NCBI GenBank assembly: GCA_944362695.1
Contig: CALVTQ010000105.1
Span: 1 to 33,012 of the forward strand
DNA from: an uncultured Clostridia bacterium
GTDB lineage: Bacteria > Bacillota > Clostridia > Christensenellales > Aristaeellaceae
Length of the DNA: 33,012 bases
Direction: 5' to 3'
Part shown: piece by piece, positions 1 through 33,012 of the stretch
How positions within the stretch are numbered: position 1 is the stretch's first letter
Layout: each line of letters opens with the position of its first letter
Made by a program: the position numbers and the translations under genes
The notes under the pieces: generated by a model
The model's database searches: none
What the model was told of the DNA's origin: nothing
What the model saw: the letters and a program-made list of their open reading frames with translations, nothing else

Positions 1-410
1 AAGATCTCCGTGTAAAAGTCGATGTCGTCCTCGCCCGCGAGCACCTCCGCCACGCGCGCGCGGAAGATCGGCCTTGCGATCTCGCGAATGTGGTCGCGTA
101 GGCAGTTCTGCCCCTGGACGTTCAGCGCATTGCGGTAGAACTCGCGGTTTTCATAGAGCGTGTGGCAAAGCACGGCCATCTTCTCCATGCTCTGCTCGTC
201 CTTTCTGTGCGTGATCAGGTCGAGCACGTCCATGTCAAATATCCAGTTCATCAGCTCGTACTTGTCCGCGAAGTGATAGTAGAAGCTCTTGCGGTTCATG
301 CCGCACTGCTCGCAGATGTCCGCCACCGTGATCTTCGCAAACGGCTGCGTGCGCATCAGCGTCTTGAGCGCATCGGAAAGCGCCCGCTTTGTCAAATGCG
401 ATTCCGGCAT
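1..410 (-). CDS. TetR/AcrR-family transcriptional regulator (C-terminus cut by window edge)
   Basis: The 136 visible codons begin with a typical TetR N-terminal helix-turn-helix: residues about 8-55 contain the TPFAKITVADIC-type helix and a GMNRKSFYYHFADKYEL recognition helix. The following helical part (RKDEQSMEKMAVLCHTLYENREFY) resembles the DhaS/YfiR-like TetR C-terminal domain common in Bacillota. I start it at 410 because GGAGG lies 8 bases upstream; an in-frame ATG at 416 is only 2 bases from that site. The last codons are missing because the gene runs off the left edge. The ligand is unknown. TetR proteins often repress their own promoter, and a palindrome covers the -10 box here, so autoregulation is likely but inferred. 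No target gene can be assigned from this window. Confidence 0.9.
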   Translation of the reverse strand, partial: MPESHLTKRALSDALKTLMRTQPFAKITVADICEQCGMNRKSFYYHFADKYELMNWIFDMDVLDLITHRKDEQSMEKMAVLCHTLYENREFYRNALNVQGQNCLRDHIREIARPIFRARVAEVLAGEDDIDFYTEI

Positions 411-451
411 GCCCATCCCCTCCGCGCATCGTCCGCTTTATCGTTAAAAAG

Positions 452-480
452 ATTGTATCATGATAACGAATGTGGTGCAA
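452..480 (-). promoter_or_regulatory. Promoter of the TetR gene with overlapping palindrome
   Basis: Reading leftward, TTGCAC (480-475) is followed after 17 bases by TACAAT (457-452). The perfect 10-bp palindrome TATCATGATA (456-465) overlaps the -10 box, and CGTTA/TAACG arms (442-446, 464-468) flank it. This is a plausible autoregulatory operator; the operator role is inferred. Confidence 0.6.
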
Positions 481-507
481 GGCATTTTTGCAGCGGGTCA
501 CTCGCGC

Positions 508-537
508 AAAAAGAGCAGACGCGTTCTGCATCCGCTC
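508..537 (-). terminator. Rho-independent terminator after the CmpB-like gene
   Basis: On the minus strand, GAGCGGATGC pairs with GCGTCTGCTC (10 bp including three G-T pairs) around a 5-base loop and is followed directly by TTTTT. It lies 11 bases past the stop of the gene ending at 549. Confidence 0.8.
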
Positions 538-548
538 CCGGTGTGCGT

Positions 549-1907
549 TTATTCGCCCTGCGCCCCGTCTGCCGCCTCCGCCGCGACAGGCAGCTCGTCG
601 GTGAGCATGTTCGGCCCGTCGGTGCGCTTCATGTTCGGCCAGCGCTCCTCCATGAACGCATCGTCGTATCGCGCGTCGATCCAGCGCGCCACGGGATCGC
701 CCGCCTCCGGCATCACCGGCCGCAGGTTGTAGCGCACCATCGCCGCGCCCGTGAGCAGCGCATCGCAGACCATCAGCACAATGATGAACCACGTGATGAT
801 CTTGCCCGCAACGGCAGGCACCTTCTCGATCAGGTCCGACAGCCGCGGATAGATCATCTTGATCCACACCACGGAGAGCAGGCCCCAGAAGAAGCAATAC
901 AGCACGTTCGTACGGCCGCCGATGTTCAGCGGCATGTGGCTGTAATCCCAGAAGACAGTGCCGAACACGAGCTCGGTGAACACGCTGCACAGGTATTCAT
1001 ACACGCCGCCGATCACAAAGCCCGCAAGGAACACATGCCTGTCGTCCTTGCCCGCCAGCCTCTGCAGCGTCACCGTCAGCACGACCGCGCCGAAGCCCCA
1101 GACCACGCTGAACGGGCCATAGAGCACGGACGAACGGCTCATCCATGTGCCGCCCGTCACGCGGCAGAACACCATCTCGATCATATCGCCCAGCAGCGCG
1201 CACAGCAGGAACACCCAGATCAGCTTGTCCCAGCAAAGGCCCTTGGCGAAGACGTAGCTCTTTTCCTCCTCCGGCGAGACGTGCTCGATGCCGGGGTACG
1301 CGCGCTCCAGACGCCTTGTGATGCGTGCGGTCATCTTCACGGCGAAGCGCTGCCAGAAGTTCATCTGCTCGCTCTCGATGCGGCCCACAATGCCCGTGCG
1401 CACGACGAACACGACGGAGATGAAGTCCACCGCCACCAGCACAAGCCCGATGATCACGATCAGCTTGAGCAGGAACGCCGGGATCAGCAGGCGCAGGCCC
1501 ATCATGATCGGATGAACCATCAGATAGACGATGTAATACAGCGCCGCGATGACCGCCGACCAGAAGATGTCCATCGGCTTGCCCGTGAACAGCCGGATGC
1601 GGTCGGTATGCCAGCGCAGGCGCGAGCCCATGCGCCGCGTGAGCCAGTCGAACATGTCGTCCACGACCGCCGCGATGACCAGCGTCGCGATGAAGCCGAG
1701 CACGTGGTTGCCCGCCAGCGTCGGCAGCGCGAGGATCAGCACGACCATCGTCACGCCCGAGGACAGGATCAGCGGCAGCGTCGCAAAGCCGCGGTTGACG
1801 AAGCGGCGCTGCACAGCCACGTAATAGCAAAGCTCGGCCACCCAGCCGAAGAATGCGTAGATCAGCAGATAAAACCCGAGGTCGAATAGCGAGGGAATGT
1901 CAATCAA
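549..1907 (-). CDS. CmpB-type multi-pass membrane protein (putative ABC transporter permease family), duplicated motif
   Basis: This is a 452-residue integral membrane protein with about 8-10 hydrophobic segments. Residues 20-50 read FGWVAELCYYV...RRFVNRGF..LP, the signature of the family annotated as 'putative ABC transporter permease' (PF06541, CmpB). Residues 239-275 repeat it as LGDMIEMVF...MSRSSVLYGPF, so the protein appears to contain two copies of the motif around a charged middle section (about 170-225). The C-terminal tail is acidic and cytoplasmic-looking. The biochemical role of the family is not established. I choose a TTG start at 1907 because AAAGGAG lies 9-10 bases upstream; no in-frame ATG has a good site. 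It appears monocistronic, with its own promoter and terminator. Membrane location and family are well supported; a transport role is only the family label. Confidence 0.8.
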   Translation of the reverse strand: MIDIPSLFDLGFYLLIYAFFGWVAELCYYVAVQRRFVNRGFATLPLILSSGVTMVVLILALPTLAGNHVLGFIATLVIAAVVDDMFDWLTRRMGSRLRWHTDRIRLFTGKPMDIFWSAVIAALYYIVYLMVHPIMMGLRLLIPAFLLKLIVIIGLVLVAVDFISVVFVVRTGIVGRIESEQMNFWQRFAVKMTARITRRLERAYPGIEHVSPEEEKSYVFAKGLCWDKLIWVFLLCALLGDMIEMVFCRVTGGTWMSRSSVLYGPFSVVWGFGAVVLTVTLQRLAGKDDRHVFLAGFVIGGVYEYLCSVFTELVFGTVFWDYSHMPLNIGGRTNVLYCFFWGLLSVVWIKMIYPRLSDLIEKVPAVAGKIITWFIIVLMVCDALLTGAAMVRYNLRPVMPEAGDPVARWIDARYDDAFMEERWPNMKRTDGPNMLTDELPVAAEAADGAQGE

Positions 1908-1965
1908 AATGATTCTCTCCTTTCGGCTTTTGAATGTGCGCCCCCCGGCGCGAAGATTATGACAC

Positions 1966-1994
1966 AGTATAACCAATTCCTCCCGGCGCGTCAA
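1966..1994 (-). promoter_or_regulatory. Promoter of the CmpB-like gene
   Basis: TTGACG (1994-1989), a 17-base spacer and TATACT (1971-1966) read leftward, about 60 bases ahead of the TTG start. It begins only about 30 bases after the stop of the AlbA_2 gene, and I see no clear terminator between the two. Confidence 0.65.
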
Positions 1995-2024
1995 TGGTTT
2001 TTTTCAAGATGGATCAAACGCGCC

Positions 2025-3449
2025 TCATCTGTACAGCCGGTATCGCCGCGCCGGTCCGTCGCCCCGCGCGCTAACCAGTCCCCCGGCCTCCAGCGCGCAC
2101 AGGATACGCCGCACGCGCCGCTCGTCCATCGCAAGCGCCGCCGCCAGCTCGCCCGCCGTCGCCTCGATGCGCCCGGTCAGCAGCCCCAGCACCGCCTCCG
2201 TGTCAAGCAGCGCCGCCAGCCCCAGCCGCGCGCCGTCCTCCTGCTCAACCGCCTGCGCAGGCTCAAAGGACAGCGTCAGGCTCGTGCGCTCCGGCGAGAG
2301 CGTCTCGCGCAGCACCGGCTCCTTCCAACCGCGCGCCTTCCACGCGGCGAATATGCTCGGTATGCCGCTGCCCGCGCGCTCGCCCACGCGGATGAGGTTG
2401 AACATCTTCATCAGCGCCGCGTTGCGCGGGTCGGATACGCCGCCCGCCTTCGCATCCTCCATGCCGATGCGGAAGCCGCCCGGGTTGCTGATCGTCACGC
2501 CGTCCTTCGCGCGCTCGACCGTCACGCCGCCGCGCCCGTCGTAGTCCGCGTTGATGAGGCTGTTGGCCAGTGCCTCGCAAAGCGCTGCGAGCACGCCGCC
2601 GTCGCCGGAAAGCGCCTCGTCGCCCGCCCAGCTGCCCCGCACGCGCGCGTAAAAATCGAACAGATTGCCGCTCCAATCGCCGCTGGATGAGCTCAGGCGC
2701 GATGTGATGCGCCCGTCGCCGCCCATGCGCGCCCGGTAGTCAAGAAAATAGCCGGGATAGCGCCGCGCAATCTCGTATTCATAGCCGAACATCAAAAGCC
2801 CGCCGCCCGTCGGGTGCGCCGCGCCGTCCTCGCCCCGCCCCGCTGCGCCGATTCTGTAAAGGAAATCCTCGTCGCCGCTCGCCAAGAGCGCATGGCCGGG
2901 CCGAAGCGCCGCCAGCCGCTCGCGATACGCGCGCACGCTTGCCATGCACATCGCGTCCATGCCAAAATCGCCGAGCACCTGCATATCCTGCGTGCGCATT
3001 GCCGCGTCGCGCATCATGGCCTGCACCTCGTCGGCCTTGCAGCGGTAGTCGCCCTCGCCGTTTCGCCTGTACGTGCCGGTCAGCGGGTTGCCGTCGATGT
3101 AGACCGGCCTGTCGTAGCGGTGCGCGCGCGGCACGGCGATGGAGATGAACCGCCCGCCGTCCTGCTCGTGAATCTGCACGTCGCCGGGCGTCAGGATGTT
3201 GACGCTCACGCGCTTCGGGTCGTTGACAATCGCCCAGAACTCGGCGATCATCCCCTCCGGGTCGGCAAGCGCGATAGGCCGCAGCGCATGGCCGCGCAGC
3301 TCCTCCACGCCCAGCAGGATCACCCCGCCGATAGTGTTGGCGAACGCGGAATACGTCTCCCATATGCTCTGGGGCAGGCCGCCTGCCGCCTTCTTGGCCT
3401 CGATGCGGTTGTTCTCGCGGTACATCGTGATGTTGGCGTAGTCGAGCAT
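2025..3449 (-). CDS. AlbA_2 (Schlafen-like) domain / HATPase / winged-helix protein, putative regulator
   Basis: The protein has 474 residues. Residues 15-140 form an AlbA_2 domain, recognisable by E.KKA.GGLPQSIWETYSAFANTIGG and LLGVEE. Residues about 320-400 form an HATPase-like domain (EALANSLINADYDGRGG, ISNPGGF, NLIRVGERAGSGIP). The last 60 residues look like a winged helix (AGELAAALAMDERRVRRIL). This order is the common bacterial 'ATP-binding protein / transcriptional regulator' architecture. The start at 3449 is set by AAGGAGG 8 bases upstream. Most bacterial members are uncharacterised regulators, whereas Schlafen-type relatives cleave RNA; nothing here decides between the two. It has its own promoter and no obvious operon partner. 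Confidence 0.85.
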   Translation of the reverse strand: MLDYANITMYRENNRIEAKKAAGGLPQSIWETYSAFANTIGGVILLGVEELRGHALRPIALADPEGMIAEFWAIVNDPKRVSVNILTPGDVQIHEQDGGRFISIAVPRAHRYDRPVYIDGNPLTGTYRRNGEGDYRCKADEVQAMMRDAAMRTQDMQVLGDFGMDAMCMASVRAYRERLAALRPGHALLASGDEDFLYRIGAAGRGEDGAAHPTGGGLLMFGYEYEIARRYPGYFLDYRARMGGDGRITSRLSSSSGDWSGNLFDFYARVRGSWAGDEALSGDGGVLAALCEALANSLINADYDGRGGVTVERAKDGVTISNPGGFRIGMEDAKAGGVSDPRNAALMKMFNLIRVGERAGSGIPSIFAAWKARGWKEPVLRETLSPERTSLTLSFEPAQAVEQEDGARLGLAALLDTEAVLGLLTGRIEATAGELAAALAMDERRVRRILCALEAGGLVSARGDGPARRYRLYR

Positions 3450-3474
3450 GCGCGCCGCCTCCTTCTCTCTTCTG

Positions 3475-3504
3475 ATTATAGCATACGGGCGGACGGACGC
3501 GCAA
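3475..3504 (-). promoter_or_regulatory. Promoter of the AlbA_2 gene
   Basis: TTGCGC (3504-3499) and TATAAT (3480-3475) are separated by 18 bases, about 25 bases upstream of the start codon. Confidence 0.6.
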
Positions 3505-3572
3505 TGTATGGTTCCATTAAGAATAAAGCGGGCCAATGACCTGCCGCTGCCCCTGTCCCGTATACGAAACGT

Positions 3573-3604
3573 CCCTCCCGCCGCAGTGTTTTGCAGCAGG
3601 AGGG
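3573..3604 (-). terminator. Hairpin terminator after the glycosyltransferase gene
   Basis: On the minus strand a 12-bp GC-rich stem (CCCTCCTGCTGC with GCGGCGGGAGGG) is followed by a weak tract, ACGTTTCG. It lies about 70 bases past the stop at 3675. The short U-tract lowers confidence. Confidence 0.5.
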
Positions 3605-3674
3605 GCCGCCTGTGCGATTCTGTTTGTTCAGGCATCCATCCGGCGCACGCTCGCCGTCTGCTTCTCGCGACGCG

Positions 3675-4598
3675 TTACCACCTGGCAAGGAAACCTGCCT
3701 TGCGCACCGCGCTGTTGATCCATTTCAGATATGAGAACTTGAACGCCCACGGGCTCCGCTTTTTGGCATAGCTCATCAGGAAATCCCGCTCCTCCTGCGT
3801 CAGCTCCGCCGCATAGCTTTGCGCAAAAGCCGACGCCTGCCTCTTCTTTTCCATAATTTGGCGGCGCAGAGGCGTGGGGTGCACGATCTTCTGAAACAGA
3901 TACGCCATGCTGCGCACGTCCTTCGCCCCCACCGAGTTGTCGCCGTGCTGGCGATAGTCGATGGTGCTCTGGTCGAGATAGATCATCTTTCCGAATCGGG
4001 CCGCCGCCAACGCCAGCCACCAGTCGTGCATCACAGTCTGATCGGAATGCACGCATCGTCCGGCGAGCTGTGCGAGGCTGCGGTTGATGCCCGACGCGCA
4101 GCCCGTGACGGTGTTTTGATACAGCAGATATCGGTAATCCTGCACCTCCGGGCTCTGGCGCTGAAGGCGCGTGAGCGAGGGATACATGATGTTGAGGTTC
4201 TGATCTACCACATTCAGATCGGAAAAGACCAGCACCGGCGTTTCACGCCCGTTTTCGCGCTCGCCATCTCTGAGCGCTTGCACAAAAAGGCGCACCTTGT
4301 CGGAATGCCACACGTCGTCCTGATCGGAGAAGAGCATGTAATCCGCATCGCACTGACGCATCAGCCAGAAAAAATGATCCCGCGCATTGCCGAACCGCGT
4401 CTTGCTGAACGCCCGCGCGATCTTCTGCGGGTATCTGCGGCAGTAATCGTCGATGATCTGCACGGTCGCATCCGACGATCCATCGTCGGAAATGGTGAGA
4501 TGCCAGTCGTCCGTATCTTGATTGATGATGGAATCAATCTGCTCGGGCAGGTATTTTTCACCGTTATATGTGGCAAGCAATATTTCAATCTTGTTCAT
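3675..4598 (-). CDS. Glycosyltransferase family 2 (rhamnosyltransferase-like)
   Basis: This 307-residue protein is a GT-A fold family 2 transferase. The nucleotide-sugar site is visible as ILLATYNGEKYLPEQIDSI (6-24) and ISDDGSSDAT (37-46), with the metal-binding D-x-D-type motif FSDQDDVW (90-97). The C-terminal half (HDWWLALAA.., IDYRQHGDNSVG) matches proteins often annotated as rhamnosyl- or dTDP-sugar transferases acting on cell-surface polysaccharides. There is no transmembrane anchor, so it probably acts at the cytoplasmic face. The ATG at 4598 is preceded by GGAG at 9 bases. It has its own promoter and no adjacent polysaccharide genes, so donor and acceptor cannot be assigned. Confidence 0.88.
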   Translation of the reverse strand: MNKIEILLATYNGEKYLPEQIDSIINQDTDDWHLTISDDGSSDATVQIIDDYCRRYPQKIARAFSKTRFGNARDHFFWLMRQCDADYMLFSDQDDVWHSDKVRLFVQALRDGERENGRETPVLVFSDLNVVDQNLNIMYPSLTRLQRQSPEVQDYRYLLYQNTVTGCASGINRSLAQLAGRCVHSDQTVMHDWWLALAAARFGKMIYLDQSTIDYRQHGDNSVGAKDVRSMAYLFQKIVHPTPLRRQIMEKKRQASAFAQSYAAELTQEERDFLMSYAKKRSPWAFKFSYLKWINSAVRKAGFLARW

Positions 4599-4644
4599 GA
4601 ATTCGTTCTCCGCTCATCAGCATGCAAGATGCCGCTTTTCCCTT

Positions 4645-4673
4645 ATTATATTCTCTGCCGGCCGCAGCGTCAA
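4645..4673 (-). promoter_or_regulatory. Promoter of the glycosyltransferase gene
   Basis: TTGACG (4673-4668), 17-base spacer and a perfect TATAAT (4650-4645), reading leftward. Confidence 0.7.
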
Positions 4674-4751
4674 TAGCAGGTTATTTCGCCCGCCCCGGCA
4701 TCTATGTTTTGATAAAGAAAAAGCCAGCCGGTAACCCGCCGTGATCATGCG

Positions 4752-4902
4752 TTTTTGACGCCCCAGCCCCTCGCCGGTATCCCAGAATCGACCGCCCCGC
4801 GTTGGCCTCCGGCGTGCACGTCTCGCCCATATTGACACAGGCACAGACCGCGTTCACGTCGTCCTGTGCCATCTGTCGGAACGGGAATTTGATGATGAAC
4901 CG
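4752..4902 (-). pseudogene. Decayed C-terminal fragment of a SirTM-like sirtuin gene
   Basis: Translated leftward from about 4899, this stretch reads FIIKFPFRQMAQDD..NAVCACVNMGETC.PEA.AGRSIL. That is nearly the same as residues 274-311 of the intact sirtuin at 14983-16002 (VIIKFPFWQMVRDNENAV...). The DNA also aligns directly with 15035-15180, with an internal deletion of roughly 10 bases just after SIL. The match then continues in another frame (GEGL, then GRQK in place of GVKN). Upstream of the match that frame has a stop codon, so no N-terminal part remains. It is a non-functional relic and shows that the sirtuin family was once present at a second location about 10 kb away. Confidence 0.8.
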
Positions 4903-5023
4903 CGACGAGGATCTGCGTCATCCACCCCGTCTGCCGTTTCGTTTGTATGCCGCAATCCCGCTCACTTCGCGTCACCCCCCGCGGCTGACGCGTTCTGCGA
5001 AGCGGGCTGCAAGGTCTATCTGC
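4903..5023. repeat. Gene-free stretch with an imperfect inverted repeat (arms 4957-4974 and 4986-5006)
   Basis: Between the sirtuin relic and the terminator of the binding-protein gene I see no coding potential. Arms CCCGCT...GCGTCA (4957-4974) and TGACGC...AGCGGG (4986-5006) could form an interrupted hairpin. No U-tract follows on either strand, so it is not an evident terminator. Confidence 0.4.
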
Positions 5024-5058
5024 AAAAGAAGGAGAAGGCCTTGCGGCCCCCTCCCTTT
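5024..5058 (-). terminator. Terminator of the sugar-uptake operon
   Basis: On the minus strand a roughly 12-bp stem (AGGGAGGGGGCC with GGCCTTCTCCTT, GCAA loop) runs into TCTTTT. It lies about 25 bases after the stop of the binding-protein gene and closes the six-gene operon. Confidence 0.8.
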
Positions 5059-5080
5059 GTTCATGATGATCGGAAACGTC

Positions 5081-6550
5081 TCACTTGCGGGAATCCCAGT
5101 ATTCGTTGATCTCCTCGGTCCACTCGGCGCCGCCGGCCTCGTTCCATTCCTTGATGTACTTCTCAAAGGTGGCGTCGAAGTCGATGTCGGGATTGCAGAT
5201 CAGCTCGGCGAAGTAGGTGTCCTCGATGCTCTTCAAAGTCGCCTTGTTGTCCAGATAGGACTCGGTGGTGGGCATGGTGTAGGTCTTCTCAACAGAGGCC
5301 TTCATCACGGCGCGTTCGGCGTCATACGCATCGGAGAAAGCGGCATTGAAGTAGCTCAGACGATACATCCACGCATAGGAGCCGGTACCCACTGCAGTAC
5401 GCTCTTCCTCGGTCGTCAGCAAAGAGACAGGGTTGCCGTTCTCATCGCGCGTCCAATGCTCGCCCTCAATGCCGAACTGCGTCAGCAGCATGCCTTCTTC
5501 GGTCGCCAGATAGTTCAGCAGCTTCATGACATTCTCGCTGTGCTCAGCATCCTTGAACACAATGCACTGGATGGTTTGGTTCACCGTGCGCAGATGAGTC
5601 TCGCCGTTCTCATCCGCAAAAGGCGCGATCATGGTCAGCTTGGCTTCCGGAACAGCTTCGTAGTAGCTGCGGGTCCACTCGGAGATGATCGGATCGAACA
5701 GATCGGTGGTGTAGTCGAACGCGCCGTACACGTTGGTGTAGAGCTTCTCCAGGAACTGATCGCGGTTCATCAGCATGTATTCGGGCTCGATCAGGCCATC
5801 CTGATAAAACTTGCGCAGGGTCAGCAGCGCGTTCTTGTAGCCGGGCATGTTGATGTAGTACACAACATCGTCGCCCACTTCATTCCAGGACTCCTGGAAG
5901 CCGTTTTCAGAATAAATATACTCAACCAGACAGTTGCCGAAGTAGGTGGTGCAGGCGCCATGCGCAGCAAAGGTATCGGCAGAGCCGGTCAGCAGCTCGG
6001 CATTGGCCTGGAAGGCCTTCAGGGTGTCGTAATACTCCTGAGACGTGGTGGGCACGGGCAGTCCCAGCTTGTCCAGCCAGTCCTGACGAATGAGCACGCA
6101 GTAGGTATTGCCATCCTCCAGAACGCGGCAGGGAATACCCCAAATCTGGCCGTCGCCGTAGTCATAGTAGTCGTTGGCGCTGCGGGTAGCCTGGACGTTG
6201 GGCGCGTATTCGGCAATCAGGCCGTCCAAAGGCTGCACAACTTCGTCCTCGATCAGCTCGATGAACTGGTTGGGGAAACTATCCCACCAAACCTCCATCG
6301 CGTCGGGATATTCGCCGGAAGCGAAGAGGAGCTGGCACTGCTGGGCGTAGCCGTCCGTCGGCCACAGCTCCCAGTCGATATCCAGTCCGGTGCGCTTTTC
6401 CAGTTCGGCCAGAATGACATTGTTCTCATCAATGGCATAGCCGAGATTGCGTCCGATGATGTGAACGTAGTTGTCACCCTCAGCCACGGCAGCGGGTACG
6501 AGCGCCATGAGCATCATGGCACACAGGAGCAGGGACAGGAACTTCTTCAT
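5081..6550 (-). CDS. Extracellular solute-binding protein of a CUT1/LplA-type ABC importer
   Basis: This 489-residue protein is a family 1 solute-binding protein. It starts with a classical signal peptide (MKKFLSLLLCAMMLMALVPAAVA, cleavage likely after AVA at about 23). Binding-protein features follow: ILAELEKRTGLDIDW, LFASGEYPDAMEVWW, PNQFIELIEDEVVQPLDGLI, and a C-terminal NVMKLLNYLATEEGMLLTQFG. Unlike many Gram-positive relatives, no lipobox cysteine is evident after the hydrophobic core, so it may be released or tethered differently. It is the last gene of the operon, 54 bases after the second permease, with AAAGGAAGG upstream. Relatives of this LplA/YtcQ group bind oligosaccharides. The substrate is unknown, but the operon suggests a sugar that is processed inside the cell. 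Confidence 0.92.
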   Translation of the reverse strand: MKKFLSLLLCAMMLMALVPAAVAEGDNYVHIIGRNLGYAIDENNVILAELEKRTGLDIDWELWPTDGYAQQCQLLFASGEYPDAMEVWWDSFPNQFIELIEDEVVQPLDGLIAEYAPNVQATRSANDYYDYGDGQIWGIPCRVLEDGNTYCVLIRQDWLDKLGLPVPTTSQEYYDTLKAFQANAELLTGSADTFAAHGACTTYFGNCLVEYIYSENGFQESWNEVGDDVVYYINMPGYKNALLTLRKFYQDGLIEPEYMLMNRDQFLEKLYTNVYGAFDYTTDLFDPIISEWTRSYYEAVPEAKLTMIAPFADENGETHLRTVNQTIQCIVFKDAEHSENVMKLLNYLATEEGMLLTQFGIEGEHWTRDENGNPVSLLTTEEERTAVGTGSYAWMYRLSYFNAAFSDAYDAERAVMKASVEKTYTMPTTESYLDNKATLKSIEDTYFAELICNPDIDFDATFEKYIKEWNEAGGAEWTEEINEYWDSRK

Positions 6551-6604
6551 GTGGGATACCTTCCTTTCATATATATCTTTACGGCATACATAGCCGCAGA
6601 AAAC

Positions 6605-7516
6605 TTAGCCCTTGACGGCGCCGACCATGACGCCCTTGACGAAGTAACGCTGGATGAACGGATAGATGCACAGAACCGGCACGACGGAGACAAAGACAAC
6701 CGCCATCTGCACCGTGCGGGAGGACGTTTTCATGCCGGCGGTGCTGTCTGCGCCGCTGCCCATGATGTCCGCCGATGAGGAGATGAGCACCTCTTTCAGG
6801 AACACCTGCAAAACCCAGTTCACGCGCTTGTTGCAGTAGATCAGCGCGGAGAAGTACATGTTCCAGTAGCCCACGCCGTAGAACAGAGCGATGGTCGCAA
6901 TGCCCGCCATGGACAGGGGCAGCACAATCCTCACCAAAGTGGTGATCGTCCCCGCGCCTTCGATTTCAGCCGCTTCCATCAAGCTATCAGGGATGGAGGC
7001 AAAGAAATTGCGCAGGATGAAACAGTTGTACGTGCTGAATGCCGCGCAGAGCACCAGCGACCAGAGGCTGTTGAGCAGGCCGAAGGACCGCATGTTCAGA
7101 TACGCAGGAATCGTGCCGCCGGAAAACAGCATCGGAATCAGGAAGAAATAGGTGGCAAATTTGTAGCCCTTGGGCTTGCGGGACAGGCCATAAGCGGCGC
7201 AGATTGTCAGCGCCATGCTCAGCAGTACGCCGAAAACCATGACGAACAGGGTGTTGCCGTAGATGTTGAGCAGGTCGGGCGTGCTCAAGACGTACATGTA
7301 CGCATCGAGGTTGAATTCTACCGGCCAGAAGATCATGCCCTTACCGGCCATCGCAACATTGTTGCTGAAGGATACGCACAGCACATACCACATGGGATAT
7401 AGCATCACAAAGCCCAGCGCGGTCAGCAAGATGTAGATCAGGACACGGCCAACGCTCATGCGATTGGTCACGCCATATCGTTTGGCTTTGGGCTTCTTCG
7501 TCGCGGCAGCCGTCAT
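6605..7516 (-). CDS. ABC sugar permease, YtcP/LplC type
   Basis: The 303-residue protein has six hydrophobic segments and the inner-membrane permease EAA loop (SLMEAAEIEGAGTITTLVRIVLPLSMAGIATI), which contacts the ATPase. An N-terminal lysine-rich tail precedes the first membrane span (LIYILLTALGFVMLYPMWYVLCVSFS). It ends with PFIQRYFVKGVMVGAVKG, the usual C-terminus of YtcP/LplC proteins. The start at 7516 is chosen because AGGAGG lies 9 bases upstream and the preceding permease stops one base before it. It pairs with the permease at 7518-8456. No ATP-binding subunit is encoded in the operon, as usual for CUT1 systems that share an MsmX-like ATPase encoded elsewhere. Confidence 0.93.
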   Translation of the reverse strand: MTAAATKKPKAKRYGVTNRMSVGRVLIYILLTALGFVMLYPMWYVLCVSFSNNVAMAGKGMIFWPVEFNLDAYMYVLSTPDLLNIYGNTLFVMVFGVLLSMALTICAAYGLSRKPKGYKFATYFFLIPMLFSGGTIPAYLNMRSFGLLNSLWSLVLCAAFSTYNCFILRNFFASIPDSLMEAAEIEGAGTITTLVRIVLPLSMAGIATIALFYGVGYWNMYFSALIYCNKRVNWVLQVFLKEVLISSSADIMGSGADSTAGMKTSSRTVQMAVVFVSVVPVLCIYPFIQRYFVKGVMVGAVKG

Positions 7517-7517
7517 C

Positions 7518-8456
7518 TTACAACACCTCCTGATCAAACAAACCGGAGATCTTGTTGGCCGCAACCACGAAGATCAGCCCGATCACCGATTGGAACAGGT
7601 CTGCCGCTGTGCCCACGGAATACTGGCCCTGGCTGAAGGATATACGGTACACATAGGTATCGATAACCTCGCTCACGCGGTAGACAAGGTCGTTTTGCAG
7701 CACGAAGATCTGGTCAAAGCCTGCGTTGAGGATGCCGCCCATGCGCAGCACCAGCATGGTCATGATGGTGGGCATCAGGCAGGGAAGGGTGATGTACCAC
7801 ACCTGCTGAAGACGGTTGGCGCCGTCGATATGGGCCGCCTCGTAGAGATCGGCGTCAATGCCGGACAGCGCCGCCATGTACACGATCGTGCCCCAGCCCA
7901 CGCCCTTCCAGATGTCGGAAAACACCAGCAGCCAGCGGAAACCCTTGGGGTCCATCATGATGTTGATGGGGCTTCCCGTTATGCTCTTCCACAGCTGGGA
8001 AAGCACGCCGCTTTCCGGCGCAAAGAACATGAATACCAGGCTGCCGACCACAACCCAGGACAGGAAATGCGGCAGATACATGACCGTCTGCAATGCGCGT
8101 TTGTATCTGGTGGACCGCACCTCATTGAGCATCAGCGCAACAATGATGGGCGCGGGGAAACCGATGGCAATTTTCAGCAGGGAGATGATGACCGTATTGC
8201 GCAGCACCGTGGTAAACATGGGATTGCCAAAGAGCTTATCGAAGTTTTTCAAACCAACCCAGGCGCAATCCCACATGTTCTTGGTGATGCGGTAATTCTT
8301 GAACGCAATCTGGATGCCGAGGAAGGATTTATACCGAAAGAGCAGCACATAGATCATCGCCGGAAGGATCAATCCCCACAGCGGCAGATCCCTCTTCCAG
8401 TTGAACTTAAACCTGCTGCGCCTGCGCAAGTCACGCCGGCGGGTTTCCGTCGTCAT
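7518..8456 (-). CDS. ABC sugar permease, LplB type
   Basis: The 312-residue protein has six predicted membrane spans after a basic N-terminus (RRRDLRRRSRFKFNWKRDLP). It carries family marks such as LPAMIYVLLFRYKSFLGIQIAFKNY, VGLKNFDKLF, and the EAA loop DADLYEAAHIDGANRLQQVWYITLPCLMPTI. It ends in ISGLFDQEVL, typical of LplB proteins. Its ATG overlaps the stop codon of the sialidase-fold gene as ATGA, indicating translational coupling, and AAGGAGG lies 10 bases upstream. With the YtcP/LplC permease and the binding protein it forms the membrane channel of an oligosaccharide importer. Confidence 0.93.
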   Translation of the reverse strand: MTTETRRRDLRRRSRFKFNWKRDLPLWGLILPAMIYVLLFRYKSFLGIQIAFKNYRITKNMWDCAWVGLKNFDKLFGNPMFTTVLRNTVIISLLKIAIGFPAPIIVALMLNEVRSTRYKRALQTVMYLPHFLSWVVVGSLVFMFFAPESGVLSQLWKSITGSPINIMMDPKGFRWLLVFSDIWKGVGWGTIVYMAALSGIDADLYEAAHIDGANRLQQVWYITLPCLMPTIMTMLVLRMGGILNAGFDQIFVLQNDLVYRVSEVIDTYVYRISFSQGQYSVGTAADLFQSVIGLIFVVAANKISGLFDQEVL

Positions 8457-9490
8457 TCACCATCAGCCTCCTTTCCCAAATCTGCATCGATGTAAAGGAT
8501 GTCATGCCGGTTATACTCGATTGCAAACCGGATGTGGCTGCCCTCGGCAAAGCCATCGGGATAGCAAAACGCGCCGGGAGAATCGCTGACGATATGCTTT
8601 TCATCAAAGCTGTCCAGTTCGTCGCTGCTCAGCCAGATAGCCAACGGATTGCGCCCCGCAAAGCCCTGCACCGGATTGGGGGTATGAATCAGCACGATTC
8701 TTCCGTCCTCCATCCGCAGGAGTTTGGGTTTGTTGGAGGGATTGGGAATGTCCGTCGGCCGGGCTTCTGTGAACGTGCGGCCGCCGTTGCAGGATTCCGC
8801 ATACCAAAGCTTGCCCGTGCCGCCCCAGCGCAGGTACATGGCGATGCGCCCATCCTTGAGCTCGATGATGGTGGGCTCGCTCCATATCCAGAGACGGCCC
8901 TCTTCCATCGCCATGGGAATCTTTACCCCGCCCAGACGCTGCCATGTTTCGCCCTCGTCCGAGGAAACGATCACCTCGTTGTTCACATGGGGCGCCATGG
9001 CATCCTGATAGACCCTCAGGCCGTTATTGAGCAGCCTGGCGTTTTCCCGCTCATCCACAGGATAACGCTGCATCGCCATCATCAGCCGCCCGTCGGCCAG
9101 CCGGATCATGCCGCGCGGAAAGGTATAGGTTTCATAACCCGGGATCGGTCCGATGGAGCGCCATGTGCAGCCGTTGTCTTCGCTGACCACACGATCGCAG
9201 GTCCAATTGACAAAATAACCGTTGTGCAGCGTCAGATAAACGATAACCTTTTCGCCGATGACGCTGACCTCCGTCAGATACACAGCCTTGCCATCGTCCG
9301 GACGGATCAGCACCGGCCCGGACCACGTTTCCCCTTCATCCCCGCTTCGGAAGACATACACGCGATTCTCCGGCGCCGGCTCGGTCACGCCGCCGCATTG
9401 GGCGACCAGCAGCAATTCGCCATTGGGCATCCGCCGCACAATGGGCTCGCAGCTGAGCGTATCCCGGTGAACCATATTCATTCTTATCAT
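8453..9490 (-). CDS. Cytoplasmic sialidase-fold (BNR/Asp-box) protein
   Basis: The 345-residue protein has four Asp-box-like repeats, SGDEGETW (49-56), SEDNGCTW (103-110), SSDEGETW (176-183) and SCNGGRTF (233-240), spaced as in a six-bladed sialidase propeller (BNR_2). It lacks a signal peptide, so it should act on imported material. An arginine early in the chain (CEPIVRR, 15-20) and a WSEP motif near 203 sit where propeller active-site residues often lie, but I cannot confirm the full sialidase set. The gene is coupled to its neighbours by ATGA overlaps on both sides, which ties it to the kinase, aldolase and importer. 'Exo-alpha-sialidase' is the likely automatic name. A glycosidase, lyase or epimerase for another sugar acid is equally possible. 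Confidence 0.75.
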   Translation of the reverse strand: MIRMNMVHRDTLSCEPIVRRMPNGELLLVAQCGGVTEPAPENRVYVFRSGDEGETWSGPVLIRPDDGKAVYLTEVSVIGEKVIVYLTLHNGYFVNWTCDRVVSEDNGCTWRSIGPIPGYETYTFPRGMIRLADGRLMMAMQRYPVDERENARLLNNGLRVYQDAMAPHVNNEVIVSSDEGETWQRLGGVKIPMAMEEGRLWIWSEPTIIELKDGRIAMYLRWGGTGKLWYAESCNGGRTFTEARPTDIPNPSNKPKLLRMEDGRIVLIHTPNPVQGFAGRNPLAIWLSSDELDSFDEKHIVSDSPGAFCYPDGFAEGSHIRFAIEYNRHDILYIDADLGKEADGE

Positions 9491-10278
9491 GCTTTCCTCT
9501 CCTTGCCCATCAGCTCACGGGTATAGCACAGCGACTGCTTTGCGCCGTTATAAATCGCGTTCAATTCGCTGCCGACGCTGAAACAGGTCATGCCGAAATT
9601 CCGGCCCATGGTCAGCAAATCGTTATTCGCCGTGATGATCCCGGACCACTTGCCGTTCTTTCTGGCGGATGCCGCCACTTTCTGGATCGCCTGCACCATG
9701 CGGGGATGCGTGTACTCGCCGAAGATGCCCATATGCTGACTGAGATCGTTGGGGCCGATGAGCACGCCGTCCACACCGGGGATGCTGGTGATCTCATCGA
9801 TGTTTTCCACCGTTTGCGGGGATTCAATCTGACAGATGACGATCACCCGATTGTTGGCGTCGCGCATGATCTGGCTCACGTCGCCGCCGGAATACCCGGT
9901 ATGCGCGCGGAAGGTGGAAACGCCGCGGTTTCCTTCCGGCGCGTACCGGCACAAGGAAGCCAGCCGTTCCGCATCCGCCCGGCTATGGACGTCGGAAAGG
10001 AGGATGCCTTTCGCTCCCATGTCCAGATATTTGGTGATGTTCGTCCGGCTGGGCTGCGTCACCCGGACGATCACCGGGATCTTCGCGCCTTCCGCCACAG
10101 CAACAAGGTTTGCGACCTGGGACATATCGAAATATCCGTGCTCACAATCAATCAGGATGTAGTCATACCCGCAGCAAGCCAGCAGCCTGACAATATTGGG
10201 AACATAGATTTCCGACAGCATGATGCCTATCTCTGTTTCGCCATTTTTCAGCTTACTTCTGAGCAGCTCCGTATTCAT
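9487..10278 (-). CDS. HpcH/HpaI-family class II aldolase (2-keto-3-deoxy-sugar acid aldolase-like)
   Basis: The 263-residue protein matches the metal-dependent HpcH/HpaI aldolases, which split 2-keto-3-deoxy acids to pyruvate plus an aldehyde. Visible motifs are the catalytic-base segment YDYILIDCEHGYFD, the arginine segment IPVIVRVTQPS, the glutamate segment VICQIESPQTVENIDEI, and GVDGVLIGPNDLSQ with the metal-binding aspartate. Its length equals that of RhmA/GarL/HpaI proteins. Both ends overlap neighbouring genes by ATGA. With a sugar kinase upstream and an importer downstream, it probably catalyses the last carbon-carbon cleavage of an imported sugar or sugar acid. The exact substrate cannot be read from the sequence. 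Confidence 0.9.
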   Translation of the reverse strand: MNTELLRSKLKNGETEIGIMLSEIYVPNIVRLLACCGYDYILIDCEHGYFDMSQVANLVAVAEGAKIPVIVRVTQPSRTNITKYLDMGAKGILLSDVHSRADAERLASLCRYAPEGNRGVSTFRAHTGYSGGDVSQIMRDANNRVIVICQIESPQTVENIDEITSIPGVDGVLIGPNDLSQHMGIFGEYTHPRMVQAIQKVAASARKNGKWSGIITANNDLLTMGRNFGMTCFSVGSELNAIYNGAKQSLCYTRELMGKERKA

Positions 10279-11450
10279 TGCACAACCCTCTCATTCGTGG
10301 CCTCTGAGTCTTTGTCGATCCTGCTTGCCAATCGAATCATGCCCGTCCATATGTCGGATGTCTTAATCCTGCCGCCGGACAGCCCAAAGCTTATCTCTAT
10401 GGCGGCCCGCAGAGCCGGATTCTTCAGCACACACCCGCCTGAATAGCACAGCTCCCCAACGGGGAAATCCATTCTTTCCGCTGCTTTGCGGTAACTGTCC
10501 GCCATATCATGATAAATACCGCTCGCCTTCCTATCCGGCCTCCGCGTGAGCATCCCCCATACTTCGTCATCGTTTCCGTCATAGGTTTCGCGCAGCGTCT
10601 GTATATGATGCCCGCCCGGCAAGCCGGAAACCGTTCGCAAATAGCAGCCTTTATCAAGCCACGGACGGCTTTCGCATCGGTCCACCTTGAATTCCCCGCA
10701 CAGCGCTCCCAGCAGGCCCGCCGTGCCAACATTCACATGCAGGCTATGCTCAAGTTTCAGGCCGGCGCCAAAGGCGCACACCTGCTGATCGCCGATGTCC
10801 GGATACACCGGAATCCCCCGATACGTTCCAACGGGCCCGATGCCGTCCGTGATCTCGGGCATTCGGAGCGTGAACAGTCCCGCTTTTTTCAAAAGAGCCT
10901 CGTTCCAGCCGCCCTTTCTGATATCCGCCAGACCGGTCGGTGCGGCGTTCGTGATATGACAAACATGATGCCCTGTCAATCGGGAAATGACATATCCTCC
11001 AAGCGTATGGAAGTATGCTCCGTCTTCAATCGTTTCCCCTTCGGCGCGCCTGGCCAGAAGGGAGCAGACGGCCAAATTGCCTTTCAATGGGACGCCCGAT
11101 GGATAAACATCTTCATCTTTCAGCAATTCCCGGATTGCACAGAGGTGTTTGGCGCCCAATCGGTCTTGCCAGGATACATAAGGCGTGATGGGCTTCATCG
11201 CCGCATCCGTCAGTATATACCCGTGCATCTGCGTTGAAAACAAGATTCCGCCTATGGGCATGTCATCCACGAATCCGTCAATCAATGAAACAACCTGATG
11301 CAGATACGCTTCGGCATCAATTTCATATCGATCGTGATTCTTCAAAAGTGCGGGCGGCGCGGGAATCTGGCGTTCCGCCTGCACCGTTCCCGCGGACAGC
11401 AAAGCCGCCTTGGTGAACGTGGAGCCGAGATCCACGGCAATCATTCTCAT
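10275..11450 (-). CDS. FGGY-family carbohydrate kinase (short form)
   Basis: The 391-residue protein begins MRMIAVDLGSTFTKAALL, the phosphate-1 motif of the FGGY/ASKHA kinases. It continues with ILFSTQMHGYIL and PYVSWQDRLG (sugar-binding half), NAAPTGLADIRKGGWN, and LHVNVGTAGLLGAL plus CYSGGCVLKNP in the ATP-binding half. At 391 residues it is about 100 shorter than ordinary FGGY kinases (around 480-520), with a reduced C-terminal domain. It should phosphorylate a ketose or sugar alcohol. It is the first gene of the operon and divergent from the DeoR regulator. I start it at 11450; the only purine-rich site, AGGAAAGG, is a little distant (11 bases). Substrate unknown. Confidence 0.83.
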   Translation of the reverse strand: MRMIAVDLGSTFTKAALLSAGTVQAERQIPAPPALLKNHDRYEIDAEAYLHQVVSLIDGFVDDMPIGGILFSTQMHGYILTDAAMKPITPYVSWQDRLGAKHLCAIRELLKDEDVYPSGVPLKGNLAVCSLLARRAEGETIEDGAYFHTLGGYVISRLTGHHVCHITNAAPTGLADIRKGGWNEALLKKAGLFTLRMPEITDGIGPVGTYRGIPVYPDIGDQQVCAFGAGLKLEHSLHVNVGTAGLLGALCGEFKVDRCESRPWLDKGCYLRTVSGLPGGHHIQTLRETYDGNDDEVWGMLTRRPDRKASGIYHDMADSYRKAAERMDFPVGELCYSGGCVLKNPALRAAIEISFGLSGGRIKTSDIWTGMIRLASRIDKDSEATNERVVQ

Positions 11451-11468
11451 GGTGATCACTGCCTTTCC

Positions 11469-11497
11469 TTGACAGATTTTCTTGACCATGCTAAAAT
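11469..11497 (+). promoter_or_regulatory. Promoter of the DeoR regulator gene
   Basis: TTGACA (11469-11474), 17 bases and TAAAAT (11492-11497) give a near-consensus promoter 38 bases ahead of the DeoR start. The divergent leftward promoter for the kinase operon must lie in the same 85 bases, but I cannot identify it with confidence. Confidence 0.75.
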
Positions 11498-11534
11498 CTT
11501 CACACAATATATCGTTTACGAAGGGAGGGATTGC

Positions 11535-12290
11535 ATGCTGTCCGTCGAGCGCCAGCAAGCCGTTTATGAGTACATCCGTACACACCACTCGGCCAGCGTC
11601 GCCGAATTGAGCAAGCACTTCTTTATCAGCGAAACCTCCATTCGGCGCGATCTTCAGAAATTGGAGCGTTCCGGCCTCATCCATAAGACGTATGGCGGTG
11701 CGGTTCTTGTGCAGGGTGACAACGAGGTCATCTCTCTGGAAGCGCGTCAACAGGTGGAACGGGAAGCAAAGGCGATCATCGCCAAGAAGGCTGCCGCCCT
11801 GGTCAAAAACGGCGATGTGATCTTCCTGGACTCCAGCAGCACCGCGCTTTCCATTGTGCCCCACCTTTCATCGCTGACCAATCTTTCCATCTTTACAAAC
11901 GGCCTGCGAATCGCCAACGCTCTTGCCGAGTATCCGCAATTCAAGGTGTATGTTCTGGGCGGATTGCTCAACAGCCGTACCTTTTCCATGTGCGGTGCCA
12001 TCACCGCCCAGCAGATCAGAGGCGTTTACGCGAATCAGGTTTTTGTTTCCCCCAAGGGCGTAGATGAAAAAGGAAACATCTACTGCGCCAATGAGGAAGA
12101 AGCCCAAATCCGCCAAATGATGATGGAGCTCAGCGACCATGCTGTTCTGCTTTGCAGCCGCAAGAAGTTGGGACAGCATGCCGCATTCAGGCTTTGCGGG
12201 CTGAACGAGGTCTCATCCTTCGTCTGCGAAGAATCCCCGGATGAATATTGGACCGAACTTCTTTACAGCAGCAATGTTGATCTTTTGTGA
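11535..12290 (+). CDS. DeoR/GlpR-family transcriptional repressor
   Basis: The 251-residue protein has the N-terminal DeoR helix-turn-helix (MLSVERQQAVYEYIRTHHSA, VAELSKHFFISETSIRRDLQKLERSGLIHKTYGGAVL) and the C-terminal sensor domain, with IAKKAAALVKNGDVIFLDSSSTA and VYVLGGLLN. DeoR sensors bind a phosphorylated sugar, fitting the adjacent sugar-kinase operon and the nucleoside hydrolase/ribokinase pair. GGGAGG precedes the ATG by 7 bases. Being divergent from the kinase operon, it most likely represses that operon and perhaps the downstream nucleoside genes; this is inference from position. Confidence 0.92.
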   Translation: MLSVERQQAVYEYIRTHHSASVAELSKHFFISETSIRRDLQKLERSGLIHKTYGGAVLVQGDNEVISLEARQQVEREAKAIIAKKAAALVKNGDVIFLDSSSTALSIVPHLSSLTNLSIFTNGLRIANALAEYPQFKVYVLGGLLNSRTFSMCGAITAQQIRGVYANQVFVSPKGVDEKGNIYCANEEEAQIRQMMMELSDHAVLLCSRKKLGQHAAFRLCGLNEVSSFVCEESPDEYWTELLYSSNVDLL

Positions 12291-12331
12291 TCGTTTCTTC
12301 GATTAAGAGCATACCTCTTTTGCACACTTGC

Positions 12332-12369
12332 TGTCAATCCTGGTAGAAAAGTCGAGAAATATGCACAAT
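12332..12369 (-). promoter_or_regulatory. Left copy of an inverted promoter module, leftward TTGACA box
   Basis: Read on the minus strand, the segment contains TTGTGCATATTTC, then CTTTTCTACCAGGATTGACA. It closely matches the plus-strand copy at 12516-12553. A 15-base core (TTTTCTACCAGGATT) is identical and abuts a -35-like box in both. From TTGACA (12337-12332) the nearest -10 is TATGCT (12313-12308, 18 bases), which would give a transcript antisense to the DeoR 3' end. The function is unknown. Confidence 0.5.
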
Positions 12370-12383
12370 TTCATCCTCAATCA

Positions 12384-12417
12384 AGCAAGAGTGTGCAACA
12401 TTACGCACACTCTTGCT
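12384..12417 (+). terminator. Perfect 13-bp hairpin after the DeoR gene
   Basis: AGCAAGAGTGTGC (12384-12396) and its exact complement (12405-12417) enclose an 8-base loop, followed by ATTTATT. It is probably the DeoR terminator, though the U-tract is weak. A near copy of one arm, AGCAAGTGTGC, is found on the minus strand at 12332-12322, so the arms might instead be operator sites. Confidence 0.5.
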
Positions 12418-12515
12418 ATTTATTCATGCATACCAATCATCGCGTTCTGTCCCGTCCATAAGCCGCCCACCCGGTCTTGCGCATTTGATCACTTTCTGCT
12501 CAGTTCGTCGATTCA

Positions 12516-12553
12516 TTTATGCATAATTGTCTTTTTTTCTACCAGGATTTACA
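12516..12553 (+). promoter_or_regulatory. Right copy of the inverted promoter module
   Basis: TTTATGCATAATTGTC followed by TTTTCTACCAGGATT and TTTACA, in inverted orientation relative to 12332-12369 and about 150 bases from it. It ends on the -35 box of the nucleoside hydrolase promoter, so the shared block is a good candidate activator or repressor site. Apart from these elements and the hairpin at 12384-12417, I see nothing else in 12291-12602. Confidence 0.5.
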
Positions 12554-12576
12554 ACCCACCTCTGTAATGTCATAAT
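12548..12576 (+). promoter_or_regulatory. Promoter of the nucleoside hydrolase-ribokinase operon
   Basis: TTTACA (12548-12553), 17-base spacer and CATAAT (12571-12576). The conserved CTACCAGGA block lies immediately upstream of the -35 box. Confidence 0.6.
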
Positions 12577-12602
12577 AAAGACAGCGATTCATCGGGGAAG
12601 GC

Positions 12603-12719
12603 ATGATTCGCATCAACATCATCCGTGAGCGCACGTACACGATCATCCGCGGCACATTGCCATCCTCGCATGGAGCCCGAATCGCCTGTGCAGAGGCCGC
12701 CGCGCTCTTCGACCTATGA
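12603..12719 (+). CDS. Possible 38-residue leader ORF before the nucleoside hydrolase
   Basis: An ATG at 12603 opens a 38-codon frame (begins MIRINIIRERTYTIIRG, ends AAALFDL) that stops 23 bases before the nucleoside hydrolase ATG. It lies in the presumed leader transcript, downstream of the promoter at 12548-12576. The ribosome site (GGGGAAGG) is too close to be convincing. It resembles no family I recognise. It may be a leader peptide, a gene remnant or chance. Confidence 0.25.
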   Translation: MIRINIIRERTYTIIRGTLPSSHGARIACAEAAALFDL

Positions 12720-12742
12720 ATTCTGTTTCAAGGAGGATTCTC

Positions 12743-13654
12743 ATGCTGACCGAAACCCAGAGACTGAAAATGCTCCAGTGTCCTCAAAAGCCCATCGACA
12801 TGGTGCTGGATACCGATGCCTACAACGAAATCGACGACCAATACGCCATCGCATATGCCGTCGCCGCCGAAAAGCTGAAGCTCAAGGCCCTCTATGCCGC
12901 GCCCTTTGACAATCCCCTGTCTACCGGCCCTGCCGACGGCATGGAGCAGAGTTATCGGGAGATCCTCAAGCTGCTGCGGCTCATGGGGCGCGAAATTCCC
13001 GTTTTCCATGGATCTGACGCTTTTTTGCCCAACGAGACGACGCCCGTGGACTCCCCCGCCGTTCACGATCTCGTGGAACGCGCGATGCAGTATACATGGG
13101 AAAATCCGCTGTACGTCGTATCCATCGGCGCAATCACGAACATCGCTTCCGCCCTGCTGGTCAAGCCCGAGATCGCCGATCGCATCGTCGTCGTCTGGTT
13201 GGGCGGTCATGCCCTGGAATGGCCCCATAACGCAGAGTTCAATCTCCGCCAAGACATAGCCGCCGCCCGCGTGGTGTATAATTCCGGCGCTCCCCTGGTG
13301 CTGCTTCCCTGCATGGGCGTGGTGCATGCTTTCTCGACCACCGAACCGGAACTGAACCATTGGCTGCGCGGCAAGAACGCCCTGTGCGATTATCTGGTTG
13401 ACCACACGGTTGAAGCCGCCAATGCCTACGCCAGAGGAAAAGTGTGGAGCCGCCCCATTTGGGACGTGACCGCCATCGGATGGCTGCTCAACGACGAAGA
13501 CCGGTTTATGCTGGACAAGCTCGTTCACACGCCTGTTCCCGAATACGACAACCATTATTCCGAGGACTTCCGCCGTCCTCTGTGCCGCATGGTCTACTAC
13601 ATCAAGCGCGACGCCCTCATGGGCGACCTGTTCAATCATCTCGTCCGTCTGTAA
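12743..13654 (+). CDS. Nucleoside hydrolase (IUNH family)
   Basis: The 303-residue protein belongs to the inosine-uridine nucleoside hydrolase fold. The calcium-binding N-terminal motif is present in the variant form DTDAYNEIDDQYA (23-35) rather than DTDPGxDD. Later family motifs are visible as VVSIGAITNIASALL, VVWLGGH, and EFNLRQDIAAARVV, with WDVTAIGWLL near the C-terminus. These enzymes hydrolyse the N-glycosidic bond to give base plus ribose. The start at 12743 has AGGAGG 6 bases upstream; an in-frame ATG at 12716 lacks a site. The ribokinase gene follows after 10 bases, so released ribose would be phosphorylated at once. The substrate may be a nucleoside or another N-riboside, since the variant motif subgroup is poorly characterised. 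Confidence 0.88.
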   Translation: MLTETQRLKMLQCPQKPIDMVLDTDAYNEIDDQYAIAYAVAAEKLKLKALYAAPFDNPLSTGPADGMEQSYREILKLLRLMGREIPVFHGSDAFLPNETTPVDSPAVHDLVERAMQYTWENPLYVVSIGAITNIASALLVKPEIADRIVVVWLGGHALEWPHNAEFNLRQDIAAARVVYNSGAPLVLLPCMGVVHAFSTTEPELNHWLRGKNALCDYLVDHTVEAANAYARGKVWSRPIWDVTAIGWLLNDEDRFMLDKLVHTPVPEYDNHYSEDFRRPLCRMVYYIKRDALMGDLFNHLVRL

Positions 13655-13664
13655 GGAGGTTCCC

Positions 13665-14543
13665 GTGAAACTGCTCGTATTTGGTTCTCTGAACATAGAC
13701 CACACCTATCAAGTGCATCATCTGGTGCGCGAAGGCGAAACGCTCTCTTCTTCGGTCTACACAAAGAACGTGGGCGGCAAGGGGTTCAATCAGGCCGTGG
13801 CGCTGGCAAAGGCCGGGCTACCCGTTTTCTTCGCCGGAGCCATCGGCAAGGACGGAATCTTTCTGAAGGAATATCTCCAGGAACTGAACATGGATGTCAG
13901 CAACATTCGCGTCCTCGATGTCCCCACCGGCCATGCGATCATCCAGGTGGATGAAGCGGGCAGCAACTCCATCATCCTATACGGCGGCGCCAATCAGGCC
14001 ATTTCCGAAGAACAGATCGATCATGTTCTCGCCCAGTTCGATGAAGGCGACTATATTCTGCTGCAGAACGAAATCAGTCAGGGAGAAAACATCCTCCGCA
14101 AAGCGCACAGCAAAGGAATTCATGTCATTTTGAATCCCTCTCCCATCTCTCCCGAGCTGCTGACCTGGCCGCTGAATATGGTCGATTGGCTGATATTGAA
14201 CGAGATCGAGGGCGCCGATCTCAGCGGGAAAAATGATCCGGATGAGATCATCGCCGTCCTGATGAACGACCTCCACATTCCGCACATTGTTTTGACTCTG
14301 GGCGAAAAGGGCGCCATGTACGCCTGCAAATCGGCTTGTATGCGGCAGAACGCAATCGCGGCCACCGTCGTCGACACCACCGCCGCCGGCGATACCTTCA
14401 CGGGTTATTTCTTCGCCTCAATCCTCAGCGGGAAAAAGCCGTCGGAAGCTCTGCTCACAGCCGCCGCCGCTTCTGCGCTGGCAATCAGCAAGGAAGGCGC
14501 CGCGAAGTCCATCCCCTGGGCAAAGGATGTGGTCTGCAAATGA
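13665..14543 (+). CDS. rbsK: Ribokinase-like PfkB-family sugar kinase
   Basis: The 292-residue protein shows the ribokinase pattern: MKLLVFGSLNIDHTYQV at the start, the substrate signature VGGKGFNQAVALAKAG (37-52), HAIIQVDEAGSN, and the ATP/catalytic signature TTAAGDTFTGYF (about 233-244) with the catalytic aspartate. It starts with GTG at 13665, preceded by AAGGAGG at 5 bases, only 10 bases after the nucleoside hydrolase stop. It should convert ribose, or a similar pentose from the hydrolase reaction, to the 5-phosphate. The family call is firm; ribose as substrate is inferred from the operon. Confidence 0.88.
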   Translation: MKLLVFGSLNIDHTYQVHHLVREGETLSSSVYTKNVGGKGFNQAVALAKAGLPVFFAGAIGKDGIFLKEYLQELNMDVSNIRVLDVPTGHAIIQVDEAGSNSIILYGGANQAISEEQIDHVLAQFDEGDYILLQNEISQGENILRKAHSKGIHVILNPSPISPELLTWPLNMVDWLILNEIEGADLSGKNDPDEIIAVLMNDLHIPHIVLTLGEKGAMYACKSACMRQNAIAATVVDTTAAGDTFTGYFFASILSGKKPSEALLTAAAASALAISKEGAAKSIPWAKDVVCK

Positions 14544-14610
14544 CAGATACATTTTCCCGACGGGGAAGCTGCGCGCATGTTCGTCAATCGGATGAATAAA
14601 AAGTGAAAAA

Positions 14611-14666
14611 CCGGCATATTATCGTTTGAATGGAGATTGCGGGGCAATATGCCGGATATATCCGGC
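14611..14666. repeat. Overlapping inverted repeats downstream of the ribokinase gene
   Basis: CCGGCATATT (14611-14620) pairs with AATATGCCGG (14646-14655). The second arm overlaps a perfect 16-bp palindrome, GCCGGATATATCCGGC (14651-14666), so the two structures are mutually exclusive. On the minus strand the first hairpin is followed by TTTTT, a terminator-like arrangement. The loop carries AATGGAGAT, shared with the hairpin at 14734-14771. Confidence 0.5.
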
Positions 14667-14722
14667 AGCCGGTTTGCCATTTTCAAACGCGCTTGCGCCA
14701 ATCAGGCTTTGTCCCGGAAAAT

Positions 14723-14771
14723 AAAAAAAGAGGCCTCCTGTTGTCAAATGGAGATAGACGGCGACAGGAGG
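14723..14771 (-). terminator. Hairpin with T7 tract, minus-strand terminator
   Basis: A 12-bp stem (CCTCCTGTCGCC with GACAACAGGAGG on the minus strand) with a 14-base loop is followed by seven T residues. It lies well past the sirtuin terminator at 14905-14945, so it may end a separate small transcript from 14.72-14.89 kb, where TATAAT occurs at 14893-14888 without a clear -35. I see no convincing protein gene in 14544-14982. Confidence 0.55.
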
Positions 14772-14904
14772 TCATTGTATGCCGTGAAACCAAACGAAGG
14801 ATGAACCGCTGAGGTTGCCTTTGCAGAGCGCATTTTTCAAGCCGGGGCGACGCGAAAGCGCGGATTATCCATTTGTTCATCTCTGTTATTATAAATATAT
14901 TCAC

Positions 14905-14945
14905 ATAAAAACGGCCTTGCTCCCTTCAAAATCAGGAGCAGGACC
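14905..14945 (-). terminator. Terminator of the sirtuin-macrodomain operon
   Basis: GGTCCTGCTCC pairs with GGGAGCAAGGCC (11 positions, one mismatch) and is followed by GTTTTTATG on the minus strand, about 40 bases beyond the sirtuin stop. Confidence 0.8.
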
Positions 14946-14982
14946 GTATCATCCGCAGATCATCTTCGGCAGGCGCTTGTTT

Positions 14983-16002
14983 TCATGCCTTCTTCGCCGG
15001 GCAGAGAATTTCCTGCCCAGGTTGCATATTTTTGACGCCCTCCAGCGCCTCGCCGATGTCCATGTCAAGCAGAATCGACCGCCCCGCAATGGCCTCTGGC
15101 GCGCAGGCCTCGCCCATGTTGACGCAGGCGTAGACCGCGTTTTCGTTGTCCCGCACCATCTGCCAGAATGGGAATTTGATGATGACCGGGGTGTTCCCGC
15201 CCACGCCCAGCTCGAGGTACAGCACGCGCTTGCCCTCGCATTTGTCGAGGAACTCCGCGTATGCCTCCGACGCCGCATGCCAGAGCGTGTCCTGCACAAA
15301 GCTGTCGTCGCCGCGCAGGTTCATGACCGGCTCGCTGCCGTCGGGCAAATGCGGGATCAGCGCATCCGGCAGGCGCATGCTCACCTTGCCGCCCACCGGC
15401 GGGGCAAACAGCCCGTCATCGCCCATGACATACCCCATCGCGCGCATGGCGTCCATGACCCATGCCTCGTTGTCATATGTCCTTCCGTCCGCCGGGTCGG
15501 CGTGCTGGAACAGGCCGTAATCGCCCTGCGTGCAGAACAGGCGGCGCTTGTCAAAGCCCGCGCGCTGGAACAGGTGGTCGACGTTCGTGGTGATGACGAA
15601 GTAATCCTTATCGCGCACGAGATCAAGCAGCGCCTCGTACACCGGCTTCGCCGCAGGCATGTATCGGTTGACGTAGATCATCCGCGCCCAGAACGCCCAC
15701 TTCGTCCCCGCGTCCGGAAAATCGTAAAACCCGCCGGAATACATATCTCGGAAGCCAAAGCGCGCGAAGAAATCGGAAAACCAGCGCATGAACCGCGCCC
15801 CGCCGTATGTGAACCCCGCCGACGTGCTCATCCCTGCGCCCGCGCCGATGACCACCGCGTCCGCAAAGTGAAGCGCCCGGCGAAGCTGCGCGATGCCCTC
15901 CTGCGCGTTGCCGTCGCTCCCGATCAGCCGCCCCACCGTGTGCACGGCGGCCAGCCCGCGCTGTATCGTCTCCTCGTAACCGTTCCTCATCTTATCCCCC
16001 AT
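14983..16002 (-). CDS. SirTM-like sirtuin (macrodomain-linked, putative protein mono-ADP-ribosyltransferase), zinc cluster lost
   Basis: The 339-residue protein has the Rossmann NAD site VVIGAGAGMSTSAGFTY (50-66) and the sirtuin motif TTNVDHLFQRAGF (138-150). The canonical catalytic histidine is replaced in TQGDYG by Q159. R230 lies in MNLRGDD. N140, Q159 and R230 match, from memory, the residues reported as important in streptococcal SirTM (N118, Q137, R192), with the same N-to-Q spacing of 19. The C-terminal half continues LELGVGGNTPVIIKFPFWQM. Relatives carry four zinc-binding cysteines; here those positions read QHADPAD and PHLPDG, so the zinc ribbon is gone. It overlaps the macrodomain gene by 11 bases. 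A start at 15990 is also possible. Likely role: NAD-dependent ADP-ribosylation of an unknown protein, reversed by the macrodomain. Confidence 0.85.
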   Translation of the reverse strand: MGDKMRNGYEETIQRGLAAVHTVGRLIGSDGNAQEGIAQLRRALHFADAVVIGAGAGMSTSAGFTYGGARFMRWFSDFFARFGFRDMYSGGFYDFPDAGTKWAFWARMIYVNRYMPAAKPVYEALLDLVRDKDYFVITTNVDHLFQRAGFDKRRLFCTQGDYGLFQHADPADGRTYDNEAWVMDAMRAMGYVMGDDGLFAPPVGGKVSMRLPDALIPHLPDGSEPVMNLRGDDSFVQDTLWHAASEAYAEFLDKCEGKRVLYLELGVGGNTPVIIKFPFWQMVRDNENAVYACVNMGEACAPEAIAGRSILLDMDIGEALEGVKNMQPGQEILCPAKKA

Positions 16003-16834
16003 ATATCGCCTCGTAGAGCGCCCTGTCCCTGTCCGAAAATACGTTGAAAATCACGCGCGCCAGCTTGCCCGGATGCGCGTCCAGCCAGCTTGTCACCGTG
16101 TCCGCCGCAATCTGCGCCGCCCTGTCCGCCGGGAAGCGGAACACGCCGGTCGATATGCAGCAGAACGCCACGCTCGCAAGCCCGTTCTGCGCGCACATGT
16201 CGAGCGTGTTTGCGTAGCAGTCCGCGAGCGCGCGCTCGTGCGACGCCGTGAGTTCGCCGTCCACGATCGGGCCGACGATGTGGATCACGTGCCTGGCGGG
16301 CAGGTTGTAGCCCGGCGTGAGCATCGGAACCGCCGTCGGCTGACGGTATCCGGGGCCGTGTTTGGCCCGCAGCGCGCGCATCTGCCTGTCGCACTCCGCG
16401 CGAAGCTGCACGCCCGCATAGGTGTGGATGCAGTTGTCGATGCAGCTGTGCAGCGGCACGAAGCATCCGAGCATGGCGTCGTTTGCCGCGTTGACGATGG
16501 CGTCCGCCGCCAGCCGCGTGATGTCGCCCTGCCAGATGGCGATTTGATCCGCGTGCGGCGCGCTGCTGTGCAGGCTCTCGCCGACCGTCGGGATGCCCGT
16601 GGCCTCCACGATGCCCTTCTCCCTCGCCCGCTCGCGAAGATACGCATCCTGCACGGCGAGGACGGCTTCGTCCACCGGCGCGGGCATGCGGATGTTCATC
16701 ATCGCCCGCAGCGCACGCCGCTTGCCCTCGGCCTCGCGCGGAATCGCAAAATCGACCGCGTCACCCGCGTCCTCCCAAAATGCCTGCACCAGCGCGTCAA
16801 GCCGCGCCGCCTGCGCATCGCTGCGTGTCATCAT
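15992..16834 (-). CDS. Zinc-type macrodomain protein-ADP-ribose hydrolase
   Basis: The 280-residue protein has a helical N-terminal region (1-90) and a macrodomain from about 95. The ADP-ribose site is WQGDITRLAADAIVNAANDAMLG (101-123). It is followed by the zinc macrodomain signature C-x4-H-x-C (C124, H129, C131) in MLGCFVPLHSCIDNCIH. HVIHIVGPIV and CCISTGVFRFP complete the fold. This class removes ADP-ribose from proteins modified by the sirtuin encoded next to it in staphylococci and streptococci. It is the first gene of the pair, with its own promoter, and overlaps the sirtuin by 11 bases. ATG codons at 16834 and 16831 compete; GGGAGG is 4 and 7 bases away respectively. The lipoylated carrier and lipoate ligase of the known operons are absent here. 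Confidence 0.92.
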   Translation of the reverse strand: MMTRSDAQAARLDALVQAFWEDAGDAVDFAIPREAEGKRRALRAMMNIRMPAPVDEAVLAVQDAYLRERAREKGIVEATGIPTVGESLHSSAPHADQIAIWQGDITRLAADAIVNAANDAMLGCFVPLHSCIDNCIHTYAGVQLRAECDRQMRALRAKHGPGYRQPTAVPMLTPGYNLPARHVIHIVGPIVDGELTASHERALADCYANTLDMCAQNGLASVAFCCISTGVFRFPADRAAQIAADTVTSWLDAHPGKLARVIFNVFSDRDRALYEAIYGG

Positions 16835-16862
16835 GCCGCCTCCCTGCCGTGTTCTGCATCCG

Positions 16863-16892
16863 ATTGTACCACAGCAGCGTTGTAATTGTAAA
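16863..16892 (-). promoter_or_regulatory. Promoter of the macrodomain-sirtuin operon
   Basis: TTTACA (16892-16887) and TACAAT (16868-16863) are 18 bases apart, reading leftward. The ATTACA motif inside the spacer recurs in the inverted repeat between the Rrf2 and sirtuin genes. Confidence 0.65.
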
Positions 16893-16914
16893 GCTAACAA
16901 CCCAAAATGCGCTC

Positions 16915-16949
16915 AAAAAGACGGGCGCACGACCCTCGCCGCACGCCCG
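16915..16949 (-). terminator. Terminator of the flavin reductase gene
   Basis: A 10-bp stem (CGGGCGTGCG with CGTGCGCCCG) followed by TCTTTTT on the minus strand, about 30 bases beyond the reductase stop at 16979. Confidence 0.85.
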
Positions 16950-16978
16950 CCGTATGTCAGGGAGGATTCCGCCTTTGG

Positions 16979-17521
16979 TCAAAACTTATCGGCCAGCGCC
17001 GCAGCCTTCGCGCAGCCGTCGGTGCCCGCGATCTCGCCAACCTTGAGCACGCCGGGCACGAGCACCTCGCCCACCTTGTTCCACTTGAGCAGCGCCGCCG
17101 AGCGTTCAATCGGGATGCGCACGCCGTCAAAGACGGAAAGGTCGTTTTCCTCGCAGCACGCAATCAGCGCGCACTTCTTGCCCGCGATGTCCTTGCCCGC
17201 CACGCAGAAGGAATAGATCCTGTCGATGACGCCCTTGATCTGCGCGGGGATGGAATACCAATAGACCGGCATGGTGAAGACGACCGCGTCGGCCTCCAGA
17301 ATCGCCGGGGCGATCTTGTTGAAATCGTCGTCAAACGTGCACGCCTTGCCCGTCTTAAAGCAGGTCTCACACGCGCGGCACCCGCCGATCTTCATCATCG
17401 CCGCGTCAAAGCGCGTCACATCGTGGCCCTTGGCCTTCGCCGCCTCGATGAACGCGTCGGTCATCGCAAAGCTGTTGCCCTTTTTGCGCGGGCTGCCGGT
17501 GATTACAACGATCTTGCTCAT
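16979..17521 (-). CDS. NAD(P)H-dependent FMN reductase / flavodoxin-fold oxidoreductase
   Basis: The 180-residue protein starts MSKIVVITGSPRKKGNSFAM, the FMN phosphate-binding loop of the NADPH-dependent FMN reductase family. It also has the cysteine-rich GGCRACETCFKTGKACTFDDDF (about 47-68) and FTMPVYWYSIPAQIKGVIDRIY, the flavin-contact helix of this group. It probably reduces quinones or iron-sulfur partners using bound FMN. AAAGGAG lies 7 bases before the ATG at 17521. It has its own promoter and terminator, so it is an independent unit between the two sirtuin blocks. A second paralogue lies at 20508. A redox link to the ADP-ribosylation genes is suggested only by position. Confidence 0.88.
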   Translation of the reverse strand: MSKIVVITGSPRKKGNSFAMTDAFIEAAKAKGHDVTRFDAAMMKIGGCRACETCFKTGKACTFDDDFNKIAPAILEADAVVFTMPVYWYSIPAQIKGVIDRIYSFCVAGKDIAGKKCALIACCEENDLSVFDGVRIPIERSAALLKWNKVGEVLVPGVLKVGEIAGTDGCAKAAALADKF

Positions 17522-17566
17522 GAAATTGCTCCTTTCGCCCGCCGCCACGGGCCGGTTGATGCCTCT

Positions 17567-17594
17567 ATGATAGCACGTGCAGCCCACAAGTCAA
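17567..17594 (-). promoter_or_regulatory. Promoter of the flavin reductase gene
   Basis: TTGACT (17594-17589), 16-base spacer and TATCAT (17572-17567), reading leftward; about 45 bases ahead of the start. Confidence 0.7.
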
Positions 17595-17639
17595 GTACGC
17601 ACATTTATGTTTGATACTATCTTGAAAGTAAGCATAAAC

Positions 17640-17667
17640 GACCCGGCAGTTTTTTCGCTGCCGGGCC
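17640..17667 (-). terminator. Terminator of the two-sirtuin operon
   Basis: GGCCCGGCAG and CTGCCGGGTC form a 10-bp stem with an 8-base A-rich loop, 23 bases past the sirtuin stop at 17690. The minus-strand tract is short (GTTTATG); on the plus strand CTTTTTC follows, so it could act both ways. Confidence 0.65.
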
Positions 17668-17689
17668 GCTTTTTCATGATCTATATGGT

Positions 17690-18529
17690 TTACGCGCGCG
17701 CCAATGCCTCGCGGATGGCCGCCAGCTTGTCGGCGAGCAGGCCGTCCAGCCCGAAGCTGCGCGCCGCAATCTCGTCGGGGATAAACACCTCGCCCTTGTT
17801 GATCGTGACATACGTGGCGTTCGGGTTCGCGGCAGTCAGGCGCATCAGCGGGGCCTTGATGAGCTGATTGCGCCAGCCGATGCCCATCTCGAGGATGACG
17901 AGCTTCCTGTTCATGTATTTGCGCACGAACGCGCCCTGCGCCGCGCGCGCGGCCTCGTCCACGATGAAGCTGCGGTCGGTCATCACATGCATCATCATCG
18001 GCCCGCCGCACTTGGGGCATCGCGGGATCAGCTCGCCCGGCACGAGCCCGCCTTCCTCCGCCTCGCGCATGCGGGCAATGGCCTCCGCCGCCGGGTAAAG
18101 CGCATCGTGGCACGCCGCCGCGCACTGCATGTGCTGCCAGCTGCCCTCGATCTCGTATATGCGCGCCGGGTCAAAGCCGCACAGCTCGAAGTGATACTCG
18201 CAGTTGCTGGTCACGATGAAGTAATCCTTCTCGCCCACGATGGCCTTGAGGTCGCGCATGGCGTCGCTGCCCTTGTAGTCAAGGCTGTAATGCCCGACGA
18301 GGCGGCTGGTGAAGGCCCACTGCTCGCGCTCGTCCGGCCAGCGCGCGCCCGCGCCGTGCAGGATGCAGCGGATGCCGTACTTGCGCTTGAAGTCGCCGAA
18401 CAGCCGCTCGAACGCCTCGTCGTCGGCGAAGAGGTTGAGCCCCTCGGTGATGGAAAGCCCGTTGCTCGCGCCGATCAGAATCGCGTCGGCCTCGCGTATT
18501 TTTGCTGCGATTGCGTCAAATTCGTTCAT
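17690..18529 (-). CDS. SIR2-family protein with altered active site
   Basis: The 279-residue protein is recognisable as a sirtuin homologue of the macrodomain-linked type. The NAD loop is ILIGASNGLSITEGLN (17-32). The usual TTNVDH reads TSNCEYH (107-113), and the catalytic position reads EIEGS with E128 instead of His or Gln. Four cysteines form an intact zinc ribbon (C136, C140, C171, C174). The arginine found in the first sirtuin's MNLRGDD is a methionine here (MHVMTDRSF). Asp-to-Glu, Gln-to-Glu and Arg-to-Met changes together suggest a changed reaction or a pseudoenzyme that binds NAD or ADP-ribose. It overlaps the upstream sirtuin gene by 14 bases, and AAGGAGGAG precedes the ATG. Function inferred from family only. 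Confidence 0.78.
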   Translation of the reverse strand: MNEFDAIAAKIREADAILIGASNGLSITEGLNLFADDEAFERLFGDFKRKYGIRCILHGAGARWPDEREQWAFTSRLVGHYSLDYKGSDAMRDLKAIVGEKDYFIVTSNCEYHFELCGFDPARIYEIEGSWQHMQCAAACHDALYPAAEAIARMREAEEGGLVPGELIPRCPKCGGPMMMHVMTDRSFIVDEAARAAQGAFVRKYMNRKLVILEMGIGWRNQLIKAPLMRLTAANPNATYVTINKGEVFIPDEIAARSFGLDGLLADKLAAIREALARA

Positions 18530-19460
18530 GATGCTCCTCCTTCATGCGCCTTGCCTCGGCGAGGATTTCGGCGATGCCGCCGCTGATGTACAGTCCCGGA
18601 TTGGCGAGCTTTCCCGGGCTGCGCGCTTCGCGTCTGTTGACGGTGATGTGATGGACGTTTTTGTTCTTCGCGGCCATCTGCCAGAACGGGAACTTGATGA
18701 CGCTCGGCGTCATATCGCCCACGCCCAGCTCGAGCAGCAGCACGCGCGCCCCGCCGAGCACGTGCCTGCGCAGGAACGCCTCATACCGCGCCCGCGCCGC
18801 ATGCCACTGCGCCTCTTCCAAAAACGCGTCGTCCCGCATCCACGGCGTCATGCGCCAGCCGCACTCGGGGCATCGCGGAATCAGCACGTCCGGCACGGCA
18901 AAATCCCGCGTCCCCGCGACCATCGCCCGCGCCGCCTGCACGGCGTCATAACGCGCGTCGTGGCAGGGCTGCGCGCATTGCAGATACGCAAAATCGCCCT
19001 GAAACGCGCAGATCTCGTCCTCGTCAAACGCCTTGGCGCACTGCATATCGACGTTCGTCGTCAGGATGAATGTCGGCTTGCCGCTAAGCAGCGCGCGCAG
19101 GTCGAGATACGGCGCACCGGCGGGCGCATCGGCCATCGCGCATATGTACGCCGCGGTATAGGCCCACTGCTCGCCGGGCGTCGAGAAGCAGTGATAAAAC
19201 CCGTCAAACGGCGACCCAAACCCATACCGCTCCCGAAACAGCGCGAGCGCGTCGGCCAGCGTACCCGACCAGTGGTAGTGGTCATACCCCGCCGCGCTGG
19301 ACATCCCGGAGCCGCAGCCCACGACGACGGCGTCCGCCAGCTCGATTTGCGTCAGCATGAGCGCAATCTGGCCGCGCATTTCTTCGGTCACCGTGCCGTG
19401 CACCTGCTCGCCCATATTTACGGCGTTGATTTGCGATATGATGCGCATCATCGTTGACAA
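18516..19460 (-). CDS. SirTM-like sirtuin with intact zinc ribbon
   Basis: The protein (up to 314 residues) has the NAD loop VVVGCGSGMSSAAGYD (45-60), TTNVDMQ (134-140), Q154 in FQGDF replacing the catalytic histidine, zinc cysteines C162, C166, C197 and C200, and R209 in WMRDDAF. It therefore keeps the Asn/Gln/Arg set of SirTM enzymes together with the zinc site that the 14983 copy has lost. The C-terminal half (LLLELGVGDMTPSVIKFPFWQM) is close to that copy. It heads a two-gene sirtuin operon divergent from an Rrf2 regulator. The start is uncertain: TTG at 19460 is only 3-4 bases from GGAGGG, while ATG at 19451 is 12-13 bases away. Probable NAD-dependent ADP-ribosyltransferase. Confidence 0.83.
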   Translation of the reverse strand: MSTMMRIISQINAVNMGEQVHGTVTEEMRGQIALMLTQIELADAVVVGCGSGMSSAAGYDHYHWSGTLADALALFRERYGFGSPFDGFYHCFSTPGEQWAYTAAYICAMADAPAGAPYLDLRALLSGKPTFILTTNVDMQCAKAFDEDEICAFQGDFAYLQCAQPCHDARYDAVQAARAMVAGTRDFAVPDVLIPRCPECGWRMTPWMRDDAFLEEAQWHAARARYEAFLRRHVLGGARVLLLELGVGDMTPSVIKFPFWQMAAKNKNVHHITVNRREARSPGKLANPGLYISGGIAEILAEARRMKEEHHERI

Positions 19461-19482
19461 ATGCCCTCCGATTTGTTATTCT
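19454..19482 (+). promoter_or_regulatory. Promoter of the Rrf2 operon, overlapping the sirtuin start
   Basis: TTGACA (19454-19459), 17 bases and TATTCT (19477-19482), reading rightward. The -35 box overlaps the first codons of the divergent sirtuin gene. Confidence 0.65.
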
Positions 19483-19486
19483 TATG

Positions 19487-19513
19487 ATTACAGGAGACAT
19501 CATATCATGTAAT
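19487..19513. promoter_or_regulatory. Candidate operator between Rrf2 and sirtuin promoters
   Basis: ATTACA (19487-19492) and TGTAAT (19508-19513) form a perfect inverted repeat 15 bases apart, around the imperfect palindrome ACATCATATCATGT. It lies between the two divergent promoters and covers the leftward -10 box, a good place for an autoregulating Rrf2 protein. The binding protein is inferred. Confidence 0.45.
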
Positions 19514-19527
19514 TTTGAAAATTGCAA
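19499..19527 (-). promoter_or_regulatory. Promoter of the two-sirtuin operon
   Basis: TTGCAA (19527-19522), 17-base spacer and TATGAT (19504-19499), reading leftward. Confidence 0.65.
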
Positions 19528-19553
19528 GCTGTTTTTGCAAAGGAGCTCGCATC

Positions 19554-20012
19554 ATGAAATATTCCACCCGTCTGGCCGACGCCGCGCACGTGATGCTCTT
19601 CATCCACAACGCGAAAGCGCCCGCCATTTCCAGCGCCGAGATCGCCAAGTCGATCTGCACCAACCCCGCCTATGTGCGCCAGCTGATGGCCAAGCTCAAG
19701 GCCGCCGGTCTGCTTCTTTCCACGCGCGGCGCGGCCCACCCGCAGCTCACGCGCGACCCGGCGGACATCAGCCTGCTGGACGTATACAACGCCGTGGAGG
19801 GCGGCAAGCCGCTGCTGCATCTGGACACACACGTCAACCCGGAGTGCAACGTCGGCGTGTACATCCAGTATGCGCTCGACGCGCACTATGCCGACGTGCA
19901 GAAGGCAGCCGAGGCCCGCATGGCAAAGATCACGCTCGCCGACATATACGGCACGTTCCTCGATCTGTGCGAAAAGGCACAGGTCACCCCGCCCTGCCAA
20001 TCCGGCACATAA
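19554..20012 (+). CDS. Rrf2-family transcriptional regulator
   Basis: The 152-residue protein has the Rrf2 winged helix-turn-helix: MKYSTRLADAAHVMLFIH, ISSAEIAKSICTNPAYVRQLMAKLKAAGLLLSTRG and ISLLDVYNAVEGG. Rrf2 proteins often sense iron-sulfur clusters, redox or nitric oxide through cysteines. Only scattered cysteines are seen here (one in SICTNP, one in NPECNVG, two near the C-terminus), not the tight IscR triad, so the signal is unclear. AAGGAG lies 8 bases before the ATG. It heads a plus-strand operon and diverges from the sirtuin operon. It is thus the likeliest regulator of the sirtuins as well as of its own operon. Confidence 0.9.
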   Translation: MKYSTRLADAAHVMLFIHNAKAPAISSAEIAKSICTNPAYVRQLMAKLKAAGLLLSTRGAAHPQLTRDPADISLLDVYNAVEGGKPLLHLDTHVNPECNVGVYIQYALDAHYADVQKAAEARMAKITLADIYGTFLDLCEKAQVTPPCQSGT

Positions 20013-20033
20013 TATAAGGAAAGGAGCGCCGCC

Positions 20034-20495
20034 ATGTCCGCCACAATCGCCATCATTTCCGACACGCACGGCCTGCTGCGCCCCGAGGTTTTGGCGCATC
20101 TCACCGGCGTGACGTGCATCCTGCACGCGGGCGACATCGCCGCCCCCGACGTGCTTACCACGCTCGAGCAGTACGCCCCGGTTCACGTCGTGCGCGGCAA
20201 TAACGACAAGGAATGGGCCGAGCACATCCCCATGACGCTGACCGTCGAGGCGGCGGGCGTCCGCTTTTTCATGACGCACAAAAAGCGCGACATTCCCGTG
20301 CCTATGCCCGATGCGGACGTGATCGTGTTCGGCCATTCGCATAAGTACGCCGAATTTGACGTGAAAGGCCGCCTGTTTCTCAACCCCGGCTCGTGCGGCA
20401 AGCGGCGCTTCGATCAGGAGATCACGTTCGCCATGATGCACGTCGCGGACGACGGCACATTCACCGTCGAAAAGATCACGATCCCCCACGAATAA
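20034..20495 (+). CDS. YfcE/MJ0936-type metallophosphoesterase
   Basis: The 153-residue protein is a minimal calcineurin-like phosphoesterase. Metal-binding motifs are SDTHG (9-13), HAGD (31-34), VVRGNND (52-58), MTH and GHSHKYAEF. The family hydrolyses phosphodiesters in vitro, mostly with unknown natural substrates. AAAGGAG lies 7 bases upstream of the ATG; the Rrf2 gene ends 21 bases earlier and the flavin reductase begins 12 bases later, so it is mid-operon. An involvement in nucleotide or ADP-ribose turnover is possible from the context but unsupported by sequence. Confidence 0.92.
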   Translation: MSATIAIISDTHGLLRPEVLAHLTGVTCILHAGDIAAPDVLTTLEQYAPVHVVRGNNDKEWAEHIPMTLTVEAAGVRFFMTHKKRDIPVPMPDADVIVFGHSHKYAEFDVKGRLFLNPGSCGKRRFDQEITFAMMHVADDGTFTVEKITIPHE

Positions 20496-20507
20496 AGGAG
20501 AATCGCC

Positions 20508-21086
20508 ATGAAGAACATACTCGTCGTGCAGGGCGGAGGCCGCGCCAACGGCAACACGGCCCAGCTCGTGCGCAGCTTCATGCAGGGCGCGCAGGACGCG
20601 GGCCACAGCGTCGAGCTCGTGAACCTGAGCAAGACCGAGGTGCGCGGGTGTCTGGGCTGCAACGCCTGCCGCTACGGCAAGCCCTGCGTGCAGAAGGACG
20701 GCTGGAACGAGCTCGTCCCGAAAATCCTCGCGGCGGACTGCATCGTCTTTGCGTCTCCGCTGTATTTCTGGACGATTTCCAGCAAGCTCAAGGCGTTCAT
20801 CGAGCGCTTCTACTCCATTGCGCTCCGCGACGACGACCCGCCGCTGGGCCGCTACGAGGCGTATCCCGTCCGCGACTGCGCGCTGCTGATGACCGCCGCG
20901 GACGACCTGTTCTGGACGTTTGAGCAGGCCGAGCGCTACTACCGCTTTGCGCTGGTCAATTACATTGGCAAGCGCGACCGCGGCGTGCTGCTCGCGGGCG
21001 GCTGCGGCGACACCAACGGCAAGCCGCGCATCGCCGAGACGAATCACCTCGCCCGGGCCTACGAGTTCGGCAAGCATCTTTACTGA
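20508..21086 (+). CDS. Flavodoxin-fold NAD(P)H-dependent oxidoreductase
   Basis: The 192-residue protein begins MKNILVVQGGGRANGNTAQLVRSF, the FMN-binding loop, and has the cysteine-rich RGCLGCNACRYGKPCVQKDGW (about 47-67) and FASPLYFWTISSKLKAFIERFY. It is a paralogue of the reductase at 16979, with a longer C-terminal half. Expected cofactor FMN, electron donor NAD(P)H; substrate unknown. AAGGAG lies 7 bases before the ATG. It is third in the Rrf2 operon, so its expression probably follows that regulator. Confidence 0.88.
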   Translation: MKNILVVQGGGRANGNTAQLVRSFMQGAQDAGHSVELVNLSKTEVRGCLGCNACRYGKPCVQKDGWNELVPKILAADCIVFASPLYFWTISSKLKAFIERFYSIALRDDDPPLGRYEAYPVRDCALLMTAADDLFWTFEQAERYYRFALVNYIGKRDRGVLLAGGCGDTNGKPRIAETNHLARAYEFGKHLY

Positions 21087-21098
21087 TCGGGTGAGACT

Positions 21099-21479
21099 AT
21101 GGACAGAGAAGCCTTAGAGACGTACATTTCCGAAAACTACGGCGCAACCGGCGAAAGCCTCTGGGCGCAGTACCCGACCTATCGCGTGTTCCGCCACACG
21201 GGAAGCGGCAAGTGGTTCGCGCTCGTGCTGGACATCGCGCCGGGCAAGCTCGCGCCAAACCAGACCGCAACGGCTCACGCCGCCGTCGTCAAGTGCGGCG
21301 AGCCGCTGCTTCCGGGTTACCTCGCAAGGCCGGGCTTTTATCCCGCGCATTACATGGACAAAAAGAGCTGGGTCACGATGGCGCTTGATGAAGTGCCGGA
21401 CGAGGACATCGCCGCGCTGCTGGATATGAGCTACGACTTCGCCGCACGCGCCGTCAAGACAAAACGTAAAACAAAGTGA
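21099..21479 (+). CDS. MmcQ/YjbR-family protein
   Basis: The 126-residue protein fits the small MmcQ/YjbR family, with an N-terminal helix MDREALETYISENYG, FRHTGSGKWFALVLDI, KCGEPLLPGYLARPGFYPAHYMDKKSWVTMALD and DEDIAALLDMSYDFAAR. Members have a CyaY-like fold and are called DNA-binding, but their role is not defined. It follows the reductase after 12 bases with a weak ribosome site (GGTGAG), and ends the Rrf2 operon just before a strong terminator. Confidence 0.9.
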   Translation: MDREALETYISENYGATGESLWAQYPTYRVFRHTGSGKWFALVLDIAPGKLAPNQTATAHAAVVKCGEPLLPGYLARPGFYPAHYMDKKSWVTMALDEVPDEDIAALLDMSYDFAARAVKTKRKTK

Positions 21480-21493
21480 GATAAAGAAAAATC

Positions 21494-21530
21494 GCCCTCG
21501 TGTTCTGCGTGAACGCGAAGGCATTTTTAT
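21494..21530. terminator. Bidirectional terminator between convergent operons
   Basis: A long stem (GCCCTCGTGTTC with GAACGCGAAGGC, 11 of 12 positions pairing, 5-base loop) is followed by ATTTTTATT on the plus strand and by GATTTTTC on the minus strand. It serves the Rrf2 operon ending at 21479 and the kinase gene ending at 21538. Confidence 0.85.
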
Positions 21531-21537
21531 TATGGTT

Positions 21538-22023
21538 TTATTTTGATTCGATGCGCACGATGCCCGGCTCGCCATCCTGCGGCGTCTCAAACATCGCGGC
21601 GAATTTGCGCATCAGCCCGTCGTCCACGGGATACGCGCTGACCTCGCCGCGCGCGATGGCCGCGTTGCGCAATTCGATGCGCCGCTGCCATTCATCATCC
21701 GCAATTTCAATATAGTGAATCGCACACGGCACGCCGCGTTCGCCGAAAAACGCCCGCGCCTCCTCGCGCTGTCGCCGCGTCCACAGCCCGATGTCGAGGA
21801 TCACATCGACGCCGCCGCGCACGATCTCAACTGCCTTGTCGTACAGATGCGCCCGCAGCCGCCCGACATACACGTCGTGCATCTCGCCCGCGTCCGTGCC
21901 GAACAGCGCGAGCATGATCTCGTCGACCGACAGGATCACCGCGTTCCCGCGCGATGCCAGCACCCTTGCATATGTGCTCTTGCCGCTGCACAGCTTGCCG
22001 CACATCAGGATCACATTCGCCAT
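21538..22023 (-). CDS. Small P-loop ATPase/kinase (AAA_33-like)
   Basis: The 161-residue protein has a Walker A motif GKLCSGKST (9-17), the acceptor-side motif ILSVDEIMLALFG (30-42), VDVILDIGLWTRRQREEARAFFGERG and a C-terminal IADDEWQRRIELRNAA, the pattern of AAA_33/zeta-like small-molecule or polynucleotide kinases. The start at 22023 is set by GGGAGG 8 bases upstream. It lies 92 bases after the HD-kinase gene, with a weak terminator and a new promoter in between that are duplicated from 24843-24933. It may be regulated like the repair operon without being co-transcribed. The substrate is unknown; an RNA 5'-end or a nucleotide is possible. Confidence 0.82.
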   Translation of the reverse strand: MANVILMCGKLCSGKSTYARVLASRGNAVILSVDEIMLALFGTDAGEMHDVYVGRLRAHLYDKAVEIVRGGVDVILDIGLWTRRQREEARAFFGERGVPCAIHYIEIADDEWQRRIELRNAAIARGEVSAYPVDDGLMRKFAAMFETPQDGEPGIVRIESK

Positions 22024-22040
22024 GCGCATCACCTCCCCGC

Positions 22041-22128
22041 TCATGATACAGCAAATCCGCTTGCCATGCAATACAAATGAGAGCCGCCCAAAGACATCCC
22101 TCTGTTTTGTTGACTTCACACGCAGATC
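22041..22128 (-). repeat. Duplicated terminator-promoter segment, copy A
   Basis: This 88-base segment is closely similar to 24843-24933. Read leftward it holds the last codons of the HD-kinase gene, a hairpin (AGAGGGATGTC with GGGCGGCTCTC) with a poor U-tract (ATTTG), then TTGCAT (22071-22066), 17 bases and TATCAT (22048-22043). The promoter serves the small kinase at 21538. The shared sequence starts inside coding DNA but in a different frame from copy B, so it has supplied the HD-kinase's stop codon. Confidence 0.75.
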
Positions 22129-23279
22129 CAATCCACTCGCCGCGCTTCCCAGCTGTGCGGCGGCTCCAATTTGCCCAGCATCCTGCCGATCGCGGCCTCC
22201 GGCACAGCGTCACGCCGGTTCGCGTTGCGCCGCAGATTTTCCGTCCATTCCGTCTCCAGATACACGATGCGCACCGACGCGCCGTAGCTTTCAAACAGCC
22301 CGATCAGGCTCGCGCGCGTGGCCTGCGTGAGGTTCGTCGCGTTCCATACGAACGGACGCTTCGCGCGCAGATATTCCCGCGCCCGCTCCTTGGCCGCCTG
22401 CGCCACGCGGCCCTGCTCGTCCGTCGGGTCAACGCCCATCTCCCCGCGCAGTTCGTCGAGGCTCACCACCGGCATGCCCGGCAGATTGCGGCCGATCCAC
22501 GTGTCCTTGCCCGTGCCCGGCAGCCCGCTCATGAGCACGACCTCGCCCCAAGTGTCGTCGTATACGCCGTACGCGGGCTGCACATTCCTGCCCTTGAAAT
22601 ACGCGCGGCGGGTGTGGCTGTCGGCAAATTCCGCCGCGCCGTGGCGGCATCCACATTCCTCGGCATACGCGCTGCACAGCTGCACATTCTCCATCAGCCT
22701 GTCCGTGTCCGCCGCGATGCGCCCGCGCACATCCGCCGCCGCCAGCGCACACAGCATCTCCACCGTCACGCCGCACATGCCGCCGTCCTGCGCGATCTGT
22801 ATCAGCAGCCTCTGCGAATCCTCGCGCTCCATGACGTGCACGGGCAGCATGTGCCGCCTCACCAGCAGACAAACGCCCTCGCGGAACGCCATCGCCCGCG
22901 GCGTGCCGCTCATGCCCAGCTCCGTCCAAAGCAGCTCGCGTGCCATGCGCGACCCGATTGCGCCGTGGTTGGGCGACGTCCAGCGCCCGTCCATCATCTT
23001 CGTCGTGGGGATCTTGCCGTTGTCGTGAAGCAGCGCCGACGCGGCCAGCAGATCGCGCGCGCCCTCGTCCATCGCCCTGTATGCCGGGTCATCCGCCAGC
23101 GCGCGGCAGACCATTCGCGTGTGCGCGCCCGCGTCGCCCTCGCCGTGAAAAGCCGGATGCTGCGGCGTGCCGTCCAGCTTCGCCAGCAGCGGCCCGACCG
23201 GCGAGCGCGCTATGGCGTCCCAGTCCCATGCATATTGGGGCAGCTTGGGCAAAAGCGCCCTCAGCGCGTCCATGCTCAT
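22116..23279 (-). CDS. HD-domain phosphohydrolase fused to a polynucleotide 5'-kinase-like domain
   Basis: The 387-residue protein joins two domains. Residues about 40-190 form an HD phosphohydrolase with metal ligands H53 (GDAGAHTRM), H85-D86 (ALLHDNGK), H105 (SPNHGAIG) and probably D183. Residues about 245-385 form a P-loop kinase with Walker A GLPGTGKDT (252-260), then SLDELRGEMG. There D275 and R278 match the D-x-x-R active site of T4 polynucleotide kinase. NATNLTQATR and YLETEWTENLRRNANR complete the kinase. The gene overlaps the RNA ligase gene by ATGA, with GGGAGG 5 bases upstream. Predicted role: preparing broken RNA ends, the kinase adding a 5'-phosphate and the HD domain perhaps removing 2',3'-cyclic or 3'-phosphates. 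Domain calls are firm; the substrate is inferred. Confidence 0.87.
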   Translation of the reverse strand: MSMDALRALLPKLPQYAWDWDAIARSPVGPLLAKLDGTPQHPAFHGEGDAGAHTRMVCRALADDPAYRAMDEGARDLLAASALLHDNGKIPTTKMMDGRWTSPNHGAIGSRMARELLWTELGMSGTPRAMAFREGVCLLVRRHMLPVHVMEREDSQRLLIQIAQDGGMCGVTVEMLCALAAADVRGRIAADTDRLMENVQLCSAYAEECGCRHGAAEFADSHTRRAYFKGRNVQPAYGVYDDTWGEVVLMSGLPGTGKDTWIGRNLPGMPVVSLDELRGEMGVDPTDEQGRVAQAAKERAREYLRAKRPFVWNATNLTQATRASLIGLFESYGASVRIVYLETEWTENLRRNANRRDAVPEAAIGRMLGKLEPPHSWEARRVDWICV

Positions 23280-24091
23280 GCGTCCCTCCCCGGCAGCTCC
23301 GGCGCAAACAGGTCCTCCGGCGCGCAGGCCAGAGCGTTGGGCACGATCGGCCTGTTCAGCCAATGCGTGTCCGTTTCCGCAATCGCCTGCACAAAGCCCA
23401 GCCGCACATATTTCACGCGCCCGGCAACCTCGCCGCCCTTCTCGATCTTGACGTAAAGCCCTTCCATGATGCCGCTTGCGTCCGTCTGGGAAATCACCAG
23501 CTCCGCGTCGAGCCCGGCGCGCTCCGCCGTCTCGCGCAGATTCTGCATATGCCGCGCCGTGATGTATTTCGACGGGCCGATCAGCCGCAGAAGCTCGTCC
23601 TTCTCGCGCATCTCGCCCTCAAAGAGCACCGGCACATGGCAGACGGGCAGCGGCGCCAGCAGCCCATGACGCGACGCCGTATCCAAAAAGCGCCCGCTCT
23701 CCCTGTCCAGCACGTCAAATTCCATGAAGTAATGCGGCAGCGCGTCGTAATACACCGTGTGCTTGGCGTACATCCACTCGCCGTACATGATATACCGGCT
23801 GCCCAGCACATCCTGCAGCGCCGCCCGGTGCGCGCCTGCCCATTGCTTGAGCAGGTCATAGTGCCGCTCGCGCCAGCCGCCGGTCAGATACCGTCCCCGG
23901 CTCTGCAGCAGCAGATTGCCCTCGCCGTCAAAGGAAACCGCGCTGTTCGCCCCGTCGATCTTTTCCTCCACGACGATGTGACGCCCCGCAATCTGCGAAA
24001 ACGGCACCTGCGTCAGGTCCTCGTCGCCGCTTTGCAGGCGCGAGCCCTCGATATGCGGCGTTCTCGGGTATTTGATGATCGAAAAATCCAT
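23276..24091 (-). CDS. ATP-dependent RNA ligase (nucleotidyltransferase superfamily)
   Basis: The 271-residue protein carries the ligase motifs in order: motif I VEEKIDGANSAV with the AMP-accepting K44, LQSRGRYL (62-69), GEWMYAKHTVYYDAL (104-118), motif IIIa YFMEFDVLD (121-129), motif IV EGLYVKIE (210-217) and motif V GRVKYVRLGF (224-233). This is the RNA_ligase (PF09414) pattern with no DNA-ligase OB or zinc modules. It should adenylate a 5'-phosphate and seal it to a 3'-OH. Its start lies 13 bases after the methyltransferase stop and its end overlaps the HD-kinase start by 4 bases. End-healing and sealing activities are thus translationally coupled. RNA rather than DNA as substrate is the family expectation. 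Confidence 0.9.
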   Translation of the reverse strand: MDFSIIKYPRTPHIEGSRLQSGDEDLTQVPFSQIAGRHIVVEEKIDGANSAVSFDGEGNLLLQSRGRYLTGGWRERHYDLLKQWAGAHRAALQDVLGSRYIMYGEWMYAKHTVYYDALPHYFMEFDVLDRESGRFLDTASRHGLLAPLPVCHVPVLFEGEMREKDELLRLIGPSKYITARHMQNLRETAERAGLDAELVISQTDASGIMEGLYVKIEKGGEVAGRVKYVRLGFVQAIAETDTHWLNRPIVPNALACAPEDLFAPELPGRDA

Positions 24092-24104
24092 GCCATACCT
24101 CGCT

Positions 24105-24803
24105 TTATGCGTCGTCTATCGTCGCCGCCATGAACAGATGCCCCGGCACGCCGTCAAACTGCAGGCGCGTGCATCCCGCGCTTTCAAACAGCGCCGTCAG
24201 CCTCTCGCGCGTGAGCAGATGGATGTGCTCCGGGTTGTCGTCGGGCTTGGACGGCACCGTGACCACCACGCATCGCCGCGCCAGCCGCACGGCCTCTCGC
24301 ACGGCAGTCTCCACGTCCGGGATATGCTCGAGCACCTCCAGCAGCGTCACGGCGTCAAATGCACGGTCCGGCAGGCCGCTGCGGCATATGTCCGCCTTCA
24401 TCGCCGTCAGATTCGTCACACCGCCGCGCGCGATATCGCCCAGAAACTCGACGCGATGCGCAAGGATGTCCGCGCTCATCACCCGGATATCCGGCAGTGC
24501 GCACAGCAGCAGGAACAGGAACGCGCCGCGCCCGCTGCCCACATCCAGCACGCTCTGCGGCCACACCGCGCGCAGATAGCCCAGCGCTTTTTTCACGCGC
24601 GGCAGCGCCTGCTTCTCCTTGAAATGATACAGGCTGAGCCCGGCCGCCCGGCCCGCGTCGTGCAGCGCCGCAAGCTCCGCCTCTGTCAGCGCATCAAGCG
24701 GCATCTGCATCCATCGCGGCGCAAGCTCCGGCACGCCGGTGCGCATCGCATGCCCGCGCACGTATGCCGCCTCCAGCATCGCAGGCGTCATCGTCCTCTC
24801 CAT
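24105..24803 (-). CDS. Class I SAM-dependent methyltransferase of the RNA-repair cassette (possibly Hen1-like)
   Basis: The 232-residue protein has motif I SVLDVGSGRGAFLFLLL (84-100), an acidic post-I segment SADILAHRVEF, and TLLEVLEHIPDVETAV (153-168) followed by VVTVPSKPDDNPEHIHLLTRERL (180-202). E156-x-x-E159-H160 with a downstream HIH resembles the metal site of Hen1 3'-terminal RNA 2'-O-methyltransferases. However, ExxEH also occurs in ordinary class I methyltransferases, so that link is a hypothesis. It is the first gene of the cassette, with AAAGGAGG 7 bases before the ATG and a clear promoter. Methylation of a repaired RNA end would fit its position beside a ligase and a kinase. Confidence 0.82.
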   Translation of the reverse strand: MERTMTPAMLEAAYVRGHAMRTGVPELAPRWMQMPLDALTEAELAALHDAGRAAGLSLYHFKEKQALPRVKKALGYLRAVWPQSVLDVGSGRGAFLFLLLCALPDIRVMSADILAHRVEFLGDIARGGVTNLTAMKADICRSGLPDRAFDAVTLLEVLEHIPDVETAVREAVRLARRCVVVTVPSKPDDNPEHIHLLTRERLTALFESAGCTRLQFDGVPGHLFMAATIDDA

Positions 24804-24842
24804 GCGCGTTCCTCCTTTCCGCCTTTGCACGATCATGATGTT

Positions 24843-24933
24843 TCATGATACAGCATCCGCGCGCGCTTTGCAATATGCAAAAAGAGAGCCGCCCGAAGAC
24901 AGCCCTCTGTATGGTTTACTTCACCCGCAGATC
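24843..24933 (-). repeat. Duplicated terminator-promoter segment, copy B
   Basis: Read leftward, it holds the last codons of the sigma-partner gene, a strong terminator (11-bp stem AGAGGGCTGTC with GGCGGCTCTCT closing a UUCG-type loop, followed by TTTTT), then TTGCAA (24873-24868), 17 bases and TATCAT (24850-24845). This promoter drives the methyltransferase-ligase-HD-kinase operon. Copy A at 22041-22128 is its diverged duplicate. Confidence 0.8.
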
Positions 24934-26310
24934 GACGATGCCGCATTCGCGCGCCGCATCGTCAAACGCATAGCTCGCGCCGCCGGTCACATTGAGGAAC
25001 ATGTGCGCGAGGTCGCTTTCGTTCACGATCCACGCCATGTTCACCGTCGCGCTCTCGCCAGGCGCAAGGCGCGCGATGTAGTTGCCGCCGTTGCCGGTGT
25101 CCGGGCGCGGGCTCCAATAGCCCATATCGCCCATCGCAGCCGCGCTGTCGCCGGAAATTCTGTCGATGCCGTTGCCCGCAAGCTCCGCGTCCGTCACGAC
25201 GGTGAGCCTGCCGCCGTCCTCGGCGATGCGCATCAGCGCGCCGTTGTACAGCACGTCCTCGAGTGCCGCGTCCGTCCCGTTGGTGTAGGTCAGCGTGACA
25301 TAAACCAGCTTCTGCGCGCTCTGCTCCGTGCGGATGACCGTATCCAGCGTGTTCACGCCGTCGCCGGTTTTGATGTACGACAGCGTGTTTGCGACGAGCT
25401 TCCCGTCCGCGCCCATGGTGCCTTGCCAATCCTCCGGCACGCCGTCGCTAAGCAAACTCAAATCATCCGCAATCTGCACGCTGTCCACGCGCACATTCAC
25501 GACCGCATCCTCCGCATTGCTGCAATGCGCCGGAACGCCGAACGCCTCGCCCACGCCGTGCAGCGCGATATCGCCCGCCGCGATGCTCACGGGCCGCTCG
25601 TCCGCGATGGCCTCCGCGTACTCAAAGCCCCACGGCAGCAGATCCGCCGTGTCGATCATGACGTCCGTCTGCTCAATCATCATGTTCTCGGCGATCCTGA
25701 TCGCGTCTTCCTTGCTCACGTCGTCGCCGATGAACAGCGTGACCACCCAGCCATATTCCGGGCAGAGCGTGACGATCCGCTGGTTGAACGTACCGTCCTG
25801 CCGCAGGTCGTCAAAGCGCAGATAGACGCCCTCGCGCCCGGCGAACGTGCGCTGCTCGCTCTCCACGACGTTTTTGTCCGTCACGCTCAGCGCGTCTTCG
25901 CCGCCGCCCGCGAGCAGCATGCGGCTGATCGACACGCCGCCGTGATGCGGGGTATCCGGGCTGGCGATGCGCTTGTCCTCCGCGCGCCAGACCATGCCCT
26001 CCGGCACGTAGCCGGGCGTAAACGCGATGTCCGCGACCTTCTCCGGCACGGCGGTCTCGCCCTGCGAGGCGACTTTGATCTCGACGCTGTATGCGCCGCG
26101 CTGCTCGAGCGTCATGTGATACGCGACGGCAGCCACCGCGACCGCCGACACGCAAACCACACATAGCGCCGCCAGCACCATGGCCCGCGCGGGCGTCCAC
26201 GACCTTTTCCTCTCACCCGCAGACAACTGCCTGTTTACCTCCATGCGCACGCGCTCGCCAACCATCTCCGGCAAATCCGGCGCGGCGTTCCTCGCATCCC
26301 TGATCTTCAT
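24916..26310 (-). CDS. Membrane-anchored anti-sigma-like protein with large extracytoplasmic region
   Basis: The 464-residue protein has a short cytoplasmic N-terminus (about 1-40, basic before the membrane), one transmembrane segment (about 41-63, ARAMVLAALCVVCVSAVAVAAVA), and about 400 external residues. The external part begins with a segment containing IAFTPGYVPEGMVWR, reminiscent of DUF4367/DUF4179-type sigma partners, followed by a beta-rich C-terminal part. It overlaps the upstream sigma factor gene by ATGA and has AAAGGAG 8 bases before the ATG. By position and topology it is the regulator of that sigma factor, holding it at the membrane until an external signal. No catalytic motif is visible, and the signal is unknown. 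Confidence 0.8.
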   Translation of the reverse strand: MKIRDARNAAPDLPEMVGERVRMEVNRQLSAGERKRSWTPARAMVLAALCVVCVSAVAVAAVAYHMTLEQRGAYSVEIKVASQGETAVPEKVADIAFTPGYVPEGMVWRAEDKRIASPDTPHHGGVSISRMLLAGGGEDALSVTDKNVVESEQRTFAGREGVYLRFDDLRQDGTFNQRIVTLCPEYGWVVTLFIGDDVSKEDAIRIAENMMIEQTDVMIDTADLLPWGFEYAEAIADERPVSIAAGDIALHGVGEAFGVPAHCSNAEDAVVNVRVDSVQIADDLSLLSDGVPEDWQGTMGADGKLVANTLSYIKTGDGVNTLDTVIRTEQSAQKLVYVTLTYTNGTDAALEDVLYNGALMRIAEDGGRLTVVTDAELAGNGIDRISGDSAAAMGDMGYWSPRPDTGNGGNYIARLAPGESATVNMAWIVNESDLAHMFLNVTGGASYAFDDAARECGIVDLRVK

Positions 26311-26795
26311 TCCGAAATCTCCTTTCCGAGCATGTCGCGCAGCTTCTCCCGCGCGCGGGCCAGCCGTTTCGCGGCCGCGCCCTCCGTGATGTGCAATGTT
26401 TTGGCGACCTCGCGCACGCTGAAATCCTGCAAATAATACAGCGTCACCGGCAGGCGCAGCGCCTCGGGGAGCGCGCCGATCGCCCGATAGAGCGCGGCAT
26501 AATCCTGCGGCCCGTCTGTCTGCGCGATCTCCTCCGCCCGCTCGCCCATCGCCTCCAGCGACACCGTGCGCCCGCGTTTGCGGATGATCGTGTAACATTC
26601 GTTGATCAGAATCCGCGTGAGCCACGTTTTGGCGTGCGCGTCGTTTCGCAGCGTCCACAATTTGCCGAACGCTTTTGCGACCGTCTCCTGCATGGCGTCG
26701 GCGATGTCCGCGTCGCTTTTGAGGATGGCGCGCGCCGTCACGTAGAGCTGGCGCTGGCTCTGCAGGATCAGCGCCCCCAATTCATCTTTTGTCAC
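26307..26795 (-). CDS. ECF-type RNA polymerase sigma factor (sigma-70 family)
   Basis: The protein of about 162 residues has sigma region 2 (ADIADAMQETVAKAFGKLWTLR, KTWLTRILINECYTIIRKRGR) and region 4 (LPEALRLPVTLYYLQDFSVREVAKTLHITEGAAAKRLARAREKLRDML), the compact ECF layout. It recruits RNA polymerase to a stress or envelope regulon. I prefer the GTG at 26795, which has AAAGGCGG 7 bases upstream. An in-frame ATG at 26819 (170 residues) lacks a ribosome site. TATAAT at 26878-26873 lies upstream, but no good -35 box accompanies it. The gene is coupled to its membrane partner by an ATGA overlap. Confidence 0.92.
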   Translation of the reverse strand: MTKDELGALILQSQRQLYVTARAILKSDADIADAMQETVAKAFGKLWTLRNDAHAKTWLTRILINECYTIIRKRGRTVSLEAMGERAEEIAQTDGPQDYAALYRAIGALPEALRLPVTLYYLQDFSVREVAKTLHITEGAAAKRLARAREKLRDMLGKEISE

Positions 26796-26888
26796 ATCCT
26801 CACCGCCTTTCTCGCCCATTAGACGCGCGCGATGCCAAAATATCCCGGAGATTTCGAAAATTTCTCATTTATATTATATCACACGGCG

Positions 26889-26920
26889 AAAAAGCGGCCC
26901 TCCCGCGCTGGGAGAGCCGC
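26889..26920 (-). terminator. Terminator of the GH3-GtrA operon
   Basis: GCGGCTCTCCC and GGGAGGGCCGC form an 11-bp stem with a 5-base loop, followed by TTTTT on the minus strand, about 30 bases past the GtrA stop. On the plus strand TGTTTTTGG follows the stem, so it may also block transcription the other way. Confidence 0.85.
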
Positions 26921-26949
26921 CTGTTTTTGGGAATTGCGGGGAGGCCGGA

Positions 26950-27516
26950 TTACTTCTTGGCCTCGCCCTCGGGGAAGATGATCTTGTTGACGAAGAAGAA
27001 CACGACCATCGAGACGCCGCCGTTGAGCACGACCGTGCCGATGTTATACAGCCACGCCGGGACGAAAGCGCCCGCCACGCCGGACCAGATGCAGTTGATC
27101 GAGTTGACGATCACCGTGATCACACAGAACGCGAGGACATACCACGCGATCTGCGGGCCGACCTTGCCCTTGCTGCGGAAGACGAAATTGCGTTGGATCG
27201 GGAAGTTGACGCACTCGCCGATGACCATCGCGATCATGTAGGCCAGGAAGTAGCCCAGGCCGCCGACCTTCGCGCCGCCCTCGACCACGGCATAGCCGAA
27301 GATATTCCACGTGAACGGCTGACCAAAGAGCGACGCCTGAATGCCCGGCCAGCCGAAATCGACCGCCCACAGCGACTTGAACGCATTGGGCAGGAACGTC
27401 AGAATCGCATGCTTGAACACTGTGATCAGGTTGGACACGATGACGAACAGGCCGCCCTCGCGCACCCACTTGGCCGCCGACGGATGCTTCGCGGCGAAAT
27501 CATCCCAGAGCTTCAT
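26950..27516 (-). CDS. GtrA-family membrane protein
   Basis: The 188-residue protein has four hydrophobic segments. The first follows WVREGGLFVIVSNLITVFKH, and the later ones include GYFLAYMIAMVIGECVNFPIQRNFVFRSKG, AWYVLAFCVITVIVNSINCIW and GGVSMVVFFFVNKIIF. The segment NFPIQRNFVFRS is the GtrA signature. GtrA proteins are thought to flip lipid-linked sugars or assist cell-surface glycosylation. An insertion between the first and second spans (about 45-75) makes it slightly longer than the usual 120-150 residues. The ATG follows the stop codon of the GH3 gene directly, with AAGGAGG 8 bases upstream inside that gene, so the two are co-translated. Confidence 0.88.
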   Translation of the reverse strand: MKLWDDFAAKHPSAAKWVREGGLFVIVSNLITVFKHAILTFLPNAFKSLWAVDFGWPGIQASLFGQPFTWNIFGYAVVEGGAKVGGLGYFLAYMIAMVIGECVNFPIQRNFVFRSKGKVGPQIAWYVLAFCVITVIVNSINCIWSGVAGAFVPAWLYNIGTVVLNGGVSMVVFFFVNKIIFPEGEAKK

Positions 27517-29954
27517 TTATTTGTCCTCCTTCTCGCTGATGAGCGCGTTGAATTCCTTGTTCCTGCGGCCCGAGCGCACGAAATCGGCGATCAGCCTGCC
27601 CACGCCGCGGAAGAAGTGGCCGTTGACGATGAACACGATGTCCTCGACCATCTTCATGGAGACCATGCCGCCCGTCATCTTCGCGATGGCGCGGAAGGGC
27701 ATGTTGTAGATGAACAGGATGTTGAGGTCCGGCACGCCCTTCGCCTCGGACTTGTCCTTCATGTTCGTCAGGATGCGGCAGACCAGACGCGCCACCGGGT
27801 TCTTGGCATACGACAGCTGGCAAATCGCGTCGTTGACGCCCAGCTCGCCCTGCCAATGGCCGTCGGGGATCTTGCGGCCCAGCAGCTTCTCGTATTCCGC
27901 ATCGCTGACCGCGCATACGTCGCCGCTCTCGTAGGCCGGCATGGACGGATACGGCAGCGCGGCATCCGTGCCCTTGACCGCGACATCAGCCGTCAGGCGC
28001 ACATCGGCGACGCTCGCCGCGACGCTCACCTGATACGTCGCCGTCTCGATTTCCCACTTGCGGGTCTTGACGTTGTAATAGCGGAACGCCTTGTCGTCAA
28101 AGGGAATCTCCACGCGCACGCTCTCGCCCGCTTTGAGGAAGACCTTTTTGAAGCCCTTGAGCTCCTTGGCCGGGCGGAACACCTTGCCGTCCTTGCAGCC
28201 GACGTAGACCTGCGCGACCTCCGCGCCGTCGACGCAGCCGGTGTTGGTGATCGTGAAGCTCACGCCCTTGTCCGTCGCGGTCAGGTCGCTGTACGCGAAC
28301 GTCGTGTAGCTCATGCCGTAGCCGAACGGATAGCGAACGGGCTTGCCCGCCTTGTCGAAGTAGCGGTAGCCGACGTAGAGCGACTCGCGGTATTCGCTGG
28401 TGCGCTCCTTCGCCGGGTAATACGCCGTGGACGCGCAGTCCTCCAGCGCCAGCGGCCACGTCTCGGCCAGCTTGCCGGAGGGGCAGACCTTGCCGGTCAG
28501 CGCGTCGAGCATCGCGCCCGCGCCCGCCTGTCCGCCTGTCCGCCGAGATAGCCGTGGATGATCGCGCGGTAGCCCTCCGTGGGCAGCTCGAACGGCGAGC
28601 CGCCGGAGACGACGAGCACCACGTTCGGGTTCGCCGCATGCACGGCGCGCACAAGCTCTTCCTGCGCCTTGGGCATCTTCATGTGCTGACGGTCGAGGCC
28701 CTCGCTCTCGCTGACCTCGTCAAGGCCGATGCACAGCAGCACGACCTCCGCCTTCTTCGCCAGCTCGACGGCCTGCGCGGTCAGGTCGCCCTCGGCCTTC
28801 ACGCCGGTGCGCACATAGCCCTGCGCGTAGCCCTCGAGCGTCAGCCCGCTGGCGCCGATGTCGTCCATCATGCTCTCCAGCTTCGTCGGGTTGACGACGG
28901 ACGAGCCCGCGCCCTGATAGCGCGGCTTCTTGGCGAAGTCGCCGATGAGCGCCACGCGCGTGCCTTCGGCCAGCGGCAGGATGCCGTCGTTCTCCAGCAG
29001 CACGATGCTCTCAGCGGCGCAGCTGCGCGCGATGGCGTGATGCGCGTCGATGTCAAACGCCTCGCCCGCGCCCGCCTGCGCCTCTTTCGTGGCGAACACG
29101 ACGCTCAGCAGCTCAGCCAGGCGCTCGTTGAGCACCTTCTCGGGCAGCTTGCCCGTGCGCACGGCATCGATGAGCTCGAGCGCGGAATCGGGACCCGGCG
29201 CGGGCATCTCCAGCGCAGAGCCGCAGCGTACGCCCTCGGTGTGGCTGTTGCTTCCGCCCCAGTCGGTGACGACAAAGCCGTCAAAGCCCCACTCCCTGCG
29301 CAGGATGTCCTGCAAAAGATGCTTGCTCTCGTTGGCGTATGTGCCGTTGACCATGTTGTATGCCGACATGATCGCCTTGGCCTTGCCCTCCTTGACGGCG
29401 ATTTCAAAGCCCGTCAGGTAGATCTCGCGCAGCGTGCGCTCATCGACGACGGAATCCATCGCCATGCGGCGTGCCTCCTGGCTGTTGACGGCGAAATGCT
29501 TGGGGCAGGCCGCCGCGCCCCGGCCCTGAATGCCGCGCACGTAGGCCGCCGCCATCTTGCCCGCCAGATACGGGTCTTCGGAGAAATACTCAAAGTTGCG
29601 GCCGCACAGCGGGCTGCGCTTGATGTTGAGGCCGGGGCCGAGTACGACCTGCACGCCGTTGACCGCCGCCTCCTCGCCCAGCGCATCGCCCAGCTTCTCG
29701 CCGAGCTCGGGATTCCACGTGTTCGCCATCGTCGCGGCCGTCGGGAAGCACGTCGCCGGGAGCGACGCGTTCAGGCCGAGATGATCGCCCGCGCCCGCCT
29801 GTTTGCGCAGGCCGTGCGGGCCGTCGGACAGGAACATCGACGGGACGCCCTTCTTCTCGAACGAGTAGGTCTCCCACGTCGTCTTGCCCTGAAGCAGCGC
29901 CGCCTTCTCCTCGAGGGTCAGCGCCGCGATGATCTTCTTGACATCCTGCTTCAT
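27517..29954 (-). pseudogene. GH3 beta-glycosidase gene interrupted by an 8-bp tandem duplication
   Basis: The 5' part (29954 to about 28530) encodes a GH3 catalytic barrel: LSDGPHGLRKQ (43-52), CGRNFEYFSEDPYLAGKM (117-134), ACPKHFAVNSQE and GFDGFVVTDWGG with the nucleophile D231. It also encodes most of the alpha/beta sandwich domain, including ESEGLDRQ with the probable acid/base glutamate. The frame is lost near residue 475, in LGGQADRRARARCSTR. The remaining part (28512 to 27517) encodes the end of the sandwich domain, a fibronectin-III-like domain and a C-terminal extension of about 130 residues. Removing one copy of the 8-base repeat at 28524-28544 restores one frame of 809 codons with the expected GGQAGAGAMLDAL junction. 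There is no signal peptide, so the intact enzyme would be cytoplasmic. It could be a true pseudogene, a reversible slippage switch or a sequencing error. Confidence 0.85.
28524..28544. repeat. 8-base tandem repeat causing the GH3 frameshift
   Basis: CCGCCTGT occurs twice, followed by CCGCC (2.6 copies). The reading frame is correct with one copy fewer. Slipped-strand replication over such a repeat readily adds or removes a unit. Confidence 0.8.
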
Positions 29955-29984
29955 CGGATGTCCACCACCTTCATCTGCGTTTTT

Positions 29985-30045
29985 TGTAAAAAAGGAAAAC
30001 CCCGTCCGTCCCGCCCAACACTAAGGTCGAGCTGGGCGGGCGGGG
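29985..30045 (-). terminator. Terminator of the esterase-GH3 gene
   Basis: On the minus strand CCCCGCCCGCCCA pairs with TGGGCGGGACGGACGGGG (outer and inner parts, with a short bulge) around a 15-base loop and is followed by TTTTCCTTTTTT. I see no clear promoter for the following GH3 gene in 29955-30099, so that gene may rely on read-through. Confidence 0.7.
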
Positions 30046-30099
30046 AACATTTTCCGGCATCAGCCCCGGCGATTCGTCAGGGCCGTGCGTAAATCAAGT

Positions 30100-32880
30100 T
30101 CAGGCAGCCTTGGCCTTCTTCGCCTTCCTGCGCTTGAGGGCCCAGCGGATCAGGACGATCGCCATGATCAGCACCACAGCCGCGCCTACGGCGACGTCGA
30201 CCGTCAGGAAGAGCTTGTTCATGTTGTCCATGCCGCCCTCCTCGATGACCACGCCGTCAGCGTAGTAGCCGGAGTTGCCCACGGTGTACAGGATGTTCTT
30301 GCAGGCCTGACGCAGCGCCAGCACGCAGGTCGCAGCCGCCGTGTCGGTGAACTGGTTGCTCTCCGCCATGCCGTAGCCCAGCATCAGGTCGTTGCCCGCG
30401 CGGACAGCCGCGTCGGAGATCTGATAGCCGTAGGAGCCGTTGTAGTCGGAGATGACCGTGCCGATGAAGCCCCACTCGCCGCGCAGAACGTCGGTGAGCA
30501 GATCACGGTTGCTGATGACCGGGACGGTGCCGATCCAGTTGTAGGAGGACATCGCGCCCAGCACGTAGTTGTCGAAGTCGAAGTTCTTGACCGCGATTTC
30601 GAACGGCTTGAGCACGTTCTCGCGCAGGGTCTGCTCGGTCAGGTAGGTGAGCAGGAACGCGCAGCGGTTGGTCTCCTGATCGTTGGCGGCGAAGTGCTTC
30701 ATGAACGGATAGACGCCGTACTGCACAGCCGCGTTGATCTCGGCGGAGGCCATCTTGCCGGAGAGGACGCCGTCCTCGGAGAAGTACTCGAAGTTACGGC
30801 CGGAGAACGCCGTGCGATGCAGGTTCATGCCCGGGCCGTACCAGCCGTAGTTCTCCGCGTTGGCGAACTCCTGCGCGATGGCGGAGCCAAACTTGCCGGC
30901 GATATCCTTGTTCCAGGTCTGCGCGAGCATGACCTCGGTGCAGAACTGCGTGCCCATCGTGCGGGTCACGTAGTTGCTCAGGCCGGCAGGGCCGTCGCAG
31001 TCGGAGGTCGCAACCTTGCCCACGGACTCGATCGGCGCGGTCTTCCAGCCACCGGTGTTGACCAGCGTGATCATGTCCTCAAGGCTCATCTGGTCGAGCA
31101 GCTGCTCCCACATCGGGTCGTTGTAGTCCTTGCCCGTCAGGTCGGCGAGCTTGAGGCCGTTCTGCGCGCCCATCGTCGGCATGACGTCGTCCGGGTTGTC
31201 GTGCTCGGTCGGGTCATAGCCGTAGACGGACCAGTTTTTGACAATCTTCTTGTCGTCCTTGCTCAGCTCGAACTCGGCCTCGCTCGGGGCGGCCATGGCA
31301 TCGGCCAGGTTCGCGAAGCCATCCTTACGGGACAGCACGACGTGATCCGGCTCGGCATAGCCAAAGCGGTTGACCGGGGCCTGCTTGTCGCTCGGGCGGC
31401 CCTCAGCGCTGTAATCGACGTCGGCGGCGAGCGTGAAGCTCTCGCTGTCGATCACGGTGTGGGAGTCGGAGCGGATGGAAATGGTGTACTCGCCCGCCTC
31501 AAGGATGTAGCCGCCGTTCGCGGTCTTGATGCAGGAGGAGTCATAGGAGGCCATATCCTCCATCGGGATGGAGAAGGTGAGCTTCTGGGTGCCGTTCGGC
31601 TCGAGCACGTCGGTCTTGCCGAAGTCGAGCAGGTTGACGCTGGCCTTCTCGATGCCGCCGTTGGTGTAGGGCGGCGTGAAGTAGATCTCCACGACGTCCT
31701 TGCCTGGCACGGAGCCGGTGTTCTTGACGGTGACCTCGATCTCGACGGTGGTGTCGTTCTGCTTGAAGCTGGTGATCTCCTGGCTGAACGTGGTGTAGAC
31801 GAACTGCCTGGAAGCGTGGCTGAACACGCCGTTCATCTTCTCGTCCGTCAGCAGCGTGAGGTGCGCGTCCGTGTTGCCGGCCTCGGTGACGAGCTGGTTG
31901 TACACGTCAACGGAGCCCTGCGCCTTGTTGACGAAGTCGCTCATGGCATGCACGAGCCAGACCGGCGTGCTGCTGAGCTTGGAGAGATCCGCGTTCTGCT
32001 TCGCGCCGCAGACCATCAGGCAGGCGTCGAACGTGTCGGGATACAGCTCCAGATAGCGGAAGCCCACGCGCGAGCCCATCGACAGCGTCGCAAGGTAGCT
32101 CTTGGACGGCGCGTAGGTCGCCTGAAGCTCGTCGAACATGGCCTTGTAGACCTCGAGGTACTTGTCGCGCAGCTCGAGATCGTTGCTCACGTCGGCATTG
32201 GGCCACTGCGGCGCGACGACGATGCAGGGGTGCTTCGCCTGCCAAGCCGGATCGGCCCAGCACACGGCGATTTCGCTCGCGGTCACATGGACGGTGCCGT
32301 CGTTGCCGGACTCACCGGAGCCGTGCAGCGCCACGACCATCGGCAGGCCCTGCGCATTCTCCGGCGCATAGATGCGGTAGACGACCGGCAGCTCGACCGT
32401 GTTGCCCTCGGCGTCCGTGTAGGAGCCGGCGAAGGTCTTGAGCTCGAAGTCATCCACGACATCATAGGCCGTGCGGGTCACGTTTTCTTTGGTCCAGGTC
32501 TTGATCACACTCGCCTCGACGGCGGGCTCGGTCTCCGTCGCCTCCTTGGCGGGGGTGCCGTAGGTGATGGTGAAATCAGCGCCGGGCGCGAAGGTGTCGG
32601 TCGTCAGGGTGATCGTGCCGTCGGGCGCGTATTCGACCTCATAGACCGTCAGCGGCTGCGCGACCGTCGTCGCATCGGGACCCCAGCCCTGCGCGACCAT
32701 CACCTCGATGGAGAAGCGCGCATCGACGGAAGCGGCGAGCGCCTCGTCGGGCTTGATCGTAAAGGAATCGGCGACAGCGCCGCCGGCCTCCACATGGGCG
32801 TTGACGACGAGCTCATCGGCCAGCGCAGCGCCCGTCAGCATCAGACATGCCGCCAGGATAGCGGAAAGGATCTTGCGCAT
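30100..32880 (-). CDS. Secreted, membrane-anchored fusion of an alpha/beta-hydrolase (esterase) domain and a permuted GH3 module
   Basis: The 926-residue protein has, in order: a signal peptide (1-21, ending GAALA); a region of about 120 residues of unclear fold; an alpha/beta-hydrolase domain (about 165-360); a fibronectin-III-like domain (about 376-480); a linker; a GH3 catalytic barrel (about 590-870); and a C-terminal membrane anchor (about 889-911) with a basic tail. The hydrolase has VVALHGSGESG (182-192), the nucleophile S267 in TLSMGS, D315 in HAMSDFV and H355, a full triad. GH3 marks are SDCDGPAGLSNY, SGRNFEYFSEDGVLSGKM, FMKHFAANDQETNR and VISDYNG with nucleophile D812. In permuted GH3 proteins of gut clostridia, the GH3 C-terminal sandwich domain normally precedes the fibronectin domain; here an esterase stands in its place. 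GAGG lies 8 bases before the ATG. Likely role: de-esterification plus glycan cleavage at the cell surface. Confidence 0.88.
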   Translation of the reverse strand: MRKILSAILAACLMLTGAALADELVVNAHVEAGGAVADSFTIKPDEALAASVDARFSIEVMVAQGWGPDATTVAQPLTVYEVEYAPDGTITLTTDTFAPGADFTITYGTPAKEATETEPAVEASVIKTWTKENVTRTAYDVVDDFELKTFAGSYTDAEGNTVELPVVYRIYAPENAQGLPMVVALHGSGESGNDGTVHVTASEIAVCWADPAWQAKHPCIVVAPQWPNADVSNDLELRDKYLEVYKAMFDELQATYAPSKSYLATLSMGSRVGFRYLELYPDTFDACLMVCGAKQNADLSKLSSTPVWLVHAMSDFVNKAQGSVDVYNQLVTEAGNTDAHLTLLTDEKMNGVFSHASRQFVYTTFSQEITSFKQNDTTVEIEVTVKNTGSVPGKDVVEIYFTPPYTNGGIEKASVNLLDFGKTDVLEPNGTQKLTFSIPMEDMASYDSSCIKTANGGYILEAGEYTISIRSDSHTVIDSESFTLAADVDYSAEGRPSDKQAPVNRFGYAEPDHVVLSRKDGFANLADAMAAPSEAEFELSKDDKKIVKNWSVYGYDPTEHDNPDDVMPTMGAQNGLKLADLTGKDYNDPMWEQLLDQMSLEDMITLVNTGGWKTAPIESVGKVATSDCDGPAGLSNYVTRTMGTQFCTEVMLAQTWNKDIAGKFGSAIAQEFANAENYGWYGPGMNLHRTAFSGRNFEYFSEDGVLSGKMASAEINAAVQYGVYPFMKHFAANDQETNRCAFLLTYLTEQTLRENVLKPFEIAVKNFDFDNYVLGAMSSYNWIGTVPVISNRDLLTDVLRGEWGFIGTVISDYNGSYGYQISDAAVRAGNDLMLGYGMAESNQFTDTAAATCVLALRQACKNILYTVGNSGYYADGVVIEEGGMDNMNKLFLTVDVAVGAAVVLIMAIVLIRWALKRRKAKKAKAA

Positions 32881-33012
32881 ACGTTATGCCTCGTATTATA
32901 TAAGAGTAGTATTTATAGACCTCTCTCCAGAGGTGTGCTACACTGTAGGGGATGCTGTGGATTGGTGTCACGTGCCTACCGCAAGACGGTTTAAGGGAGG
33001 ATCCAACCACAG
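32881..33012 (-). promoter_or_regulatory. Upstream region of the esterase-GH3 gene
   Basis: Reading leftward there are two AT-rich -10 candidates, TATAAA (32916-32911) and TATAAT (32904-32899), without clear -35 partners; the second lies almost on the ribosome site. An inverted repeat, ACCTCT/AGAGGT (32919-32924 and 32929-32934), just upstream could be an operator. No gene is visible in these 132 bases. Confidence 0.35.

Follow-up and report, generated by a model that had tools for sequence, protein, structure and literature searches.

We analysed a window of 33,012 nucleotides from an uncultured Clostridia bacterium and found, on its minus strand at 22116-24803, a cassette of three genes, not four: a methyltransferase (MT), a ligase (LIG), and a protein with HD and kinase domains (HD-Pnk) (Table 1). 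The first-pass annotation had described methyltransferase, ligase, HD-kinase, and small P-loop kinase genes in that order, and all four are present as it described them. MT is a class I methyltransferase (PF08241, 46 bits). LIG matches PF09414 with 115 bits, and its motif I and motif V lysines (K44 and K227) are invariant among 15 aligned relatives. The HD/kinase fusion is likewise found (PF01966 and PF13671; Walker A at residues 252-261, D-x-x-R at D275 and R278), as is the tight spacing of the genes, with a 4-nt overlap of LIG and HD-Pnk and 13 nt between the end of MT and the ligase.

Table 1. Features at the cassette locus (positions in the window)
Feature	Position	Strand	Basis
MT, class I SAM-dependent methyltransferase, 232 aa	24105..24803	-	Pfam Methyltransf_11/25/23
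LIG, RNA-ligase-family (PF09414) enzyme, 271 aa	23276..24091	-	PF09414 E 4.7e-33, conserved nucleotidyltransferase motifs
HD-Pnk, N-terminal HD phosphohydrolase + C-terminal polynucleotide-kinase domain, 387 aa	22116..23279	-	PF01966 + PF13671
Small AAA_33 kinase, 161 aa, neighbour judged outside the cassette	21538..22023	-	PF13671
Terminator-like hairpin between DUF4367-like gene and cassette	24883..24908	-	-17.5 kcal/mol, z -4.2
Promoter-like site ahead of MT (TTGCAA-17-TATCAT)	24845..24873	-	consensus scan only
Imperfect direct repeat bracketing cassette, upstream copy	24843..24933	.	repeat comparison
Same repeat, downstream copy; overlaps HD-Pnk stop, precedes small kinase	22041..22128	.	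repeat comparison

The fourth gene is a neighbour. We rejected a four-gene cassette, since other genomes showed no small kinase next to the three genes: there was no tblastn match to it in the relative loci, within their reach, some of which end soon after HD-Pnk. Its relatives occur in eight of the 28 other genomes of the genus, and in the stretches read near those eight we tested for nine further genes of the neighbourhood, cassette genes included, and found none. A terminator-like hairpin separates it from the cassette in the window. Three terminator-like hairpins were found in the region against 2.4 expected by chance, and one promoter-like consensus site against 0.9.

A mobile cassette with flanking repeats was also considered as a general feature and rejected, the repeat being confined to the window locus among 19 loci (score 93, against 16-26 at the other 18; cross-locus control mean 19.8, maximum 34). 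Within the genus (29 genomes), the DUF4367-like upstream gene is confined to the genome of the window. The biggest shared cluster of noncassette neighbours, a protein-kinase-like gene, comprises six genomes; nine further clusters printed comprise three to four genomes each, several confined to one genus. By eye, the gene families common to the cassette flanks in several genomes look like housekeeping genes, and a link to toxin attack is conjectural. An Rfam scan of the window gave nothing over threshold, neither the window nor three viral loci yielded tRNA genes, and the four proteins matched no defence-system component set in PADLOC-DB 2.0.0, the sole match being MT to mads_2 (35 bits, confined to residues 82-236).

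LIG and HD-Pnk are likely a healing and sealing pair, judging from the activities of their relatives. LIG conserves the nucleotidyltransferase motifs and is expected to be ATP-dependent. The catalytic residues of HD-Pnk are intact in the window (H53, H85-D86, H105, H143, D183, GLPGTGKDTW, and D275/R278), and its fold matches relate the HD part to its counterpart in a tRNA-processing enzyme and the kinase part to the kinase of bacterial Pnkp. It is not itself a bacterial Pnkp: the score against TIGR04075 is 25.9 bits versus a cut-off of 750, through the kinase part only.

The same pair might instead act as a DNA strand-break unit, as proposed for Deinococcus radiodurans, with MT modifying DNA ends, protein, or a small molecule. 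According to one report (PMC1997131), the DRB0098-DRB0100 operon of that species is irradiation-induced, with a proposed role in RNA and/or DNA repair, and DRB0098 phosphorylates 5′-OH DNA ends. A 2018 title in the reference list of PMC9146567 associates resistance to radiation and mitomycin C with Deinococcus HD-Pnk, and the top PDB matches of the LIG profile bear the label ATP-dependent DNA ligase. However, LIG belongs to the RNA_ligase family PF09414, a tRNA-processing enzyme has a similar HD domain, and MT resembles hydroxyl methyltransferases, several of them sugar-acting; moreover, PMC1997131 reports that DRB0100 on its own failed to seal either DNA or RNA in vitro, and that DRB0100 with the other two operon proteins gave no DNA sealing. 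We therefore regard a DNA-directed function as unlikely and favour RNA repair. Of the RNA repair proposed in the first-pass annotation, the healing and sealing unit is supported, while action on RNA rather than DNA is tentative, the Deinococcus operon being irradiation-induced.

The family to which MT belongs bears on what it might do in RNA repair. MT has the generic Methyltransf_11/23 fold; the AlphaFold model of P0121, which differs from it at one residue (98 L to P), has a mean pLDDT of 93.8. Its best-scoring named NCBIfam family is MftM, a mycofactocin oligosaccharide methyltransferase, which all 21 aligned members match, although the MT score of 89 bits falls below the MftM cut-off of 200. 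MT is not a member of Hen1 (TIGR04074, 22 bits versus a cut-off of 340). Among the profiles named in the first-pass annotation, PF09414 and PF13671 (AAA_33) matched and the cut-offs of Hen1 and Pnkp were both missed. In one class sample, 44 of 99 genomes match the Hen1 model, and one (G057) exceeds the cut-off; MT is among the weak matches. The large N-terminal Hen1 part is missing from MT, the G057 Hen1 being a 527-aa frame in which the methyltransferase part is C-terminal. This placement outside Hen1 and the generic fold would suit a scheme in which HD-Pnk and LIG repair RNA and MT acts elsewhere on it, for example on a tRNA anticodon base, as a protection or quality mark, in place of a Hen1-like 2′-O step at the break.

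The active-site residues of MT count against that scheme, which we consider unlikely. The motif E156-x-x-E159-H160, together with H193/H195, is invariant in all 22 locus sequences. E-x-x-E-H is found in none of the 13 readable sequences among 18 background methyltransferase loci matching the Hen1 model, and in the one MftM compared the motif reads HLLEH, without the first Glu. In human HENMT1 the metal ligands are E132, E135, H136, and H181 (PMC10781085), and the E-x-x-E-H...H of MT resembles this Hen1 metal site. Since the hhalign alignment of MT with a genuine Hen1 ends before the histidines, H193/H195 as fourth ligand is a reading by eye. Four of 12 PDB matches to the MT profile (E up to 0.001) are Hen1: 3jwj and 3jwh are so labelled, and 3jwi and 3jwg we take to be Hen1 structures. 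UbiG, which is no RNA enzyme, matches the profile better than Hen1 does and shares E-x-x-E-H. Hen1 was not among the 50 fold-search matches listed for MT, which excludes nothing. MT not being Hen1, 2′-O activity is put forward here as a hypothesis, and action on an RNA end, particularly on its 2′-OH, is the least certain element of the RNA repair that we favour.

The three genes are found together more often than by chance, since of the 30 HD-Pnk-bearing genomes for which the surroundings were read, 21 (the window's own among them) have all three contiguous, on one strand, and in this order; the neighbourhood is thus kept in related genomes. In two more of the 30 (G1041 and G1021), MT and LIG are paired and HD-Pnk is intact on another contig. 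MT and LIG lie no more than 20 nt apart, taking the nearest start codon, in 20 of the 22 loci where the gap was measured. Among 200 family genomes, HD-Pnk occurs in 26 and MT in 22, with both in 21 (Fisher P = 1e-22, uncorrected for relatedness). The ligase is present in 23 of the 26 HD-Pnk-bearing family genomes, versus none of the 21 HD-Pnk-free ones tested (G1068 included). Pairwise distances across 21 genomes correlate for MT and LIG (r = 0.78), MT and HD-Pnk (0.72), and LIG and HD-Pnk (0.63), with none of 2000 Mantel permutations as high, kinship not being removed. In the order sample, the same six of 297 genomes hold MT and HD-Pnk, four of which are also in the family set; HD-Pnk occurs in three of 291 genomes in another class sample, one through the kinase part alone, and in one of 398 in the phylum sample, the window's own. 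Among the named genomes, two full-length HD-Pnk relatives appear in the 32 loci listed.

MT is dispensable to the ligase/HD-Pnk pair, which is kept without it in two genomes (G1112 and G1053). Three genomes are without both MT and an intact ligase; HD-Pnk has lost catalytic residues in two of them and looks intact in the third (G987). On a tree of 39 HD-Pnk sequences, MT presence requires eight changes, all within one 30-row clade (support 100/99), with contig-edge and phage rows scored as being without MT. That MT is a passenger which has no repair role and was fixed beside the pair through common descent of the lineage would agree with its absence from two of 23 ligase-bearing family genomes and with the shared ancestry that the Fisher and Mantel tests leave in place, but is most improbable given that MT is still paired with LIG where HD-Pnk sits on another contig, that both genomes with a decayed HD-Pnk also lack MT and LIG, and that flanking genes are seldom common to genomes other than close relatives.

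We consider it an even bet that the conserved cassette repairs endonuclease-cut RNA, with MT methylating the 2′-OH at the break before sealing. The data obtained here are gene content, gene order, co-occurrence, catalytic motifs, and fold matches, and healing and sealing are extrapolated from relatives. In this scheme the HD domain would remove a 2′,3′-cyclic or 3′ phosphate, the kinase domain would phosphorylate the 5′-OH, MT would methylate the 2′-OH at the break, and LIG would then seal the healed ends; because of the predicted methylation, RNA mended in this way would be protected from another cut. A second role for MT is possible, namely, licensing the stand-alone ligase, much as the N-terminal domain of Hen1 activates the Pnkp ligase (PMC4411300). 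We raise it because of the failure of DRB0100 to seal on its own, and to seal DNA when combined with the other two operon proteins (PMC1997131). More tentatively, and at somewhat less than even chances, the cassette may be a second, independently assembled repair-and-immunise system in which HD-Pnk heals, LIG seals, and a non-Hen1 methyltransferase 2′-O-methylates the break, perhaps also activating the ligase, and so keeps the repaired RNA from being recut by the same ribotoxin.

Parts of this system have been seen before. The homologous pair in D. radiodurans (DRB0100-DRB0099-DRB0098) has the same order and is tightly packed, with 29% identity for the ligase and 29% for HD-Pnk (DRB0098, over 420 alignment columns). 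The gene between the pair there is a PARG macrodomain (TIGR02452; DRB0099), with no methyltransferase, and DRB0100, at 210 aa, is shorter than LIG. Runella HD-Pnk, too, has reportedly been described as an HD/kinase fusion. On plasmids (nine loci read, out of 42 records with HD-Pnk; hosts Pseudomonas, Variovorax, Sphaerospermopsis, Bosea, Methylorubrum, and Deinococcus), the ligase lies upstream of HD-Pnk in all nine, and MT is in none of them; MT has matches in just two plasmid records, where they are MftM or a generic methyltransferase. In Rhizobium and Miltoncostaea plasmids, unlike the window, HD-Pnk and ligase are far apart. The ligase and HD-Pnk pair is therefore already known, and MT would be the new partner. 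Our literature search found no paper coupling HD-Pnk with a methyltransferase, which does not by itself show absence from print. The HD/kinase fusion with a separate ligase chain, which the first-pass annotation set against Pnkp/Hen1, is true of this locus but had been described for DRB0098 and DRB0100 (PMC1997131). The cassette helps to ask why a DRB0100-type ligase is inactive alone, a conserved partner being encoded beside the ligase.

The comparison with Pnkp/Hen1 drawn in that annotation survives as a working analogy, in the healing and sealing unit and the kept neighbourhood, and fails in that the methyltransferase is not Hen1. Like the cassette, Pnkp/Hen1 combines kinase, phosphoesterase, ligase, and methyltransferase, and the kinase fold is common to both (4gp7, 4xrp). 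The phosphatase of Pnkp/Hen1-type systems is a metallophosphoesterase or HAD enzyme, in contrast to the HD domain of the cassette, and in bacterial Pnkp a single chain carries kinase, metallophosphoesterase, and ligase, whereas LIG is a separate chain. If our proposal holds, the cassette, whose methyltransferase is not of the Hen1 family, would have reached the repair-plus-immunisation logic of Pnkp/Hen1 independently. RNA repair with immunity would then have evolved at least two times, from different methyltransferases, and such a twofold origin would mark the methyl step as the selected trait.

The methyltransferase (MT), RNA-ligase-family (LIG, PF09414) and HD phosphohydrolase-kinase fusion (HD-Pnk) genes lie contiguously on one strand in 21 of the 30 HD-Pnk-bearing genomes whose context was read (26 Aristaeellaceae, including the source genome, two further Christensenellales and two further Clostridia); two of these 21 loci, in G1004 and G1113, are cut at a contig end. 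Of the neighborhood described in the first-pass annotation, these three genes are conserved together. Its fourth member, a small AAA_33 kinase, gave no tblastn match in the relatives' loci, as far as the loci extend, so the four-gene version does not hold. In the window, contig 105 of a 174-contig draft assembly, 13 nt separate the end of MT from LIG, and LIG and HD-Pnk overlap by 4 nt.

Features of the window
Feature	Coordinates	Strand	Remark
MT	24105-24803	minus	232 aa
LIG	23276-24091	minus	271 aa
HD-Pnk	22116-23279	minus	387 aa
Small AAA_33 kinase	21538-22023	minus	92 nt past HD-Pnk
Repeat, downstream copy	22041-22128		holds HD-Pnk end
Repeat, upstream copy	24843-24933		holds last codons of DUF4367-like gene, in another frame
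Sigma-70-family (ECF-like) factor, then DUF4367-like protein	24916-26819		directly upstream of MT-LIG-HD-Pnk; DUF4367 match below Pfam cut-off
Macrodomain protein	15992-16900		NCBIfam protein-ADP-ribose hydrolase, above cut-off
Sir2-like genes	14983-16002, 17690-18529, 18516-19460		resemblance weak or by eye only; adjoin macrodomain gene

The remaining nine genomes show three arrangements. The MT-LIG pair is on a different contig from HD-Pnk in two (G1041 and G1021), and LIG-HD-Pnk lacks an adjoining MT in four: nothing in the whole genome of G1112 or of G1053 matches MT, the G228 contig stops before the MT position, and in G168 the locus alone was examined for MT. In this last, single-contig genome the HD-Pnk match (L049:6095-6925) consists of two overlapping pieces, one for the HD part and one for the kinase part, and the central stretch of the query has no counterpart in the match. 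HD-Pnk stands alone in three (G987, G1055 and G1115).

Among 200 family genomes, HD-Pnk occurs in 26, MT in 22 and both in 21, and the six Christensenellales genomes (n = 297) with HD-Pnk (E ≤ 1e-15) are identical to those with MT (E ≤ 1e-20); Fisher values for this co-occurrence ignore kinship. G987, G1053, G1055, G1112 and G1115 are the family genomes with HD-Pnk and no MT; the converse is seen only in G1068, where the MT match is partial (residues 94-231). LIG is found in 23 of the 26 HD-Pnk-bearing family genomes and in none of the 21 HD-Pnk-free ones tested (of 174), including G1068. In the protein database, the best-120 HD-Pnk and best-120 MT matches have at least nine contig sizes in common (counted by eye), which fits the two genes sharing contigs. 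The cassette is patchily distributed, since only 1 of the 11 own-genus members listed within the family sample has HD-Pnk.

Among the lone HD-Pnk proteins, that of G1055 (locus L082) has lost the HD motif and D-x-x-R, and that of G1115 the Walker A lysine and D-x-x-R; HD-Pnk is intact in G1041 and G1021, where MT and LIG are kept elsewhere. On balance, this is the loss pattern expected for three proteins working together. G987 does not fit strict co-loss, unless the decay is recent: its HD-Pnk looks intact and adjoins an apparent ligase remnant. By eye, the neighboring frame (L081:6101-6730) resembles a ligase in decay that lacks the lysine of motif I. Several HD-Pnk neighbors in G1115 (locus L083) also flank complete cassettes in two congeneric genomes.

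Fold searches place MT in the generic class I fold. The named families that match MT do so below their cut-offs: MftM (89 bits) in all 21 aligned MT members, UbiG in 21, BioC in 21 and Hen1 in 16. Several searches, and the model, used P0121, one residue apart from the window's MT. A PDB profile search returned 12 sequences, UbiG at the top, among them 3jwj and 3jwh, labeled Hen1 methyltransferase domains; 3jwi and 3jwg we take to be Hen1 domains too, making four of the 12. E156, E159, H160, H193 and H195 are invariant in all 22 MT locus sequences. Hen1 of G057 has E-V-V-E-H and, further on, RHGDHRFEWTR, and the metal ligands of HENMT1 are E132, E135, H136 and H181 (PMC10781085). E-x-x-E-H is absent from all 13 readable loci of 18 background methyltransferases, and the one MftM compared lacks its first Glu. 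The motif is common to MT, Hen1 and UbiG and, in this small sample, not general; it would fit an O-methyltransferase that requires a metal and has a diol as its substrate, for example a 3′-terminal ribose.

An imperfect direct repeat of ∼90 bp brackets the cassette, each copy comprising a gene's 3′ end, a hairpin and a TATCAT site. At three or fewer mismatches the hairpin pattern has two copies genome-wide, both here; the chance expectation for the window is none. Among 19 loci compared, the repeat was not seen in the other 18. In this genome it resembles a scar left where the 3′ end of HD-Pnk was duplicated or acquired sequence was inserted there. A terminator-like hairpin (fold z −4.2) and a promoter-like site lie upstream of MT, in a region where counts of both are near chance level. 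Out of 29 genomes in the genus, the source genome alone carries the DUF4367-like gene. The macrodomain and Sir2-like genes possibly form a SirTM-like ADP-ribosylation array.

HD-Pnk also occurs on large viral contigs, L040 (179 kb; ligase close by) and L042 (148 kb; no ligase close by), and on an uncultured phage record (LR756500.1, 462 kb; hit H26); MT had no match among the phage records searched. Jumbo phages are described as carrying RNA ligases, kinases and, in a few cases, HD-like phosphatases (PMC7824862). Two Pseudomonas aeruginosa plasmids (loci L121 and L126) carry a ligase/HD-Pnk pair close to IS21- or IS3-type transposase genes and an SOS-response-associated peptidase gene.

Judging from relatives and motifs, the HD domain would take off a cyclic or 3′ phosphate, the kinase domain would add a 5′ phosphate, MT would methylate the 2′-OH and LIG would seal. 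A serious rival is that the cassette serves DNA repair. The proposed RNA end-healing and sealing would resemble Pnkp/Hen1 and Pnkp1-Rnl-Hen1, in which repair with methylation protects against being cut again and Hen1 is the activator of the ligase (PMC4411300). HD-Pnk and the ligase that accompanies it are already known, as is an operon that adds a third gene; a conserved methyltransferase partner is new, as far as seen within a limited literature search. In the Deinococcus operon (DRB0100-DRB0099-DRB0098) the third gene is PARG, whereas in the window's cassette it is MT.
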